From positions 146,985-210,984 of the forward strand of contig MDYQ01000069.1 of NCBI GenBank assembly GCA_003024175.1: a DNA stretch of 64,000 bases, given 5' to 3'. Both the position numbers and the translations under genes were made by a program. The notes under the pieces were generated by a model, which worked only from the letters and a program-made list of their open reading frames with translations, had not been told where the DNA came from and searched no databases. The stretch is from Planoprotostelium fungivorum. Taxonomy: Eukaryota > Evosea > Variosea > Cavosteliida > Cavosteliaceae. Below are positions 1 to 64,000 of the stretch, piece after piece. Position 1 is the first letter of the stretch. The number at the start of each line of letters is the position of its first letter.

Positions 1-436
1 CCGACGAGGAGGTGTGCGACGGGAGGAATCGGATCTCGCAGAGGGATCATCGTCGATAGAGAGGGGAGGTCGTAGAGGGGGCACATCTTGTGTCGCTGGG
101 TTCTGTACCTCCGTGTGGGGTCGTTTCATCGCCGGCCACTGCCTCTCGGGGGGAATTGTGTGAAATGTCTCCTTGTATGCTTGGAGTGTGTACTGATATC
201 TGGCATACGAGGACTCGAATGAAGTCTGCACCTACTTCGAGTGTATCTCCAAAGAAGTCGTTGCAGTCTCGCTTGTATTTGGCTTCATCTGTGCGATGCT
301 TCTTCCAGAACTCTTCGATGGGCTGGCTTGGAAATAACTTTGATCCATCGTAGTCGCCGTATTTGAACTTGAGCTGCAGGAATCTTTTGTATTCTCTCGC
401 GAGAGCAGCATTTCCGTTTGTGTTGGTCGTATTCAT
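1..436 (-). pseudogene. Frameshifted, left-truncated paralogue of the ubiquitin-tailed gene at 908-1645
   Basis: The N-terminal part (start at 436, MNTTNTNGN) reads AREYKRFLQLKFKYGDYDG and SQPIEEFWKKHR. It aligns residue for residue with the gene at 908-1645. Near 221-229 the alignment moves to another frame: the paralogue has a 15-base stretch where this copy has 13, a net loss of two bases. In the shifted frame the match resumes (FESSYARYQYTLQAYKETF, then PATQDVP) and runs open to base 1. The gene therefore leaves the window on the left, where a ubiquitin-like tail would be expected. It is either a decaying duplicate or a sequencing indel. I do not know a named family; the W-H-containing core looks like a conserved protist domain. 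Confidence 0.6.
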
Positions 437-907
437 GTGACGGTGTTTGTTGATCGCGGAAAGAAACACTGGTTGCAACCTCAAAAGCGTAATCGTATAT
501 TTCACGAAATCTACAGAAGACATGTGAACAAACGATCGCCACGAATGACGACCCCGAACACGCGTATTGTGTATAAAGGTCCATTCAACCCATAAGAATG
601 ATGGAAGAGGTCGAGTGCTCATTTGAAATCTCCAGATCTGCAATCAGAGACTTGATTCCGTCCTGCGTGCCCACCTCTGAGAGGCCCAGGCACTCATCCC
701 CTTCTATCTCCCAGCTCCATCAACAGAGATGGCAACACGAGTGTAAACGGACGTATGAGCACGACCAAGAGCGTCAAGACGATCATCATGACATTACGCG
801 ATCGGCGTGACTTCCTTCAACACGAGTGTCTGAACGATGTTTGAAGAAGTAAAAGATTCGATAATTTTCCATTCTTTATAAATCATACGTTGTAATGATG
901 TGCCACA
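437..907. other. Intergenic, 471 bp
   Basis: Spacer between two head-to-tail paralogues on the minus strand. It should hold the promoter of the frameshifted copy and the 3' flank of its neighbour. Open frames on either strand have poor codon use and no recognisable motif. I see no RNA gene or repeat. Confidence 0.4.
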
Positions 908-1645
908 TCAGCAGCCAGTGAGTGGGATGTACAGATATACAGTGCTCTCTTTCGTCACACCGTATTCATCCATCGTCATTTCGTTCGACAACCGTTTGCC
1001 ACTCCATATCAGTCGTTGGGATTCTGTAGGGATCATTGTCTTGTCTCTTACCAACACTTTGAGTTCTGCAACGGTGGTGCCCGCAGTCACCGTGATGGTG
1101 TGCCAATCTCCAGTCAAACCTCGAATGAAGATCTGGTAAGGGGTATTGAAATCGGTAGCTGATGGTTTCTTCTTCTGATTGCAATGTGGAAGGCATGAAT
1201 CACCAGTGATATTGATCGAACTGCGAGATGGAAATCGCAAAACGGGCTTAAGAGTGTTGATAGAGTAGAAAGGCCATGTCTTGCATAGACAGGGCACATC
1301 TCGTGTTGCTGGGTTATGTGCATCACGTTTCGGTGCCGGCCATTGCAACTTGGGGGGATCCATCTGAAACACCTCTTTGTATGCCAAGAGTGTGTACTGA
1401 TACCTGCCGTACGAAGACTCGAATGAAATCTCAGCACCTGCTTCGATGATCCTTCCAAAGGATGATTCGCAGTCTGTCTTGTAGCTTGTTGCGTTCGAGC
1501 GGTGCTCCTTCCAGAACTGTTCGATGGGCTGGCTCGGATGCAATCGTGATCCGTCATAATCTCCAAACTTGAATTTGAGCAGCAGGAATCTCCTGTATTC
1601 TGCCGCGAGAGCAGGGTCGTATATCATGGGGTGGCGGATATCCAT
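908..1645 (-). CDS. Unnamed conserved domain plus C-terminal ubiquitin-like domain
   Basis: Single-exon gene of about 245 residues starting at MDIRHPMIYDP. An upstream in-frame Met at 1741 exists, but homology with the paralogue at 1-436 begins only near the chosen start. Residues 12-90 hold the family core: EYRRFLLLKFKFGDYDG, SQPIEQFWKEHR, then FESSYGRYQYTLLAYKEVF. The last 75 residues form a ubiquitin-like beta-grasp fold (TVTAGTTVAELKVLVRDK, QRLIWSGKRL, MTMDEYGV). It ends in TGC rather than a GlyGly processing tail, so the domain is probably a fixed fold and not a conjugatable modifier. A role in ubiquitin-linked protein turnover is only a guess. Tandem paralogue immediately downstream. 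Confidence 0.7.
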   Translation of the reverse strand: MDIRHPMIYDPALAAEYRRFLLLKFKFGDYDGSRLHPSQPIEQFWKEHRSNATSYKTDCESSFGRIIEAGAEISFESSYGRYQYTLLAYKEVFQMDPPKLQWPAPKRDAHNPATRDVPCLCKTWPFYSINTLKPVLRFPSRSSINITGDSCLPHCNQKKKPSATDFNTPYQIFIRGLTGDWHTITVTAGTTVAELKVLVRDKTMIPTESQRLIWSGKRLSNEMTMDEYGVTKESTVYLYIPLTGC

Positions 1646-2041
1646 GAGAGATGGTATCACCAAACGTGCAGTGGAAGCTCGGTTGCTTGTTGGTTTGATG
1701 ATCAGAAAATGAAAGCAACCAACCCGTTTTGTGAGTTGCAACTTTTAATATTTCGTGAAATTTACGATACCAGAAGACTTGAAGACAGACGATCATCTAT
1801 GCAATTCTCAAAAATCGAGGTCACTCAGCATTCCATTCAAAAGAAGTTTGATCTCGATCACTTGTGCATAAAGAGTCTCACATCAAATGGTGTAAGCGTG
1901 GTGTGGCTGATTTTTATTTTATCAATATTAGATTCTATCAGAATACTTATTCTACAATGCTCACAACTACACACGAAAATTCGTTGACGGTGTTTTTCAT
2001 TTACGTCACAGATCATCATCATCACATCGATCGCAGGCAGC
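1646..2041. other. Intergenic divergent promoter region, 396 bp
   Basis: Lies between a minus-strand gene and the plus-strand DUF1295 gene, so it should contain both promoters. It becomes A/T-rich towards 1740-2000. No clear gene or RNA is visible. Confidence 0.4.
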
Positions 2042-2992
2042 ATGTCCCTCCTTCACCTATTTCAATCCACGAGCCCGTTTCTACGCAACCTACTTCCTGC
2101 CATCGGTACCTCATACGGATTACAAGCTCTCGTCGCACTACCATCCATCCTCCTTCAATCCGAACGATTCTATGACGTTTCTGGCTCTCTCACCTACCTG
2201 TCTTGCGTCACCCTATCTCTCCTCCTCCCGACGGCACGAACTCACATATGGTCTTCACCAGAGTTCAACTGGAGGCAATTGGCTCTCAGCGCCGCCGTCA
2301 TGACGTGGGCAACGCGTCTCGGTGCTTATCTATTCCGTCGCATCAACATGGAGAATGGTCAAGACAGCCGATTCACAAAGATCCGAGGCAATCCCGTGAG
2401 ATTCGCCTCTGCCTTCTTCGCTCAAGCTACGTGGGTGACCCTCTGCTCCCTTCCTGTTCTGGCCGTCAACTCTCTCCCAGCATCTGCCTTCCCCAATGAT
2501 CCCTCCATCACGATCACCGACATCATTGGATTCTCCGTCTACCTCTTTGGAATCGGTTTCGAATGTCTGGCCGATTATCAGAAGAGTGTCTGGAGCCACG
2601 AGAAGAGACAGAAGAGACACGAAGAGGAGTTCATCACGCGAGGCCTGTGGGGAACATCGAGACATCCCAACTACTTTGGTGAGATCACTCTGTGGACTGG
2701 TATCGCCATCGCCAGTGCCGGCGTCCTCTGCAGTGACGCAGCAGTTACATCATTGGGATTAGAAAGCAAGGTATTGGGTAGACTCGCCATGTTCAGCATG
2801 GCGGCCGTGAGTCCTTCTTTCGTGACACTGCTGCTGTTCAAGGTGAGAGAACGTTCTCGAGGAGGGAGTTGATGAGAGGAGGTGTCCGGAATACCGTTGA
2901 CTGAGAAGAAATACGATAAGAAGTACGCGGGCAACAAATCATACCAGCAGTGGAAGAAGAACACTCCCCTGTTTTTCCCCAAACTCTTTTAA
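2042..2992 (+). CDS. DUF1295 / steroid 5-alpha-reductase-like membrane protein
   Basis: Two exons, 2042-2842 and 2879-2992, separated by a 36-base GTGAGA...GAG intron. Splicing replaces a short artefactual tail with EVSGIPLTEKKYDKKY and a WKKNTPLFFPKLF end, which matches the usual DUF1295 C-terminus. The protein is about 305 residues with several hydrophobic segments. The family signature is clear: WSHEKRQKRHEEEFITRGLW followed directly by TSRHPNYFGEITLW. The family is related to 3-oxo-5-alpha-steroid 4-dehydrogenases and isoprenylcysteine methyltransferases. It is presumably an ER integral membrane enzyme acting on a lipid or steroid; the substrate is unknown. Confidence 0.85.
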
Positions 2993-3305
2993 ATAGATCA
3001 AGTGGTCGATTCTCTGTCGTCCATCTCATTCATCATCGTCATCTTTCGTCTACCGATGTGCTCGCATAAATATGACCTATGTGATGATACAGACGACCTT
3101 CTAAAACAATGGACGTAGGAAGATGAACCTGATCGAAAAATCGAAAATGGTTTGAATCACTGTCGTTATACAACGTGTGCTGCGGTCCTTCATCCAATGA
3201 AACGCCGAACACACAGACGCGGAGGTCCGATTTCAGAGAACATGACAACCGAACACGTCGCATCGTCCACAACCAACAACAATACATCACATCGATCAGA
3301 CACAG
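2993..3305. other. Intergenic, 313 bp
   Basis: Promoter space of the downstream SNARE gene. Open frames here are short and unconvincing. No RNA gene seen. Confidence 0.35.
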
Positions 3306-4377
3306 ATGAACGATAGACTATCGGAGCTACAGAAGGTGAGTTCACCAAACACCACTCTGAACTTTCGACACACTGTTTGAGATCATCTGTGTTGATCATT
3401 GCAGATCCAATCGACTGATGCATGGTCAAGATCTCCTGTCCCTCTTCAGACAATCGATCCAAACATCATAGAGACAGATAAGGAACACAAGAAACAGAAG
3501 AAAAGTAAGACGAAGAGAACAAAGTCCACGGAATCAGAGCCATCACCTTCAGAAGATGGAGATTTCATGACGAGCTTCTTCTCTCAAGTCGGTCAGATGA
3601 AGAAGACGATCACGATGATCGAAGAAACGACGCGAAGACTGCAAGCGGTCACCACTCAGACAGATCTGAGTTCATTATCCTCCCTCCTCGGCGATACCAA
3701 CTGCAGCATCGCACAACTCCGCGACGATCTCCTTCTCATGGGAAAAGAGAACACGATGCTGGGTGACGATCCAAAGATCGCTCGATCATCAGAGTACACC
3801 ATACGAGTCAATGCATTCTACGCCATCAAGTCCAAGTTTTTCGATGCGGCGAGGCATTACGAAGAGGCTCAACTGCGAGCGAAAAACAAGGAAGAACAAC
3901 ATGCAGAGCGTAGAATCCGCGTAGGTGAGAACATGATGATGCACATCCTCCATCTGACCGTCTTCAGTGTTACCTCATGCGACACAAGACGAGATCGAAG
4001 AGATCGTCAACCAAGGAGACGACATCTTTCAACAGAAGCTCATGGACAAGAGACAACACCAAGCCGCCGTGGAAGCCCTCACCGTTGTAGAAACCCAACG
4101 CCAACAGATCCACCATCTCGAGCAGTCCATCGCAGAACTCCACCAATTGTTCTTAGACATGGCCCTATTAGTCGATGAGCAGGGGGAGATGATCAACGTC
4201 ATCGAGATGAACGTCAACAAGACGAGGCAGTACGTCATAGAGGCCAACCACGAGTTGAAGTTGGCACTCAAGTATTCAAAGTCTGCCAGAAAGAAGATTG
4301 CCGTTCTCATCGTAGGTGCAGTGGTGGGCGTTGCGGTCGGGGTCGGGGGTCTCGCTACGAAATTAGTGGGGATATAA
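3306..4377 (+). CDS. Qa-SNARE (syntaxin)
   Basis: Three exons: 3306-3335 (MNDRLSELQK), 3405-3924 and 3968-4377. The phases join cleanly, giving RIRVVLPHATQDEIEEIV at the last junction. The protein is about 320 residues: a charged Lys/Ser-rich linker, a helical Habc-like region (SFFSQVGQMKKTITMIEETT onwards), the SNARE motif, and a C-terminal anchor rich in Val/Gly (IAVLIVGAVVGVAVGVGG). The zero-layer glutamine sits in LFLDMALLVDEQGEMINVIE, the Qa signature. As a target-membrane SNARE it should drive vesicle fusion. The short start and Habc pattern fit plasma-membrane or endosomal syntaxins; the exact compartment cannot be told from sequence. Confidence 0.9.
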
Positions 4378-4780
4378 ATATTTATTGTGTTTTATTTCTC
4401 TGTTTCTGATACGTGGCCCTCTAAGTCGATCATCTCTCTCATGTGACGACTTAGATTGCACAAGCAACAGACCATCCGTGAGGATGAGTGGACTCATCCT
4501 CTCCCATGTGTCCACTAAGTTGCACAAGCAGTTGTATGTAGATGTTCACGTCTATCGATGCACGTGGTGAATCCTGCCTTCAGATGAGAATGATATCATC
4601 GTGTGGTGTGGCTCTGTGACGGTTTTGACGGTATGATTCGGTGTTCATCTACAGCTCCTTTAGCCGTAAGTGGCGTCGGAGGGCGGAAGTCGAGCCTCCT
4701 AGGAAGGCGAGGAAGATCAATCGCCGGGGGCACAATTGTGTCCTCCACCATGCTCACAAATATCTCGACGCTTGTTCGAG
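4378..4780. other. Intergenic, with hairpin and direct repeats
   Basis: Holds the SNARE 3' flank and the MFS promoter. Between about 4440 and 4535 there are two imperfect direct repeats containing TTGCACAAGCA, or a near match, on either side of a perfect hairpin (separate entry). No protein-coding signal is convincing. Confidence 0.5.
4480..4501 (+). other. Perfect 9-bp hairpin in SNARE 3' flank
   Basis: GAGGATGAG, loop TGGA, CTCATCCTC. It lies about 100 bases past the syntaxin stop and is flanked by a direct repeat (CATGTG...TTGCACAAGCA-like at about 4440-4470 and 4504-4535). It could be a 3'UTR structure or part of a small RNA. Function unknown. Confidence 0.45.
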
Positions 4781-6762
4781 ATGCAGAGCACAGACCAAAC
4801 TCTACCACGCCGGCCGTGGCGTTATCACGTGACAAGCTACGCAGACATCGCCAATGCGAAGTATCAAGGGAAGGGAACGAAAGAAAGTCCATACATCGTG
4901 GACTGGCTTCCGGGAGATGTTGAAGATCCTATGAAGTGGTCTGATCTACGAAAATGGTCTCTCACATTATTCGTCTCTATTGCCACTCTGGCCGTTGCCT
5001 TCTGTTCATCAGCATATGTGAGTCACAGATCTGATGGTGCACGAGGAATGACGGACGACAGAGTGGCGGAGCACGAGAGATCCTCTTGGAGTTCAAGACA
5101 GGAACCATCGAGTTCATCTTGGGAGTGTCACTGTTTGTCCTGGGTTTTGCTTTAGGTCCACTCTTGTGGGCTCCATTATCAGAGGTGATGTGATGTTTTC
5201 AAGATCACGATCTCTAAATTCTTTAGATCTTCGGTCGAAGACTTCTCTTCCTGATCACCTACGCTGCTCTCACTGCATTCAACGCCGGAGCTGCGGGGGC
5301 TCAGAACATCGAGACCCTCCTCATCCTGCGTTTTTTCGCAGGATCATTCGGTTCTTCTCCCCTGACCAACGTGAGAAGTGAATCACGTGACACGTAAAAT
5401 GACGTCATCAGTCAGGAGGTACCCTGGCCGATATGTTTCCCGCCAAAACGAGAGGCCTTGCCATGGTTCTCTTCGCTGCGGCTCCCTTTTTGGGACCGGC
5501 AATTGGGCCCATCGTTGGAGGCTTCGTGGGACAGACCATCGGTTGGAGATGGATCGAAGGTACGTCTCTCGTCCATTTCTTTCATTCTCTCTTATTCTCT
5601 TTTCCTCACGTTACAACAGGTGTCATGGCTATCTTCACGGGTTTCATCTTGATACTGGGCTACTTGGTACTACCAGAGACATACGCCCCCGTGCTCCTGC
5701 GACAGCGTGCAAAGTTGCTGTCAAAGACGGAGAGGGCCGAATACGTGTCCAAGTTCGAGGCACAGAAGAGACTCAACTACGTCGACCTCTTCAAGACCTC
5801 CCTGGGTCGTCCCTGGGTCCTACTCTTCTTAGAACCCATCGTCCTCCTATTGAGCATCTACATGGCCATCGTCTATGGGTGAGTTTTACCCTCGTCTCGT
5901 TGTAGTCTGACGATATCGCAGTATCCTTTACATGCTCTTCGCAGCGTTTCCCATCGTCTTTCAACAGGGAAGGGGCTGGTCGCCCGGCATCGGTGGCTTA
6001 GCTTTCCTCGGTATCATTGGTGGCATGGTGTGCACCGTTGCCTACTGTGTATTCATCGAAAATCCACGTTACACGAAGGCGGTGGACAGGAACAACGGGA
6101 GAGCTCCACCCGAAGAGAGGCTGCCCACGGCCATCATCGGAGCCTTCTTACTTCCCATCGGTTTATTTTGGTTCTCTTGGACCAATTATCCTTCCATTCA
6201 CTGGATCGTCCCCATTCTGGCAGGAGCTCCCTTCGGTGAACGAATTGAGAGGAACTCTTCATCTGATAGATGGACAGGCGCTGGTATGGTCTTTGTCTTT
6301 CTAGCCATCATGAACTACCTGGTCGACACGTACGTCATCTATGCTGCCAGTGTTCTGGCTGCCAACTCTGTATTGAGAAGTTTATTTGGTATGGCATTCC
6401 GTGAGTCCATTTCAATGTGGTGTTCATCACTCACCCGCACTTCAGCTCTCTTCACCAGCAACATGTACAAGACCCTGGGCATACACTGGGCCTCTTCTAT
6501 CGCCGCTTTTCTCTCGCTCGTCTGCATCCCAGCACCCATCGTCTTCTATTTATACGGCGCTCGCATCAGAGCTGCATCGAAATACGCAACGGAAGCAGAG
6601 GCTTTCATCATCAAGATGATGGAGGCTGCCAGGAAGGCGAGAGAGCCACCATCGCAGATCAAAGACGAAGCGGGAGGTGTCACCGAAGAGGAAGAGATGA
6701 CGGAGCTATCGAAATCAGTTGTGATCAACGTAAGAGAGAAAGAGTCTGGCTCTGCTGTGTGA
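4781..6762 (+). CDS. MFS transporter, fungal DHA1 type
   Basis: Eight exons: 4781-5017, 5062-5184, 5227-5370, 5412-5559, 5620-5878, 5922-6235, 6278-6400 and 6446-6762, all in consistent phase. The start at MQSTDQTL gives a cytosolic N-tail with IVDWLPGDVEDPMKWSDLRKW, the hallmark entry of fungal multidrug/polyamine MFS proteins. It continues with SSAYSGGAREIL, LGVSLFVLGFALGPLLWAPL, FFAGSFGSSPLTNSGGTLAD, RGLAMVLFAAAPFLGPAIGP and GAGMVFVFLAIMNYLVDTY. About 12 TM segments. It should be a plasma-membrane proton antiporter for drugs, polyamines or similar small molecules; the substrate cannot be deduced. The resemblance to ascomycete DHA1 proteins is close (judged from memory). Confidence 0.9.
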
Positions 6763-6852
6763 TAAAGTTTTGACCGTTTGTAAATTGTAAAATACACTTG
6801 GATTCACACCTAATTGTAGAATTGTAGATTTTCCTCCAGCTCCGGCAGAAAC

Positions 6853-9800
6853 ATGCCTCGCCTGATCGATCCGGTCCATTGGTCCATCATCGATCAAGCG
6901 TCTGAAGATACGACCCAACCTTTCATCTCCTTTCAGAGTCGTGCCGGAAATCGATTTCACATCCATCCGGTTGATGATGAACTCGTCCGAATCGTCCACG
7001 TGCCACCGAAAGATAAAAACGCCCCTTTCTCTCTGAGAGTCATCTCGTGGGAGGAGAGGAGATCGAAATGGTCCGTCACAATCATCAATCCAAAGAGCAT
7101 CCAATTGTCCAACACTACCAGTGCCATCGACATCCATGTGGATATATCTCACTCTCTGTCGCTCACGTGGTCTCGTAATGGAATCACCTTTTTGAAAGAC
7201 TTCAAGATGGCATACTCTCACGACATCCGCACAGGAAGGATGTACCACCGAATCTTTCGTGATTCGTACATCACCACCGACGAACATCAGAAGACCGTCA
7301 ATCATAATCATCCTCACCCTCCGTCACAAGTGGAATTCGTCTACGGTCTTGGAGAGACAAAAGGTGGTCTCATGAAAGGAGGCAAGAGATACACCATCGA
7401 TTCAAGGGACAGCTTGGGATATGATCCAGAAGAAACCGACCCTCTTTACAAGATCTGTCCCTTCTACACCATCCACGACAGCCAGAAGAACACTTGGACC
7501 GGCTTATACTACAACACACTCGTCCCTTCCATCATCGATCTAGGCGCCGAACACGATTTCAGCACCGGAAACTTCCGCAGCTACACCGTGGAGAACGGTA
7601 CGTCCCTCCCCCACCATTTCTCTCTCATCCCTCATCAGGTCCGCTCGACTACTACGTCTTAGCCCCCCGCGGCGGCCTCCCCGACGTCATTTCTCAGTTT
7701 GCTCGCCTCGTCACTCCACACTCCACCGGTCCCATGGGAAGTCCCAAAGACGGTTGGCAGACTAGCCCGACGCTCCCAAATCTGTCCCAATTTGGCTACC
7801 TGGCCAGCAGCCTCACCCTCTCTGAAAGGAAGGACGCTCAAACGGCCGTGTCAGAGTACATCGTCGAGACGAGACAGCACGGGTTTCCGGTGGATGGAAT
7901 GCATCTCAGTTCGGGATATTGCGTGGACGAGAAGAGTCAAGAGAGGAATTATTTCGTGTGGAATCGAGAAAAGTATCCGGACCCCTCGGAGATGGGAAGA
8001 AAGATGGAGGAGGAGATGTCGTGTCAGCTCATCATCAATGTCAAGCCATGGTGATCATCATCATCTATTGCCAATGTCTCATCGTAACATCCATCATCTC
8101 CGCCATCATCCATCATCATCCATCATCCATTCATCCATCATCATCCATTCATCCATCATCATCCATTCATCCATCATCATCCATCATCATCCATCATCCA
8201 TCATCATCCATCATCATCCATCATCATCCATCATCATCCATCATCATCATCCATCATCCATCATCATCCATCATCATCCATCATCATCCATTCATCTCAC
8301 GATCATCACACCGACATGATCCATGACAGGTTATTAGACGGCCACCCCTGGTACACTTCCACCTCCACCCAACGAGCTTTCGTCCGCTCCCCTCCCGATG
8401 CCCTCGACGACTCCGACCGCTGCGGCCACAACGGCGAGGCGAAGACCATCCACTGGAGTGCAAACATGGGCGAGACTGCAAAGGGCTCTTACATCGACTT
8501 CTCTTCCACCGAAGGTGACCAAGCTTGGCGCGGCTTCTTACGAGAAGGAGTCATGCGTCATCATATCACCGGCGTGTGGATAGACAACAACGAATTCAGC
8601 ACACTCTACGATGATTGTGTCTCGTTGAGAGGACAAGTGAACCCGTGGATGGAGCCGACGAATACAACGGAAACGGAAGTCAGCGGTAGGATGGGGTGGA
8701 GAGGTGACATCGCCGTGGGAGCCGTGGGAAGACAAGTCCTCACCATGGGAATGGCCCGCTCGACTTTCACGGAGCTGCTGCTCCATTCCCCCGGAATCCG
8801 TCCCACCGTCGTGACTCGATCGGCCGTGCCCGGTATCCAAGCTTACGCACACGGCACGTGGAGTGGAGACAACAGCACGACGTGGGAGACTCTACGCTAC
8901 AGCACGAAGATGTCCCTCTCTGTCGGCGTCAGCTTCGGCCCCGGCCTGTACGGTCATGACATCGGTGGCTTCAGCGGTACAAACAGCCCGTCGGCAGAGC
9001 TGCTGATCAGGTGGTGTCAGCAGTCCGCGTGGCATACGAGGTTCACTGTTCACTCTTGGAAGAAGATATCGACGACCTTGTTCATGTTCGAAGGCGAGCA
9101 GCCTGAGACGACTGAGATACTGAGAAAGACAATCGAGTGGAGATATCTGCTGTTACCTAGCTTGTATTCTCTCTACGTCACGGAATATCACAGGAAAGGA
9201 CATCCAGTCTTGAAGGTGAAGAGAAGTGATGACACCATCATCTACATCGATACGTTCGTCATGATGATGATGATGATGATCTGACGATGATGACAGCCAC
9301 TCCTGTGGTATCACAGTGTAGAACACCAGACGTTGACTCAAGACGAGCAGTTCCTCTTTGGTTCCCACGTCTTAGTCGCTCCCGTCCTCACTTTTCAATC
9401 GAGAGACATCACCTTCTACCTGCCGTGCGGTCAATGGTGCGAGCTCGACACCGGAAAATGGTTCGAGTCCACCGGTGAGACCATCACCATGGCTGCACCT
9501 CTCTCGAGGTGCCCGACATTGGTTCGGGCGGGAGGCATACTCGTGTTGGGAGGGGTGTGTCAGACCCACGCGTTCGACCGTGCGGGACGTACGGAACGTA
9601 CGGTACTACTGTTTCCGGGGCCCAGTGGAGGAGAGGGGGAGTTTACGCTCGTAGAGGACGATGGGAGGACGAACGACGCGGGATTTCGAGGAGTTTTCAG
9701 CGAGATCTCCATTCGATTCGAGGCCGATGCCAGCGAAGTACGTGTGGAGATGGAGACGAAGAGGGGGGACTACAAGGGACAGTGGGATTACCATTTTAAG

Positions 9801-9863
9801 CTGCCAGACGGAGACACGAGGACCATTCGTGGAGTGGAAGAGAAGATGAAGTATGTCGTCTGA
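6853..9863 (+). CDS. GH31 alpha-glucosidase
   Basis: Four exons: 6853-7597, 7639-8050, 8330-9215 and 9297-9863. Length is about 870 residues, usual for GH31. The first exon has the N-terminal beta-sandwich (FVYGLGETKGGLMKGGKRY). Catalytic signatures are clear: GVWIDNNEF carries the nucleophile Asp, and WSGDNSTTWETL the acid/base Asp. LYGHDIGGFSG and GSHVLVAPVL follow, then a C-terminal beta-sandwich. There is no obvious signal peptide, which suggests a cytosolic enzyme or an unusual export route. It should release glucose from the non-reducing ends of alpha-glucans; glucosidase II, maltase or xylosidase specificity is not resolved. Intron 2 is filled by a CATCATC microsatellite. Confidence 0.92.
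8051..8329 (+). repeat. CATCATC(C) microsatellite inside GH31 intron 2
   Basis: About 230 of 279 bases are CATCATCC/CATTCATC repeats. The intron still has a GTGATC donor and a GACAG acceptor, and removing it joins CCA-TG to G-TTA in frame (PWLLDG). It is much longer than other introns in the window. Likely length-polymorphic. Confidence 0.85.
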
Positions 9864-10168
9864 TAAAGAAGAGCTCTCTTCATCTCTTCAAAACCAACTT
9901 TCGCGCGGTGGATTGATCCGTTGTAAAATTTGTGATGGGAGACAAAAGCTACGACACGATGGATTCCCGTGCGGTCTCCCATCACAGTATTAGCATCGCC
10001 CACGACTGCTTACCTTACGAGTTCGGAATGGGATCGTTCAGTCAGGTATGATCGTAGCTGCGTGATCTACGCTTGACCACATATCTGTTCTGTTTAGAAT
10101 CCAAGCCCACTAATAAGATTTCACAATGTGCATCTTTCGTCGCGCAACATTTGACATAATCTCAACTT
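9864..10168. other. Intergenic between convergent genes, holding a 5S-like sequence
   Basis: Lies between the GH31 stop and the beta-helix gene stop on the opposite strand. Its only recognisable content is the truncated 5S rRNA copy annotated separately. Confidence 0.6.
9947..10060 (-). pseudogene. 5S rRNA-like copy with 6-bp deletion
   Basis: Read on the minus strand it runs from CAGCTACGATCATACC to GTCGTAGCT, with the internal-promoter box GATGGGAGACCGC and a TTTT terminator straight after. It is 114 bases; the two copies near 14.2 and 14.9 kb are 120. The missing six bases (ACCCAC after CTGAAC) belong to one strand of helix III/loop B, so the RNA could not fold normally. Otherwise almost identical to the intact copies. 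Probably a non-functional dispersed 5S copy; an expressed variant is possible. Confidence 0.8.
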
Positions 10169-13100
10169 TTATTCATCTTCTGTCTGAAGCAGCCGAGCTC
10201 GTTCCGTCTTGTTCCTTTGCCTCTTTCGCAGCCATCTCATAAACTTGACTGCAAGCTTTCTCCCCGCCAACAGCAGCGAGAACAGCACTGGAATCACTAC
10301 CAAAAAGACCTGTCTCTCGTGTGATTACCCTCTCCTCATAGTCATCGGTTCACCTCGACATAGATAGTCCATGACTTCTGTTCCGCTGTGTCTAGCGTGC
10401 TCAACAAGGTCAGAGACAGAAGACACACTGTCTCTAACGCTTGCCCTGCCTCTGTCTTGAAAGGCCTCAGCATCAGGTGAGAGGTGAGAGACGTGATGAT
10501 GATAGTCCGCATCACAGATAACGTCCTGTCATCTCGTCAGATGTCGACTAATCTTCCAGACATTCACCAGTCGAAATATGAGCCGAGAACATAGATGATG
10601 GCTATCGCTAGCTTTCTCAACATGTAGACAGTCTCCCAGTACCTGTTCCTTCGTCATCCATCACATTGATCCTGCACTCACTTGCAGCCGTTGCGATAGC
10701 AGCCATCTAACACCATCAGCATGTCTCTGCTCGTCTGTGACTTTCTTCCCTTCAACTTTCGCCTGTCATATCTTCAGTCAATATGACACAAAAAGACAAG
10801 ATCACCTGATGTACAAGATGAAAAAGGGAGAAGGAAGCAGTGTGACGGCTGCTACGCCAACAAGCACTTTTCTCCACGTTCCACTGCACTCGATGCTGCC
10901 TGCGTTGTACATGACCCATCCACTCTTCTCTTCTGTCTCTATCTGTACTTTCTGTCATTCTCTTTCATTCTCTTTCGTTCTCATTTATCCTCTTATCTCT
11001 TTCTACAGACAACTCGGATGACAGTGCCTTCTTCATGTTTGACGAGAAAGTCTCACCTGCACACAGAAGAGAATCTTGAGACAGATCGATGTCACTCCAC
11101 TGTACACTAACAGACACGATGTGATCATCCCTGTGCTGCATCGACTGCGAAAGCTTCTCTTCTTTCCCTCCTCTTCCACATCTTCTCCTGTCATCTCCGT
11201 ATCTTCTTCTCTCTCCTCTTCCTCTCCTCTGATCTTGTTGTACACTTTTGCGATGATGCAAGCGATGGCAAAGATCAACACGGTAGCTATGGGTATGTAG
11301 AGGTACCAGGCCTCTCTCTGTAGATAGTCGATCTCTCCGATGCAGAAGCCAACCTTTGTCGACGCATCGTTACTTCCAGGGCTGATGACCAGACTGATGA
11401 ACGCACCCCAGTCGTTCATGTGCCTCGGAACTGCTTTCGCTTAGAGACTCAATCTGTGACATCTCACTCACTCAACAGAGGAAAAGTCTGTATGAAGAAA
11501 GAGGCCGACTTCCACACTGATCCATCGCCGATGGGTAGGAACGTCAGCAGCACGACGTACAACAGCGGTGAAAGGATGACCAGGGCGGTCATGCTGGGTC
11601 TGCAGCATGCAGGAAGAGGAGAGGAAGCCAAGTGTATAGTTGTGCTCACACTGACCGCACAGCACGCCTGCTCTTCCGTTTGCACAGCTGTCGTTCCACT
11701 CATGTGTGCTGCGGTTGCAATAGTCGCTGGGACAGTCGAAGCATAGCAGAGAACCTTCCTCTACGAGGGACCTACCACACCAGTATCCTCCTCTGGTCTA
11801 TCGTTTCATCAGTGAGGTCATTTTGACGAGCTTCACCGTGGGTTGTCTTCCGCTCGAGCAAGTGAGATGTTCACCACAAGGGAGACATTGGGTATGGTTC
11901 GTCTGTCCTTGTCTGAGCATTCCTGCTTCTAACAGATAGCTTCCGTCTTGGCATGGTGAACACGCCCAGGAGAACAAGGACGAAGAGAAATTCAACCGGA
12001 GTTGCATCTGAGACGGACAGTACACATCGTTGTAGAGGCTGATGGGCTGTCCGCTCGTGGCGATCGTGTGACCCTCTTCCATCGAGTTGACTGCATCCAC
12101 TCGTATCGTGTTGTTTGTCACCTTCTCTCGTCAGAATATGACTCACAATCGATACAGATGACTTTGTACTGAAGGATAACAGATGGTCACCTCGATCGAG
12201 TCTGCAGATGTCACATAGAAAGCTGATGTCTGCGGCGCTCTGTTTCCGTCCATTGTGCAGTTGCGCAAGATCACTCTCTTGTTGTAGCCCCACACTCCCA
12301 GAGCTCCGCAGTTTAAGCTGGCAACATTCTGCGTCATATTGTTGTACTCTATCGTGATGCTGCTCTCTGCTGACACGATAGACAGAGCTGCACCTGTGGA
12401 CGCATTGCATCCCTCTATCCTGTACATCATCATCTTTCTATCATCTTTCTCTCTTCTCACTTATTGTGTGACACGACTATTTCTGATGCCATGATGTTAA
12501 ACATGTTGATGCCTGGCTCAATGTCATCCATTTTCATCGAAATGTCTCACCTGCTCCAGAGGCAGCAGAATAGCCCGTGATGGTGTTGTTCGACACGGTG
12601 ATCATCCCAGACCTTACGTTCTTGATGGAGATAGCCGACGTATTTCCTCCACGGACCATGCGGTTCTGCCGGACTACCGCATCACCGGTCAATTCTGATC
12701 TCTTGTCCGTATCGAGTATCTCGAAAGACAAGGAGAGGCTGCCCAGGTCGTTATCCTCTACGTGAAAATTGTTCTTCGAAGTACAATCGGCGAGGGTGAG
12801 GCGATCGAATTGGTTGGAGGTCACGACGTAAGAGGACTCTAGAGAGATATCGGAATCGCCACAGCCGGTGACCTGGTGATGATGATGCGATGAGAGAGGT
12901 GATGACTCACCGTGATGTCGAGTGAGGGCATGCGATTGTGATCGATGATGAATTTCGAGTCTTGAGATGCCTTGATTCCGATCGACCACACACCGGTGTT
13001 ATTTCGAATGCTTATGATCTGATCACCCGGTGCCTCTTGTTGAAAAGTGAAGAGCGGTCCCTCATTATCGTTCATCGTGAAGTGAGACACGCCTCCTTCT

Positions 13101-13904
13101 GAAGTTCGACTGTAGAAGATAAGGATGCCGCTATCGTTACTACCACGATTGGCTGTGATGGTAGTGTTGGTGATCGAATCGCCCTCGTGCTTGTAGGATA
13201 TGCCACTCCCCCCTTCGATGATGTTCCTAGAGATGTCGCAAGGCGTGGAAGATGTTGTTGTGACGTTGGTGGTGATTTCGATTTGGCTCGAGATGTTCAA
13301 GTGATTGTCTCGAACGATGATGTGTCCGGGTTGGGACGCTGCGGAATGATTGAAAGCGACAGTGAAGACACTGAGAGAGAAGGAATTGCCTGTGATGGAG
13401 ATGGTCGACACGTCTGGACCCACTACATTCTAGATGATGTTTCGTTGGAATGGCGGTTGGATGTTCCATCTTACCATTGTACATTGATCGAATTCACATG
13501 TTTCGATGCTGATGTTGAGGAGATTCTTCCCAAATAACGTTTGACATTGCTGAAAGGAAATGTGAGACCAGATGAGAGGCAGACCTTGACCATCAATATC
13601 GTCGGTCCCAAACAAAGAACATTCTACGTCCACCGTCTTTATTTTGTCAGTCGAGACCATTGTGAACGAATTCTACCTCACAATCGGTCGGCGATCTCCT
13701 CCATACCCACATTTGAGCAGGGATCTTACCTAATGTATATACCCCTGACGGTGCCAAGCAGACCGATTTGTGGTCCCCAATGGTGCGACAAGGGTTCTCT
13801 TCTTTTCCGCAGCCATCCCCATCGGTTCCATTCAAACCATCGACGTACACTTGACAGGCGAGAGTGAGAGTGATACAAAAGACCAAGTTGGTGATCACCC
13901 TCAT
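10169..13904 (-). CDS. Large surface protein: parallel beta-helix ectodomain plus multi-TM C-terminus
   Basis: Starts at 13904 (MRVITNLVFCITLTLACQVY), a signal peptide followed by a Cys-containing segment (DGCGKEENPCRTI) typical of secreted right-handed beta-helix proteins. Many short-intron exons then give Asn-rich rungs (ISITGNSFSLSVF, IIVRDNHLNISSQ, MITVSNNTITGYS). A Cys-rich juxtamembrane module follows (CQDGSYLLEAG, QCLPCGEHLTC), then hydrophobic segments (YLYIPIATVLIFAIACIIAK, VCLLSLTLLSTLD, VFLVVIPVLFSLLLLAG) and a basic tail ending at 10169. The exon joins are approximate. Similar proteins in amoebae and algae have polymorphic beta-helix ectodomains and TRP-like membrane bundles. Likely a cell-surface sensor or adhesion protein; ligand unknown. 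Confidence 0.7.
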
Positions 13905-14153
13905 CGTATGGTTATGAGATGTCCTATCCACCGCACTAATACCACCACAAAACACAAAAAAATATCCAAGGACCCCGCAGAAATTGTTTGAGCGGTAGAT
14001 TAACAAATCCTCTTCCTCGAAATTCAGATTCACCGCTCCTCTGACACAGGCCGCTCTGCCCATCATCATCACACGGTGATCTTGAACGTATCCACAATTT
14101 GTGCGTCAGGATGATGTACAGCCTCACACATCGGTTGGATCGAGAGAGACAAA

Positions 14154-14273
14154 AGCTACGACACGATGGATTCCCGTGCGGTCTCCCATCACAGTATTAG
14201 CATCGCCCGCGACTGCTTACCTAACGAGTTCGGAATGGGATCGTGGGTGTTCAGTCAGGTATGATCGTAGCTG
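14154..14273 (-). rRNA. 5S rRNA, copy A
   Basis: A 120-base minus-strand sequence with standard 5S landmarks: CTGAACACCCACGATCCCAT near the 5' end, TCCGAACTCG, GGTAAGCAGTCG, and GATGGGAGACCGC (Pol III box C). The 5' CAGCTACGAT and 3' GTCGTAGCT ends pair to form helix I. TTTT directly follows as terminator. Present again in copy B with two or three substitutions. Confidence 0.92.
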
Positions 14274-14407
14274 CATGATCTTCTCCTGATGATCAGACAA
14301 AATCGTACGATTCTCCAAGTGATCTCATCACCACCCATCCACAGAGATGATGACAACTCTGATCTCCAGCACGATCAGAACGGACATGATGTGAAGAACG
14401 TGTCGTA

Positions 14408-14530
14408 TCACGAGGAGGTCTGTTTATTCTCTCTAAAGTGGTCGAAACAGTCCTTCTCGATGAAATGCATTTCTCCCGGGATGATGAAGGAGTGGAGCGG
14501 TGTTCCAAAATCGACGTTGAGAAGTTCGCT
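14408..14530 (-). pseudogene. Duplicated 3' fragment of DPH5
   Basis: Encodes the last 40 or so residues of DPH5 in the same frame ([26 protein letters not shown]) but has no upstream exons, because the sequence breaks at the N. Either a truncated duplicate or, more likely, the unmerged end of a contig. Confidence 0.8.
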
Positions 14531-14531
14531 N
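14531..14531. other. Single N (assembly joint)
   Basis: The only ambiguous base in the window. It lies exactly at the boundary between copies A and B. Confidence 0.95.
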
Positions 14532-15241
14532 CCTCATCGTATGGTTATGAGATGTCCTATCCACCGCACTAATACCACCACAAAACACAAAAAAATATCC
14601 AAGGACCCCGCAGAAATTGTTTGAGCGGTAGATTAACAAATCCTCTTCTTCGGAATTCAGATTCACTGCTCCTCATGACACAGGCCACTCTGCCCGTCAC
14701 GCTTAGCTTCTTGACTCACAAAATGTTGGTATTTGTACATTGCACGACAGGACATTATGCACGACGTGATTTGTGATCATCACACGGTGATCTTGAACGT
14801 ATCCACAATTTGTGCGTCAGGATGATATTCAGCCTACACATCGGTTGGATCGCGAGAGACAAAAGCTACGACACGATGGATTCCCGTGCGGTCTCCCATC
14901 ACAGTATTAGCATCGCCCACGACTGCTTACCTTACGAGTTCGGAATGGGATCGTGGGTGTTCAGTCAGGTATGATCGTAGCTGCATGATCTTCTCATGAC
15001 GATCAGACAAAACCGTGCGATCACCCTGATCTCATCACCACCATCCATCCACAAAGACGACGACACCTCTGATCTCCAGCACGATCAGAACAGACATGAT
15101 GTGAAGAACGTATCGTTATCACGAGGAGGTCTGTTTATTCTCTCTAAAGTGGTCGAAACAGTCCTTCTCGATGAAATGCATCTCTCCCGGGATGATGAAA
15201 GAGTGGAGCGGTGTTCCAAAATCGACGTTGAGAAGTTCGCT
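14532..15241. repeat. Duplicated block, copy B
   Basis: 710-bp counterpart of copy A. It begins with the last bases of the beta-helix start-codon region (CCTCATCGTATGG) and runs without break into the intact DPH5 gene. Contains about 78 bases absent from A, around 14690-14770. Confidence 0.9.
14864..14983 (-). rRNA. 5S rRNA, copy B
   Basis: 120 bases, same landmarks as copy A: CTGAACACCCACGATCCCAT, the GATGGGAGACCGC box, complementary ends and a TTTT terminator. It has CCCACGACTGC where copy A has CCCGCGACTGC (plus strand). Lies about 135 bases downstream of the DPH5 stop on the same strand. Confidence 0.92.
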
Positions 15242-16206
15242 CATGGTACCAGAGACGATCTTCTGATCTTCATGACCCAAACGGGCGAGACCGATGCAGG
15301 GTGTGTCTTGTCCATACACTGTCTTCGTTTAGAACGTTGCTCGACGCGGGAGATTCATCGCATGTGCATGCGAAGGATGCGATGATGATGTGGAGATGAT
15401 CTCACCTCCTTCTTTTCTCTTCTCTTCGACTTCGAGTAATTGTTCGATGCATCGGTTGACAGACATGAAGCGTGGAGCTTCATAGATCATCTTCCCTCTA
15501 AAAGGTGATCAGCACAGAACATGATCGCCAACATCTTCGTCTCTCACTTCATCATGTTTGCCAAGGAGACTTCTTTCACTTTGATGTCTACCGTCACGCT
15601 CAGTCTTGGACATCACATCTCTCATCTCACCCAGGAGGCACAATGTGTGTTGACCATTCTTCTTGTTCAAGGCGATCTTATCATAGAAGCTGTCTGGCCT
15701 CCAGTTGTCCTCAAAGAACACGATAGATACGGCTGGGCCGAAGTTGTAGAGTTGGAGTCCACATCGTCCGATGGCATTCATAATGGAGGCATTGTGCACG
15801 ACTTGCACTTCGATTCCCCTCTCTTTGGCCCTCAGGTACAAGTCCATGTGTGTCGTGGCGCTGATGGAAGGTCAGAACGACATCGCGATCCATTTTCACA
15901 TCACCCAAATGGATCTCCGACGACGAGAAAGGCGACTCTCTCCTCTTTGGCAGGTGCCAAGATGGCCTCACATCCTGATTCGACCAACTCACGATCGGCC
16001 ACGACGATCTCTTTACCGTAGAATGCTTCCTTGATGATGAATTCAGAGGTGATGTCGGTGGTGTCACTCACCAATCTCTCCTTGCCCACACCCAAGATGG
16101 AAGTGTATGCCTCCAGGAAGATCTTCGAACAACTGTCTATGGCTTCACGTCCCTTGATGGTGACATCCTTCTCGTCTCCCAAACCCAAACCTACGATGAA
16201 CAACAT
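15119..16206 (-). CDS. DPH5: Diphthine methyl ester synthase (DPH5)
   Basis: Five exons; exon 1 is 15905-16206 and exon 2 is 15631-15860, joined in frame at [16 protein letters not shown]. The start [19 protein letters not shown] is the canonical DPH5 N-terminus. Also present are [65 protein letters not shown], and [20 protein letters not shown] near the end. Length is about 290 residues, as in other eukaryotes. The enzyme methylates the diphthamide precursor on elongation factor 2 using AdoMet, in the cytosol. Its 3' end is duplicated in block A. Confidence 0.95.
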
Positions 16207-16528
16207 CTTCTCAAACTGTGACTCTCTTTCCTGTATTCCTTATTGTAGTCCACCCTGCAATTTATCAGAATTTTAACGGAACACCAACATGATGGACATC
16301 CAGCCCATCTGATGCACCCCCTTCTCGATGAGCGATGACAAAGAATAAAGAAGACGATTGAGACACGTTGTGAGCTGCAAAGATGATCCCATTTATTAAC
16401 CCTATGTATGCAATCAAAAGATCATGGGAAGCCCCTCTTTAGTTTTTTTATGAAACGAGAGCAGAGGCGGATCCGGACTCGCTATAGAGGATGAGCTGGC
16501 GAACATGATGACGGAGATGATGCACTCA
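16207..16528. other. Intergenic, 322 bp
   Basis: DPH5 promoter and uS15 3' flank. A/T-rich near 16380-16450. No gene or RNA recognised. Confidence 0.4.
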
Positions 16529-17223
16529 CTACTTCCAGGTGGGGGGGAGGACCTTGTAGGTCTTGTAGTAACGAGCGAGTCTGTGGACACGGGACTCGAC
16601 GAGAATCAGTCTGAACTTGGCATCCTTGTCCTTGCGGTTCTTCTCCAAGTGCTTCCTGACAGCGACGGCCTTCTTGATCAGGTGGTACAGATCTTCGGGG
16701 ATCTCAGGGGCGATACCTATAAATCTCTTTTCAGTTTCGTCTCAAAGAGGAAAGAGTGGTCGAGATATAGTATGATGCAAGATTTGCATACCATATCATT
16801 TTCGGAATGATTCGAGATTGAATGCAAGATGAAAGGAAAAAGAGACTTACCGTTGTATCTGAGGATTCTGAGAATCTTGGTACCAGTGACGTTCTTGACC
16901 TGGGCGATTCCGTGGGAGTCACGGAGGACGACACCGATTTGAGAGGGGGTCAGACCCTTCTTTGACAGCTTCATCACGTGCTCGGCGACCTCAGAAGGAG
17001 TGGTCTTCAACCAAGAGGGAGGAGTCCTCTTGTAGGGCAGGGCGGAGCCCGAAATACCCTTTCTGTAAGACAATAGAATCAGCATGAGGTCGATTCCATC
17101 GCGAGAGATCATCATATGATAGACAACATGTTCTCAAATGCACGCAGAGAGATCGATGATGATGGTTGACAGAGTTATATTCCAATCCTCATTAACTCAC
17201 CCTCCAGAATGCATACGACCCAT
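16529..17223 (-). CDS. RPS13: 40S ribosomal protein S13 (uS15)
   Basis: Three exons: 17201-17223 (MGRMHSGG), 16851-17062 and 16529-16716. The full product is 141 codons. It carries [54 protein letters not shown] and the C-terminal [17 protein letters not shown], ending LPPTWK. The family normally has about 150 residues. Component of the small ribosomal subunit contacting 18S rRNA. The very short first exon after the ATG is typical of ribosomal protein genes. Confidence 0.96.
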
Positions 17224-17810
17224 CTTGTTTGATTTAAGATACTGTTGGAACGGTCCTTTCTTGCAGCTTTCCTTCCAAAAGGCTTGAGGTGCAGTTTCTA
17301 TTTCTCCCTCCCACCCCTTCAATTCCCTCCCTCCCCCCCATTTGTAGATCTTCTTTTTTCTTATTTTCTCGTGTTTGTTATGAGAGAGAATGGTGGAGGA
17401 GAGAGGAGCAGATACTCGAAATCTTGTTGGTTTGGATAGATGTATCATATGTCTCGTGATGATTGTGCATCATAGCGAATGTCGATGATGAGAATATATC
17501 ACAGCGACAACACGAGACCCATGGAACAATGGAAAGATAGTGTCTAGACATTGTAAGTCTCTTCGATCCAATTGTGATTTTCTCAGTGAAACACTATCAT
17601 CCCAGCGGAGACCCACGCTCGTGGTGGTATCGTGTAAGAACTTCCTTCTAACAGACAGACGTTCCATCTCCTCTATTGGAGGTGGAGGAAGCCCTCTTCA
17701 GAATTCATCAGAATCGACGATGAGGCCGCACCCAACAAAGGGACTTGCACCTGTCACCCCACCACATGCAGAGGAGAAGTACAAAGAACAAAGATACGAG
17801 CTCTACACTA
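17224..17810. other. Intergenic, 587 bp
   Basis: uS15 promoter region, with a C/T-rich tract near 17300-17340 on the plus strand (a common feature upstream of ribosomal protein genes), then the 3' flank of the next gene. Small ORFs on both strands have poor codon use. No RNA gene recognised. Confidence 0.4.
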
Positions 17811-18371
17811 TCATCTATTGTTTCCAATTGGCATCCTCTTCACCCAGCCAAAATTGATCGAGTCCAACATCTGTCTCTGAAATGGCAACAGCGTTCCATT
17901 GCGATGTTTCCTTCGTTGCTCGTGAACCCAGTTGCCCAGTGATTTCGAGTCTCCTTTCGATCGTGTGACGCTCGTCGTGCCATACATCTTCTTGAACCTC
18001 TTCAACTTCTCAAAGTTTGCCATCCATCTCTGTACATGTGCGTTGGAGGGGTTATCTGAGAGTTCGTCTTGTGATTCTTCCGTCGTCGGTGAAGATGGTA
18101 TGCAGACAAACTTGGAGGGCTCTTTCGGTCTAACTTGAGATTGCAGCTGCATTTCCGCAGTGAGCATCTCTGGAGGTGTCGACGGTGTGTGTGTATGCGT
18201 GTGCGTGTGTGTGGGCGTGTGTGCAGGCATCGTTGGCCACGTGGTAGTGTATGTCTCTCTCACAAGGCTCTCGTGATATGATCGAGGGTATTCCATAAAC
18301 TTCCTGACCAGCTCGTGCATCACATCGCTACTCGCATCGTCCAGTATATAGTCTATCTTGTTTCCCTTCAT
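17811..18371 (-). CDS. Helicase-associated (HA) domain protein
   Basis: Single exon, 186 residues, start MKGNKIDYILDD. The C-terminal 65 residues match the helicase-associated fold: RWMANFEKLKRFKKMYGTTS, SLGNWVHEQRRKHRNGTLLP, and MLDSINFGW with the conserved Trp residues. The middle is low complexity with a Thr-His repeat encoded by a GT-rich tract, and an acidic Ser/Pro stretch. HA domains occur alone or in tandem in many protists and probably bind nucleic acid. Target unknown. Confidence 0.75.
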   Translation of the reverse strand: MKGNKIDYILDDASSDVMHELVRKFMEYPRSYHESLVRETYTTTWPTMPAHTPTHTHTHTHTPSTPPEMLTAEMQLQSQVRPKEPSKFVCIPSSPTTEESQDELSDNPSNAHVQRWMANFEKLKRFKKMYGTTSVTRSKGDSKSLGNWVHEQRRKHRNGTLLPFQRQMLDSINFGWVKRMPIGNNR

Positions 18372-19139
18372 GTTGCTCCTCTGTTGTGTTCTCTCCCTCG
18401 TCCGTCTCTTTATATCTCTCCCCTCTCGTCCCTTGAGAAATGAGCGCGGTTTGAGTAACTAGAGACGGTCAATTCGGTCGTCGGCCTCAAAGAGATGGAA
18501 AGCAATGACAGACTTTCCTTCAGCGTCCTAAAAAACGAAGGAAGAAGTGGAACGAGTGTGACCGCGCTGACGTGCGTGCGGGTTTTTCCTGTCCAACTTA
18601 ACCCCACCGACACCCCAACAAGACAACCCAAAGCAGATACGTGGGAAAAGGTGAACCTTAAAGCCAGATTCAAGCAAAGTAGATGGACATCCCCTCGTGG
18701 AAGGGTTAATGGTGGTGCATAGGGTGTATGTTGTGGGAGTTAGGGATTCAATATTTTCACAGATTGCAGGGCTGTCTCTGCGGTCACCCACCGCCTGGAG
18801 TATATATCGAGATAAGATTTCCGTGTGTGGTACGAGGCTTGTTGCTGCAGTGACGGGGCAAAGGTACCCGGTGTACTGCAGGGCTTGGATCTGGGGATGA
18901 AGGTCTCGCCGTCGCGTTCGAGGGCAAAGTCGTCGGCTGGTGTTCTATGACAATGTCTTAAGAGGGTGCTGTGTTTCGTGTTTAAGAGGGTACAATGTGT
19001 GGATTGCTAATTATAGTAGTGGGAGACTGGGGTTCGGATGAACGGATGAATTCCGTTCCATCGCTGTTCGACGAATTTTCTATTTGAATTTTCGAGTGCT
19101 CGATGCTGAGAAAGAGCAAGAACATTGGATCGTGACGAA
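18372..19139. other. Intergenic divergent region, 768 bp
   Basis: Contains promoters of the HA protein (leftward) and the hydrolase (rightward). ORFs of 60-90 codons overlap on both strands but none has a family match or consistent codon use. No tRNA or repeat recognised. Confidence 0.4.
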
Positions 19140-20645
19140 ATGCCAAACCTCATCGTCGGAGAGAGCCGGAGAACGAAGGCGACAATCAATTACATGGTAC
19201 ACGGAGATGGTCCAGTTAAGATCCTCTTTGTGATGGGTGATTTGGATCGAAGAGACCCAGCGCGCTAAATGATGCAGGTCTCGCTTCGACATTAGATTCG
19301 TGGAAGATGCAGGTGAAACATGTTTCGTCGACAAAATGCAGTCATCTGAATCGGTCAGGTCGATGCCTTTGTCAAATTGAGAGACGAACAAGGTAATCCA
19401 ACGGATTACGACTCAAAGTATTCCATCTGTGTATATGACAATCGGGGGATAGGTGAGAGACCTCGGTGTTTCACACATCCCGCGTTGAGCTGACTCGACC
19501 GATAAGGTCTATCGAGCTCACCTCTGGGGAGATATACGACGGAAATGATGGCCCTCGATGGTTTAGAACTCCTTGCCCATCTCCAATGGAAACAATTCCA
19601 TCTCATTGGATTATCCATGGGTGAGGCAAATATCTCCCATCTCTCATTTGTCCGTGTCTGATCGATGCAGGTGGAATGATTGCATTACGGATGTCTGTGT
19701 TGCTCATCAGTCGTAACGTGGGAATGCCTATGGATCCCATTCCATCTTTATTGTCTCTCATGCTGGTTGTCACTCATTATGGAGGACCTCATTCGGATCA
19801 ACCAGAGACAGGAAAGAAGATGGCTGTGAGTGTGTCACTGTTTCATCTCCAGTTCAAATCTTCCATCATCATCGATCAAGTCTTCCATCATCACATCCAT
19901 CACGATCCGCACTTTCTCACGTGATGAACAGAAGAAATTACTCTTTGCCTTGACCGAGAAGAAGAGAACGAAGAAGATCTTACCCATGTTGTTCTCGAAG
20001 GTGATGAAGATGGAGGACGTGTCATCATCTGATGTAGACACACAGAGGTTCCTTTCTGATCCAAAGAACTACCAAGATGCATTCGATGGTATCATCGCTT
20101 CGAGAAAAATAGAAGGGGGTAAGCCTCCCATATTTGGTTTTTTGGGTCAGGTGAGCATCTACAAGGAGCCTTTCACTGAACCCAACAGTTGCATGCGGTC
20201 AGTCGTCACAGAGTCAAGCCGGAAGAGTTACAGTTGATTCGGGACAGCCAAGTGCCCGTGATGGTGATGACTGGAGATGAAGATCACATGGTGGACCCAA
20301 GAAATTCAGCTGAGATGAACGAGCTCCTCCAACCCGTAGAATACATCGTCATGCCAGGTGATGATCATCGTCATCTTCCTCAGCCGTTTTGTTATAGAAT
20401 AAAAAGAAATAAAATGAATTTCGACACCTTTTGACATCGACACAGAGACTGGCCATGCCATCAACGCCGAGAGGGCGGCCGAATTCAACGAAGCCATGTT
20501 TAGACACGTAGAGAGAGGAGAGGCCAGACTGCAACCGATGGCCACACCGTCCACCGATACACGATCGACGGAACCAGTGACAATGCAGTCCTCTTTAGAG
20601 CAACCGACTGTCCTTGTACAGACACAGATGGAAATCGTCAGTTGA
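19140..20645 (+). CDS. Alpha/beta-hydrolase fold protein
   Basis: Several exons; start MPNLIVGESRRTKATINYMV. Fold landmarks in order: VKILFVMG (oxyanion strand), YSICVYDNRGIG, SPLGRYTTEMMALDGLELLA, then the nucleophile elbow HLIGLSMGG with the catalytic Ser. VPVMVMTGDEDHMVDPRNSA gives the Asp, and the last exon begins TGHAINAERAAEFN with the His. The triad is complete. About 350 residues. No signal peptide, so probably cytosolic. The DNRGIG and GLSMGG pattern fits the Ndr/epoxide-hydrolase-like esterase branch; the substrate is unknown. The tail after the His is Ser/Thr/Gln-rich and probably disordered. Confidence 0.85.
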
Positions 20646-20701
20646 TAAAGAGTTTGATTTATTCCCCTCTCTCTACGGAGAGGCATTCATCGTGGGGCTC
20701 T

Positions 20702-21605
20702 TTAGAGGCCGGGCGGCATGATGGTGTGATCGATGGCGATGGGGGCCTTCATGATGAAGAGATCAACAGCTGGAGGCCGTTGCCGGAGTTGGATCGTGTC
20801 AGACTCTTCCTCTTCTTTCCAGATGATGGTGTGGTCTGTGCATGGTGAGAAAGAACGGATGAAGAGGTCTCTTCACCTTGACGGGAGAGACGGGAGACGT
20901 TCTCTGGTGCAGGATCTCGGACGCAGGGCGATGGAAACATGATCGGCAGACAGATACGTAGGTGTCTGTTCCTCCGATCAACTCGACTTCGGTGTCGTTG
21001 GTCATTCTTCTCGTGAAGTGGGCGTCACGATGGCAGCCTGCGTTGAAAATGAGAAGATGGAATGGAAGATGAACAATCACCTGAGCAGACGGCCGTGAGT
21101 TTTAGAATGGACTCAGCCATGGGGACGAGGTTGATGACGTCGCCAAACGCCTTCCTCTGAAACGTACCGTCTAAAGAGGCAACAATGACGAGCTTGCCCG
21201 CATTGGCCATAACTTCACAGAAGTTGGTCACATCAGGGAACTACAGTTTAGGTCAACGCAGGAAGTAATGGAGGGAAGGTAGACTCACGAATTGACCTTC
21301 GTCGATGCCGATTACATCATAACCCATGGCTTGTTCGATAAGAGGTTCCAATGTCATAGCTGGCACTGCTTTCCACATTTGTCTGCATGCCGTCACTCAA
21401 ATGTGCTCACATCATCAATTCACCTGTCGTGTGTGGACATGCAGTCCTCGCTGTAACGAGTGTCCTTCTTGAATTTGACCACTAGACATCTCCTCTTGGC
21501 GATGGTTTCTCTTCTGATTCTCCTCAGTAATTCGGTTGTCTTCCCGCTGAACATGGGACCGAAGATGAGTTGAATGGAACCGTCAGGAAGAAATGTGAGG
21601 CTCAT
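20702..21605 (-). CDS. TK1: Thymidine kinase (TK1 type)
   Basis: About five exons from [20 protein letters not shown]-loop [15 protein letters not shown]; catalytic segment [27 protein letters not shown] of the lasso region. The structural zinc site is completed by splicing: VCSGCH from one junction and VCRSCFH later. The protein ends in a short variable tail (last exon ending MPPGL at 20702). Phosphorylates thymidine in the cytosolic salvage pathway. It runs tail to tail with the hydrolase gene, their stops being only about 57 bases apart. Confidence 0.93.
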
Positions 21606-21835
21606 GACCGATACTTTAGATTGAATAGATATATTCAGTTGGCGGTGTGGCCTGTTGCGTGTGGTGGTTTGTGATCTGTGACTTCGCATTCACAAATTTC
21701 AAACGGTCAGATTTCCCGCGCGACAACAATCCGACGGACTTCTGTTTCTCAACGGACGATCGTGCCGATGATTCGATCAGACAAATACATTCACGATGAT
21801 CCACGAGCGTACCTCCTTCATACAGTTTTTATTGT

Positions 21836-23793
21836 TCAGAAGATACTGAATCGTCTCCCCTTCTTCTTCAGCTTTTCCGCTATTGTCCCCTTCTGATCTT
21901 TTCTCGGTGTTGGTTCCGGCTGTTGACGGCTCTCCCTTGGAGAAGGAGAGGGTGAAGGGGCATTCTTTTCTGAAGGTGTGGCCCCCAGCAGAGCAGGTGG
22001 TGTCGTGGAGAGGATGACATTGTTCATAGCCGTTTTGGCATCCACTATAGGTTCAGAAGCTGCAACAGGCTGTCTGACGGAAGTAGTTCGAATGACTGCG
22101 GCACCATTTGAACCATCGTCGCCAAATATGTCGTTGCAATCTAAGCAGTTGAGTTATGTATCGTTTTGTAGTTGGGCTCACTCTCAAAGCAGAGAACCAT
22201 AACGGCCCTCTTCTTATCGTTCTGCGTTAAAATACTGAGATCTCCCGGAGCTGGCTCTACCTTAGGTCTCAGTAGAGTTGGACCGATGACTACGCCCAGA
22301 TTGAGAGGCGTCATCTTCAACGGTCAGTGACTTGATGACATATCGGCCATCACTTTGTTCTGGTCTGAATGCGTGCTGACCAATGCCCAGTGTCTCATCA
22401 GTGTCTCGAACACCCACCTGTGCATGATGGGGAGTTTGTAGAAGAGCTCTTTGATGCATTCCACCTGTGCATACACGTCTTCGACGTCTGCGTTCATTCA
22501 GTGCATGTGAAGAGAGGCGATAAGTCACCTGCCACGGCCAGCCATTCGTCATAGTTTTCGAATGGAATGAGAGGTGGTGTTAATTCTCTCAACCATAACT
22601 TGAGAGCTCCACACAAAACGTGGGGATTCATCTCTTGTGAAGGAGAGAAGTCTGATTACGTGAGATGAAGTCGAAGAACGAGAACGACTTACTCTCGTCT
22701 CCAATTGATTTCTGTAGATTTCTGACCTCATCATGATTACCAGACACACGAAAGATACCTTCCACATCCAAAACTTTGTGGTTCAGTTTTCGCGAAATCG
22801 TCCAGATTCACTCACATTCCGTCTCGATGCGATCAGTGATCAGCATGATCTTCTCTAACGATAGAGGAACGGGTTTAGGCGTGTGTGCCTCTTGCACCAA
22901 GATCTTCCTCTTCAATAATTCATCTTGTGAGACTCGGTTTTCCAAAAATTTACTGAAGAAGCTCTTCTTCATGCGGCTGGCGTCCGCTTTGGATGTCAAC
23001 TCCTCGAGGAATGGAGGCGGCACTCTCTGTTCTTCTTCGCTCGTCAGATGAAGAGTCCGTGATGTTGTGATGCCTCACCCTGATTGAATACCGACTGACT
23101 GGACTTTTTGAAGAGAGGCTTTCTCTTCGGTTTATCTTCTTCCGGTGATTTGATGGGCGAGGGAGGATTCGACAGGAAAGGTTGCACCGTAGGTGTATAA
23201 TGCACAGACGCTCTTTTAGAATGGGTTGATGGTGATACAGGGGCTGATTGGGGCGTGACGCCCAGAATGGCGGCTGACTTGGATGTATACAGCCTTGATA
23301 TATCATTGTCAGCATCGGTCCGCAGCTTATATACAAGGGTGCTCTGTTGAGGTGAGATCGAAAGTGATCGACATCGAATCACCTTCATGTTCACCAAAGG
23401 ATAATCACACAGTTGCAATTCATCGGATAACCAAGTACCTCGATCCACTTTCACGCTTCTCCGTTTTGATCGAAGAGTGGATACGAAGCCTTCCTTTTCC
23501 TTCAATAAGAAGAATCCGAATCCCTCATCCCAGCTTGGTTCTAATGTGCCGCTCGTCAAGATCGATGATCTCAGCTCTTGGATGGCATCGTTGACCTTAG
23601 TCTTAGCGGTAAACTGAAATCAATTCAGTCGCGTCAGATGATGTCTCTCTGATACCTTGTGGAGCATGTTTATGGCTTTAGAGGGTATAGAAACCTTCAC
23701 AACAATATCCCTGCCCTCCACATCGATAGACTGCCCCGGGGGGGAGCTGAGCGGCCTGATGAGGCTTCTTCTGAAAGAAGCTCTCTTGTCCAT
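21836..23793 (-). CDS. RhoGAP protein with N-terminal ubiquitin-like/FERM-F0-like domain
   Basis: Starts at 23793 (MDKRASFRRSLIRPLSS). Residues about 20-125 (DIVVKVSIPSKAINMLHK, KTKVNDAIQEL, GFGFFLLKEKEGF, ELQLCDYPLVNMKVI) resemble the ubiquitin-like F0/RA folds of talin-type proteins. A Ser/Pro-rich basic linker follows. The RhoGAP domain occupies the centre to C-terminal half: VEGIFRVSGNHDEVRNLQ carries the arginine finger, then NPHVLCGALKLWLRELTPPL and FENYDEWLAVA. The tail is disordered (SPSPSPRESRQQPEPTPRK). It should switch off a Rho-family GTPase, probably at the cell cortex. The exon boundaries inside the GAP domain are approximate. Confidence 0.88.
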
Positions 23794-23892
23794 CGGGTCT
23801 GTGGATAGCCCGGCACAAAGGTGAAATAAATCCGATTTTAAGAGTTGCTCATCTACAGGGTGTCTCTATAAAAAGAAAGGAAGCAGCACCGC

Positions 23893-24645
23893 ATGTCAGG
23901 CCAGCAGACCAGAGCGTTCAACACTACGCGTCTCCAGGACGGAGCTGGTAAGTCTAGGACTTTAGTCGGTAACTGGCAGGAAGATGAGCAATGGGTGAGA
24001 CGTCACCTCTGATTCGACTGACCTGAGCAGGCGGGGACACAAGTGACTGGTAAATTCGCTCACCAACCGAACATCATCAGCAGTGATAGAGTGAGCGCCA
24101 CATCACATTCATCACCACATCGTGTGACTCACCTTTCACAGACGTTCGACGGTCACGCGCCTGCACCTGTGGAGAACAATGAGAAGAAGAGCACTATCGG
24201 TAAAAGGCAACAAGTGAAGCAGGCAGAGATGATGGAGCAAGCCCTTCGCTCTACAGAGCTAGGTCTGCCCGAGCCTGTCGATCGTCTAGGACAACAGAAT
24301 CGAGTTCGCACGATCGATGAGAAGGGAGGCATCAAGACTACGAACGAAAAGTATCAACATTATCCCATCTTCAATCAAGAGAATGATCCGTTGGAGTCGA
24401 CACATCAGAAGTCATACGGTGCTAACGGCGAAGATCTATTGTGTGGGTGCTAATCGCATGACGAAATGCCTGACGATTTTGGCAGCAACTTTAGCTTCTG
24501 GTTCTGGTGGAGACAGTACAGCTTATCTGAGAGATAAGACAGTGACCATCCACGGAGATCGCTCTGATCGAGATAATTTCAACAAGAGTCACACGTTCAG
24601 CAAGCCCATATCTGAATACCAGGGAGGACAGCACAAGCCAGAATA
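23893..24645 (+). CDS. Putative axonemal / microtubule inner protein
   Basis: Four or five exons from MSGQQTRAFNTTRLQDGAGK. The SRTLVGNWQEDEQ motif, short charged repeats (TGKFAHQPN, YQHYPIFNQ, NDPLESTHQKSYGA) and a tail of HTFSKPISEYQGG are the type of segment seen in small flagellar microtubule-associated proteins. A 43-base intron (GTGGGTGCTAAT...GGCAG) joins DLLS to TLASGSGG. No globular domain is evident. I cannot name it with certainty; SPAG8-like and other MIP families are possibilities. CFAP299 13 kb away shows that the organism keeps axonemal genes. Confidence 0.55.
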
Positions 24646-24742
24646 AATCATTGTAGATCGAGTGTTCACCGAATCGGCTTAGCCGATGTCGTATGAGGCG
24701 AAGGTGTGCACTCATACCAACGAAAACACATCTAGAAAAAAC

Positions 24743-26411
24743 ATGGCCGCAAGAATCACATTATCTACGACCGATCTGGGTTCTACTTCGAACAGTGACG
24801 CACCTTCGTATTGGAATGCAGAGAATCATACGGGCGAATCATACTTGAGAGCAGAGCACTGGAAAGAGGATATGGAAGGATTGACGCTACCTGGAAGGAC
24901 ACAAGTGAGTCTCTCTCACCGTCAGACGATCCGATCTGATGTTCAACAGATCGTCCCCGTCTCCCAACCATCTGGAGAAGCCATCTTGCGATATGTGGAA
25001 GAGTTGAAGATGTTCGCTGCACTGCGGGACACTGGTGTCGATCCTTACACTTCTAAAAGCGGTCCCATTCCCAAGGTGACTCATCCTCCCGTGTTGCACA
25101 TAGATCTCACCACGTCCAGGACGTACCTTCTATGGACAGTGGGGCCTTCTTGGACCATCACTGGACATGGGCATCGCAAGAGTGGATAAAATCAACAGTC
25201 CGCGTTCACTGGTGGAACTCCCTCCAAGATCTCTCCTCTTCGCTCGATCGAGTCATTTCCGATTACAATCACGCCGCATTCGTCAAGCTGAGCGTCCGAT
25301 CTCCAAAAGATGCGGTCGCTCGTCTGTCCATCACGAGGGAGAGAGTGAGTCTACCTCCATCACGCATGATGTCCACGTCCACCTCCATCTGATGTCATCT
25401 CGAAGGTGAAGGAGAAGATCAGAGAATCCGTCGAAGGTGGCTGCTCGTCAGAGGAAGAACTAGGACAGAACATCTGTGCCATCCGTTGGGCAGCATGGAG
25501 GGGGTTGAGAGTCTCATCCGGTGAAGATGCCCTGCAGCTCTTGCTCCGCTCCGACCGAATCTACGTCGACATCTTACAGCACCAACTCTTCTCTGCGAAA
25601 GGTGAGGAAGAAGGTGCCGACGTTGTTTCTGAAGAGAGAAGGTGCTTGGGACTTGAACGTCATCGTGTCGGAATTCTTCGAAGGATTTCATCCAGATTGG
25701 GAATTTCGCGGATTCGTCAGTGGTGGTGTACGTACGGGACTCACGGCTTACTCTCCCTTTATCTTCGAGCGACAGCAGGTGGAGAAGAAGGTGGGACTGA
25801 TCTGCGATCATACCATCTGATCACGTCGTGTGTTCACATGATGTCCTCGTATGATCATCCGTTCATCGTCACATTTGTGATCTCATCGTCTCATCATCTA
25901 ATCATCTCATCGTCTAATCATCTATCTCATCGTCCAATCATCTGATCATCTCGTCATCTCATCGTCTGATGATCAACAGGCGGACATACTTCGATTGATA
26001 GAGAAAGTGTGGGATCGAGTCGATGAGAAATCGAGAGTGCAAGATTATTCCGTCGATTTCGCGGTATCCCCAGAGTGTGGAGAGGGGCAGTGTTGGGTGA
26101 TCGAGATCAACGCCTTCTTACCCCCCTTGGCTGGTAGTGGATTGTTCTCCATGCATGATGCGAAGGACAGAGACATCATCAAGAATGGTGAGTGAACGTC
26201 ATCATCTAGAGATCGCATCATGTGGATCGTGTGATGATCGAATGACTGACAAAGTCAAGGTCCTTTTGAATTTCGAGTGAAAGAGAAGCCCATCGTGGAG
26301 GAAGACTTCACCGTCGTTAAAGTGGACGAGAAGACAGGAAGAACAACGACTGTCATCATGCAGCCCGCCACACCGGAAGTCATGGACTGGGTCAAAGAGG
26401 TGATGGCATGA
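24743..26411 (+). CDS. Divergent CDC123/D123-family ATP-grasp protein
   Basis: About seven exons. Landmarks match the D123 fold in order: WWNSLQDLSSSLDRVIS, FVKLSVRSPKDAVARL (SxPKDA), ALQLLLRSDRIYVDI, then FHPDWEFRGFVSGGVRTGLT (EFRxFV), DYSVDFAVSP and WVIEINAFLPPLAGSGLF (metal-binding E-N), and GPFEFRVKEKPI. CDC123 proteins use ATP to help assemble eIF2. This one lacks some of the usual acidic stretches and may be a paralogue with another client. Near 25604 two frames must be joined; a 37-base intron (GTGAGG...GAGAG) gives FSAK-EGAWDLN in frame. An upstream in-frame Met at 24686 is an alternative start. Confidence 0.75.
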
Positions 26412-26696
26412 TCGCGATGTAAAACTTTTCGTTGAATGGAGAGTGCAGGTAAGAAGAGAGTTGAAAGATCCGAAACCCGTCCAGACGAACGGAACCTTTT
26501 GTAATATCATGTAATAAACGATCAAAACACATCAGTCTAAACGGTCCGGTTCATTATCGTATATAAGCTGTGCACTTGACCAGTACCTCTCAGTACACAA
26601 CAACTGAAATTCACCAGCGAGCGACGGGAGCACCAGAAGGGAGGCACGTAACACATCACGACGCACATCTTTCCAACACTACTTTATCGAGCCCTA

Positions 26697-27842
26697 TTTA
26701 CAGCAAGTTCTCATTCGATTCCCCCCTCATCTTCGTGTACCCACTTCTCATCAGCTCCCGAGTCTTCTTCATACCCTCCGATACCTTCTCCACCACTTTC
26801 CTTCGATTCACCACCAACAAGGTGAATCCACTGGAAGCCAATGCGACGAGGACAAAGAGTCCGATCTGGCCGGTGCTGCTCTGTGCGTCTGTCGTCGTGC
26901 TGCCGCTGCCGCTCTGCTGATTCTGGTTCCTGTTGGGAGGAAAACCGAAACCACCACCGCTTCTCTCGGACCACAAGTAAGAAGTGTTCACGCCGAGTAG
27001 GATGGAAGCCTCCAGACCTAAGAGGACGAGTTCAGATGGGAGATGGTGAGATGGAGGGTCACCTCGACTGATGTCTCCGGGGATGACGTAAGAGTGGGCC
27101 ATGATGGCGACCTCCCCTCCGGCCTGTTGGTAGATGCCATCGTTAGAGTTCATGACGCGGACGGTCTTGATGGAAGAGTAGGGGGAGAGAGCGGCCACGG
27201 CCGTCCCCAGATCATCGGTGAAGAATGATTGACCCGTGTGAGATACGTGTCCCCCGATGAAACCTCCATCTTCTGTGATGCTGCTATTGATGTGAACCTA
27301 AACCATCGTGAGACACTTCATCTCGTGGTGAAAGTTTGTCGCCGTTCACCTTGATGTGAATGTGGATGTCGCGTCCGGCATACCAACCGGGGAAGATGGT
27401 GTCAAAAGTGGCCACGCCCTTGCTGTCGACGAATTGGATACCTCTTAAGAAGGTTGTCTCGGCACCTCCGTTGTTCTGAGAGTTTTGGTAGTGGGAATAG
27501 ATTCCGGCCGCATCACAGTGCCAGATCTCGACAGCGGCACCGGCCACGATCTCACATGTGGTGACGTCTTTTACTTGGAACTTGAGCTTTAGAGGAAGAC
27601 CGGCTTTACCTTCTCTTCAGATGCATCAGTGAAATGACGCGTGTTGTGATCCTCACGTGATGTTCCTTCGAACCATGCCCAAGTTGGCATAGTATGGACC
27701 CTCTGTGACTTCTTGCACCAAGATGCAAGAGTCTGCCGATCTCTTCCCACACATCCCCTTGGTCGGTGTTTGTTCTGATCTCCTGTGTCCGCAGACGGAG
27801 AGTGCGAGGAGGAGTAAGATGATCGCCTGTCGTTGTACCTTC
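26697..27842 (-). CDS. Secreted, membrane-anchored intradiol ring-cleavage dioxygenase
   Basis: Start at 27842 gives a signal peptide (AIILLLLALSVCGHRR). The catalytic domain follows in exons 27657-27842, about 27345-27614 and further left: VQEVTEGPYYANLG, then AAVEIWHCDAAGIYSHY (Fe-ligand Tyr) and TIFPGWYAGRDIHIHIKV (Tyr and two His ligands). All four ferric-iron ligands are present. The C-terminus has a Ser/Gln-rich linker, a TM helix (IGLFVLVALASSGFTLLVV) and a basic tail ending GESNENLL. It should cleave catechol-type aromatics outside the cell, using non-haem Fe(III). Similar extracellular dioxygenases occur in fungi that degrade lignin products; the membrane anchor is unusual. Confidence 0.9.
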
Positions 27843-28162
27843 ATCTAGCTGTGATCGATTTGATTTGAGCTACGGTCTGGCGAGATTGGGTTGTGGGGTC
27901 ATTGGGAAAAGAGGGTAAAGGGGCTATTGGGCTGTCGGGCTGTCGTTCGGTGACTCCGGGGGTTCACGAATATTTTTCCGGTTTTCTTCAGAACAAGCTT
28001 CACCACATGACTCATGGAAGTGTCTTCTCTTGATGATGAGCGAGTGGAGAAGGAGAAGTGTCCGCTGCATCTTTATTCCTGATGAAAGATGGCGATTGCA
28101 AGTGTTCTCATTGTGGAAAACGGTGATGGAGATATATACATTGAGCTCCCTCTGTCTTTGTC
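27843..28162. other. Intergenic, 320 bp
   Basis: Promoter of the dioxygenase gene and the 3' flank of SYS1; both genes lie on the minus strand. No coding or RNA signal seen. Confidence 0.35.
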
Positions 28163-28679
28163 TAAACGGTTGATACGAGAGATGATCTGTCCTTTGATGC
28201 AAGTGGAATGTCTTGCAATTCCTTTCTCATGCATAGATACTCTCCAAGCAGAGACATGAATAAGAGGGAGACCACGTTGATTGCCCACCACTGCCACCGA
28301 TATGGAAATCCTCCGTAGAAGCAAGAGATGAAGAAGTGGAAAATGTGCACCGTTGCAGCGAAGTCGAGACATTTACGATGCCGTTCCACGACATAGACGA
28401 GTGAGACACCACTGTCTGCCATCAGAATTTGATGGCAATAATGTCCACTCACCCAGCAAATCCATTGAGAATGAATGTGAAGATGGATGTCCATCCTAGA
28501 ACATTCGAGAAGGTGATACTCCTGTAATCGAAAATCTGACCGAGTGAAATGGGTTGACCGGCCAGCGTATCGATGATCCCCAATAAGAATCCAAAAGTTG
28601 TGTAGAAGAAGAACTGCATGGCAGCCATTTGTGCGAGAATGAGTTTAGGGTCCCATACGAGTCGTTTGTGGAATCCCAT
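28163..28679 (-). CDS. SYS1: SYS1 Golgi trafficking protein
   Basis: Two exons, 28453-28679 and about 28163-28411, joined in frame at NGFAGGVSLVYVVERHRKC. The start MGFHKRLVWDPKLILAQMAA matches the family. Conserved elements: FDYRSITFSNVLGW, LDFAATVHIFHFF, WQWWAINVV and GEYLCMRKELQDIPL. Four TM segments, about 158 residues, usual for SYS1. It recruits the ARFRP1/Arl3 GTPase to trans-Golgi membranes and so golgins. An upstream in-frame Met at 28838 is not supported by homology. Confidence 0.93.
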
Positions 28680-29019
28680 CGTGCATATGTTGATCTGTAT
28701 GTGATGCGATGTGGAACCGCGGGTCGAAAATGCTTGTTTGGAAAAAATCGTTGACATTTCACAAGCGTCTTTGTTGACTGCAGAACGACCACAAGACGCC
28801 ATGAAAAGAATGAAAGATGAAGAATGAACTCCTCCCATGGTCTAAGTCGTACGACGGAGGTCTCTCCATATCACTCAACAATTGCCCTCTTTGTGGAAAT
28901 AAATCTGCCATTTTCAAAATTGTGACGACCTTCTTTGAATTGTCATCACATCACATCACCCGGAGTGATCCATGATTGAAGGAACAGAAGCAATCATAGA
29001 TACGAAACAACGATAATAT
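28680..29019. other. Intergenic divergent promoter, 340 bp
   Basis: Lies between SYS1 (leftward) and the Clu-domain gene (rightward). No RNA gene or repeat seen. Confidence 0.35.
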
Positions 29020-32000
29020 ATGGACAGAGATCCTGCCCCAAGGAGGTTTTGGCGGGGACTGCTAGCATCCACTAGTCGAGTCAGTAATCCCAGGCTCAGA
29101 GAGGGAGCTGCACCAGAGAGCCGCAACATGGGGGTAACGAAGGAAGATAGAAGAGAAGCCGAGAAGGCGAAAGCAGTCAGGAGGACGACCATTTTAGAAT
29201 TGGGAAGGACTTCCATCGATGCAAGAAAACCAGCGAATAATCCAACGCGAGCCGACTCCTTCAGTGATCTCAATGAACTTCTGCACACGGGAGATGCACA
29301 TTTGGATCAACAGATACATCGTATCATGGAGTTGAAGAAGGAAGGGAAACTTCAGAATTCAGACTTTGAACGAGAAAGCCCTACCTTGACGAGTGATGAT
29401 AGCACCGAATCTTACAAACCCAACGATGCACCTCCACCGCGAGAACCCATCACAGTGGCAGGAACGAGCACATTCAATCTCCTCGCGAGTCAAGAGGACA
29501 TTGGGAGACAGACCATGCTCAAGGAGTATGAAGAGATGATGGAAGAGAAGAAGAGAGACAAAGCGAGGGCGAGGAGCGTCAGTGATACTCTGGCCACAGC
29601 GGCACTGCACACCGAACCCACCATGAAGAGGAAGCAGAGTATCAGACAGAAGAGAGCCGAGGAGAAGGCCATCAGTGTGGAGATGAAGAGACAGATCTAC
29701 GCTTTCGCCGACGGACACAACAAGAAAGAATTAGATCAACTCATCCAACAACAGGTGACATCCATCATCATCCATCACCATTCGAATGCAAATCTGATGT
29801 CATCATCTCAGAACAAGATACCCGTGAGAGAGAGATCGGGTTCTTTGGAGACCATTCCAGTCCAGCCACTCCATCGCATGAAAGCCATCTCTTCAGAGGG
29901 CGACATGACCCGGATGGAAGCAGAAGCCGAGAGATTGTATTCTCCCATGACGAGGAGGTATTTAGAAGTCAACAAGGCTTCTCACCTCGTGGGCGGTGCC
30001 CTCAGCCTCAGAGACAACAATCAAGCTCGCTCTTCACCCCAGCAACGTACTCCCACCACCTCACCGAGTACGTATCGTGCGTAAGATACGCATCTGACTC
30101 ACGCAGGGGGATCGCTGCGGACTTCTCTCAACGGAATCACACAAGCCATCGCCGAACAAGCTTCGAAGGAGAGAGAAATGAGAGAAGATCAGGGAAAGAA
30201 GAAGAAAGACAAGAAGAAAGAGCCGAGAGAGCAGCAGGCACACATCAGTCCGAAAGACATCTTGTATCAGTATGCGTCGAATGTCGTGGCCGATCTGGAC
30301 AAGTGAGTGGCGGGTTGTAGATCGAGGGCTGATCACGTGACAGCCCCGGGGAGAACTCACCTCACTTTTATCGCGTACAGTCGGAGTCGGACGATGATTC
30401 CAGCTTCATGGTGTCTACTTTGTTTCGTCGACGTTTGTTTCTGGGTCTAACTGTCGACAGAGGAGCACGAAGGATGAGAGTGAATCGGATGAGGCAAGGA
30501 CTGTCCTGGAGAACAAACAAGCCAGGAGGTAAGATTCAATCATGAAATTCAAGTCATCCTGATCGTTGTAGATCGGTTGTCAACACGAATCAGCCCTTGT
30601 GGCTCACCCAGAGTGCATCCAGTGACGACGGAGGTGAATCACGACATCTCCTTGAAATTTCAACTGACAGGTCCAGGTCCGAGAACCAGCGGAAATTCAG
30701 AAATCCCCACGCCCACCTCTGTAAGCCGCGTGAGTGCTTCCCGTGATATCTCACGTGACATCACGACAGACCAGCTCGTACAGCCAACAGTCGATCAGCT
30801 CTGGCTATACGAATTCATCGAATGCGATGAACAACACCGTCTCTTCTGTTCCTGCTTTTATACCAGAGAATGGTTACGCTACCTCCTCTGCCACATTCAA
30901 TGGTGTGACGAAACCGCGGGAAAATCTATTTCCGCAGCCCGAGCCTGCCTTCCCCGGAGGCTACACGGAAACCGCCAGCGACTTTTCCACGCATCTCGCG
31001 AAATCTGCGAATGCGACTGCGAGCGCGGGAGGCTACACTGACACGACGAAGCCTTTCGCGGCGCCCATCGTGAAGAGCTTCAGCTTCGGTGAAGCTCCGG
31101 GAGGCTACACCGACACAGCATCCAACATCGCTCCCGCCATTTCAGTCAAACCTGCCACACCAACACAAGGAAAGAAGAGTGACAGCTACACGAAGAAGGA
31201 AGTTGTAGAGGAAGAAGAGGGAGAGGCGGACGAAGACGTCATGGCGGAGATTCTGTCTCTGTTCAACCAACTGGCGACCGGTGAGATATTTCGTGGAAAT
31301 TTCTCTGAGGGTTGTAGACGATCAGTTGGACGCTGGTGTGGAATTATCCGAGATTTTTCCGGGGTCGATACATAGGTTACGTGCGGGTCTGAGAGAGAGA
31401 GTGAGGAGAGCGAAGGCCCTTCATCCTTCCAGTGAGTTCTCATCGAATTTTCACTCGATTTTCACGTCAATTCCCTCGTTCGAATGCGAAGCCAAGGCTG
31501 ACGTGCCAACAGATGAAGTCGACGAGAAGAGCTGGAATCAACAGTTCCAACAGATATTAGAGAATTTGAATCTGTGTGACGATGCACAGGAGAGATCCAC
31601 CATCTACTCTCAGTTATCCAACTTGGCCCAAGATTTCGTGCACTACGCGAAAACCTACGGAAAACTCATCATCTCCGAACTGTACCTGCCAGACGACCAG
31701 AAGACCATCAAACCGAACGACATCGGTGGTTTCGCTGGAGGTAGAGTCCATCTACAATCGCGTCAGAGTGACACGTGACAGGTGTCAAATACGTCGTCAA
31801 GGGTATCCTGTTCAAATTGGCCGTGGATTCTCACGGACTGTACGGATCAGATATGGCGGCCGCAAAAGTGGCGGGAAATGATCTGAAGGGTCTCGTACAG
31901 TATTTCAACTTGGGTATCTCACGCCTGCACTTCCCTCTCATGGTGATCCATCTACAACCCGCCCACGAAAATTGACGGAAAATAGGCGTTGGTCGATTAT

Positions 32001-35000
32001 ATGGGATTTCGTATACAGGCACTGTCGCTGCTGCCGATCAACAGTGACACGATCATCTATGGTACAGCCAACGGAGGTCGAACCGTCTTCGACAAGAATC
32101 TCAAATTCAACGCCAAGATGAGATTGGCGGGAAAGAAATTGGGACTGTCCCCCCACACGGTGGGTTTGTATCCAAAGACCAGCAAGACACTGTACAGCTG
32201 CGCAGATATGGAAGGACACGATGGCAAAGACGGTCGATTCTATCTCATCGATTTCGCGAGATCTTTTCCTCCCATCGATTTCACGAACGGGTGAGTCTAT
32301 CTCGATTTGATGTGATTTGATGTGATTTGATTTGATTTCTGACATGATGGATGATAGGAAGATCAAGAACAGTCACTTGTTCAGATTGTTCAGACCCGAA
32401 TTTGTGAAGAAGTACAAGCCCGCTCTGTGTCCGGATACTTTCTCTGTGAGTGGAGGGATGTGTGAGATCTATTCTGATATGATTCAGGGTTTCATTCTGG
32501 CCCACAACCCACAGAAATACATCGGAGAGGTATGGAAACAGAGATTCATCACCACCCTTCATTTTATCACTGACTCTATTTCATCTGTATCACATTCTAT
32601 ATTCACAATCATTTGATGTTGACATGGATTGAACGACATGAAGGTGAAAGAAGCAACCATCCACCTCCACTCAGAGACGATCGCCAACTGCATCGCCGAA
32701 CTGAACGAAGTCTCCACCGAGGCCGCCATCAAGAGCATCAACATCAAGCAGATGCTCCACAAGAAGGGCATCAATCTCATGTTCCTCGGTCTCATCCGTC
32801 ACCTCACCACATCCAACGTCGTCAGAAAGTGGTTGCTATTGGAGATGATCGGTAGAGTGGCCAAGCAGGAGATCAACCTGAGGTGAGGCGTACGGTACGT
32901 ATCCGAATGTGACTGGGGTAGGTTGAGGGAGAAGATGAAAGAGTTGAAATTGGCCTTGAAAGAGCCGTACAAATCGGTCGTTGTAGATTACCTCAACGTT
33001 CTGTTTGGTCATTCGGACCATGCGACGGAATATTGGAATAAGACACTGAAGACACAGATCCAATATTACTTTCAAGACAGTCTCCTCGTGTGAGTCATTC
33101 ATCACAGCAATTCGTCGTACGATTTACATATACTTCTATCTGTATAGGCAGTGAAGGTCACGTGACCTCACATACGTACACAACGTCACGCATATACCAC
33201 ACGATGACATCATACGTACCGTACGTACGGTGTAGAGGATGACCCTGTTACAGAGAAGAAGAAGAAGAGACGTTCGATCTACGTACCTTCTTTCAGGGCA
33301 ACACCATGTGTGAACTCTTCACTTACGTTCAGAAATTATCCGGTCTCAAATTCAATCCAATGTCCGCGAGAGAATTCATAGAAAATCCGACTTCCTTCCA
33401 CTTCAAGAAACCATTCGACAGCACCGACATCGAGGAGATCGGCGACAAAGTCAAGGTGAAGACCCCATCTACAACCAGCCACTCCTGACCTCCCACAGCA
33501 TATGAACATCGTCGCCGTTTCCATGGGATTCTACCTCTCAGATAAGGCTTCGATCAAGATGGGTGCAAACTCTCGGCGTCTATTCCACTTGGCCGTGGAG
33601 AAGTTTGAAGAAGCTCTATATTCGGTGCCAGACGACAAGATGAGCTTGAGGGAGCTTGCCAGGGTGAAGGCTATTTTGGGCGATCGCGTCACGGCCCAGA
33701 AATATTTCCTCGAGGCCATCGAGGCTGACGCTTCGGACCCTGTGACAAACTTTCGTTACGCCGTCTTCTTAGAAGAATCAAACCAAGCCTCGTTAGCGGA
33801 GGAGTTCTACTTGAAATGTCTAGAGGTGGAGCCCAACGATGGACAAGTGAGGTAGAAGGTTTCATCTGAATGTGACGGTGTGCAGGTCTTGATTCGTTAC
33901 GCCGATTTTCTGTCGAGGCAGGGTAAGACGGAAGATTCTCAGAAATTCTACGCGCTCGCGCGTCGCATAAATAAGATCTCCTCCACCAAGGAAGAAGAGA
34001 TCTTCGAAAACGAGAGACGGTTACCCTTCTCGAGGGAATATTCCAAGAATAATCTCCTGCCATCGGACGAGAGGGGAGGGTGGAGCACTCGCAGCGGCAC
34101 ACCGAAGAGTAAGGAGATCAAGATTTCGAACCACTGGGAGTGGATCACAGATTGGTTCATCGACAGAGAGAGGTGGTGTGACCCAGACGGTGAGGTCTAC
34201 GTCAAAGAGGTCTTCTCATGAGACGTAGGGTGGGAGTATGCGTTTCACTGGAACAATGAATGGCACTCTACTTCGTCTCACAAGAGTTACGTCAGGCGCA
34301 GAAAGTGGAAGAGAGTGAGGAGACTGAAGAACGACGGAAGAGATCAATTCAAAGAGACCCTGACGGTGACATTTTATTTCATTTTATTTCTATTTTCCAG
34401 GAACTGACGAGGACAGTTGGATGACGTGGCGGCTCACATAAAATCGGAGGGTAGTGGTCTATTTTTAGACGAGAGGAAGTACAATGGGAAGATCGTCACG
34501 AAATGCTTCACGGGTGCCGAAGCTGTCCAGTGGTTGATGAAGAACTACAACTTCTCACAAGTCGGTGCCGTCGCATTCGCGAATCGCATGCTTCAGAACA
34601 ATCTCGTACAGAACACGGGTGGTTCCGCAGAACCGTTCCAGGTGATGAAGAGAGGCAGCATGAGATGAGCTGATGAGATGCAGGATGGTTTCGTCGTCTA
34701 TCGGTTGAATGACGTGGAAAAGAGGACACCGGTGAGAGGACACAGGAAGACCAAATCGGAGATCAAGATGACAGAGTTTGATCACATCAAGAAATCTGGA
34801 TATCTAGAGAAGCAGGGGTTCATCAATCCAATGTGGAAGAAGAGGTGGAATAATTCATCACTTTTCGTCATCACCGTCACTCTTCATCATCACCATCGCT
34901 TTTCATCATCACCATCGCTTTTCATCATCACCATCGCTTTTCATCATCACCGTCACTCTTCATCATCACATCACCACATCACCACAACACTACATCATCA

Positions 35001-35347
35001 ACATCATCATCACGTGCAGTGCATGACGATCATCATCGTATGCCGTATAGAAACTGACATCAAATAGATGGTTCGTACTACAGAAGGGATCCCTCCACTT
35101 TTACAAGAGACCGAGAGACGAGGCGGCGAGAGGAACGATCTCCCTGGTAAATGCGACGGTCCACGCGATGAAGTATCCCAGCGACACGCTGCACTACCTC
35201 ACCGTTAAGACATCGGCACGGACGTGTCTTCTGAAAGCAGAGAGCCCCGCAGAGAGAGAAGAATGGATCAAAGCGATCGAGTCATGCTGCATGTTCAAGT
35301 CGAGCGTCGGGGAGGTGGAGGCACCGGTGAAGGAGGGAAAGTCTTAG
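29020..35347 (+). CDS. Giant Clu - TPR - peroxin/dysferlin - DEP - PH protein
   Basis: Best read as one gene of more than 20 exons, about 1,600 residues, start MDRDPAPRRFWRGLL. First 700 residues: charged and disordered, with GGYT(E/D)T repeats near 30950-31120. Clu domain at about 31500-32560 (LVDYMGFRIQALSLLPINSD, IIYGTANGGRTVFDKN, FARSFPPIDFTNG). TPR-like repeats at 33500-33960 (RVTAQKYFLEAIEADASDPV). Then WEWITDWFIDRERWCDPDGW and VRRRKWKRVRR, an intact dysferlin/peroxin pair joined across a 39-base intron. DEP domain at 34423-34640 (FTGAEAVQWLMKNY). PH domain from GYLEKQGF to EREEWIKAIES. Clu proteins affect mitochondrial distribution; DEP, PH and DysF suggest membrane-linked signalling. 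A split into two genes near 34220-34400 cannot be excluded, although phases join well. Confidence 0.75.
34845..35067 (+). repeat. TCATCATCACCATCGCTTT-type repeats in PH-domain intron
   Basis: The intron interrupts the PH domain between KKR and W. It is mostly TCATCATCACCATCGCTTT and CATCATCAC repeats. Boundaries AG-GTGGAA and AAATAG-A restore KKRWFVLQKGSLHFY. Confidence 0.8.
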
Positions 35348-35426
35348 GTTTTGTGATAATAGAGTCTGTACCTAGCATGAGAGTGGTTCTTGTTGTTGTG
35401 ATGAGAGATGAAGGATAGAGGCATCG

Positions 35427-36791
35427 TTGATGGCGCCAGGTATTAGAAGGACCTGTTCCACTGTATCTGTATCAGACTGCCATTGGATCACGTCAACTCA
35501 CATGAGAGCAAGCAGTACGTGCGTTATTCGATCTGAAAGAGGACGAGCCTTTCACTGCACGATACATCCACAGGAGTATAGATACTGGGTCACCTTAGTG
35601 TGTGATTCTAGAAGCCAGGAGTTCCCAAACAAGATGACGTCCACCTCAGGAACGACAAGAGGTAATCCAGAGAGAAAACTGAGAGAAGAGTGCACCAGTT
35701 CCACTGCAACAGAGCAATCCAAGACCATTGAAGTCTTTGCAGTATTTTCGAGAGCACCGGGTAATTCGGGGTTTTCAACCGAACAGTAAGGCGGGAGAAA
35801 GATATCCAAAAGCAGGCAGGAAAAAAGAACAGAGACAAGCATGGTCAACTTGTGCTTCTCTTCTTCAGCGAAGAAGAACTTGAGCACTGTGCTACCACTG
35901 GTTGATTTGAAGGAGGTGGTTCCAGTCTTTCCACCGACCGGGGGTATCATTTTCAGATTGAGAGGCACAAAGCCATTAGGTGGGCGAGCATATCGTCTAT
36001 GAGCACGTTTATTGACATATCACCTCTCAGACCTCGTCGATTCACGAAAGAACGGAAGAATCCATTTGGGCGTGAGTCTTACTTCGACTGTTTGTGAGCT
36101 AACAACTCACAGGGAGATGGCTTCTGGCCCACTTTAAAGGATGTATTCGGGCGCACAGTTGTCAACACAGCCAAATTGACCATGCATCCATGTGACTCCT
36201 ACCAATGGACCACACGTGCTGAATGATATCACAGTCACTGTCACGAAGGAGAATCTAGACCTGACCGCATTGGAAATGGGAAGCACAGAATTCGTCACCG
36301 AGATGCATCTTGGTACAGTGACTGGCAATACGGCTGCCAAATTCAAGCAGAGGACGGTTTACAAAAAGATGAACAAGATGGTAGAACAGGTGACTTCACA
36401 ATCCAGAATCGCCAACATTCTGATTATTCGAAAGGGCGATCCAATCATGACACTCACCATCCGATACAAATCGGGAAGGTCCTCACAAGACGTTACCCTC
36501 CTCCAATTCGGAGTTCGCATTTCCGAGCTGCTGCGAGCTGAATCACAGAAGAAACCACTGAAACTGGAGGTCATCACCGACGATCACACCACAGACACAG
36601 AAGAGTCCACCTCTTCCGATCCACCAGAAGACCTGCCCTCCATCTCTCATTCGGTCTTTACGCAGTCCGCTCCATCGTTACTCGAGAACAGTAAGCAACA
36701 GGTGAAGAAGATTCCATCTATAGAAAACAAATCTAACAGATACCAGACACAGGACAGACGTCATGGCAGGACGAGAAGCATCACGGCATAG
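35427..36791 (+). CDS. Unrecognised beta-rich protein
   Basis: Five exons join in consistent phase: 35427-35785, 35816-35979, 36031-36071, 36113-36191 and 36235-36791. Start MMAPGIRRTCSTVSVSDC. The middle reads like a beta-sandwich (FHCTIHPQEYRYWVTLVC, TGGIIFRLRGTKPLDLVDS, TVVNTAKLTMHPFTVTKEN, FVTEMHLGTVTGNTAAKF). A mixed alpha/beta stretch follows (SRIANILIIRKGDPIMTLTI, DVTLLQFGVRISELLRAES), then a Ser/Thr-rich tail. No signal peptide and no catalytic motif seen. It starts only 80 bases after the giant Clu gene stops and might conceivably be its continuation, but there is a stop codon between. I do not recognise the family. Confidence 0.6.
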
Positions 36792-36941
36792 AGAGAGGCC
36801 GGCAGAATTGCATCGAACATATAGTAGATAGTACACAGACACAACATCACGAACACGAATAAGAGTTCAGTTCAACCCATTTTTACATAAACACACCCCG
36901 GTTGATCGTGTGGATCTCTCATGCAGATATACATTTATACA

Positions 36942-37790
36942 TCACGTCTTTCTTCGGGTGGTGTGATCGTAGATCACCACCTGCACGTATTCGTCCGTCT
37001 TGATTTCGATTCTCCTCGAGTTGTCTCCTGGATCGGCCTGCGCCTCATTAGACATGACTCCTCCATCCATTCTTCACCTTCGGATCGACGTTGATGACTT
37101 TCCTGTCCCGTTTGTTCTTGAACAAGAGACCCGGCTCTGCCTTTGGATCTGGGTTGCTGGCGATGATCTGAAAGTTCGATGTGGGATTAGAAGATGGCGT
37201 TTGTGTCTCCCAGTTATAGAAGCTGAGATCAGTTGGCTTGGGTAGTAATCTCTTTCGACGACTGAAATAGTTTTCGAAGTTCTCAGTCTTGAGACGCTCC
37301 GCGTAGTCGATGTAACCGCTGACCTCTTGACCCTTCTTGTTCTTGTCTCGGATGAAGATGATGCACTGAGAGTTAAGAGGATGGATCGCGTGAGAGAACG
37401 TTCGAATGAAAGGATACTGCAAGCTTTCCGGACCGCACCTGATCTTCTCTTTCGGCGAGGGCGGATAGAAATGGAGATGAGCTAAGATCTTTCCCGGTGC
37501 TAGCGAGAGCGCGAGGTAAGAGGTTCGAGCTCTTTTTCGATTTTAGACTCTCTGCATTGCGTTTTCGTTGATCGAACTCTTCTCTCTTCAGCTCTCCTCC
37601 TCGATAACCGAGCTCCACTAATTGTCTAATGTGTGGGTTGGTTGTCGAACTTAAATGAAGTAGATCACCTGGCCAGATCTTCATCTTCCAGATAATACAG
37701 GTCCTTGGCTGAGATCTGGGAATCCAGGTACTCCTCATAAGTCGCATATTCCGCCACGATGGCATCAGCAGTCGACTGTATCACATCCAT
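36942..37790 (-). CDS. CFAP299: Cilia- and flagella-associated protein 299
   Basis: Start [20 protein letters not shown]. The match to the human protein (recalled) extends through [40 protein letters not shown], then [33 protein letters not shown] and [11 protein letters not shown] last exon read past a GTGAAG donor gives [20 protein letters not shown] and the terminal DHTTRRKT, stop at 36942. The protein is confined to organisms with motile cilia. Its exact role is unclear; it is found in cytoplasm and axoneme. Its presence argues for a flagellate stage. Confidence 0.93.
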
Positions 37791-38396
37791 CGCAATGAGG
37801 CAATGCTTGGTGCTAAATTTGAACCCGTTTTAAATCGAACTTTCAATTTCCGTGAAGAGAACACCACTCACGCTGTCACCGTGCTGCGGGTGTCTTTTGA
37901 TTCCAGCTGACCTCTCTACTTCCACACCTAACGCCGCTCTAGTTGTTGGTGCTCTTGTCATCATAGTCCTCTCCGAGCCTCGCCCTTGTGGAACGGAAAG
38001 ATATTTTATCGCTTTTTCTCTCAGTTGTGACGGAATGTCTTCGATTAACACATTCGAATAGTCAACGCACGCTCAGCTTGCAGTGCAGCGATTAAACCTC
38101 ATACGATAGATACAGTTGCTGTGGAGTCAGAAGGTTTAGATTAACCTTTTACTAAGAAACCATCTATCTTATCTGACCCACTACAACGGATATCGCACCC
38201 GCGACGGGCAGGAGGGGCATTGGCGACGAATGGAGAAGAGAAGTAAGAGGAAATGGCTATCCGGTGCTGTTCATAAGTTGTTTGGTGTATGTTTGGATGA
38301 TTATCACTCGGGCACTTCTCATTCGATCCCAGGAACACGATTCAGACGAAGCGGGAACACTGCAGAGATACCCACAAGTGAATGAGAATGTACGGC
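37791..38396. other. Intergenic, about 600 bp
   Basis: Upstream of CFAP299. A 73-codon ORF (37830-38051, minus) has a plausible start but no recognisable motif and could be a small peptide or chance. Nothing else seen. Confidence 0.35.
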
Positions 38397-38690
38397 TCAT
38401 CGTCTTTCTAACTCTAGATAGTGGGTCTTGACCTTGGACAAACAGGCCAGAAACGTCTTAGATTGCATAGAGTCCTTGCAGGCCGCCAGGAGATCGTTCT
38501 TGGGGAGTGATGATAGAACATCCAAATCGGACTCTAAGGTCATCCGAAAATTCAGCGCCCTCCACACGGCCGTCTTGGAGATCATCCCCACCCTGCGCGT
38601 CAACTTGTTCCAGTTGGGTGAAGAGGCATCACTCGTGAGATCCCACTTACTGACAATGACAACGTTCTGATCGACATTAGACACTGAGGA
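38397..38690 (-). CDS. Possible C-terminal exon of a small unknown gene
   Basis: The frame from DQNVVIVSKWDL through NKLTRRVGMISKTAVWRALN to KTHYLELERR has G/C-rich third positions like true genes here, whereas the opposite strand does not. It is open further right, but sequence from about 38828 is clearly coding on the plus strand, so the two genes would abut or overlap. No start is certain and no family recognised. It may instead be chance. Confidence 0.35.
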   Translation of the reverse strand, partial: SSVSNVDQNVVIVSKWDLTSDASSPNWNKLTRRVGMISKTAVWRALNFRMTLESDLDVLSSLPKNDLLAACKDSMQSKTFLACLSKVKTHYLELERR

Positions 38691-38717
38691 GAAGACACAC
38701 GTTGAGAGGATCTCATA

Positions 38718-41527
38718 ATGGTGAGAAGAAGAAGAGAAGAAAGAGTGACGAGATGCAGGGGAGACAGATGGAACATACGAGAGATACCAAGATCTGGGAG
38801 AGAGGTATCCGAAACAGATCAGAACGACGAGAGAGCTGTTGTTGGATCTGTACGAGCACATGCAACCCATCATCATCGAGATGACCGAACACTGTTCAGA
38901 ATTCTGGTCTCTCATCGACCCTCCATCCATCAGAAGATGGGAGCCAGTCTTCTTCAAATTCTCTTACCTCGTCATCACCAGGTGAACCTATCTCTCCCAT
39001 AGATATCCTTCTCCCATCTGTGGTACGAGATGCATCATCCGACATCCTGCATCATCCGACATCCTGCATCATCCATCACTGACGAAACATCGAACGAGAT
39101 CTAAACAATGACCGAATGCAGGGGAGAATTAGACGCTTGGTACTTAACCTGCGCCACCTACACCATGGAAGATCTATCCTGGGCGAAGAAACATCGCATG
39201 TTGATGTACAAGAGTCAGATCGCCGCCATCAAACACATTCCGGAGATCAGATCTCCCGACGCAGCCGCTGCAGTCTACTGGCTATCCATATTGGCCGTAC
39301 ACTATTTCAAGCTGCCGAAACATGTGAGATCATCTCTTCGTCTCCTTTCTCACGCGTTTCAGTGTGGAGAGCCCATCTTCCAAGCTCTGAGAGAGAAGAC
39401 GAACGAGTCTGCAAAGGAAGAGTACATGCTGCAGTATGATTACAGGATCGACGAGACTCTGCCGAATTATTTCACCGGGCAGAGTTTCACCACCGAAGTC
39501 ATCATGAAGTGAGTCTCATCGTGTCATGAGATGCATGAGAGCTGAAAGATGGAAGACGATCTGTCGCTGTCACAGCTTCGACGCCGGTGCAGACTCGAGC
39601 TGGTGATGGATCATCGTCTACCTATAGAAAGTCGAGGGCCAGATGGTGAGAGGGAGATGGATGTGGAGAGTGAACGAGACAGGTCCGCTTCGTTGGAAGA
39701 CATACAGAGAGAAGTGATGCACGACGATGCGTTGCCGGTGTACCACACACACTCCCTCTTTCTGTGGGGGAGGTTTCACTCGCAATTGGACCTGAGATAC
39801 GCCCAGAAGAATTGGCTGCCATCCGAAGAGAATCACAATCAGGAGATCACGGTAGGAGATCATCATCTCATCGATCAGCATCCCATCTGATCATCATCAC
39901 ATCGATCACATCGACATCGATCACCTCTTTCTGACATCATCGCTGAATCTCACAGATGCAAGACGACAAGTTGAACAGAAAGATCACTTCAATGAACGAA
40001 GAAGGAAGTTGGATCAGCATCCTGATGAACAAGAGGTCCGTCTACCACAGGTTCCTCAGGGAGTGGTTGGAATACGTCTTACGATACAAAGACATAGCCG
40101 GCGGTGACGTCAGTTCATCCTTCACCTTCTCCTCTCACCAACACAGAATTTTACCATGCTGTCTGTGGCTGGATTTTCAGTGATATCGCATCACTTTCTC
40201 CTGACCAACATATCGGAAGGTGAAGTCGTACATCTCTACCGCTGTGTATGAACGTATCGTAGATTTCACGAAACAGATGGAGGAATGCGTGTGCAGTACT
40301 TTCAAAGCAGAAACGAGTCTGTTCAATTTATTTATGAAGATGGTGAGGGAGGTGAGAAGAGAGGAGACTGAAGGAGACAGTTGTTCATGAGAACACCGTC
40401 TGATGACAAGGTGATGATTGGGAGTGCATTAGTGACTTTCGATGAGAGATTGGATTATCTGGCTTCGAATGGCATCTCTTTCCTCTCCATCCAGTTTGAC
40501 ATCGAATTTTTTCTCCTCATCGCTAGACTCATCGTGGACGCCGATCACCATCAGCTCGTCATCCAGGTCCACTCCCTTTTCATCTCTTCCTCTATCCCTT
40601 CTTTTTATATCTTCTCTTCTTCTTTCATCTTCTTCTCTTCTTATGCTTTCTCATCTTCTCATCTTATTTTCCTCTTCTCATCTTCCCCTCTTCTTCTCTT
40701 CTCCTCTTCTCTTCTGACTCGTTCAGATATTAACGACCATGTACGATTACGCTTCCTTATTCAGTGGAAAATATCGAAAACAACTGTGGGAAGATTTCAT
40801 CCTCGGCGATCAATTCGAATCCCTCTTCTGTCACTGGGATGTGAGTCATCTTCCTCTACATCGATTGACAATGAAAGGTGATGGTGAGGAACACCTTCCA
40901 GCAGTTGATCGTCTTCAAGGTGAGAACGTCGAGTGAGAAGAGAGTGACGAGAGCAGACGACACGGAGGAAGAGGAAGTACATGAAGGAGAGGGAGTTGGA
41001 CATCAATTCACCCAGAGGCAGTCGAACGACTCTCAGTGATGATTATCTCGATTTGTGAGCATCATATCACATCGTGATTTCTCATTACACATCGTGAATT
41101 CTCATTACACATCGTGAATTCTCATTACACATCGTGATTTCACATTATACATCGTGATCTCATACACGATGCGAGACGTTTGGCTGAGACGATGCAGTGA
41201 ATTACTCCAAAAATTGGAAGAACAGATTAGGAAGATTGAGGGGAAGGTGACGGGAGTCAACCTGAAAGAGTTTTACGACAGGAAGTTCTTAGACTCTCAT
41301 CTGGTACTTCATCTCTCTATCTTCTCATCATCATCTCTCATCATTTCTCTTGTCATCATCTCTCTTGTCATCATCATCTTTTGGAGTTGATTGAAAGGAA
41401 ACAGTTGTACTGTGTCAACTCTCTGGAGGAATACAAGAGGTACGAGGATAAGTATCGGAATTGGGAAGAGAAGAACATCGAGCTGCCACCACTGCAACCC
41501 CTCGTCGTCGTGAAGAGTAAAGGGTAG
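38718..41527 (+). CDS. Large alpha-helical protein, unrecognised
   Basis: About 12 short-intron exons; the start is uncertain (ATG at 38718 would be followed at once by an intron). Clear coding pieces: YEHMQPIIIEMTEHCSEFW, GELDAWYLTCATYTMEDLSW, SPDAAAAVYWLSILAVHYFK, LFLWGRFHSQLDLRYAQK, ISILMNKRSVYHRFLREWLE, LTTMYDYASLFSGKYRKQLW, LFCHWDVMVRNTFQQLIVF. The last exons form a short coiled coil (LLQKLEEQIRKIEGK). It resembles helical-repeat scaffold proteins. No catalytic motif or TM segment. Introns contain a 20-bp minisatellite (41068-41163) and a C/T-rich tract. I cannot assign a function. Confidence 0.65.
40567..40726 (+). repeat. C/T-rich (TCTTCT/CTCATCTT) intronic tract
   Basis: Almost pure pyrimidine on the plus strand, lying between exons that encode HHQLVIQ and ILTTMYDYA. 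Part of a longer-than-usual intron. Confidence 0.75.
41068..41163 (+). repeat. 20-bp minisatellite in intron
   Basis: Unit CACATCGTGAATTCTCATTA, about 4.8 copies with few changes. Intronic in the large helical-protein gene. Confidence 0.85.
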
Positions 41528-41679
41528 GACTCTGCTCGTAGACACAAAGTGTATAATGTTCAATGTATGTTTCTGTCCTACCTCTCTCTTCTCTTCTCGT
41601 GTCAATCATCATCATCACCTGCCGACATCATCACAAGATTTACATTCTGTTTATATCCACAACCAGAGAAGATTCTCAT

Positions 41680-44600
41680 TCAGAAGACGATCATGTCTGC
41701 ATATCCCGATACAATGGACCCCCTCCTCTCATCTTCTCCCCTCTCAGATTCTGTCTCTTCTTCCATGCTTCTCTCATCTGAGCTGCTCTTCTCTCCCACA
41801 CTCTCTTCTCCTTCGCTCTTCTCTTTTACGCTCTTCCCTTCTACACTCTTCTCATGCCTCTCTCCTCTGTCCGTGGGCATGCCGACTAATCCACACTCTT
41901 TCAATCGATTTCCAATCTGAGCGAAATCCGGTCGATCGTTCGGTTCTTCCAGCCAGCAAGCTGAGAGATCATCAGTTGATGTTCAACACGATCGTGATCA
42001 TCACCCGTCATGATGTCGGCCAGAGAGGGTGGACACTCTGTCGGTGTGGTAAGTCTCTCCCGATTTGCGGTGACTCGAATGGCAACGCTTATGGCTGATT
42101 CTCCGGCCCAAGGCTCCGTGGCCTCTAAGATCTCCCACATGACGACTCCGTACGAGAAGACTGTTCGATTTCAGTCCGTGGAATCGAACGGGAGGCTCAC
42201 CATCGGACTTGATCGAATACTTTCGATCTCGGATGGCTTCGGGAGACATCCACTGGTTCTCATCAGTTCATCATGATCATCATCGATCACTCACCTTCAC
42301 GGGGCCTACAAATGAATGCGTCTGGCCCGCTTCATCCGTGTTCTCTTGTTCACGTGACAAACCGAAATCGGCCACCTAATCTCTGTTCAATCTCCTTCCT
42401 CTTCTTCTACCTCACCTTTGCTTCGCAGTGTCGATTCAATAGAATGTTTCTCGTTGCGAGGTCCCTGTGGATGATCTTCTCCTTGTGTAGATGCTGCATT
42501 CCTAACGCGATCTCCTCCATGAACTTCATCTTGTCTTCTAATTCACATTCGTTCACTCGCAGATATTCCAAGAGAGAGCCTCCGTCACAAAATTCTGTGA
42601 TCCGTTTCAGCCGATGCGAACTGCATGACTCATCGACGCGCGATCATCGCTATGATGATGATGATGATGATGGTGTTGACTTGTACCTGTGACGAGAGAC
42701 AATGGTTCGGGTGGGAAGGTCATTCCAATAAACATCACAATATTGGGATGACTCTTCAGTCCTTGCAGTATCGTCACCTGTTCCATTCAGATTCCGTTGT
42801 AGATCGATCCCTCACCTCTCTCAGAAATTCTTCCAATTGCTTATTCGTGACAAATTCAGATTTAATCTGCTTCACTGCCACGGACGTATCTCTCCAACTG
42901 AATGAATTTCAGTTCATCTACAACCTGCCAATGACCCACTTGGCCCGATAGACGACACCGAAAGCACCAGAGCCGATCTACCATAATGGTCAGCTTCGAG
43001 ATATCACGTGAGATATCTCACCATCTTCTTATCGTGTAGATCGTCAAAGCAGATGAGAGATCGCTTGACAACAGAAGTGTTGAGTTGAGATAGATCGATG
43101 AGAGACAATTGCATTCCGTTGACTTTCCGCTTCAACCATCTCTGGTAGAGGACAAAGATGACGATCGTGACGATCAACAGCAAGAGAAATCCTCCTATCA
43201 TAAAGAATGAGAACGTCTAAATATGTCGTTGTATGATGAAAGATCACATAGGAGTGATTTTGTGAAGTGGGAGAAGACGAATCGGAAATCTCACCGATAA
43301 CTCCACCAACGACGGAACCGACGGCTAATGATCCGTTGTTCCGGTTCTGCAGAACGTCCTCCCTCACCGTGGCCACTCCCACCGGCTCCATCAGATCCAC
43401 CCCCGACGCGTTGTAGACGGCCATTGGTATAGCCTTCAATATATTCATCGTATCTTCTACTGATCCTTCATTACCACTCTGCGTAGAAGGTGCGACGGCC
43501 ACGTTTGCGATGACGCTGCCAGATCTGTCCTCCATCAGTCTTCACGTGATGACGTCATGCTCACCGGATGCCATCTATGGTCAATCGACTTCGTGTGATG
43601 TTGCCGAGGGTGGAGAGGGTGTCCAAGAAAGAATCCGATTCGAATCGATCTACAACGCCTTCCATGTGATAGAGGAGGTAAGATTTCGTGTTGTTGCCCG
43701 TGACTTGGCAGGTGACTGTACAGTGGCTCTTCCAATACCAGCCGACGGGACATCTCAACGAGTTTTCATCGAGATTGCAGGTGGTCAGGTAGGGCAGGGT
43801 GTTGTCATCCTGTTCCATGTTATTTCGTGGGGAAGTAAGATATCTCACCGTGACGTCTCTTGCGTAAACGATCTGATTGTGAGATAGATCCAACACCCTC
43901 AAATTCGAACCAGAAAAAGCTGAATCGATTCAATTTCGAGACCATTTCATTCGAATTATACTCACAAGGCATTTTACCGGAGATGGCGTTGGAGCTGAAA
44001 TTCAACATGGTGAGGTACAACATGTCTTTAAAATCTGGGAGCTGTCCGCTCAGCTGTCGCATTCCATCAGTCTCTTCTCACATCCTGTCTCTCTTCACCT
44101 CATTGTTTGACAAGTCGATTTCGATCAAGTTCTTCCTTCCAACCAACGATGGTATCTGTCCGCTGAGGTGGTTGTCGTTCTGTACGAGATGAATCCCGCG
44201 TACAATCGGATGTAAGGTTTATCTAGTTCTCACCAGTTTAAGGGTAGAAATGGATGACAATTGAGACAAGAAGATGATGTCACCGGTCAGCTGGTTGTGA
44301 CTCAAATCGATCACCTGACGCGTCACTCCACGTCATCACTCCACGTCTCACCTTCGGGTCACCCACAAACTTCCGTAGAATTCCACTGATTCGATTTCTC
44401 TGTATCCAAGTCAGTGAAGGAGTTGGATTGGCTAATTATCGTTCGTTGACACATGTATCGATCGATTTGTACATTCGATGTGATAATGAATAGAATGAGA
44501 GGAGATGGCTCACTGATAAATCGAGTGTGTTGAGTAGACGCAGGTTGAAGATGGACTCGGGCAGCTATTTCGATCAGTTTCCATTCACATGGTAGATCTA

Positions 44601-47600
44601 CCTCATCGTACACACGATTGTTTGATAGATCTACATCAGAGAGCAACAACGCTGCGTGTCTGTCAGATGCATCGTAAACCCTAAAACCCACGTAACGTCT
44701 GAGGTAAAGGTGCTTCGATGTTGTTGTTGGATAAATTCAAGAATTGTAGATTGACCATACCAGAGATGAAAGAGAGGGTACTCGAAGTCAGCTGATTTCC
44801 ACTCATACTCAGTACCTGCAGGGATAGACCTCCGATCTGCTCGGGTATGTCGCCTGTCAGTCTCGTGTCAATATGACGTGTGTTGACGTGACGTGACGTG
44901 TGTCACCTTGTAATAGATTGTCGTCCAGTCGAAGTTCTTTCAGAGAGCTGAAGAGGCTGATGGCCTTCCGCACTGTTCCCACGATCTGATTGCTCTGCAA
45001 GAATCAATGTGGCCCGTTGTAGATGGAATATTCACCGATAAATCGAGCGTTTCGAGTCGCAAGAGCCTGGTACCCCATTGCGTGGGTAAGTAATCGGAAA
45101 ACTGACGGAGATTTCAGTCTCACGGCGTCTCATATGACGTCACACCTGATTGTGACTCAGGTTCAAGCTGGTCAACAGGGTACAAAATTGAATGGACGGT
45201 AGCGTACCCTCAAATCGATTACGACTCAGGTCCAACTACAACGCGTTATGATATCTACCACGACATCTCATCTCACGATGCGTAAATTTGTCATGATGGT
45301 GGGTTGTGCATTGAACCAACTATCGTATTGTATCGTTCCACTCAATTCATTACCCTGTACACCATCGATCCCTTCACACATCTCATTCAGACATACTCAC
45401 GGACATGTACAGCTCCTGCATGTTTGTGAAATAGGAGAAGACATCAGATGGCATGGACCCAGACAGTCTGTTGTTTGATATGGAAAATATCTTCAGTGTC
45501 GACATTTTCGATATAACGGACAGCTGTGGAACAGGTCAGTCCACGTCTGTGAGGCGTGATGACCATCATATGAATCACCATGGTGTCACCCGATGGATGG
45601 CTTCGAATGCGGTTGTCATTCAATCTTAGGTATGACAGATTGTATCTGCTCCAACCAGATTGAATGTACCCGTCGAATTGGTTTCCCGCCAAATTGAGAG
45701 TAATTAAGGAGCGACCGAATTGCTATGGCTACGTCAGCCCACTCATCGTGGAGATATCTTACATCGTGTAATGGACCTGTCATGTTGTTGTTCTGTACGC
45801 TAAAATATCCCAGACGAGCTGAAGGAGAAAACTTGGGGAGATTTCCGGTCAGTCGATTGTTACCCAATTCGATAGTCTACCGCACGTCAGCGTGCATCTA
45901 CAACGAGGCATCACCCCCCACGATGTCATGTTGATCATCTCGGGCGGGAATTCCCCATGGAAACTGCAGTATCGAGCAGATAGCACGAGAAGGTTCGTCC
46001 CACGTACCCAGTCTAGCGTACCCGTCAGGTTCTGATTGTAGTCTATATATAGAAACAAGAGTGACTGTGAATCTGTCATTTCTAAATCTCAATGAATTTT
46101 CACCGACTTTCAATCGATTGATCGTGGGTGGTACAGTGCCTGACAGACGATTGATGGCTAAGTTCAAGTCTGGATGTGTCAACGATATCTCTGAAATCAA
46201 ATTACGACGTCTTACTTTGCAGGGATGTGGCGTTACCGATCTCAGGTGGTATCTCTCCATCTACAATGCGTCAAGATGTCGTTCTCATTGACTCGCAGGA
46301 TGCATCGTGATATCTCACCCAATAAATTGTCTGATAGGTCCAGTTGATATAATTCTGGTAGATTACCTTTTCATTTTAATCCTTTTATTCTATTTTATTC
46401 TCACCTATCGACGCAGGAATTCTTCCCGTGAATAAATTGACTCCCATGTGTAAGAGACCCATGTACGTTAGATTTCCTGGAAATTTCAGATCGTACACCG
46501 ACGAGTCACGTGACTCACCGATCGATGCGGGGATGCTACCCGTCAGAAGATTCTGAGAAAAATCAAATTTGTTCACGCGCGGGAAATTTGATCACCCTGG
46601 TGAGTTCTAGATAGCCCAGTGACGTCATACTCCCCAATTCCTCCGATAATGTTCCGCTCAGTTGGTTCGTTGAGAGATCGAGGTAGTAGATGGAAGGCTT
46701 GTAGAAGGACCGGGGAATGCTTCCTTTCAACCTACAGCTACCATCAGTCTACTCTCTGTGGAACGAAGAGTTGGATCACTTGTTGTGGGATAGAGTCAAC
46801 CAGCCCATGTTGGGCGAATTCAATTCCGGTAAGACTCCCTCCTATTGGTCTGTTAGACGAAGCGATGTAGTGACGTGATGCGATGGGTGACAATGATGTC
46901 ATCCCATGTGAAGTGATGATGAGACACCAGTGAATTGTAGTCTAAATACACGAGTGTTAAGTTTGGAAAGGAGAGGATATTATCTGGAATGGTTCCCGAT
47001 AGAAGATTGCCCTGGTGTACGTCAGATGATGTCTGGCACACGAACATCATCATGCACCTTCAATACGATGTCCGTGATTTGAGAAGGGAGTGTATGAGGT
47101 ATCGTTCCAGTGAGTCGATTCTATTTGATGTCAGCCGGAATGAGGACAATCGAGGTGGAAAAACAGAGATCTCATGCTGGGTCACATTGAAGAGGGAGAG
47201 AACGTTCAGTGATATCATCTGACTGATATAGAGGGGTATGGTCCCATTAATAAAGTTCCTGCCAAAGTCGAAGTATTCTATCGTAGGGTGAGTCCACAGA
47301 GAATAAGGAATTGTAGTGATGTAGTTGGAATTGCCATAGATATAGGTCAGATACACCAGTCCGTAGAAGGCATCTGTCGTAAATGAGAATGGAAAGGAGG
47401 ATGGCGAGTCTTTCACCAGGTAGACTGGTGATGTGATTGGAGCCGATGCTAATAGAGGATAGATTCGTCAGAAGAGAGATGCTGTGGGAAATGGATCCCT
47501 GTAGATTGTTTCTGGATCATTCAGATATACAAATCTCGATCTCTTAGTCACCCATTCCACGCTATCCCTGTGACTGATCCATTCGTGCAAGTAACGCCAT

Positions 47601-47844
47601 AGAAAGAACAAACCTCATTTCCGTCCCATCTGTCTCTGATCAGTCGAGTGATTTCCTCTCATCGTTATACCCAGTCTTATTGGTCCATCCATCTCCTTTG
47701 TAACGTTTAGTCAAATTCGGAATGTGATGTATATGATGATATCACACCATTTGCAGAGAGATAGATATCCCTTAGTGCAGATAACTCTGAACAGACACAG
47801 TAATCCAGTAGCAAGAAGAGAAGAGCCGCTGCTGCTTTCTTCAT
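41680..47844 (-). CDS. LRR receptor-like protein kinase
   Basis: Start at 47844 (MKKAAAALLFLLLDYCVCS), a signal peptide, then an LRRNT cap (RWDGNEVCSFYGVTC). About 20 or more 24-residue LRRs follow, mostly one per exon. The TM helix lies at about 43130-43190 (FLLLLIVTIVIFVLYQRW). In the kinase: DTSVAVKQIKSEFV with the ATP Lys, HPNIVMFIGM, VTEFCDGGSLLEYLRV, KEKIIHRDLATRNILL (catalytic Asp), VADFGLSREQENTDEAG (DFG) and MSPEAIRDRKYSIKSD. The HRDLAxRN loop resembles tyrosine-type catalytic loops but is also found in amoebozoan TKL kinases. The tail is Ser/Glu-rich. Cell-surface receptor, ligand unknown; the plant-like RLK layout is most probably convergent. Exact LRR exon limits were not all resolved. 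Confidence 0.85.
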
Positions 47845-48600
47845 TCGCTTGAGGAACTGTGTACTCACCGGGTGACAAGAAGACAGCGCGGAGCAATAAA
47901 TGAACAGGGCGACATTCAATATCTAATCTCTCTATCTTGCACAGTAATCGAATGCTCTAAACCTCTCGAGGCCGCCGTGGTGCATCCTATCAAAGAGCTT
48001 AGGCAGCAAGACCATCGTCTCTTTTACGCTTCAGAGGCATCTCCCCTACAGGTTATCTGGTGATTTGCGGAGCAGAAACCTCTTGTCTTTTGATGACCCA
48101 TTCACTCTTCGTACAGATCATGCACGGTATCCATGTCAATGATCTGCTTTCGTCTGATGATGGATCTACCAACATGATCCGCTCATGAAACGAAAGAAAC
48201 TGCATTGAACAAGTCTGAGGTCAACGTGTCAGTGTTCTAATCAGTGGTACTTCATGAATATGATATATAATTATGATTAAATAATAATATGATATTCATC
48301 GATTACATTATCAGCGTGTTGTCATTTGCAAGCACAAGCGACAAGTTACACTGTTAAAAAAATACCCTCACAATCCTCTATATACTCACTGGTAAAATCG
48401 TCTCCGGTAGTACGTGGATCCCCTTCTTCATGTTTTGGGCACATCTGGTACCTCCATTCTTTACTGCAATGTCTATCTCATCTCTCCTCTCATCTTTCTC
48501 CTGTGAACAGCGTAAGAACATAAGAAATCACACATAGTCCGTCGTTATTGTACGCCTCAATGTGATGAAATCGAAGTGAACAAACACTTTATCTAGCTCA
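47845..48600. other. Intergenic, A/T-rich, 756 bp
   Basis: Promoter of the LRR kinase and the 3' flank of the secreted LRR gene. Contains an A/T-rich core (48250-48310, ATAATTATGATTAAATAATA). No gene or RNA recognised. Confidence 0.45.
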
Positions 48601-50305
48601 TCAGATGAGCCGACCGCTTTTCTGAAGAAAGACCGAGTTTGGCACGCAATCCGTGTGGCAATTGGCCACTTGGGGTCGAGGATCACATGGAATGAGAGTC
48701 TTCTGGAGGTTACAGAAGGGTATATCTCGAGGAATAGCACCCTCCTCTACCCCCGTGATGAGCGTGTCCTGTGCAATTCTCAACTCTCACTCTTCTCTTT
48801 CACTCACGTGCAAGTCCAAATATTCAATGGATGGAATGTTGCTCAGTGCGGCAGGCACTGATCCGTTCAGTTGATTCACCTGAAGTGTCCATCAACATCA
48901 TTCTGCTGCACGATCAACCCACTGAGAGGTCCAATCGAACGAGACGAGTCAATGCACCGATAGAATGAGATATCGGCCCAGTCAGCTGTACATTCTGCAC
49001 TCTCAGTCATATCCTCTCCTTTTCCCTCACCGACAGCCTCAGAGATTGCAATTGGGTCAGCTGAAATACGAAAGGAGGTATCGTCCCCTTCGGTAGTGGA
49101 CCGTTCTGTCATCATTCGTGAGATAGAATGGGATGAGTGAGAATCACAGATAGATCGAGGTAAACGAGCGATGTGAGGTAGCCCATTGACTGTGGTATGT
49201 CCCCGCTCAGGCTGTGATTCTGGGTCTTTTCAATTTGACGATGAGGAAACGACTGACCGATAGATCCAGATACTGCAACGTTTGTAGTTTGGCAATGGAG
49301 TCAGGCATCTCTCCAGTGACGTTGGTGGCCTGTTTACAATCTGTCATCATGTGAATCTCATCACGTCACCTACCGAGAGATCCAAGTAGAGGAGATTGGT
49401 GAGAGCACAGAAGGATGAAAAGGGAGGACTGAGGTCGTTCGACTGACATCATCGTCAACATCAAGACGGATCGACATCTCATCTCACGTGAAGACTCATG
49501 TATACGAGTGAATAGAGGCCAAAGATCGAATCAGGTAGACTGGTCAATTGGTTTAACTGTTTTCACGTTCAGCAGGATCGACAATGCCATCTCATCGTAA
49601 CTCACTGCGAGATTCAAGTATTGAAGAGAAGTGAGGCTACCGATGGAGTCTGGTAGAGATGTAATCAAGTTGGACTGTTTTCCGTCAGATCCTTCGGTGT
49701 ATCATCAGCCGATCGATCATCATGATGACTCACGGAGAGGCTCAGAACGATGAGAGACTTGAGGTTACCAATGGACGACGGGATGGAAACAAAGTAGTTG
49801 TCCTGTATACCATCGATCAGCAGGGATCCATCTCATGTGAGGCCTCACGGAAAGGTCTAATCGCAGGAGAGAAGTGAGATTACCGATCGAGTCTGGGATG
49901 TTCGACTGAATGTTGTTTCTCTGTCCTCGCTCGTCGATACCACATCGTCTTCCTTTCCCTCACCTGTAGATCTATATTCTGGAGTGTTTGGATGTCACCC
50001 AAAGATTCAGAAAGGTAACCGGTCAACTGACGGTCTTGAAGAGATAGCTCTATGACGTTTTTGGATGGATCACACGTCACACCAGACCATCCGCAATACT
50101 GTTGTCGATCAGATCATCTCCTGTTATCAAGCTTTGATCTCACATCTGAGTTGCAATCCCATTCAGGAGCTTGGATGTGTCATTTAATGTCCTCAGAGAA
50201 GAAAGACTCACTGAGAGCAATGAAAATGGCACACATCGATTTGGTCATGTTCATCGCGTGAATACACGAAAGAAGGGTCAGGACCAGCCATACTCGTCTC
50301 GACAT
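48601..50305 (-). CDS. Secreted LRR protein, kinase-less paralogue
   Basis: Start at 50305 (MSRRVWLVLTLLSCIHA) gives a signal peptide. An LRRNT-like cap is formed by YCGWSGVTCDPSKN. At least 10 LRRs follow (VIELSLQDRQLTGYLSESLG and so on), most in single exons with GTGAGT introns. The C-terminal exon has a Cys cap (IPFCNLQKTLIPCD, CHTDCVPN) and stops at 48601. There is no TM helix and no kinase domain. It lies directly upstream of, and in the same orientation as, the LRR kinase, so it is probably a tandem duplicate that lost the kinase, or a soluble partner. Confidence 0.75.
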
Positions 50306-50698
50306 TGTGGTTTCGTTTGTTTGTGTCGTTGACAGCATTCGCTCTCTCTCGCGACTGTCAGAAGTGTCAGGGCCAGCCAGACGTATGAAATAGACCTCCT
50401 GGCGAGACAAATCCTTTTGTTTGGGATCCACATTCAATATTCGATGAGTGATGCGTTGGAAAACGTATTTGATAATAGGAGTTGATCCGTACTGACAAAC
50501 ATCGCTTCACATTATGCGAAGAGACCCCCTTTCACATCACGTGATGTTTCGCCTGATATGTTTATCGTCAAATTCCGTTATCATGAGCACTTGATCTGCC
50601 TCGTCGGTTTAGAAATATGTAAGCCCGTTGCACGTTTTAAAATATTCTTTTCCCGCCATAAGCAGAATTTCAAACCCGATCATCGACGCGGCGTAGCG
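50306..50698. other. Intergenic divergent promoter, 393 bp
   Basis: Between the secreted LRR gene (leftward) and a RhoGAP gene (rightward). No RNA gene or repeat seen. Confidence 0.35.
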
Positions 50699-52640
50699 AT
50701 GGAGGGAAGAGGGGAGGAGTTTACAAGAGTGAGAGTAATATGATATCAATCAAAAACTGAGCCTCTTCAGAGGGTGAAGAGGGAATCAGTTAAACTTCTA
50801 AATGCAACCGGTAATGTGTTTGGAAGCCTTCGCGGTAGGAAGAAGATCGAAGAGGCTGAGCCAAATCTCGTCAGTCCAAAGAAAGCCTCGCCTGCACTGA
50901 CGAGTGATCCAAGAAAGATCAATCTGAGCGCAACCATTGGCTCGCCAGATGACTTCAAGAAACTTCTGTCTAACATCCCTCGTCGTCAAAATATTCTATC
51001 ACCTAAAGGTTCGAAATCTCAGCATGTCTCACATCTGATTCGAATTCAGATTGGATGAAGACTTCAAGAGGCAACTCGAGTACAGATTTTTCCGTCAAAT
51101 GTGATAGTCCCACCAGTTCTAGCACAAAGACAACACCGAAAGGAAGGAAACCAGAAGTGAAGTCGAGCGACAAGGAGAACTTTGTGTCTCCACCAGCAAA
51201 GGCTCGCAGCCCGATGAGCTCTCCAAAATTGCACAGGACGATGTCACAGACCTCACCCACGAAGAAGGTAATGCATAGGAAATAGGATTGTTTGCATGAC
51301 CATCGTGCAGAAGAAGGGCATCAATTCGATTCGGTATTCTTTCAAGAGGAAGAGTGAAGTGAGTTGTGAAACAAAGTAAGATTCAACTGAGATGAGACAG
51401 GCCAAAACGTTGAGAAGAAAGAGTGGACCCACGAGTCCCAAATTATTTAAGGTTGCTTTAGAGATCCTGATGGACGATCACGAGAGAACAGCCCGACGTC
51501 TATCGAATGTGAGTCTTCTATGAGACATCCGATAGAGCTCATCGTCTCCTAGCCAGCCGAAACCGACATACCCAACATGCTGAAGGGTTGTTTTCAATTC
51601 ATTCGTTCACACGGTGAGACAGACTCCATCAATCTCTCTTCTAACCTACAGAAGGTCTGACTACAGAGGGCATCTTTCGTATCTCACCATCATCCGATGA
51701 GCTGTTGTCCTTCAAACACGAATGTGAGACGAATTTAGACGTCTCTTTCGAAGGAAGAGAGATCCACTTGGTCGCTGGCATCGTCAAAGTCTTTCTCAGA
51801 GAGCTGCCCGAGCCACTCTTGACCTTTGAATTATACGAAAATTGGCTGAGAGCAGGTGAGATGAAGAGACGGAAGAGAAAATGAAGGAGAGCAGATTCCA
51901 CCGAGACCATCCAAAAGTGCATCGCAGACTTACCACCACCGAACAAGAGATTGTTGAAAGAGTTGGTGTCTCTATGTCATGACATCACGAAGAGGAGCGA
52001 TGAGAACAAGATGAGCGCGAGCAACATCTCCATCACGATCGGTCCCGCCCTGCTGTGGGCACCCTTGGGACAGACGCAAAACGTCATCTCTGATACACTC
52101 AAGATCAATTCGCTGACCCAGACCATCATCGAGAACTACCTCACCCTCTTTGATGTGATACCTCTCTTCCTCTCTTCTCTTTCTCTCATCTCTTTCCTCT
52201 CATTCTTCTTTCTCTTCTGACACAATTTCAGGTGCAAATCAGACAGACTGACATGGAAGAGGAAGAGCCATCGAAAGAGAAGGAAGTAGTGGAGGAGGTC
52301 ATCCGAGGAGAAGAACTGGAGGACGTTCTGGAGGAAACGAAAGAGGGAGAAGAGACAAAAGAGAGAGAAGAGACGAAAGAGGGAGAAGGCGAGAGTGACT
52401 TTGATCAAGACTTTTATCCCGTCAATGTCATATCATCCACCACGAGAGGTGAAGATTTCATTCACGATTTTCACATTGAAGAGGAACTGATCGGCCGCAG
52501 ATGAAGATTCGTACGATACGAGCTTCGACGAGGACGTAGAGGTGAGAGGTGAAGAGGAGGAGACGATTGACAGAGAGAAGGTGGTGGACGAAGGTGTGAC
52601 GGAGGTGCAAGTTCAGAATGTCTTAGACGCATTCTTTTGA
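50699..52640 (+). CDS. RhoGAP protein with basic N-terminus and acidic tail
   Basis: About nine exons, start MEGRGEEFTR. The N-terminal 230 residues are basic, Ser/Pro-rich and probably disordered (KKASPALTSDPRK, MSSPKLHRTMSQTSPTKK). RhoGAP domain at about 51560-52160: MLKGCFQFIRSHGL, then TTEGIFRISPSSDELLSF with the arginine finger, VKVFLRELPEPLLTFELYEN and NKMSASNISITIGPALLW. The tail has Glu/Lys repeats (EETKEGEETKEREE) and ends VQNVLDAFF. It should stimulate GTP hydrolysis on a Rho/Rac protein. Unrelated outside the GAP domain to the other RhoGAP here. Convergent with EIF1AD, 78 bases apart. Confidence 0.9.
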
Positions 52641-52718
52641 ACGTGCCTTATCACGAGCCGAGATGACAGACGATGAACGATCCATGCGTTCGGTACACTA
52701 TTCGAAGAACAATAAATC

Positions 52719-53272
52719 TTATGTATTGTCTTCTTCCTCTTCTTCATCATCCTCTTCATCGTCATCGTCGCTGCTCTCTTCTAAGACTCTGTGGTTTGGG
52801 TTTCTAAGCATGTCATCTTCTTCCTCTTCTTCGTTTTCTTCTTCTTTCGTTGCTTTTGTCGTGGTACCGATGGGAAACTTGTCTGGCCTGGATGTTGAAT
52901 CAACGATGAGATGATCGATATCTCCTGTACACACCACAACTTGGCATCGATCAAGTGTTCTATCTGATCATCAGATAAAACATGTTCGACCATACATTGG
53001 GCTTTGTAATCGGTAGGCACTTTCACGATGAGGTAGTGACCTCAGACAAACGTCAATCACGTGATGTGATTGTGGAACTCACCCTTCTTAATCCAGATTA
53101 ATTTTCTAAATCGTGTCGGTATGACAGCGATAGAGCTGCCGTCTTGTGAGAGCTCTACATCACACATGTTTGCTCCCCTGAGATCAATAACACGAGCTAT
53201 CTGTTCATTCTCTTTAGGCTCTGGGTATGAGTTTAGATGAGCATCTCTCAGATGCTTCCTGGAGTGGCTCAT
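52719..53272 (-). CDS. EIF1AD: EIF1A-domain protein (EIF1AD)
   Basis: Start MSHSRKHLRDAHLNSYPEPK at 53272; one short intron. The OB fold has the family core IARVIDLRGANMCDVELSQD, VIPTRFRKLIWIKKG, HYLIVKVPTD and QIEHLIDAKLWPDKFP. The C-terminus is a long acidic run (Glu/Asp/Ser) encoded by a CTT/CTC/CAT tract. In human EIF1AD the equivalent tail is also acidic. Thought to act in nuclear 18S rRNA/40S maturation. Divergent from SPP, 94 bases between start codons. Confidence 0.9.
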
Positions 53273-53366
53273 GTCGATCTGAGATCTGATGTGGACCACC
53301 AGAAAATTCTCGGAATAGCAAACAATAAACAAAAACAAACCACATCGATCCCACCCCAACCACACC

Positions 53367-54531
53367 ATGGAGCTCGATGCCAATCTGTTCATCGCCTACG
53401 CTTCTATCGTAACCATGGCCTGCGTGCCTATCTACATCGGTAGCTACCTCTCCACACACCAGAAGGAGGTTTGTCGCTTCCTTCTTCTCTCTCTAATCCC
53501 CTTCCAGATCGAATCGATGTCTACTGAAGACGCGATGAAGTTCCCCCTGGTAGGTAGTGCCGTTTTATTTGGACTCTACCTGGCCTTCAAGTTCTTCTCG
53601 AAGGAGTACATCAACCTGCTCCTCACGGGTTATTTTCTATTCTTCGGTCTCCTCGCCGTCGCCGGCACTCTCAAACACGTAGTTCAGCTGGTGATCAAGG
53701 ACAATGCCATTTTGATTAAGAAGGAATTCGTACCATTCTGGAACAAGAGCAAGCCCATCAACATCGAGCTCGACAGAGCGGACCTCGTCAGTGGAACGAT
53801 GGCTACCGTCGTCGCCATTTGGTATGCCACCACGAAACACTGGGTCGCCAACAACATCCTCGGTCTCTCTTTCTCCATCCAAGGTATCTCCCTCCTCTCT
53901 CTCGGCTCTTACAAGATCGGCTCCATCCTCTTGGTGAGTCCATTCCCCACACCTCCATTCACGGCACTCATACGAACAGGGAGGACTGTTCTTCTACGAT
54001 ATCTTCTGGGTCTTTGGAACCGACGTGATGGTCACCGTGGCCAAATCATTCGATGCACCCATCAAACTTTTATTCCCAAAGAACTTATTCGCCGACGTGC
54101 TGCAGTTCTCCATGTTGGGTCTGGGTGACATTGTCATCCCAGGTGTCTTCATCGCCCTCCTCCTCAGATTCGATCGCTCCAGGGGAAACAAGATGCCCAT
54201 CTACTTCACCGTCACTTACATCGCTTACATCTTGGGTCTACTCCTCACCCTCTTTGTCATGCACCACTTTAGAGCTGCTCAGGTGAGTTTCTTCACTATC
54301 CTCTACATCATCATCACCGATACGTTCATGATCGATCGCGATGAACGATAGATGATCGATGCTGAAGCAGAACAGCCGGCCCTCTTGTATTTGGTGCCTG
54401 CCTGTGTTGGATCTTCCTTTGGTTTAGCTACGGTGAGAAACGAGATCAAGCAGCTGTTGGACTACACAGAGGAGTCTCCCATCTTGGTGAAGGAGAAGGA
54501 AGAAGAGGCAAAGAGTGAGAAGAAGGAATAA
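53367..54531 (+). CDS. SPP: Signal peptide peptidase (A22B presenilin-like)
   Basis: Four or five exons from MELDANLFIAYASIVTMACV. Nine hydrophobic segments. The two catalytic aspartates lie in GGLFFYDIFWVFGTD and LGLGDIVIPGVF, and the PAL motif is in QPALLYLVPAC. LLTGYFLFFGLLA and LGLSFSIQGISLLSLGSYK match the family. C-terminus acidic and lysine-rich (ends KSEKKE); without the KKxx position it may still be an ER retrieval signal. Cleaves signal-peptide remnants within the ER membrane. About 370 residues, as expected. Confidence 0.95.
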
Positions 54532-55043
54532 ACTTCTGTTCTCTTAACGAGAATGGTACGAATACAAGTTGACAATCTACATACTACACGATATATCCAC
54601 CACGAGAGAAGAGTGAGACATTGTATACAAGGAGTGATAGCAGAACATCACCTCTTCCTCTGCTCTCTTCATTTATTCTTGTGTTATAAATCGAGCGTCA
54701 CCGTAGACAGCTCTGTTTCCTTCATCTTCCTTCATGCTCTTTCCTCTATTCTTTTCCCCCTTGCCCATTAAGGCCCCGCCTCTGTCCTCGCGATCACTCA
54801 GCTTCTTTGCTATACACCTTCTCTCTTCAAACTTCGTGTGACCGTACTCCCGGTACGACATCAATTGGCCAACGTTGAGTTTCCTGTATGTGTGCACCGG
54901 TGCCAATATTGAGACAACAGCTCAGAGGGGTCCCTCAAATCACCGATTTGAAATCTGCGATTTTCATTCAATCTACAACTACAGTGCTGAACCAAAATTA
55001 CGACTCCTGGCCATCCTCTGATTGAACAAGGCAGCTATTAATA
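54532..55043. other. Intergenic with a possible small ORF
   Basis: Most of this interval lacks clear signals apart from the 77-codon minus-strand ORF at 54673-54906, listed separately. Confidence 0.4.
54673..54906 (-). CDS. Possible small basic protein, 77 aa
   Basis: MAPVHTYRKLNVGQLMSYRE through KLSDREDRGGALMGKGEKN to ARFITQE. Third positions lean to G/C as in neighbouring genes, and the ORF has no internal irregularity. No signal peptide or TM, no family known to me. Could be a small mitochondrial or ribosomal factor, or chance. Confidence 0.35.
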   Translation of the reverse strand: MAPVHTYRKLNVGQLMSYREYGHTKFEERRCIAKKLSDREDRGGALMGKGEKNRGKSMKEDEGNRAVYGDARFITQE

Positions 55044-58000
55044 TTGGCGTCACGCATTGACCGCTCAGATGGTTGGGTGTCTACAATTCGTCAAGTTGGC
55101 TCACCTTTCTGCAGAAAGGAAACGGGGAAGGAAGAATCTGGGAAGTGTGGCACAGACAACATTTCTGCAGAAGGGAAGAGGGACTTTGTTACAAGAAAGA
55201 AGAAACAGAACAGAGCAAGCGCAACAGTCAAACTGACCACGTGGTTGACACAGACGGATCCAGAAGGAATAGAAGGTGTGCATCGATCTGTAGAAGAATA
55301 CTACTCAGCTCGATCTCACTAATGAGCACACAGCACAACACTACCCTCACTGAGTTCCCCCTCCCTGGTGAGCACAGAGAGGCGGAGAAAGACTGACTGA
55401 TGCGTAGGATATAAGACGGAGGCAGCAGAGACAGCAAAGATGCTGCAGCACAACACTACTCTCACTCAGCTCAATCTCTCTAGTGAGCACAGGGAGGCTG
55501 AGAAAGACTGACTGATGCTGTAGACAAGGTGATAGGAGCAGAAGGGGCAGCAAAGATAGTCAAGATGCTGCATCACAACACTACCCTCACTCAACTCGAT
55601 CTCTCTTGTGAGCACAGAGAGGCTGAGAAAGACTGACTGATGCTGTAGGCAATGCAATAGGAGCAAAAGGGGCAGCAATGATAGCAAAGATGCTGCAGCG
55701 CAACACTACTCTCACTCAACTTGATCTCTTTTGTGAGCACAGAGAGGCAGAGAAAGACTGACTGATAGTATAGACAATGCAATAGGAGCAGAAGGGGCAG
55801 CAGAGATAGTCAAGATGCTGCATCACAACACTACCCTCACTCAACTCGACCTCTCTAGTGAGCACAGAGAGGTAGAGAAAGACTGACTGATACTGTAGAC
55901 AATGCAATTGAAGCAAAAGGGGCAGCAGGGACAGCAAAGATGCTGCAGCACAACACTACTCTCACTCAGCTCAATCTCTCTAGTGAGCACAGAGAAGCAG
56001 AGGAAGACTGACCAATGATTTAGGCAATTGGATAGGAACAGAAGGGGCAGCAGTGATAGCAAAGATGCTGCATCACAACACCACCCTTACTCAACTCTGT
56101 CTCTCTAGTGAGCACAGAGAGGCAGAGAAAGACTGACCAATGATGTAGGTAATTGGATAGAAACAGAAGGGGCGGCAGAGATAGCAAAGATGCTACAGCA
56201 CAACACTACCCTTACTCAACTCAATCTCTCTAGTGAGCACAGAGAGGCTGAGAAAGACTGACTGATGCTGTAGACAATACAATAGGAGCAGAAGGGGCAG
56301 CAGAGATAGCAAAGATGCTGCATCACAACACTACTCTCACTCAGCTCAATATCTCTGGTGAGCACAGAGGCAGAGAAAGACTGACTGATACTGTAGACAA
56401 TGCAACAGGAGCAAAAGGGGCAGCAGAGATAGCAAAGATGCTGCAGCACAACACTACCCTCACTCAACTCGACCTCTCTAGTGAGCACAGAGAGGCAGAG
56501 AAGGACTGACTGATGCTGTAGACAATGCAATAGGAGCAAAAGGGGCAGCAGCAATAGCAAAGATGCTGCAGCACAACACTACTCTCACTCAGCTCAATCT
56601 CTCTAGTGAGCACAGGGAGGCTGAGAAAGACTGACTGATGCTGTAGACAATTCAATAGGAGCAGAAGGGGCAGCAGAGATAGCAAAGATGCTGCAGCGCA
56701 ACACTACTCTCACTCAGCTCAATCTCTCTAGTGAGCACAGAGAGGCAGAGAAAGACTGACCAATACTGTAGACAATGCAATAGGAGCAGAAGGGGCAGCA
56801 GAGATAGTCAAGATGCTGCAGCACAACACTACCCTCACTCAGCTCAATATCTCTGGTGAGCACAGAGAGGCAGAGAAAGACTGACTGATACTGTAGGCAA
56901 TGCAATTGAAGCAAAAGGGGCAGCAGAGATAGCAAAGATGCTGCAGCACAACACTACTCTCACTCAGCTCAATCTCTCTAGTGAGCACAGAGAAGCAGAG
57001 AAAGACTGACCAATGATGTAGGCAATCGGATAGGAACAGAAGGGGCAGCAATGATAGCAAAGATGCTGCATCACAACACTACTCTCACTCAACTTGATCT
57101 CTTTTGTGAGCACAGAGAGGCAGAGAAGTACTTACTGATGCTGTAGACAATGCAATAGGAGCAGAAGGAGCAGTGGAGATGGTCAAAATGCTGCATCACA
57201 ACACTACCCTCACTCAGCTGAATATCTCTGGTGAGCACAGAGAGGCAGAGAAAGACTGGCTGATACTGTAGGCAATGCAATAGGAGCAGAAGGGGCAGCA
57301 GAGATAGCAAAGATGCTGCAGCACAACACTACCCTCACTCAACTTGACCTCTCTAGTGAGCACAGAGAGGCAGAAAAAGACTGACTGCTATTATAGATCT
57401 CAATCTATCCCACTATCAACCAGTGATCTGTGGCACAATCCAGAAAACAATAGCAGAGAACAAACACAAAAAGAAGCATGCATTTGACACAAAGATGGCA
57501 GCAATAGACAGGATACAGAATCTGCAGGACCAGAAAGAGCAGATAAGAAGGAGGTACTGTCATCAAGTATCAAACAGTGTACAAGCAAGAGCAGAAACAG
57601 CAAGACATCATAACCAAGTTGTGGAGGAGGTAGGATTAAGAATAATGTTACATATAAAGACATAATAGCTCCAAAAATTACAAAGAGAGATGAAGAGGCT
57701 TGAGGAGATGTTGCAAATGAGACAAATGGAGAAACACAAGTTAGAGAAAGAGAATGAAAGATACATTGTGGCAGAGAAGGATGCAACAGAACAGATGCAG
57801 CAGGTGGAAAGAGAGATAGAAGAGTTGCAAAGAAAGAGGACAGAGCAGGAGGAAGAGGTAGCAGAGAGCAGTAGAATAAGAAGCAAAGGGCTGAAGCAGA
57901 TGTCAGTAGATGAGGTGACAGCAGAAAAGATACATATGGCTGACAACACAAATAGATAGAGAAGATGCTGCAAGAAGGACATGTGTCTAAACATGATACA

Positions 58001-58999
58001 GAGAGGTGCATTTAAAGATTGTGCTGTGAAGAGTCTGACATGATTCAGGATGAGAGAGAACAAGATAGACGGGAAGATACTGAACAAGACAACTGAGAAG
58101 GAGATGAGAGACCATCTGGGCATCAGTCTGGTAGGTAGCAAGACCATACAGTGGGTGGTAGAGAGGTATGTCAGCAACAGCAGATGTGAAAGAATGACAG
58201 AGGAAGGTTGCAGAGAAATGAGAAGATAGAGAGAAGCAGGGTGAGGGATGGATGATACACATAGGTGATAAAGATGCAGATAGAGAAGTGGACTGTGTTG
58301 AATGTAGAAAGATGGTTGATGCAGAAACAAGTGTCAGCGGAGAGCACAGCAAAGATAGTTGCAGCAAAAGTGAGTGACACAGCAGCAGACTGGCAGTAAT
58401 ATAGAGACAGATAGATGGAGTGAGCTTGCTGAGACTGACAACTGATGACATGATGATGCTGGGCATCAGTGCATTTGTTGAGCGCAAGAACATAGAAGAG
58501 CACATAGAAGAGTTGAGAGAACAGGCATATGGAAGAGTGGCAGATGAGATACAGAGGGGGTGATGTGTGATGATGAGAAAGAGATATGTGACAGAAGACA
58601 GGAAGATAGAAAGAGAGCTAGAGACATACGTGCTTAAGCACAGTGAGCTGCTGCAAGAGCTAGAAGAGCTACAGAGAAATAATGAGACAGAAGCAGAAGT
58701 GAGATAAGGAAGAGAAGTTGAGAGAGTGACAACAAGCAGGTACCAGAAGATTACATGTGTCCTATCACACAAGAGGTGATGTAGAACAGCAGTAGAAGAC
58801 TGATGGACAGTAGATGTTGATTGAGCCAGTGATAGCTGATGATGGACACACATATGAGAGACTGGCCATACAAGAGTGGTTTGCCAGAGGACAGAAGACC
58901 TCACCTGTGACCAATGCACAGCTGGGCAGTCTGAACTTGATACCCAATCACAGGCTGAAGGCAATCATATCCACATACAGAGAGAAGAATGGAATATAG
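55044..58999 (+). CDS. LRR(~17) - coiled coil - SAM - SAM - U-box protein
   Basis: Exons join consistently in phase 1. From about 55331 to 57357 the gene has about 17 ribonuclease-inhibitor-type LRRs (NNAIGAEGAAEIAKML, then QHNTTLTQLDLS), each 28 residues and each in its own 84-base exon, separated by 41-base introns. Coiled coil at 57430-57900 (MKRLEEMLQMRQMEKHKLEK). SAM domain 1 at about 57890-58175 (SKHDTERMRENKIDGKILN after removing a 48-base intron). SAM 2 at 58270-58480 (WTVLNVERWLMQKQ, IDGVSLLRLTTDDMMMLGI). U-box at 58742-58999 (VPEDYMCPITQE, PVIADDGHTYERLAIQEWF), ending KNGI. Probably a sensor-type E3 ubiquitin ligase. The N-terminal exon is uncertain. Codon use is A-rich, unlike its neighbours. 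Confidence 0.8.
55331..57397 (+). repeat. Tandem array of 125-bp exon+intron units
   Basis: Each unit is an 84-base LRR exon plus a 41-base intron (GTGAGCACAG...CTGTAG). About 17 units. Introns are as conserved as exons, apart from a 39-base version near 56357. The first unit is degenerate (TEFPLPGYKTEAAETAKML) and the last runs into a different exon (NLSHYQPVICGT). Confidence 0.9.
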
Positions 59000-59061
59000 A
59001 CAATGTCACAACTCACATTTCAAAATACAATCTTGTTACATCATTCAGTGAGTCCTTCCCT

Positions 59062-60600
59062 TTACTGAGGTTGAGATTTGGTGATCTGAAGTTGCTCTGG
59101 CAACATGTGTAGGAGTTGAACAGGCAACCCTCGGTTTGAGAAACTCTCAATTGTTGTCCACAGCATTCCACTCTCTTTGATGAAACTCTGTGATCCATCT
59201 AACACGTAGACCCTCTCAATATCATCTCTGCTCCTCAACATCTCTCCAAATCTCCTGAAGGAATCCAACAGATTCTTACTGTCTATCCTCACACCATACG
59301 GTAGATTGCTCACAATCACCTTCCTCTCCCTATCGAATTCATTCCAATCCTTTGTCATCGTCCACTCACCCATCAGAAGGAATCTGACTGAAATCTCCCG
59401 TCTCGAACCGCAGCGATGGCTCCATCAGAGTTTGGTTCTTCAAGAGATTTGCATTGTGTCTCGAAGCCTTGATCGACTTTGGATCGATGTCCGATCCCAC
59501 AAACTTGTCCTTCGTCTGTTTCAGCGTCTCCTTGTTCTTCTCGTAGGCCTTCCTCTGCTCATCGATGAACTCTCCGTATCTTTCTCTGTCGTGCGTCCTC
59601 CACTTTTCGAATGCGAAGCTCCTCGTGCGGGGAAGAAAAGTTCCAGGGTGAACTCTGGCCAGCTGACGATCGTAAGACATACCCAAGCCTGTCTCTTCTG
59701 TCAGAGATAGATGAGAAGAAGGGATGAGACCTTCTAAAGGGATGGTTCCACTGCCGCAGAATGGATCCCATAGGTAGATGGAATGGTCTCCCGAGTGTTC
59801 TTGCATGACTCGGTAGAGGATGGCCGCAGCGATCGTCTCTCTCAGCGGTGCTTCTGTCACGTGTTTCCCTCGGTGAGGTTCAGAACGAATTCACATCATT
59901 GGATCTCACCTCTCATTCGTCTGTACATCAATTCACCGGAAGCATCCACGCTGATCTATCGTCTTCGTCTCAGATGTCTCTCATCATCATCACATCATCG
60001 ATGCAGAGTAAGAATAGAAGTACCTGCACACGATTCTCCATAATTCGAACGTGCAATGAGGGTGCCTGCTCTTCTTCATCTGTCTCCTTCTGCTGATCGA
60101 TTCGTCAGTGATTCAATTGACTCTCTCTATCACCTCTGGCTGCTTCATCGCCCCTCGGAAGATGTGATCGTTGAGATGTCTCTGCAATCGCTGTGAGACA
60201 GCACCCGAGTGATACAGTGCGCTCTTACTGCAGGTCACCTGATGAGATCAGTAGGGCGACAGCGATCCATCACACATGGATCTTCGGTAAGATGGTGTCG
60301 TATCCACTGAAGGGTAGGTATGCACCCCATGGTATCTTGGTGAAGCCTGGATGAATTCATCGTCTCGTTCAGGCTTTCGAGTGGTGATCTCCACCTTTCA
60401 TCAGTTGATCGAAGTTGGTCGCCTGATACGGTTGACCCAATCGAACTCTCAAAGACTCGCATAATCTACTCGTGTGACATAGTGTCCACAATTCTTTCTG
60501 TGAGACTCCCGAGATCTGTATTCCTATCATCTCAATCATCTCGATGAGAATGATCCGTGAATCACCTCCGTCTCCTTTCGTATATGGATCGATGTTCAAT
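59062..60600 (-). CDS. THUMP/RlmL-type RNA methyltransferase
   Basis: Several exons. The N-terminal part shows a THUMP-like region (CESLRVRLGQPYQATNFDQL, later a CSKSALYHSGAVSQRL segment). The methyltransferase half has YLWDPFCGSGTIPLEGL (AdoMet motif I), KFVGSDIDPKSIKASRHNA (motif II) and KVIVSNLPYGVRID (motif IV, NLPYG). Motif IV fits N2-methylguanosine or similar nucleobase methylation. Plant and protist relatives of RlmL/TRMT14 act on rRNA or tRNA, some in organelles. No clear transit peptide, because the first exon is uncertain (Met at about 60599 or further upstream). Target unknown. Confidence 0.85.
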
Positions 60601-60873
60601 CGAACTTTATTTCCTGTATCGTTTCAGAGCAGTTGATGCTGTCTCTCACCTTGAACAGATCTGCATTGCTTTATGACATCAGTGATCTCGTTGTGCAGAA
60701 GATGTTCCAAGTTTGGAGTGACAGAGGCAAACAGGCGGTACGTGGACATCAATCAGATCACTGCTGCAAACGATCTGAGGTTGTCTCACGTGATGCACGT
60801 TGTAGTTGCACACAATTCCATCTCAGGTGCTCGTTGTTCATCGCTCACGGTGTTTATTATCTATTGTTGTCAT

Positions 60874-63699
60874 TCAAAGATTAGACTTTGTAAGAGGAGC
60901 GACGGAGGTGGCCCAGTAGTCGGGTGTACCGAAGCATCTGGGGGCAGATTTGATGATGTTGTGGTAGTTGCTGTAGATCGCTCCGTCGTATCTTCCAAGG
61001 GGCCTGTACACATCAGATCGAATCGAAATCACACCTCACTCACGCCTTGATGATCCAATCTGGCCAGGCTGTGCGATCGATGAGAAAAGGAACGAGTTCA
61101 ATGGACTCACCGAACGCATCGACCAGTGGTAGAGCTTGGTGTCTCAATTTCGCACAGAGTTCGACGACTCTACCGCGGATGAAGCTGATCTCTGACGCCT
61201 GGAGGATCTGATCGAGTCAGCAAGAGGATCTACAGAGAGTTGGAATAGATCACTTGATGTTCCATCAGCAGAGACGCTAATCTCTCTAGGAAATGGAAAG
61301 AAGAGAGTTCGAGGAGGTCAGTCAGAACCTTTCTAAGGTCTTCTCTCTCCACCGTCTGAATGTACTTCCAGAAGGTGTGGATCTGTCGAGTGATGAGAGG
61401 AGAAGAACGTATGACACTCACCATGAGGTAATAAGTGTGGCTCTTCGATGCGTCCAACAAGGATCCCATGTTGTGGTTCCAGGCGTCTTCCATCTTTCCT
61501 CCCTCGCTGACGCGATCCATCAGCCCCTGTGCTGCTCTCCTGAGGCAAGACAGAGATAAGAACTCCATCGATTCTGTCCCTCTTCAATTTCCTTCTTCTC
61601 TTTCACCTCACCGATTCTGTCTTTCTCCGTGTTGAGGTCAAACTTGTGAGCGTGGCTCTGTTCTGCCCTCTCCAAGTACTTTTCTCTCTCAGATTCGATG
61701 GACTAGTCTCTCTCACCTTGATCGATTCGGCGAGGCTCTTCTTCTGCTGACTCCTCTTCAGTCCACTGAAGAGATATCTGGCCGTCTGCTGAGCTAAGAC
61801 GGTATTATCACCTCCTCCTGCATTGGTTGAACGACAGAAAGATTCACGGGACGTTCACCTGCGGTGATGACACCAAAGTCAGCGATGAGCCCTCCGACCG
61901 CATTGTACGAAGAATAAGCGTGGCCTCCCATCGTTCTGTTCACGTCAACTTCTTAATCTGGTGTTCGCTCTTACCTCCTGATGGTCTCGAATGCCTCGGC
62001 AGCCCACCAACCTGGTCATTTTTCAGTCGTGATGTGAGGGTAAGGTCTTAGAAGTGACTGAGGGACTCACCGAACCATGCCTTGAAACCTGCTGATATGG
62101 AGTGCATCTCTTGGGACAGCTCGATGAATTCCTTCTCTCTTCCCTTGACTTGCGACAGGTTCAGTCTCTTCTTCCATTCTTCTTGGTACACCCTCGTTCC
62201 ATCAGATCTTTCTGACGATGAACGAGACACACTTTGCGTTGATGTTGAGTCCATATGTGATGGCTACGATGGGCATCAGGGACGTCTGATGGGCTTGGAA
62301 GTCCATCAACTGCTTGTTGATTCCTCCCTGAACACGTGCTACACCATACCTGTCATCGTCAGGACGATCATCGTGATCATCATCATGATGTGGCTCACCT
62401 GACGGCTATGGTCACAGCCTGTGACACCATATCGTACAGTCCAGGTAGAACCAAGAGTCTCTCTCCAATCAACGAAGCGTAGACGAGAGCTTGACTGCGT
62501 CTCATCAACACGACGAACGACATCTCTCTCACCTCTGAGGCGGTGTGTACTTTCCCTCTCGTGTGACCTACACCTTCACATCAGATGTCATCGTGCCTCT
62601 CTTCACTCACAGTTGCCCATCTGGCCAGCATGTTCTTCCGGGGAACTCGAACTTGGCTGAACTGAATCCATCCGTTGTCTAAGCCTTGTCTTCCCACCTT
62701 AGCTCCGATATCACCTGCACATCAAGTCAACGACGAAGTCTTTCGAAGAGAGATTGACCTGCGGTGACGCCGGGGTGGAGTCTTCCAGTGTCTCTGCTCC
62801 TGAGTGGAACGATGAACCAGTGGAGTCCGTGGTTCTTTCCGTCGATCATCAGTTGAGCTAACACTACGGTGTGGGTTGCGGCTTGGCCAGACATACCGAT
62901 CCACCACTGACTTTGCTTCAATCCATCGATGACATGGAAGATGAAGGATGAACGGATGAGCGTACCTTGGTAGCTGTGATGGAGGGGGAGTGGATGACGA
63001 ATTCGTCTCTCTGTCTGTCGAAGGTTGCCGTTGTCTCTAAACCGGGAAGGTGAGAAGAATGACCCAGCTCAGTCATTGAGTAACATCCTAAAACTCTCAT
63101 GTGATGGATGTCTTGTTCGTATTCCTTCCACTGCTCACTCGTACCCTGTAGACATCAATCGCGAGCCTCTTCTAAGTGCATACCTGAGCCCAGATCGTCT
63201 CTCTATAAAGTTTGAGCGACACGCATCACCACGAATCAAACTCACCTGAATAGCACTTGGTGTACGTATAATCTCATGGAAGAGGATCTGTCGTAGCTCT
63301 CCATCGTAGACAGCAGCCATTCGCTCAACAGATCATCTTTCAAAGTCAGAGTGGGTCGCCGGAATTGATTCACCTTTTCCTTCTAGTTCGACGTGCAATT
63401 CTCTGTGTCGCCTCAAGAGTGCCATAGTTCGAGCACGATCAGTCGGCCTGTCGTTGTCGAAGAAGTTGGTGGCCTTGATTTCAGGGTCCCTCTCCATCAA
63501 CTGCTCAGCCCTCTCCTTTCGATTTTCAGTCATATTCACGTCAATAACTCACTCTGGCGTCAGTCCTCTCTTTTCCGCCGTTCAACAAGTGAGTCATTTC
63601 TCTGATAGAGAAGGCCGCAGAGTCCCTCTCTTTGGCAAAGTTGTCCTTCGCCACCCTCTCCAATCGAGAGACACCAGTTTGTACTTCGATGTGATCCAT
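60874..63699 (-). CDS. Acyl-CoA oxidase
   Basis: Many exons from [20 protein letters not shown]. Family landmarks: [39 protein letters not shown] (FAD/substrate), [45 protein letters not shown] and [20 protein letters not shown]. The last exon reads [20 protein letters not shown] to [17 protein letters not shown], stop at 60874. FAD-dependent first step of peroxisomal beta-oxidation, giving H2O2. The terminal SNL is a non-canonical PTS1-like tripeptide. About 660 residues, usual for the family. Confidence 0.92.
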
Positions 63700-63808
63700 G
63701 TTGTTTCGTTTTGTGTGGTGTGATGCATTCCGGAACAATTACCGGAGAAATGGAACAACTACATGTGTGACTACAAAGCAAGTGTTGAGGGTGTATGGAT
63801 CTGATATG

Positions 63809-64000
63809 CAACACATTATCGAACAGGTGAATCAACGAAAGGGCTGATAAGTTGGGCAGGATTTGGCGTACGCCACAAGTTGTCGATCGATTTCAAGAGA
63901 TCTACAACGAACATAACGGTATTTTGCGCCAAAAAGAGCGAGCGATGCAGAAGCTGAACGCTCATGCGACTTCCTCTCGGCGCCAGCCTCTCTCCACTGA
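63809..64000 (+). CDS. 5' part of a gene leaving the window
   Basis: Possible start MQHIIEQ near 63809, then an intron of about 28 bases and an open frame to the edge (LGRIWRTPQVVDRF, then ILRQKERAMQKLNAHATSS). The codon choice looks coding and helical. An alternative is an uninterrupted frame beginning ADKLGRIW. Too little to identify. Confidence 0.4.

Follow-up and report, generated by a model that had tools for sequence, protein, structure and literature searches.

Human LRSAM1 is described, in a review (PMC7874611), as an LRR array followed by a coiled coil, a SAM domain, a PTAP motif, another coiled coil and a RING domain, and a second paper (PMC3087547) tells of a two-SAM U-box protein without WD40, reported in 2010 from Monosiga brevicollis. 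The gene described here lies in a 64,000-nucleotide stretch of Planoprotostelium fungivorum DNA (contig MDYQ01000069.1, hereafter the window); its product carries LRRs, then a coiled coil, a pair of SAM domains and a U-box. An initial annotation, made from the sequence alone, took this order to match no standard family it knew, wrongly in view of these two precedents. The likeness to LRSAM1 is one of layout: LRR arm, coiled coil, SAM and a C-terminal E2-binding domain come in the same order. However, LRSAM1 has a RING (C3HC4), one SAM, six LRRs and the PTAP motif, whereas the window protein has a U-box (and not a RING, according to Pfam), two SAMs, about 17 LRRs of the RNase-inhibitor type and no P[TS]AP motif in its 876 residues. 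WDSUB1 and the Monosiga protein, compared by description, share the order SAM then U-box, but where the window protein has its LRR array WDSUB1 has WD40 and the Monosiga protein nothing; with no WD40 match at E<=1, the window protein is not WDSUB1 proper. The U-box-TPR-LRR_6 protein P0126 also joins an LRR_6 array and a U-box, but its U-box is N-terminal, its LRRs are C-terminal, it has TPRs, and no SAM occurs among the 25 families shown. Protein searches found no full-length relatives beyond this genome. I read the locus, with a probability of roughly two in three, as a single intact gene for an LRSAM1-like U-box E3 ubiquitin ligase, in which the LRR horseshoe would bind a substrate or ligand, several copies would come together through the coiled coil and the tandem SAM pair, and the C-terminal U-box would recruit E2~ubiquitin and so modify the bound target or the protein itself.

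The spliced gene is a single open frame starting at ATG 55322 (Table 1); read in the two alternative frames, it is interrupted by 75 and 42 stops. All 26 introns are GT-AG and 35-43 nt long, with splice sites picked by hand. The initial annotation had proposed one gene of this layout, to be given up if correct splicing left in-frame stops; none is present in the 27 exons, and the open frame and the Pfam domains bear the proposal out. Its start at 55044 is not supported: Pfam matches nothing within 55044-55319 at E<=1, and ATG 55322 is the sole ATG of the open frame running into the LRRs. Degenerate LRR-like sequence is visible by eye upstream of 55322. The array is tied to the C-terminal part by the intron between the last LRR exon and the coil exon, as this intron is itself one of the copies of the LRR-unit intron. 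On the minus strand, ORFs of 203-325 aa at 57400-58964 are likely a by-product of the purine-rich plus strand.

Table 1. Features of the LRR-coiled coil-SAM-SAM-U-box gene, in window positions
Feature	Position	Strand	Basis
Whole coding gene, LRR-coiled coil-SAM-SAM-U-box (27 exons, 876 aa)	55322..58999	+	spliced gene model and Pfam
Exon 1: start ATG plus part of an N-terminal LRR	55322..55367	+	gene model; true 5' end uncertain
Exon 2: divergent LRR, 75 nt	55408..55482	+	gene model
15 LRR exons, 84 nt / 28 aa each; 125-bp tandem unit; phase-1 introns of 41 nt (one 39)	55524..57355	+	
Intron, last LRR exon to coil exon	57356..57396	+	copy of LRR-unit intron
Coiled coil preceded by a degenerate last LRR (NLNLSHYQ..., by eye), from aa 461; intron 57630-57668	57397..57914	+	
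SAM domain 1, ~aa 616-675; introns 57915-57955, 58006-58048	57900..58165	+	weak Pfam, paralog alignments
SAM domain 2, aa 693-757; intron 58370-58404	58289..58518	+	Pfam
Charged linker, proposed second coil; intron 58560-58601	58519..58698	+	periodicity p 0.57
U-box, aa 804-874; intron 58776-58813; stop codon 58997-58999	58740..58996	+	Pfam, structure alignment

The U-box is complete, as the initial annotation had it, scoring 69.3 bits in the whole protein (Pfam, cut-off 21.4) over profile positions 1-71 of 73. As a raw exon it scores 49.4 bits, and once its two exons are joined in the spliced module 74.2; it is detected together with the second half of SAM2 in the raw unspliced genome too, and it aligns over 73 aa with the solved structure of plant PUB12 (E 6e-16) and also with CHIP. 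Two stretches of the spliced protein match SAM_1 at E<=1 (38.5 bits). The two SAM domains claimed earlier stand on unequal ground: SAM2 by itself reaches 32.2 bits (25.5 in the raw genome, before exon joining), while SAM1 by itself stays at 18.9, under the cut-off of 23, and is assigned through shared introns and alignments to the first SAMs of the paralogs C52 (score 61; shuffled 23.0 +/- 4.2, 0/1000) and C192 (56; shuffled 26.4 +/- 5.1, 0/1000). Its alignment to the first SAM of C155 is weak (17/1000 shuffles as high), and it has no similarity to the second SAM of C52 (714/1000). Within the window protein, BLASTP finds no similarity between SAM1 and SAM2, and their Smith-Waterman score of 54 is equalled in 1/500 and 0/1000 shuffles. 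The coil is assigned from periodicity and composition. Over aa 500-620, the main coil, the periodicity is heptad-like (shuffle p 0.001) in a non-specific test that the LRR array passes too; for the second half of this coil by itself p is 0.16. The linker coil ahead of the U-box is weak (p 0.57).

Pfam marks 15 LRR_6 stretches in the spliced protein (305 bits), and TRF a tandem repeat with a period of 125 (15.8 copies, 87% matches), each unit of which pairs an 84-nt phase-1 exon with an intron of 41 nt. By sequence these are 28-residue LRR_6 repeats of the RNase-inhibitor type, which would form a horseshoe. Since all but one of the 16 internal LRR exons measure 84 nt, the remaining one is 9 nt shorter, and a partial N-terminal and a degenerate C-terminal repeat flank them, the "about 17" NLR-style LRRs of the initial annotation are a fair count (16-17, of the RNase-inhibitor/NLR type). 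Two introns of the array deviate in length, by 1 and 2 nt, and comparison of the units shows an array that is highly homogenised. It probably lengthened via duplication of the 125-bp exon-plus-intron cassette, which keeps the frame because the exons are 84 nt with phase-1 ends. Among the units, pN/pS is ~0.12 at 17 structural positions and ~0.93 at four outward strand positions; constraint acts on the core of the LRRs. An LRR_6 search of the genome does not list the window's own array and is therefore not a census of LRR genes, and among the matches listed by a literature search on NLR exons of 84 bp encoding LRRs none was relevant.

The layout is not an accidental fusion, as the diverged paralog C52, on another contig of the same genome (C52:65062-67341, plus strand), has the same order, with at least 4 divergent LRRs against the ~17 near-identical ones of the window protein. 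The LRR part of C52 scores 41.7 bits with LRR_6 (36.3 with the coil included; cut-off 23.4), and its LRR exons measure 84, 96 and 84 nt, with phase-1 introns. Aligned to the window protein, C52 scores 308 over SAM-SAM-U-box (shuffled 37.9 +/- 6.3, 0/500) and 125 over the LRRs (shuffled 32.6 +/- 6.1, 0/500), and 6 of the 7 module introns of C52 fall at the identical column and phase, a match that is not fully blind because the splice sites of C52 were chosen by hand with the window gene in view. Two other genes carry the module: C192 is SAM-SAM-U-box, and C155 has the order UEV-CC-SAM-SAM-U-box, its UEV scoring 39.6 bits against a cut-off of 27. In C52 and C155 Pfam marks one SAM each, the first ones resting on alignments. 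In a tree of U-boxes (20 rows, 75 columns) the window U-box groups with that of C52 (support 93/84) and this pair with C9 and C432 (87/83), both under the program's mark of 95/80; plain U-box identity to the window protein is 54% for C9, 53% for C432, 51% for P0001 and 47% for C52. A symbiont origin of the U-box was considered, as the ankyrin-U-box proteins P0001 and P0007 are among its best matches, and was rejected on the tree, which puts the window protein with C52. These genes form a small family in which a SAM-SAM-U-box chassis carries differing N-terminal arms (LRR short, LRR long, UEV).

What the LRSAM1-like ligase would do in the cell can be read in more than one way. Quite possibly, though at less than even odds, it is an endosomal, ESCRT-linked or protein-quality E3 whose LRRs are an ordinary substrate adaptor with no part in sensing. 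The LRSAM1 review cites 'Tal, a Tsg101-specific E3 ubiquitin ligase' (PMC7874611). The sibling C155 joins a TSG101-type UEV to CC-SAM-SAM-U-box. Tal is presumably LRSAM1 itself. However, the link comes via the sibling only, as the window protein has neither a P[TS]AP motif nor a UEV match in Pfam.

An NLR-like immune receptor, with SAM in the place of NACHT, LRRs that bind microbial ligands, oligomerisation by SAM and signalling by the U-box, is unlikely. The window protein does share LRR_6-type repeats with NLR receptors (NLRC3, the NLRP family), its best match in a whole-protein search is a coral NLRC3-like protein, many of the matches listed carry NACHT, and the array matches the structures of NLRP and RNase inhibitor, while its outward strand positions change about as fast as silent sites. 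But RNase inhibitor, RanGAP and dynein regulatory proteins are matched by these repeats as well, Pfam finds no NACHT or NB-ARC in the protein, and the assembly yields none at E<=0.01 (20 and 3 candidates scored, introns ignored, after a prefilter). The chassis, with U-box output and SAM assembly, is moreover common to the UEV member. The initial annotation's picture of an NLR with its switch replaced is thus not upheld, the non-LRR part belonging to the SAM-SAM-U-box family; its combination of LRR arm, SAM assembly and ubiquitin output fits, and the paralog of the same layout strengthens it.

Codon usage sets the gene apart, being very unlike that of its neighbours and paralogs: Ile is ATA in 48/61 cases (C52 0/27, C155 2/29) and Ala is GCA in 83/88. 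A pool of 27 other exons has ATA 30/247 and GCA 48/232; it leaves out the window's own exon (L009) and four with stops inside the match (L004, L006, L011, L041), and includes exons of C52 and C192 as well as a pair that belongs to a single gene (L038, L040). Shared ancestry within one genome is not by itself enough to account for this bias, and a rival reading is that the gene arrived recently by horizontal transfer, out of some other eukaryote whose codon usage is A-rich. However, the window gene and C52 have introns in common and stand together in the U-box tree, both C52 and C155 have short introns, and the genes on either side, like C52, have ordinary codon usage; given the introns common with C52, I consider transfer distinctly improbable. 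Short introns were dropped as a mark of horizontal origin, since the 11 modelled introns of C52 measure 39-54 nt and 6 of the 9 in C155 37-51 nt (the others 91, 95 and 167 nt). The purine-rich coding strand was likewise dropped as a foreign mark, as, of 758 overlapping segments of 1 kb from the compared loci, C464 excluded, 20 also lie beyond 0.40-0.60 purine. The coil exons of the LRR genes C321, C158 and C33 are 61-63% purine with ordinary codon usage (C321: ATA 3/19, GCA 4/37), so purine richness tracks coils, unlike the codon bias. That the gene is a pseudogene in decay, or that repeats were collapsed in the assembly, as the degenerate upstream sequence, the odd codons and the homogenised array might suggest, is very improbable against 27 stop-free exons, the low pN/pS of the core and frame-breaking length changes that are confined to introns.

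In the putative LRSAM1-like ligase described here, the LRR-CC-SAM-E3 plan is realised with a U-box and RNase-inhibitor-type LRRs; one genome retains it in two paralogs that have diverged, next to siblings whose N-terminal arms differ. The swapping of recognition arms on an E3 chassis is thereby open to direct test, and the cassette, with one exon for each LRR, illustrates a way for a recognition array to grow with its frame intact. It is a speculative and rather doubtful idea that self-assembling ubiquitin ligases swap such arms on a fixed SAM-SAM-U-box chassis, the window member being a fast-evolving receptor whose LRR number varies between individuals via frame-neutral 125-bp cassette duplication, as E3-coupled recognition outside the NLR lineage. 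If the LRRs do sense microbes or damaged compartments, the protein would stand as a receptor of E3 type that is independent of the NLRs.

The initial annotation had placed the LRRs, the coiled coil, two SAM domains and the U-box in one gene, and this is borne out: a single spliced frame runs open for 876 amino acids to its end at 58999, and the in-frame stops that had been named as evidence against it are absent, while the alternative frames of the spliced sequence hold 75 and 42. Pfam finds in the spliced protein, in order, LRR_6 (15 stretches, 305 bits), SAM_1 twice (38.5 bits for both stretches together) and the U-box (69.3 bits). From raw exon to spliced module the U-box score rises from 49.4 to 74.2 bits, and that of the second SAM increases with splicing from 25.5 to 32.2 bits. 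The LRRs form a tandem array of 15.8 copies of a 125-bp unit, consisting of an 84-nt exon that encodes one 28-residue LRR and a phase-1 intron of 41 nt (39 in one). The 17 near-identical introns that part the LRR exons are 39-41 nt long, start with GTGAGCACAG and end with TAG, most of them with CTGAC near the 3' end, and the exon behind the last unit-like intron (see table) apparently begins with a degenerate LRR before the coil. The C-terminal part has nine further introns, of 35-43 nt. On the minus strand three overlapping open frames of 203-325 aa are present at 57400-58964, which are probably a mere by-product of the purine-rich plus strand.

Features of the window and of related genes on other contigs (C) of the same assembly, with fetched loci (L)
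Feature	Location	Strand	Remarks
LRR-coiled coil-SAM-SAM-U-box gene	window 55322-58999	+	
Intron, last LRR exon to coil exon	window 57356-57396	+	copy of LRR-unit intron
LRR-coiled coil-SAM-SAM-U-box paralog (L074, L010)	C52:65062-67341	+	LRR_6 41.7 bits (cut-off 23.4)
UEV-coiled coil-SAM-SAM-U-box gene (L053)	C155:185777-187735	-	model without 5' end; UEV 39.6 bits, SAM_1 32.0, U-box 63.9
SAM-SAM-U-box gene (L007)	C192:36665-37724	+	two SAM stretches by Pfam
5S rRNA gene	window 9946-10059	-	Rfam RF00001, 82-100 bits (three genes)
5S rRNA gene	window 14153-14272	-	as above
5S rRNA gene	window 14863-14982	-	as above

Among the 15 full LRR units the mean identity is 89% for introns and 86% for exons. 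As the units are non-independent because of duplication, the pN/pS values are to be read with this in mind: about 0.53 across all 28 positions (column bootstrap 0.29-0.91), about 0.12 for the 17 structural positions and about 0.93 for unit positions 26, 28, 1 and 3, the four outward strand positions by the LRR consensus. Seven helix or loop positions reach about 1.6, a post hoc value for positions chosen after inspection of the data and no test of positive selection.

In the 36.86-Mb assembly (471 contigs), genome profile searches at E<=0.001 gave 12 listed matches each for U-box and SAM. The U-box places are the window gene, the UEV gene, one on contig C58, scanned as open frames only, and nine others, for which Pfam was run in three frames on the 1.5 kb before the U-box. 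Within this reach a SAM precedes the U-box on C192 (30.5-34 bits) and C52 (18.8 bits), and none was found on C9, C432, C20, C459, C173, C326 or at 168k of C155, of which the last carries Ufd2P_core. The paralog on C52, modelled without a defined gene start, has three LRR stretches by Pfam and at least four repeats by exon (exon lengths 84, 96 and 84 nt, introns in phase 1), and it has in common with the window gene a 50-nt exon in the first SAM and a 36-nt exon in the U-box. Pfam recognises one SAM in it (33.9 bits); the first SAM aligns to that of the window gene with a score of 61 (shuffled 23.0 +/- 4.2, 0 of 1000 as high) and to that of the C192 gene with 54 (again 0 of 1000). The SAM-SAM-U-box parts of paralog and window gene align at 308 (shuffled 37.9 +/- 6.3), and six of the seven introns in this part of the paralog agree in alignment column and phase, the seventh being in phase and two columns off, with one extra intron in the window gene; this match is strong but not blind, since the splice sites on C52 were chosen manually with knowledge of the window. 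The next gene upstream of the paralog may, judged by eye, be a tubulin-tyrosine-ligase homologue. The UEV gene joins a TSG101-type UEV to the chassis of a U-box ligase; Pfam finds one SAM in it, and its first SAM aligns weakly to the other SAMs (scores equalled by 1 to 26 in 1000 shuffles). The C192 gene may also have, upstream, a zinc finger of the C2H2 type (zf-C2H2, E 0.038, below cut-off).

Another tandem array of LRR exons and introns lies on C242 (L050:2650-5080). Its units are mostly 124-139 bp apart, NEIGSEGAAAIAQSLANNTTLTTLNL is an example of its repeats, its last units seem degenerate by eye, and an F-box-like start stands before it (E 0.0011, below cut-off). At E<=0.01 the genome search gave 147 F-box-like matches, from 150 scored candidates out of 245. 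Because the LRRs also precede long coil-like stretches in genes on C158 (L055), C321 (L056) and C33 (L058), and on C158 a match to a protein kinase (55.4 bits) follows downstream on that strand, as part of this gene or of another, a layout of LRRs and coil with different outputs may be common in this genome. Neither NACHT nor NB-ARC was found in the genome searches.

The codon usage of the window gene is extreme, with ATA in 48 of 61 Ile codons and GCA in 83 of 88 Ala codons, versus 30 of 247 and 48 of 232 in a pool of 27 other exons, and the non-repetitive C-terminal half is biased too (23/31 and 19/23). ATA is used 0/27 times in the C52 paralog and 2/29 times in the UEV gene, so that this bias is confined to the window gene as compared with neighbours and paralogs. 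Its coding strand is 62% purine, and the window exceeds 0.60 purine in twelve 1-kb stretches, all of which start inside this gene; purine richness alone also occurs in the coil exons of other LRR genes, whose codon usage is ordinary. The codon bias could stem from local mutation bias, or from transfer from a related species of differing codon usage.

Three protein searches, covering 5.8 billion sequences, listed no match with the architecture of the window gene; their reach (0.55-1.75 times the query length, shared 5-residue words) may let rarer relatives escape. With the C-terminal part as query, 6 and 10 matches were obtained (7994 and 2486 candidates scored), all with a U-box and none with a SAM among their precomputed domains; Pfam on 10 of the 13 proteins gave one sub-threshold SAM (20.6 bits, cut-off 23), in P0003, with the layout SAM-U-box-ankyrin, another arm on a SAM-U-box layout. 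The ankyrin-U-box proteins P0001 and P0007 (51% and 47% U-box identity to the window gene) have N-termini that look lipoprotein-like by eye. The whole protein gave 979 matches (7985 candidates scored), and among the best 120 only P0126 is listed with a U-box, its layout being U-box-TPR-LRR, and none is listed with SAM_1 or SAM_2.

As for known families, PMC7874611 gives LRSAM1 the order LRR-CC-SAM-PTAP-CC-RING, and PMC3087547 gives WDSUB1 the order WD40-SAM-U-box and describes a Monosiga relative with a U-box, two SAMs and no WD40. The C-terminal half of the window gene resembles WDSUB1 and this relative, and the gene as a whole would act in the style of LRSAM1; its protein has neither RING nor P[TS]AP, which sets it apart from LRSAM1, nor WD40, which sets it apart from WDSUB1 proper. 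No report of LRR, SAM and U-box in combination was found in the literature searched, whose coverage leaves most subscription journals outside.

U-box domains recruit E2~ubiquitin, LRRs of the RNase-inhibitor type are protein binders, and self-association is a property of SAM domains and of coiled coils. Beyond the anatomy and the family, which the data show, I infer that the simplest mechanism would be that of a multivalent E3, in which the LRR arm would bind a target, the SAM and coil parts would assemble copies of the protein, and ubiquitin would be passed to the target or to the E3 itself. What the arm recognises may be microbes, damage or an endogenous substrate. A possible connection to ESCRT or endosomes is suggested by the UEV sibling; if it held for the window gene, it would echo LRSAM1 and Tsg101, going by a title that PMC7874611 cites.
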